A stretch of DNA of 8,753 bases from Pseudorhodobacter sp. GTDB taxonomy: Bacteria; Pseudomonadota; Alphaproteobacteria; Rhodobacterales; Rhodobacteraceae. The DNA lies in NCBI GenBank assembly GCA_024641255.1, contig JAHEDL010000165.1, forward strand, positions 1 to 8,753. The letters run 5' to 3'. This document shows, piece by piece, positions 1 to 8,753 of this stretch. Below the pieces are notes generated by a model that was given only the letters and a program-made list of their open reading frames with translations, made no database searches and was not told the origin of the DNA. The translations under genes and the position numbers were made by a program. Positions within the stretch are counted from its first letter, which is position 1, and each line of letters begins with the position of its first letter.

Positions 1-377
1 GACAGCGACGCACTGTGGCCTTTCGGGTCAATCGACAGACCCCAGAATGGTTCGGTGCCGCTGCACCGCAAGCCGCTTTGCAGCGCGGTCCAATCTGCGC
101 GGTTTTGCCGCTGCAAAAACCGCAGCGCCACATAGCCGGACGCTTCGGCCACGTTGACCCGCGCCCAAGTGCCACTATCGCTTAGCGCCACCACCTCGAT
201 ATCTTTGGCATCGGGTGCAAGGCTGCCGATGATCGGCGCGGTGGCGCTGCCGGTGGCACGAATATTCAGAACGTCATCGGCGCCAACGCCACTCACATCA
301 TAAAGCGCGGGCAGACGCGGCTCTGCCAAGGCCAACGACGGCAGCATAAGCAACATCGCCAGCAGCCGCGCAATCAT
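1..377 (-). CDS. Secreted SH3-domain protein with C-terminal CxGTEPFW motif (partial)
   Basis: The gene reads leftward from ATG at 377 and leaves the window after 125 codons, so its C-terminus is not seen. Residues 1-18 form a signal peptide (basic start, Leu/Ala/Met-rich core, A-L-A before a likely cleavage site at E19), so the product should be exported to the periplasm or envelope. Residues about 37-91 look like a bacterial SH3 domain (L-N-I-R-A near the start, G-T-W-A-R-V in the middle, G-Y-V-A-L-R-F near the end). It is followed by C-S-G-T-E-P-F-W at 105-112, a motif I associate with an uncharacterised envelope-protein family (COG3650-like). The ATG overlaps the TGA of the permease gene (ATGA), and GGAG lies 9 nt before the start inside that gene, so translation is probably coupled to it. 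The biochemical role is unknown; peptidoglycan or peptide binding is only a guess from the SH3 fold. Confidence 0.85.
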   Translation of the reverse strand, partial: MIARLLAMLLMLPSLALAEPRLPALYDVSGVGADDVLNIRATGSATAPIIGSLAPDAKDIEVVALSDSGTWARVNVAEASGYVALRFLQRQNRADWTALQSGLRCSGTEPFWGLSIDPKGHSASL

Positions 378-1195
378 CGCCCCGCGCTCCAACTGGCCGA
401 GGCGTGCCGCTTGGTGAAATTTTCGCCCATCAGACCCAGCACGATAAAAATGAACGTCATCATGATCGGATAGCTGAGGCTGGAGTAATGCGGGTGATAG
501 TTTTCAAACATATAGCCGCGCGTCTGGTCGATGGTGTGGAACAGCGGATTCCACGTATACATCGACAAAATATAGGTCGGCGTTGCGTTGGCCAAAAACA
601 TCTTGCCCGAAAAGATCATATTGGCCCGCGCGTAGATCGAGGTCAAAATCCCGAACAGTTCCGGCTGCCACGGCGTTGCCGCCTTGAACAGCATGCCAAC
701 CCCAATTCCCGACGCCCAAGACATCAGATACATTCCCGCCACCCCGACAGGATCGTGAATAGTGATCGGCGTCCACAGGGTGTGGTAAAAGAACAAGATG
801 CACAGCGCCGACAGCGTTTGCAGGTAAAGCGACCCCAAAGCCGCCGCGCCAATCGCCACGATGGTATTCATTGGCGAATGCTTCATCATCGCCGAGGTTG
901 GCCCATCAGACTTTGAAACCGCGCTTAGCGCCTTTGAATGTGTTGAAAAGTTGAACACGCCCGACATGATATACAGCACGAAATCACCGCGCACGGCGCT
1001 GCTGCGCATGCCCAGAATGTCAAACATGAACACCATGATCGCAACCATCAGCACCGATTGCGTCATCGCCATCAGCAGGCCAACAACCGCATTGCCGTGT
1101 GATTTTCTGACGTTACGCACCGCGGCGTGAAAAATCAGCTCTAGAATCGCAAGCGCGCTGGTCGTCGGCGTTCGCTTCACCGCTGGTCTAAACAT
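374..1195 (-). CDS. ABC-2-type permease, capsular polysaccharide export (KpsM-like)
   Basis: This 273-residue, very hydrophobic protein has about six candidate membrane segments (roughly residues 37-60, 70-84, 110-136, 150-170, 180-203 and 241-258) and short charged ends, the architecture of the permease half of ABC-2 exporters such as KpsM, Wzm and RkpT. The sequence W-N-P-L-F-H-T-I-D-Q-T-R-G near residues 215-227, just before the last segment, is typical of polysaccharide and O-antigen export permeases. It would sit in the inner membrane and pair with an ATP-binding subunit to move a lipid-linked or nascent glycan. No ATPase gene is adjacent: the next gene downstream is the SH3-domain protein, which overlaps by 4 nt. 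The start at 1195 is supported by AGAGG 9 nt upstream and by a candidate promoter at 1265-1293. The assignment to polysaccharide export is by family resemblance and neighbours; the exact cargo is inferred. Confidence 0.8.
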   Translation of the reverse strand: MFRPAVKRTPTTSALAILELIFHAAVRNVRKSHGNAVVGLLMAMTQSVLMVAIMVFMFDILGMRSSAVRGDFVLYIMSGVFNFSTHSKALSAVSKSDGPTSAMMKHSPMNTIVAIGAAALGSLYLQTLSALCILFFYHTLWTPITIHDPVGVAGMYLMSWASGIGVGMLFKAATPWQPELFGILTSIYARANMIFSGKMFLANATPTYILSMYTWNPLFHTIDQTRGYMFENYHPHYSSLSYPIMMTFIFIVLGLMGENFTKRHASASWSAGR

Positions 1196-1243
1196 TTACT
1201 GCAACCTCTTGGACGGGGCGTTGCCCACGTTAATCAGGAAATC

Positions 1244-1272
1244 TTGCTGTTCCCTTTCCAAGCTATGATAAA
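1244..1272 (+). promoter_or_regulatory. Candidate sigma-70 promoter for the cysQ-kdsB block
   Basis: TTGCTG (1244-1249) lies 17 nt before GATAAA (1267-1272), each a 4-of-6 match to consensus; an overlapping TATGAT (1264-1269) is a better -10 but then lacks a good -35. Transcription would start near 1279, about 54 nt before the cysQ ATG. The element overlaps the -10 of the opposing permease promoter almost completely, so the two may compete. Moderate to weak evidence. Confidence 0.3.
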
Positions 1273-1293
1273 GGCGACGCGTATATTAATCAA
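1265..1293 (-). promoter_or_regulatory. Candidate sigma-70 promoter for the permease gene
   Basis: Read on the minus strand, TTGATT (plus positions 1288-1293) is followed after exactly 17 nt by TATCAT (plus positions 1265-1270). These match the -35 and -10 consensus at 4 of 6 and 5 of 6 positions. The gap to the permease ATG leaves about 60-65 nt of leader. It lies in the only divergent intergenic region of the window. Identified by eye, with no experimental support. Confidence 0.45.
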
Positions 1294-1300
1294 CAACGCG

Positions 1301-1313
1301 GCAGGCAGCCTGC
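1301..1313. repeat. Short palindrome in the cysQ leader
   Basis: GCAGGCAGCCTGC is a perfect inverted repeat with 6-bp arms around one central base. In RNA it could fold as a 5-bp stem with a 3-nt loop. It lies between the candidate cysQ promoter and the cysQ ribosome-binding site (GAGGAGA at 1322-1328), so it could be an operator half-site pair or a leader hairpin. In GC-rich DNA a palindrome of this size can arise by chance. Confidence 0.35.
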
Positions 1314-1332
1314 GCCGCCGCGAGGAGAGACT

Positions 1333-2127
1333 ATGGACTTCACCCGCCTGATCCCTGTTATTCGCCGTCTGGCACTGGAAGCGGGCGACCGCATCATGGA
1401 AGTCTACAACAGCCCCGATTTCGCAGTGAAATCAAAGTCCGACGCCAGCCCGGTGACCGAAGCCGACGAAGCCGCCGATGCGCTGATCTCGGCCGGTCTG
1501 CGCGCGATTTTCCCCGATGTCACGCTGATTACCGAAGAACAGGCTGACAGCCATGCGCTGCAGGCGTCGACGTTTCTGATTGTCGATCCGCTGGATGGCA
1601 CCAAGGAATTCGTGCAGCGTCGCGGCGATTTCACGGTGAACATCGCCTATGTTGAAAACGGCGTGCCGTTGCGCGGGGTGGTGTATGCCCCAGCGCAGGG
1701 TCGGTTGTTTTACACCTTGGCCGACGGGGTTTCGGTGGAAGAAACCGGCGCGCTGGCAAAAGATGCGATTGGCGCGGTGAACGCGATCAAGGTGTCAAAC
1801 CCCGACAACGCCGCGCTGATGGTGGTGGCGTCGAAATCGCACCGCGATGCGGCGACCGACGATTATATCGGCAAATACGCCTACAAAGACATGAAGTCGG
1901 CTGGGTCCAGCCTGAAGTTCTGTCTGGTTGCCACTGGCGAGGCCGATCTTTACCCGCGTCTGGGCCGCACTATGGAATGGGACACCGCCGCCGGCGATGC
2001 CGTGCTGCGCGGGGCGGGCGGTCAGGTGGTGCGGTTTGATGACCACACGCCGCTGGCCTATGGAAAAGCCGGGTGGGACAACCCGTTCTTTATCGCCTAC
2101 ACCCCCGGAGTCGAGTTGAAGAAATGA
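1333..2127 (+). CDS. cysQ: 3'(2'),5'-bisphosphate nucleotidase CysQ
   Basis: This 264-residue protein belongs to the inositol monophosphatase superfamily and matches CysQ, which hydrolyses PAP (adenosine 3',5'-bisphosphate) to AMP and phosphate, removing the by-product of PAPS reduction or sulfotransfer. The metal-site motifs are all visible: T-E-A-D-E at 42-46, E-E at 68-69, V-D-P-L-D-G-T-K-E-F at 84-93, and W-D-T-A-A-G-D at 216-222. G-S-S-L-K-F-C at 191-197 is characteristic of the CysQ branch. Length and motif order are normal, and no signal peptide is seen, so it should be cytoplasmic. The start is supported by GAGGAGA (1322-1328) 4 nt before ATG. Its TGA overlaps the kdsB ATG (ATGA at 2124-2127), so the two genes should be co-translated. 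Related phosphatases act on inositol or sugar phosphates, so substrate is assigned by family motif, not proven. Confidence 0.92.
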   Translation: MDFTRLIPVIRRLALEAGDRIMEVYNSPDFAVKSKSDASPVTEADEAADALISAGLRAIFPDVTLITEEQADSHALQASTFLIVDPLDGTKEFVQRRGDFTVNIAYVENGVPLRGVVYAPAQGRLFYTLADGVSVEETGALAKDAIGAVNAIKVSNPDNAALMVVASKSHRDAATDDYIGKYAYKDMKSAGSSLKFCLVATGEADLYPRLGRTMEWDTAAGDAVLRGAGGQVVRFDDHTPLAYGKAGWDNPFFIAYTPGVELKK

Positions 2128-2912
2128 CAACGCTTATCGCCATCCCGGCCCGCTATGCCAGCACCCGTTATCCGGGTAAGCCTTTGGTTTCATTAAAGGG
2201 GCCGGATGGCGAAAAGACCCTGATCCGTCGCAGCTGGGAGGCTGCGATGGGTGTCAAAGGCGTGGACCGCGTTGTTGTCGCCACCGATGACGACCGCATC
2301 CGCGACCATGCCGAAGCTTTTGGGGCAGAGGTGGTGATGACCTCTTCCAACGCCCAGAACGGCACCGAACGCTGTGCCGAGGTGGCGGCGAAACTGCCCG
2401 GCTTTGACGTTATCGTAAACCTGCAGGGCGATGCGCCGCTGACCCCTGCGTGGTTTGTCGAAGACCTGATCGCCGGTCTGGCCGCCGATACCGGGGCCGA
2501 TATTGCAACCCCGGTGCTGCGCTGCGATGGCCGCGCGCTGAACGGCTTTCTGGCAGATCGCCGCGCCGGTCGGGTGGGCGGCACAACGGCGGTTTTCGGC
2601 GCCGGAATGCGCGGGCTGTATTTTTCGAAAGAGGTGATCCCGTTCACCGGCAAAACCTATGCCGACGATGCCGAAACGCCGGTGTTTCACCACGTTGGCG
2701 TTTACGCCTATCGCCCCGCCGCACTGGCCGCCTATCCCAGTTGGCCGGTTGGCCCGCTGGAGCAGCTAGAGGGGCTGGAACAACTGCGCTTTCTTGAAAA
2801 TGGTCGCCATGTCTTGTGCGTTGAAGTGCAGGCGAAAGGTCGGCAGTTTTGGGAGCTGAACAACCCCTCTGACGTGCCGGTGATCGAAGCCATGATGGCC
2901 GCAATGCGATGA
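2124..2912 (+). CDS. kdsB: 3-deoxy-manno-octulosonate cytidylyltransferase (CMP-Kdo synthetase), variant motifs
   Basis: The product (262 residues) is a cytosolic CMP-sugar synthetase of the KdsB/KpsU family, which joins CTP and Kdo to give CMP-Kdo for LPS core or capsule. Visible family motifs are I-P-A-R-Y-A-S-T-R-Y-P-G-K-P-L at 7-21 (nucleotide loop), N-G-T-E-R at 79-83, N-L-Q-G-D-A-P at 99-105, Y-F-S-K-E-V-I-P-F at 166-174, H-V-G-V-Y-A-Y-R at 190-197 and P-L-E-Q-L-E-G-L-E-Q-L-R at 211-222. Two positions differ from the Escherichia coli pattern: QGDEP is QGDAP, and the C-terminal V-D-T-P-E-D motif, whose first Asp helps bind Mg, reads L-N-N-P-S-D (245-250). I chose ATG 2124 because the family begins with a short strand directly before IPAR, and because this start overlaps the cysQ stop; the frame is open further upstream but would add unrelated residues. 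The stop overlaps the next ATG. Confidence 0.88.
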   Translation: MTTLIAIPARYASTRYPGKPLVSLKGPDGEKTLIRRSWEAAMGVKGVDRVVVATDDDRIRDHAEAFGAEVVMTSSNAQNGTERCAEVAAKLPGFDVIVNLQGDAPLTPAWFVEDLIAGLAADTGADIATPVLRCDGRALNGFLADRRAGRVGGTTAVFGAGMRGLYFSKEVIPFTGKTYADDAETPVFHHVGVYAYRPAALAAYPSWPVGPLEQLEGLEQLRFLENGRHVLCVEVQAKGRQFWELNNPSDVPVIEAMMAAMR

Positions 2913-4120
2913 CCCACGGCGCGGCCAGTGTGATCGTGGTTAGCCGCCATCGCGCGGCCGCCCTGACACGCTGCGTCGTGGCGCTGACGCAGCAAGACCA
3001 CCCGCTGTTCGAGGTGATCGTCGTGGCCGAACCTGCGGCGATTGCGGCCGTCAAGGCGCTGGATCTGCCGCTGAAACTGGTCAGCTTTGATGAAGCCAAC
3101 ATCAGCGCGGCACGCAATGCCGGTTTGCAATTGGCCGCCGCGCCCGTGGTGGCGTTTATCGACGATGATGCCGTGGCCGAACCGACCTGGCTGTCGCGGC
3201 TATCGGCGCCGTTTGCCAACGCAAAGGTGGTTGCCGCAACCGGGTTCATTCGCGGCCGCAACGGATTTTCGTTTCAATGGCAAGCCTGCGAGGTGGATGC
3301 GCAGGGAATTGATCATCATATTGATATTAAAGAAGAAACATTGCGCGACGGCACTGCGGAACGGGCTGTAAAAACCCAAGGCACCAACTGCGCCTTTCGC
3401 CGCGATGCCTTGCTGGAGATTGGCGGATTTGACCCCGGCTATCGGTTTTATCTGGACGAAGCTGATGTCAATCTACGGCTTGCGTCCCACGGCCTGACAG
3501 CCATCGTGCCGCAAGCGCAGGTGCATCACGGCTATGAGGCAAGCGAAAGACGCGCCGCGAACCGCGTGCCGCTTAGCCTTTACGACATTGCTGCCAGCAC
3601 CGCGATTTTTCTGCGCCGCCACGCGCCAACATCGGATTTTTCCGCCGCGCTGCAAAGACTGTCTGTCCGCGAAGCGGCGCGGATTGCCACGCATCGCCGT
3701 GCGGGCCGGATCAACGCCGATGCGGAACTTGCGCTGCTGTCTAGCCTGACCAAGGGCTGGGCCGCTGGCTTGGCGCAGCCACTGCCAGTGCTGACGCCAC
3801 AACAGCCTTCGCCGCCACCGCTGCTGCCGCTGCCCGCCGGGCCGCGCCCCGGCCTGATCCTTGCCGGGCGGATTTGGCAGAAGCGCCGCCTGCTGAAACA
3901 AGCCAAATCTGCCGCCCAAAGCCATATTGTGACGGTGATCTGCCTGTCGCCAACCGCCAAGCCGCACAAGCTTTGCTTTCAACCCGAAGGATTCTGGCTG
4001 CAAACCGGTGGGCTGTTTGGGCAATCGGTGCGCCAAGGGCCGCGCCTGCGCCTGATCCGCTTTCGGCACCGCATTGCAACAGAAGCCGCCCGCCTTGCCA
4101 ATTTCCGCGCCATTTCGTGA
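2909..4120 (+). CDS. Family 2 glycosyltransferase with Pro-rich linker and extra C-terminal module
   Basis: The 403-residue product has a GT-A fold family 2 domain over about residues 6-240: S-V-I-V-V-S-R-H-R at 7-15, N-I-S-A-A-R-N-A-G at 64-72, the metal-binding F-I-D-D-D-A at 83-88, a G-T-N-C-A-F-R-R acceptor-loop segment at 158-165, and F-Y-L-D-E-A-D-V-N-L-R at 180-190, which carries the likely catalytic acidic residues. After a helical stretch (about 240-290) comes a linker rich in Pro and Leu (291-315), then an Arg/Lys-rich C-terminal part (about 320-403) that I cannot assign to a named domain. It has no clear membrane segment and probably works at the cytoplasmic face of the inner membrane. 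Donor and acceptor cannot be read from sequence. Its ATG overlaps the kdsB TGA and no strong ribosome-binding site is present, which fits translational coupling. It ends the first plus-strand block. Confidence 0.88.
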   Translation: MTHGAASVIVVSRHRAAALTRCVVALTQQDHPLFEVIVVAEPAAIAAVKALDLPLKLVSFDEANISAARNAGLQLAAAPVVAFIDDDAVAEPTWLSRLSAPFANAKVVAATGFIRGRNGFSFQWQACEVDAQGIDHHIDIKEETLRDGTAERAVKTQGTNCAFRRDALLEIGGFDPGYRFYLDEADVNLRLASHGLTAIVPQAQVHHGYEASERRAANRVPLSLYDIAASTAIFLRRHAPTSDFSAALQRLSVREAARIATHRRAGRINADAELALLSSLTKGWAAGLAQPLPVLTPQQPSPPPLLPLPAGPRPGLILAGRIWQKRRLLKQAKSAAQSHIVTVICLSPTAKPHKLCFQPEGFWLQTGGLFGQSVRQGPRLRLIRFRHRIATEAARLANFRAIS

Positions 4121-4290
4121 ACGATTGCGTGATGTGTCGCGTTTTTTCTGCACCTGCAGCATCAAATCTGTGGTAATTGCGAAACCGAGTCTTGGAACGC
4201 AGCGTCTGCGCGCGATTGGGCATTTAATTTTGACCATGTAATGTGTAATCAGACTCGCAATGCATTTGGGCAGCACGAAAGACTCATCAA
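4121..4290 (+). other. 170-bp intergenic region upstream of galU, possible promoter
   Basis: No gene is seen here. The half next to galU is clearly more AT-rich than the surrounding genes and holds TTTAATTTTGACC (4223-4235), a tandem TGTAATG/TGTAATC pair (4237-4250) and a small hairpin CGCAG-CGT-CTGCG (4198-4210). TTGACC (4230-4235) is a good -35 but no convincing -10 lies at 16-18 nt, so I do not mark a precise promoter. A run of six T at 4142-4147 follows only a 3-bp GCG/CGC stem, too weak to call a terminator. The gap makes separate transcription of the galU block plausible. Confidence 0.35.
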
Positions 4291-5184
4291 ATGAAGATCA
4301 AGAAGGTCACCAAAGCGGTATTTCCTGTCGCTGGCATGGGAACCCGTTTCTTGCCTGCGACCAAGTCGATCCCGAAAGAGATCATGACGCTGGTTGATCG
4401 CCCGCTTATTCAATACGCCATCGACGAAGCGCGCGCTGCAGGCATCAAGGAATTTATCTTTGTGACCTCGCGCGGGAAATCGGCGCTAGAGGATTATTTC
4501 GACCATTCGCCAGAGCTGGAAAACACCCTGCGCAAGGCGGGCAAAGACGAACTGTTGGAAATCCTGAAGGAAACCAACATGGATTCGGGCGCGATTGCCT
4601 ATCTGCGCCAAAACCGCCCGATGGGGCTTGGCCACGCCGTCTGGTGTGCGCGCCGTCTGATTGGCAATGAACCCTTCGCGGTTTTGCTGCCCGATGACGT
4701 GATCGCGGCTGAAAAGCCTTGCTTGCAGCAGATGATGGAAGCCTACGAACAAACTGGGGGCAACATGGTTGCCGCTATGGAAGTGGCGCCGGAAAAGGCA
4801 TCGTCCTACGGTGTGCTGGATATTGCCGAAGACATGGGCGCCATCGTGCAAGCCAAAGGCATGGTTGAAAAGCCCAAAGCTGGCGATGCACCGTCGAACC
4901 TTGCGGTGATCGGTCGCTATATTCTGTCACCGAACGTACTGACCAACCTGAACAAGATGAAGCAAGGCGCAGGCGGCGAAATTCAACTGACCGACGCGAT
5001 TGCCGAAGAAACCAAAGACGGCAAGGTGTTTGGCTATCGCTTCCGCGGTCAACGCTATGACTGCGGGTCGAAAGCGGGCTTCTTGCAGGCCACGGTTGCC
5101 TTCGGTCTGGCGCGCCCTGACCTGCGCGAAGAATTCGGCGCGTATTTGAACGATATGATCGCGCTGCAGAAAGCAGCGCAGTAA
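4291..5184 (+). CDS. galU: UTP-glucose-1-phosphate uridylyltransferase GalU
   Basis: GalU makes UDP-glucose from UTP and glucose-1-phosphate in the cytoplasm, the donor for glucosylation and the precursor of UDP-galactose and UDP-glucuronate used in surface glycans. The 297-residue length is normal. The nucleotide-binding signature is V-F-P-V-A-G-M-G-T-R-F-L-P-A-T-K at 10-25 with K-E at 29-30. Other family segments are G-L-G-H-A-V-W-C-A at 112-120, L-L-P-D-D-V at 132-137 (metal-binding Asp), S-S-Y-G-V at 171-175, V-E-K-P at 192-195, G-G-E-I-Q-L-T-D-A-I at 228-237 and Y-D-C-G-S-K-A-G-F at 256-264. The start at 4291 places the Lys-rich N-terminus as usual in the family, although only a weak GAAAGA (4277-4282) precedes it. 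It begins the second plus-strand block, and the glycosyltransferase after it starts only 5 nt beyond its TAA. Confidence 0.96.
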   Translation: MKIKKVTKAVFPVAGMGTRFLPATKSIPKEIMTLVDRPLIQYAIDEARAAGIKEFIFVTSRGKSALEDYFDHSPELENTLRKAGKDELLEILKETNMDSGAIAYLRQNRPMGLGHAVWCARRLIGNEPFAVLLPDDVIAAEKPCLQQMMEAYEQTGGNMVAAMEVAPEKASSYGVLDIAEDMGAIVQAKGMVEKPKAGDAPSNLAVIGRYILSPNVLTNLNKMKQGAGGEIQLTDAIAEETKDGKVFGYRFRGQRYDCGSKAGFLQATVAFGLARPDLREEFGAYLNDMIALQKAAQ

Positions 5185-5189
5185 CCCGC

Positions 5190-6353
5190 GTGGTTTCGGC
5201 ACGGCTTCTTGACCTGACGCGGCTTTTGTCGCGCTGGGGCAAGGGGCCGATGACCGGGGTAGACCGGGTCGAATTTGCCTATCTGGATCAACTTGTTTCA
5301 CGTGAAACGCCGGCCTTTGGCCTGCTGCGCAGCGCGCTTGGCTATCTGCTGATCGACCGCGCTGGCATGATCGCGCTGCGCGACGGTGCGCTTGATCTGC
5401 GCCGCGACATGATCGGCCGCATCGCGTGGCGCGACGATCCGCAGCGTGGCCATGCCGAAGCCGCCCTGCGCCGCCTTGCGATTGCGCGCTGCACCCGCTT
5501 TGGCCTGCGCCATATGCTGGCGCGCCACCTGCCGCAGGACGCTACCTATATTAACACCGGTCACACCAATCTTGATACGCGCGGTCTGGCACAGATCAAG
5601 GCGGCGGGGCTGCAAATTGCGGTTCTGGTGCATGACACCATTCCGCTGGATCACCCCAAATTTGCCCGCCCCGACAGCATCGCGCCATTTCGGCGCAAGC
5701 TGCAGGCGGTTTCAGCGCAGGCTGATCTGGTGATCCATAGCACCGAAGCCACCCGCACAGCGACCGAATCACAGTTCCTGACCATGGGGCGGGTGCCCCC
5801 CGGCATCGTGGCCAACCTTGGCGTGACGGTGGCCGACCCCCAGCCCTGCCCGCGCCCCGCAGCACCGTATTTCGTCATCCTTGGCACGATTGAGCCGCGC
5901 AAAAACCACGCCTTGCTGCTGGACCTTTGGCAAAGCATGACCACCCCACCGCACCTGCTGATCCTTGGCGGGCGCGGCTGGTCAATCGACGCGCTTGCCA
6001 CGCGGCTTGATGCACTGCCTGCAAGCGGTCCGATCCAAGAACGAGCGGGCCTGTCGGATGGCCAGATCAGCTTTCTGCTGCAAGGCGCGCAGGCACTGCT
6101 GTTTCCCAGCTTTGCCGAAGGTTTCGGCATCCCCGCACTAGAGGCAGCCAGCCTTGGCACCCCCGTCATCTGCAGCGATCTCCCGGTGTTCCGCGAACTG
6201 CTGGCAGACTTCGCGGTTTACCTGAGCCCGACTGACAGTTATTCTTGGATGGAAACAATCCAGCAATACGCTATGACAGGTAAGAAGATCAAAAAAAGCA
6301 AAGCTCAGCCAAGTTGGGCAGAGCATTTCAAGATTGTATTAAACAGGCTGTGA
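5190..6353 (+). CDS. GT4-type (group 1) glycosyltransferase, GTG start
   Basis: The 387-residue product is a GT-B fold retaining glycosyltransferase. The C-terminal half carries the diagnostic parts: F-V-I-L-G-T-I-E-P-R-K-N-H at 228-240 (donor phosphate-binding region), L-L-I-L-G-G-R-G-W at 256-264, and the E-x7-E motif E-G-F-G-I-P-A-L-E at 310-318 followed by G-T-P-V-I-C-S-D at 323-330. The N-terminal half (about 1-215) is the acceptor domain, with V-L-V-H-D-T-I-P-L at 145-153 in its core. It should be cytosolic or loosely membrane-bound; UDP-glucose from GalU is a plausible but unproven donor. The start is GTG at 5190, 5 nt after the galU stop, without a clear ribosome-binding site, so reinitiation is likely; no upstream in-frame ATG fits. 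Codons 36-40 (V-S-R-E-T) carry a parS-like palindrome. The last ~38 codons are much richer in A/T and Lys than the rest. Confidence 0.88.
   Translation: MVSARLLDLTRLLSRWGKGPMTGVDRVEFAYLDQLVSRETPAFGLLRSALGYLLIDRAGMIALRDGALDLRRDMIGRIAWRDDPQRGHAEAALRRLAIARCTRFGLRHMLARHLPQDATYINTGHTNLDTRGLAQIKAAGLQIAVLVHDTIPLDHPKFARPDSIAPFRRKLQAVSAQADLVIHSTEATRTATESQFLTMGRVPPGIVANLGVTVADPQPCPRPAAPYFVILGTIEPRKNHALLLDLWQSMTTPPHLLILGGRGWSIDALATRLDALPASGPIQERAGLSDGQISFLLQGAQALLFPSFAEGFGIPALEAASLGTPVICSDLPVFRELLADFAVYLSPTDSYSWMETIQQYAMTGKKIKKSKAQPSWAEHFKIVLNRL
5294..5309. promoter_or_regulatory. parS-like ParB-binding centromere site
   Basis: TGTTTCACGTGAAACG contains the perfect 14-bp palindrome GTTTCACGTGAAAC (5295-5308). 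It equals the broadly conserved bacterial parS consensus TGTTtCACGTGAAACA except for the final base. ParB dimers bind such sites, load as CTP clamps and spread to drive origin segregation. The site lies within the coding sequence of the GT4 glycosyltransferase, as many chromosomal parS sites lie inside genes. A perfect 14-mer of this kind is not expected by chance in a window this size. Whether ParB of this organism uses it is inferred. Confidence 0.8.
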
Positions 6354-6416
6354 TACCTCGGTCGTCACGACGGCAGAGCAGTGGAAGTGTAGCGGTTGGG
6401 CGTAGTATCGCAATAT

Positions 6417-7406
6417 ATGCTAAGGTTGGCGCGAAAACGCTGGCGAATCCGCGCTTTTCGCAAGCGGCGCGAGTTGCGTGCGGTTGTTGATCACACCCCG
6501 CAAATCGCCTCAAACCATATCCTGCTGTTTTCCACCCTGCGGAACGAACGGGTTCGCCTGCCGTATTTCCTGCGCTATTACCGCAGCCTTGGCGTCAATC
6601 ATTTCCTTATCGTGGACAATGATAGCGACGATGGCTCGCGCGAATACCTTGCCGCACAGCCTGACGTGTCGCTGTGGACAACCAAGCACAGCTATAAACG
6701 CGCGCGCTTTGGTGTCGATTGGCTGAACTGGCTGCAGGCCAAATACGCGCATGGCCATTGGTCGTTGATTGTCGATCCTGACGAATTCTTCGTCTACCCG
6801 TTCTGCGATACCCGCCCTCTGCGCGCCCTTACCGATTGGCTGGATGCCAGCTCGATCAAATCCTTTTCTGCGATGCTGCTGGATATGTATCCCAAAGGCC
6901 CGTTCGATGTGGTGCCCTATCAAGAAGGCCAGGACCCATTCGAAGTGGCGCCCTATTTCGACAGCGGCAACTATGTCATCCAGCGCAATCGCAAATATGG
7001 CAACCTGTGGATTCAGGGCGGGCCACGGATGCGGATGTTCTTTCAAGATCTGCCCGAACGCGCGCCTGCGCTGAACAAGATCCCTTTGGTGAAATGGGAT
7101 CGCGACTATGCCTATGTCAGTTCGACCCACATGCTGCTGCCGCGCGGGTTAAATCAGGTTTATGACGAATGGGGCGGCGAAAAGGCCTCAGGTTGCCTTC
7201 TTCATGCCAAGTTTCTGGATACCTTTGCCCATAAGGCAGAGGAAGAGATGGAACGCCGTCAGCATTATGCCAACAGCCACGAATACCGCGCCTATCGCGC
7301 CGGTATCAGCACCCAGCCCGATCTGTGGTGCAAGTGGAGCGAGAAATACATCAACTGGCGCCAGCTTGAAATTCTGGGGCTGATGTCGAAGGGCAACTGG
7401 GCATGA
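6417..7406 (+). CDS. GT2-like glycosyltransferase with DPDE motif (Glyco_tranf_2_4 type)
   Basis: From ATG 6417 this encodes 329 residues; numbering below uses that start. The GT-A core is visible as L-L-F-S-T-L-R-N-E-R at 36-45, F-L-I-V-D-N-D-S-D-D-G-S at 63-74 and L-I-V-D-P-D-E-F-F-V at 117-126, where D-P-D-E supplies the metal-binding acidic residues. This arrangement matches the family 2-related group often annotated as Glyco_tranf_2_4. The N-terminus is strikingly basic (about ten Arg/Lys in the first 21 residues), which could help bind the inner membrane surface. A TTG at 6396, 8 nt after GGAAG (6383-6387), is a possible longer start adding 7 residues; a TAG at 6390 rules out anything longer. 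I prefer ATG because the extra residues look unremarkable. It follows the GT4 gene by about 63 nt, and its TGA overlaps the next ATG (7403-7406). Substrates are unknown. Confidence 0.85.
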   Translation: MLRLARKRWRIRAFRKRRELRAVVDHTPQIASNHILLFSTLRNERVRLPYFLRYYRSLGVNHFLIVDNDSDDGSREYLAAQPDVSLWTTKHSYKRARFGVDWLNWLQAKYAHGHWSLIVDPDEFFVYPFCDTRPLRALTDWLDASSIKSFSAMLLDMYPKGPFDVVPYQEGQDPFEVAPYFDSGNYVIQRNRKYGNLWIQGGPRMRMFFQDLPERAPALNKIPLVKWDRDYAYVSSTHMLLPRGLNQVYDEWGGEKASGCLLHAKFLDTFAHKAEEEMERRQHYANSHEYRAYRAGISTQPDLWCKWSEKYINWRQLEILGLMSKGNWA

Positions 7407-8753
7407 CAGTTGGCTTCGTCATGCTGTGCCACACCGCCTTTGACCGTGCCGCCGAAGTGGCGCGGCACTGGGCGGTGCGCGATTGCCCGGTGGTGATCCA
7501 CGTTGACCGGCGGGTAAAGCGCAAGGCCTATGACGAGTTGGTCAAGGCGCTGTCAGATCTGGGCAATATCCGCTTTTCCGGTCGTCACGCCTGCGAATGG
7601 GGCACCTGGGGCATCGTTGCCGCCACGCAAGAGGCCGCAACCATCATGCTGCGCGACTTTCCGGCGGTGCGGCATGTGTTTCTGGCTTCTGGCTCTTGCC
7701 TGCCGTTGCGTCCGGTCGAAGAGTTGGTGGCCTATCTGGCCGACCGGCCGCGCACCGACTTCATCGAATCCGTCACCACCGAAGACGTGGGTTGGACAAT
7801 CGGCGGGCTGGATGTTGAACGCTTCACCCTGCGCTTCCCGTTTAGCTGGCGCAAACAGCGGCGGCTGTTTGACGGCTATGTGCGCCTGCAACGCCGCCTT
7901 GGCTTCAAACGCCGGATTCCCGCAGGCATCGTGCCGCATCTGGGCAGCCAGTGGTGGTGCCTTACCCGGCAAACCCTGTCCGCCATTCTGGAAAACCCCG
8001 AACGCACCGAAATTGACCGTTATTTCCGCCGCGTCTGGATTCCCGATGAAAGCTATTTCCAAACGCTGGTGCGGCAGGTGTCGTCCAACGTTGAAAGCCG
8101 GTCGCTGACCCTGTCGAAGTTCGATTTTCAGGGCAAGCCGCACATCTTCTATGACGATCACCTACAACTGCTGCGCCGCTCTGACTGCTTTGTTGCGCGC
8201 AAGATCTGGTCGCATGCCGACCGGCTTTACAACACCTTCCTGTTCGCCGATTCCGGCGCGCAGGCCGCGGCAGAACCCAACCCCAGCAAGATTGACCGGC
8301 TGTTTGCCAAAGCCGTTGAACGCCGCACCAAGGGCCGCCCGGGGCTTTACATGCAATCGCGCCACCCCAATGAAAACTGGGAAAATGGCCGCACAGCCGC
8401 GCCCTATTCGGTCTTCGAAGGCTTTGCCGATCTGTTCGACAATTTCGAAATCTGGCTGGGCAAAGCCACCGGCACCCGCGTGCATGGCCACCTGTTCGCC
8501 GAAGACCGCGTGCATTTTGCAGGCGGCGAAAAGATTTACAACGGCGCGGTCTGTGACGCTGCGGCGATGCGCGACTATAACCCGACCAGCTTTCTGACCA
8601 ACCTGATCTGGAACACCCGCGGCGAACGCCAATGTTTTCAGTTTGGCCCCGCCGACAATCAGGCGCTGATTTACTTCATCGCAGGCGACCCCAACGCGCA
8701 AATCTCTGTTATTTCCGGCGCTTGGGCGATTCCGCTGTTTCATTCCAACCGCA
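7403..8753 (+). CDS. Core-2/I-branching (GT14-like) glycosyltransferase with long C-terminal extension (partial)
   Basis: The frame is open from ATG 7403 through 450 codons to the right edge, so the C-terminus is missing. Residues about 3-255 match the core-2/I-branching enzyme family (GT14; beta-1,6-N-acetylglucosaminyltransferase and xylosyltransferase relatives): V-I-H-V-D-R-R at 31-37, F-L-A-S-G-S-C-L-P-L-R-P at 93-104, H-L-G-S-Q-W-W-C-L-T-R at 179-189 and I-P-D-E-S-Y-F-Q-T at 213-221, the last with the likely catalytic acidic residues. Residues about 256-450 form an additional region that I believe corresponds to the uncharacterised domain found C-terminal to this enzyme in bacteria (possibly Pfam DUF5927; not checked). 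AAGGG (7389-7393) lies 9 nt before the ATG, which overlaps the preceding TGA. No signal peptide or anchor is seen, unlike the Golgi enzymes of animals, so it should act in the cytoplasm. Donor sugar is unproven. Confidence 0.88.
   Translation, partial: MTVGFVMLCHTAFDRAAEVARHWAVRDCPVVIHVDRRVKRKAYDELVKALSDLGNIRFSGRHACEWGTWGIVAATQEAATIMLRDFPAVRHVFLASGSCLPLRPVEELVAYLADRPRTDFIESVTTEDVGWTIGGLDVERFTLRFPFSWRKQRRLFDGYVRLQRRLGFKRRIPAGIVPHLGSQWWCLTRQTLSAILENPERTEIDRYFRRVWIPDESYFQTLVRQVSSNVESRSLTLSKFDFQGKPHIFYDDHLQLLRRSDCFVARKIWSHADRLYNTFLFADSGAQAAAEPNPSKIDRLFAKAVERRTKGRPGLYMQSRHPNENWENGRTAAPYSVFEGFADLFDNFEIWLGKATGTRVHGHLFAEDRVHFAGGEKIYNGAVCDAAAMRDYNPTSFLTNLIWNTRGERQCFQFGPADNQALIYFIAGDPNAQISVISGAWAIPLFHSNR

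What the first reader, a model, noticed from the sequence alone, without database searches (positions are those of the whole stretch)
5294..5309. A near-perfect parS centromere site inside a surface-polysaccharide glycosyltransferase gene
TGTTTCACGTGAAACG matches the universal ParB-binding site at 15 of 16 bases with an unbroken 14-bp palindrome. It falls in codons 36-40 of the GT4 gene and encodes V-S-R-E-T. Chromosomal parS sites cluster near oriC, so this suggests the polysaccharide locus lies in the origin-proximal domain, or on a chromid or megaplasmid with its own parABS. ParB spreading could also affect expression of galU, the glycosyltransferases and the divergent export genes. No second copy was seen in this window.
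Basis: partly seen in the sequence, partly recalled or inferred. Interest (0 to 1): 0.72.

Follow-up and report, generated by a model that had tools for sequence, protein, structure and literature searches.

The report
Chromosome-partition site inside sugar-transferase gene
A sugar-transferase gene in this bacterium carries, written within its protein code, a copy of the DNA signal parS that the assembled genome otherwise shows only beside its chromosome-partition genes, and it likely serves as an extra outlying site for pulling sister chromosomes apart.

Summary
TGTTTCACGTGAAACG sits at 5294-5309, in codons 36-40 of an intact GT4 gene. The genome (3.08 Mb, 641 contigs, 84.9% complete) has four exact copies of the 14-bp core; the other three are on one contig, around mnmG-rsmG-parA-parB-hemW-ridA-rdgB. 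The genome's ParB carries parS-type specificity residues. Chance predicts about 0.01 core copies per genome. The window's gene order is conserved. Where relatives have the GT4 gene and parS on one contig, they lie 20-123 kb apart in the genus (5 genomes) and 33-397 kb apart outside it (7 genomes). The site is lineage-specific: 0 of 80 homologous loci carry it, and its codons fall in a variable stretch of the protein. Outlying parS sites come and go in this group: an amgK-like gene has one in 6 of 15 same-genus genomes, but not here. Best reading: a recently arisen satellite parS, probably bound by ParB. Binding, a segregation role and any effect on the polysaccharide genes are untested. Intragenic parS are already known, so this is a new member of a known kind, useful as a natural case of centromere change.

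The parts
5294..5309 (.). parS-type 16-mer TGTTTCACGTGAAACG (15 of 16 to the palindrome TGTTTCACGTGAAACA)
   Evidence: the same ...AACG variant is 8 of 67 core sites read in 17 genomes, this one included
5295..5308 (.). 14-bp perfect palindrome, parS core GTTTCACGTGAAAC
5190..6353 (+). GT4-family glycosyltransferase gene that hosts the site; codons 36-40 lie in a variable stretch
   Evidence: Pfam Glycos_transf_1; entropy rank 20 of 383 five-residue stretches
4291..5184 (+). galU-like nucleotidyltransferase gene just upstream
   Evidence: Pfam NTP_transferase; order conserved
6396..7406 (+). Glyco_tranf_2_4 gene, downstream neighbour
7403..8752 (+). Branch/DUF5927 glycosyltransferase gene, cut by the contig end
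374..1195 (-). ABC-2 type export permease gene, divergent
   Evidence: Pfam ABC2_membrane E 0.00047, below the curated cut-off; order conserved

Best explanation
The 16 bases are a parS sequence that likely acts as an outlying, lineage-specific member of this chromosome's centromere, where the cell's own ParB is predicted to load. Shown: the sequence; three matching sites around this genome's parAB; a ParB with parS-type specificity residues; the parAB-proximal place of this gene in most relatives where it can be measured; and the absence of the site in those relatives. Inferred: codons 36-40 of the glycosyltransferase tolerate many residues, so drift could build the palindrome there as V-S-R-E-T, the same reading that the rsmG site uses; once formed near the existing cluster, it would be tolerated or mildly favoured as an extra ParB loading point. 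Untested: ParB binding and spreading here, any role in moving the origin region, and any effect on the polysaccharide genes.
For: Four core copies in the genome against about 0.01 expected; three of them at the mnmG start, the rsmG start and between ridA and rdgB around parAB. Backwards control 0 in 120 family genomes. ParB aligns to Caulobacter ParB 6t1f with Q162, R173, N178, G201 and R204 kept and no lysine at 179 or 184 (residues from passages of PMC7383237). The ...AACG variant is 8 of 67 sites, among them mnmG, rsmG, coaE and rdgB sites of relatives. Conserved gene order and mostly short distances to parS and dnaA in relatives. Intragenic parS are usual here: rsmG and amgK-like sites both read VSRET, and coaE carries one too. 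[quoted passage not shown]
Against: The two contigs are not joined, so the distance in this genome is unknown. Same-contig distances favour short ones, because many contigs are small. Two outgroup genomes put the gene 307 kb (G010) and 397 kb (G014) from parS. The site is absent from all 80 homologous loci. If the gene order holds, it lies further from the recurrent sites (54-128 kb in the five genus genomes) than any other outlying site seen in the genus (at most 34 kb). Two of the contact positions named in PMC7383237 as shared by ParB and Noc (170, 171) differ here (S and R for G and K). No test of selection was possible: only peptides, not DNA, were available for the two near-identical homologues. 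About one chance core would be expected per 100 genomes, and this window was picked because it had one; G009 has a one-mismatch 16-mer away from its par contig.
Confidence: 0.72

Rival explanations
1. A chance palindrome: drift in a variable stretch of the glycosyltransferase made the sequence, ParB may or may not touch it, and nothing keeps it.
For: Absent in all 80 homologous loci; the host stretch is variable, rank 20 of 383; Markov expectation is about 0.01 per genome, so among many genomes some chance copies must exist; VSRET kept in P0001 and P0002 proves little at 2-3% divergence.
Against: Chance also has to place it near parAB; given V-S-R-E-T, the needed codons have a probability of about 0.003 by local codon use; in the listed relatives with two or more exact cores these lie close together (within about 41 kb, about 7 kb in the cut list), except G033, whose three fall on two contigs that both carry par-locus genes. 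Genomes with a single listed core (such as G055, G118) were not placed.
Confidence: 0.2
2. A regulatory parS: ParB loaded in the gene lowers or times expression of the polysaccharide operon.
For: P. aeruginosa ParB at intergenic parS3 and parS4 represses neighbouring genes (passages of PMC7022226).
Against: In B. subtilis, loss of Spo0J did not change genes next to parS (same passages). Here the site is inside the coding region, not at a promoter, and relatives keep the same gene order without it.
Confidence: 0.05
3. A partition site of a chromid or megaplasmid that carries the polysaccharide locus.
For: A second ParB_N-domain protein exists on contig C424; it was not followed up.
Against: The same core flanks the chromosomal mnmG-rsmG-parA-parB locus, and in twelve relatives the glycosyltransferase is on the same contig as the parS sites.
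Confidence: 0.03

Closest known systems
Chromosomal parS sites of Caulobacter and Pseudomonas aeruginosa
   Same: Same palindrome class, ParB of the same type; in P. aeruginosa nine of ten parS are most likely within coding sequences (passage of PMC4368675).
   Different: Here one site lies in a fast-changing stretch of a glycosyltransferase and is absent in all 80 homologous loci examined.
The amgK-like-gene parS of same-genus and Tabrizicola genomes
   Same: Outlying, intragenic, read in the same V-S-R-E-T frame in the genus.
   Different: It recurs in 6 of 15 genus genomes and in 2 Tabrizicola genomes, about 20-34 kb from the nearest recurrent site; the GT4 site is in one lineage and probably further out.
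rsmG-start parS on this genome's contig C633
   Same: Same 15-bp string in the same reading frame, V-S-R-E-T.
   Different: Present at 11 of the 11 genus rsmG starts read; no longer homology with the GT4 site beyond the palindrome.

Membership tests
Chromosomal parS | Near-exact 16-bp palindrome TGTTTCACGTGAAACA | tested here: met
   15 of 16, perfect 14-bp core
Chromosomal parS | Cognate ParB of parS type in the same genome | tested here: met
   ParB on C633 keeps Q162, R173, N178, G201, R204 (Caulobacter numbering) and has no lysine at 179 or 184; positions 170 and 171 differ
Chromosomal parS | Located in the origin/parAB region, in this genome | tested here: inconclusive
   The window and parAB are on separate 8.7-kb contigs
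Chromosomal parS | Located in the origin/parAB region, by gene order in relatives | tested here: met
   20-123 kb from parS in 5 same-genus genomes; 33, 46, 59, 62, 82, 307 and 397 kb in 7 others; 20-154 kb from dnaA in 4
Chromosomal parS | ParB binds and spreads from it | not testable with these tools
   Needs ChIP-seq or a gel shift
Conserved core parS set of this genus | Site present in orthologous genes of relatives | tested here: not met
   0 of 80 loci within 2 mismatches; 2 of the 120 listed homologous proteins read VSRET, both 97-98% identical to the query
Noc-binding site (NBS) | Noc-type protein with Q173, R201 and lysine at 179/184 | tested here: not met
   The C633 ParB has R173 and G201; the second ParB_N protein on C424 was not examined

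The most novel reading that the evidence does not exclude
This is a bacterial centromere caught while changing: a new parS built codon by codon in a variable stretch of a surface-sugar enzyme widens the ParB domain by tens of kilobases, in a lineage that lacks the outlying amgK-like-gene site most of its nearest relatives use, so the outer edge of the centromere has moved from one gene to another.
Probability: 0.25. Interest if true: 0.55.

Novelty: new member of a known kind. Interest (0 to 1): 0.36.

Why it matters
[quoted passage not shown] This genus offers a natural series: three sites that recur in most genomes (mnmG, rsmG, rdgB) plus outlying ones in coaE, an amgK-like gene, a LivM-like permease and now a glycosyltransferase that differ between close relatives. 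That makes site birth and loss directly testable with strains and ParB ChIP-seq.

Tried and rejected
A simple 'amgK-like site lost, GT4 site gained' relocation was tested and is not established. On the 22-taxon tree, equal costs favour the amgK-like site being absent in the ancestor of this lineage (5 against 6 changes); a tie comes when gains cost twice losses, and loss is favoured when they cost three times. The node that groups G026 with the other relatives apart from this genome has support of only 0.207. For this count G009, G012 to G015 and G016 were scored as lacking the site from their site lists or by default, not from reading their amgK-like genes.

Whether the coaE site is kept could not be tested: coaE was not found in this assembly, which has gaps. 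A search for SMC (Pfam hinge) found nothing, but the same search also misses Caulobacter among its controls, so it says nothing. Copying of a longer segment from the own rsmG, mnmG or rdgB site was rejected: there is no homology beyond the palindrome. A strain-level synonymous test was not possible, since no DNA of the two near-identical proteins was available. Structure prediction was not run.

Papers: PMC5815017 section 20 and passages; passages only of PMC4368675, PMC7383237, PMC7022226 and PMC6315104; search listings and abstract starts for the rest. Searches on parS with gain and loss or additional sites (12 listed), parS in Rhodobacterales (10 of 11 listed), parS with VSRET (none) and parS with a glycosyltransferase gene (none) showed no report of this site in their listings; most subscription papers are not held.

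Full report
What is there. The window is contig C632 of a genome of 3,076,540 bases in 641 contigs, 84.86% complete, 0.68% contaminated. The 16-mer TGTTTCACGTGAAACG is at 5294-5309 and no other copy within 3 mismatches of the core lies in the window. It is in frame in the GT4 gene at 5190-6353 as GTT TCA CGT GAA ACG, V-S-R-E-T, codons 36-40.

The rest of the genome. Four exact core copies exist. The other three are perfect 16-mers on contig C633 (8,744 bases), which reads mnmG, rsmG, parA, parB, hemW, ridA, rdgB, rph, hrcA (gene names by recognition; NCBIfam places ParA and ParB in their superfamilies, ParB above the parB_part cut-off). They lie at the mnmG start (F-H-V-K frame), at the rsmG start (V-S-R-E-T frame) and between ridA and rdgB. 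The ParB aligns to Caulobacter ParB 6t1f at E 5.3e-70. Counting along that alignment with the numbering of PMC7383237 (passages), it keeps Q162, R173, N178, G201 and R204 and has leucine at 179 and serine at 184, a parS-type and not a Noc-type set. At positions 170 and 171 it has S and R where Caulobacter has G and K.

Chance. Markov models of order 1 to 3, trained on five own contigs plus one own locus or on 297 kb of genus loci, expect 0.009-0.014 cores per 3.08 Mb. Given V-S-R-E-T, local codon use gives the codons GTT TCA CGT GAA ACN a probability of about 0.003 (5,608 codons, parS codons of rsmG and GT4 removed). In 120 family genomes, this one included, the core occurs in 108, usually twice, and the backwards control in none (its match list is cut). 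With one mismatch allowed in the 16-mer, the backwards control rings in 2 of 19 genomes. So a parS-like string in this gene is unlikely, but with many genomes scanned a chance copy somewhere is expected.

Place on the chromosome. The order SH3-like gene (name by recognition), ABC permease, inositol-phosphatase-like gene, kdsB-like gene, GT2, galU, GT4, GT2_4, Branch is kept in relatives (14 loci examined; the SH3-like gene was found in 7 of the 14 and kdsB in 12 of the 14, the rest in all). Of 15 same-genus genomes, 14 have the GT4 gene and 14 have a core; 13 have both, this one included. In 5 of the 13 both are on one contig: nearest parS 53 kb (G022), 60 kb (G023), 55 kb (G025), 20 kb (G026) and 123 kb (G024). 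Measured to the nearest of the three recurrent sites (mnmG, rsmG, rdgB) the values are 76, 60, 55, 54 and 128 kb. The other 8 cannot be judged. Outside the genus, 11 genomes were reached through 20 loci chosen from the 80 (one locus not held; eight of the 19 genomes are genus members). In 7 of the 11 the gene and parS share a contig, by equal contig length: 33 kb (G018, Marimonas lutisalis), 46 kb (G016, Maritimibacter alkaliphilus, 4.0-Mb contig), 59 kb (G019), 62 kb (G017, 2.6-Mb contig), 82 kb (G007), 307 kb (G010) and 397 kb (G014); in the other 4 they are on different contigs. dnaA was sought in 12 genomes and is on the GT4 contig in four: 20 kb (G024), 78 kb (G016), 148 kb (G017) and 154 kb (G014); in G024 and G016 the gene lies between dnaA and parS. 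Same-contig sampling favours short distances; G016, G017 and G018, with megabase contigs, are the least biased. In G022 and G026 the gene is on the amgK side of parAB and in G023 and G025 on the hrcA side, so the side here is unknown. In Rhodobacter sphaeroides ParB1 was used to mark OriC1 (passages of PMC6315104).

Lineage-specific. None of 80 homologous loci from genome contigs has the site within 2 mismatches; one has a 3-mismatch string elsewhere in the locus. No other row of the codon alignment reads VSRET. Among the 120 listed of 1,647 homologous proteins, 2 read VSRET: P0001 (97%) and P0002 (98%; a cluster that may hold the window's own protein). Positions 36-40 have mean entropy 2.49 bits against 1.29 for the protein, rank 20 of 383 five-residue stretches. 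The palindrome therefore arose recently, in a stretch that tolerates change. It was not copied with flanks from the own rsmG, mnmG or rdgB site.

Outlying parS sites are labile here. Beyond the three recurrent sites, relatives have intragenic sites in coaE (dephospho-CoA kinase) and in an amgK-like sugar kinase (below NCBIfam's AmgK cut-off), and single-genome ones such as a LivM-like permease in G024 (that name by recognition). Even the recurrent three are not in all: G007 and G010 have no exact core at rsmG, and G030 has none at rdgB (two cores in all; read as mnmG and rsmG). The amgK-like site is in 6 of 15 genus genomes, read V-S-R-E-T, and in Tabrizicola G007 and G010; this genome's gene reads DVSSDVE without it. 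On a 22-taxon tree of 14 concatenated proteins (some rows partial) it needs at least 5 changes, and whether this lineage lost it or never had it is not settled. The ...AACG ending is seen in 8 of 67 core sites read in 17 genomes, this one included.

Mechanism. The likeliest reading is an outlying parS: ParB would load here, slide into neighbouring DNA, and join the ParB domain that is moved first. [quoted passage not shown] P. aeruginosa has nine of ten parS most likely within coding sequences (PMC4368675, passage). So an intragenic extra site near the cluster is of a known kind. What is unusual is its youth, its host gene and its probable distance from the recurrent sites. Binding, spreading, selection and effects on polysaccharide genes remain untested.

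Verdict. Observation confirmed; the origin-proximal inference is supported by relatives but not shown in this assembly; the megaplasmid idea is unlikely; the expression idea is open. Moderate interest, as a natural example of centromere change.

Noticed in passing
L125 / G000:C8:6925-7938: The amgK-like gene of this genome lacks the in-frame parS that 6 of 15 same-genus genomes carry at that codon position and that two Tabrizicola genomes carry in the same gene.
   Followed up: yes
G022, G023, G025, G026: The GT4 gene lies on either side of parAB in different close relatives at a similar distance (54-76 kb from the recurrent sites), as expected from inversions around the origin.
   Followed up: partly
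L119:6321, L141:6517, L145:6225: Single-genome outlying parS cores about 10-16 kb from the rdgB site in G024 (in a LivM-like permease, F-H-V-K frame), G007 and G009.
   Followed up: partly
G009:C89:13843-13858: A one-mismatch parS 16-mer (TGTTTCCCGTGAAACA) on a contig other than the par contig of that genome.
   Followed up: no
   Followed up: no
G000:C424:6454-6633 (L091): A second protein with a ParB_N domain, perhaps of a plasmid or chromid.
   Followed up: no
L085: A record titled Enemella evansiae (an actinobacterial name, from recall) carries a Rhodobacteraceae-like GT4 homologue; probably a mislabelled or contaminated assembly.
   Followed up: no
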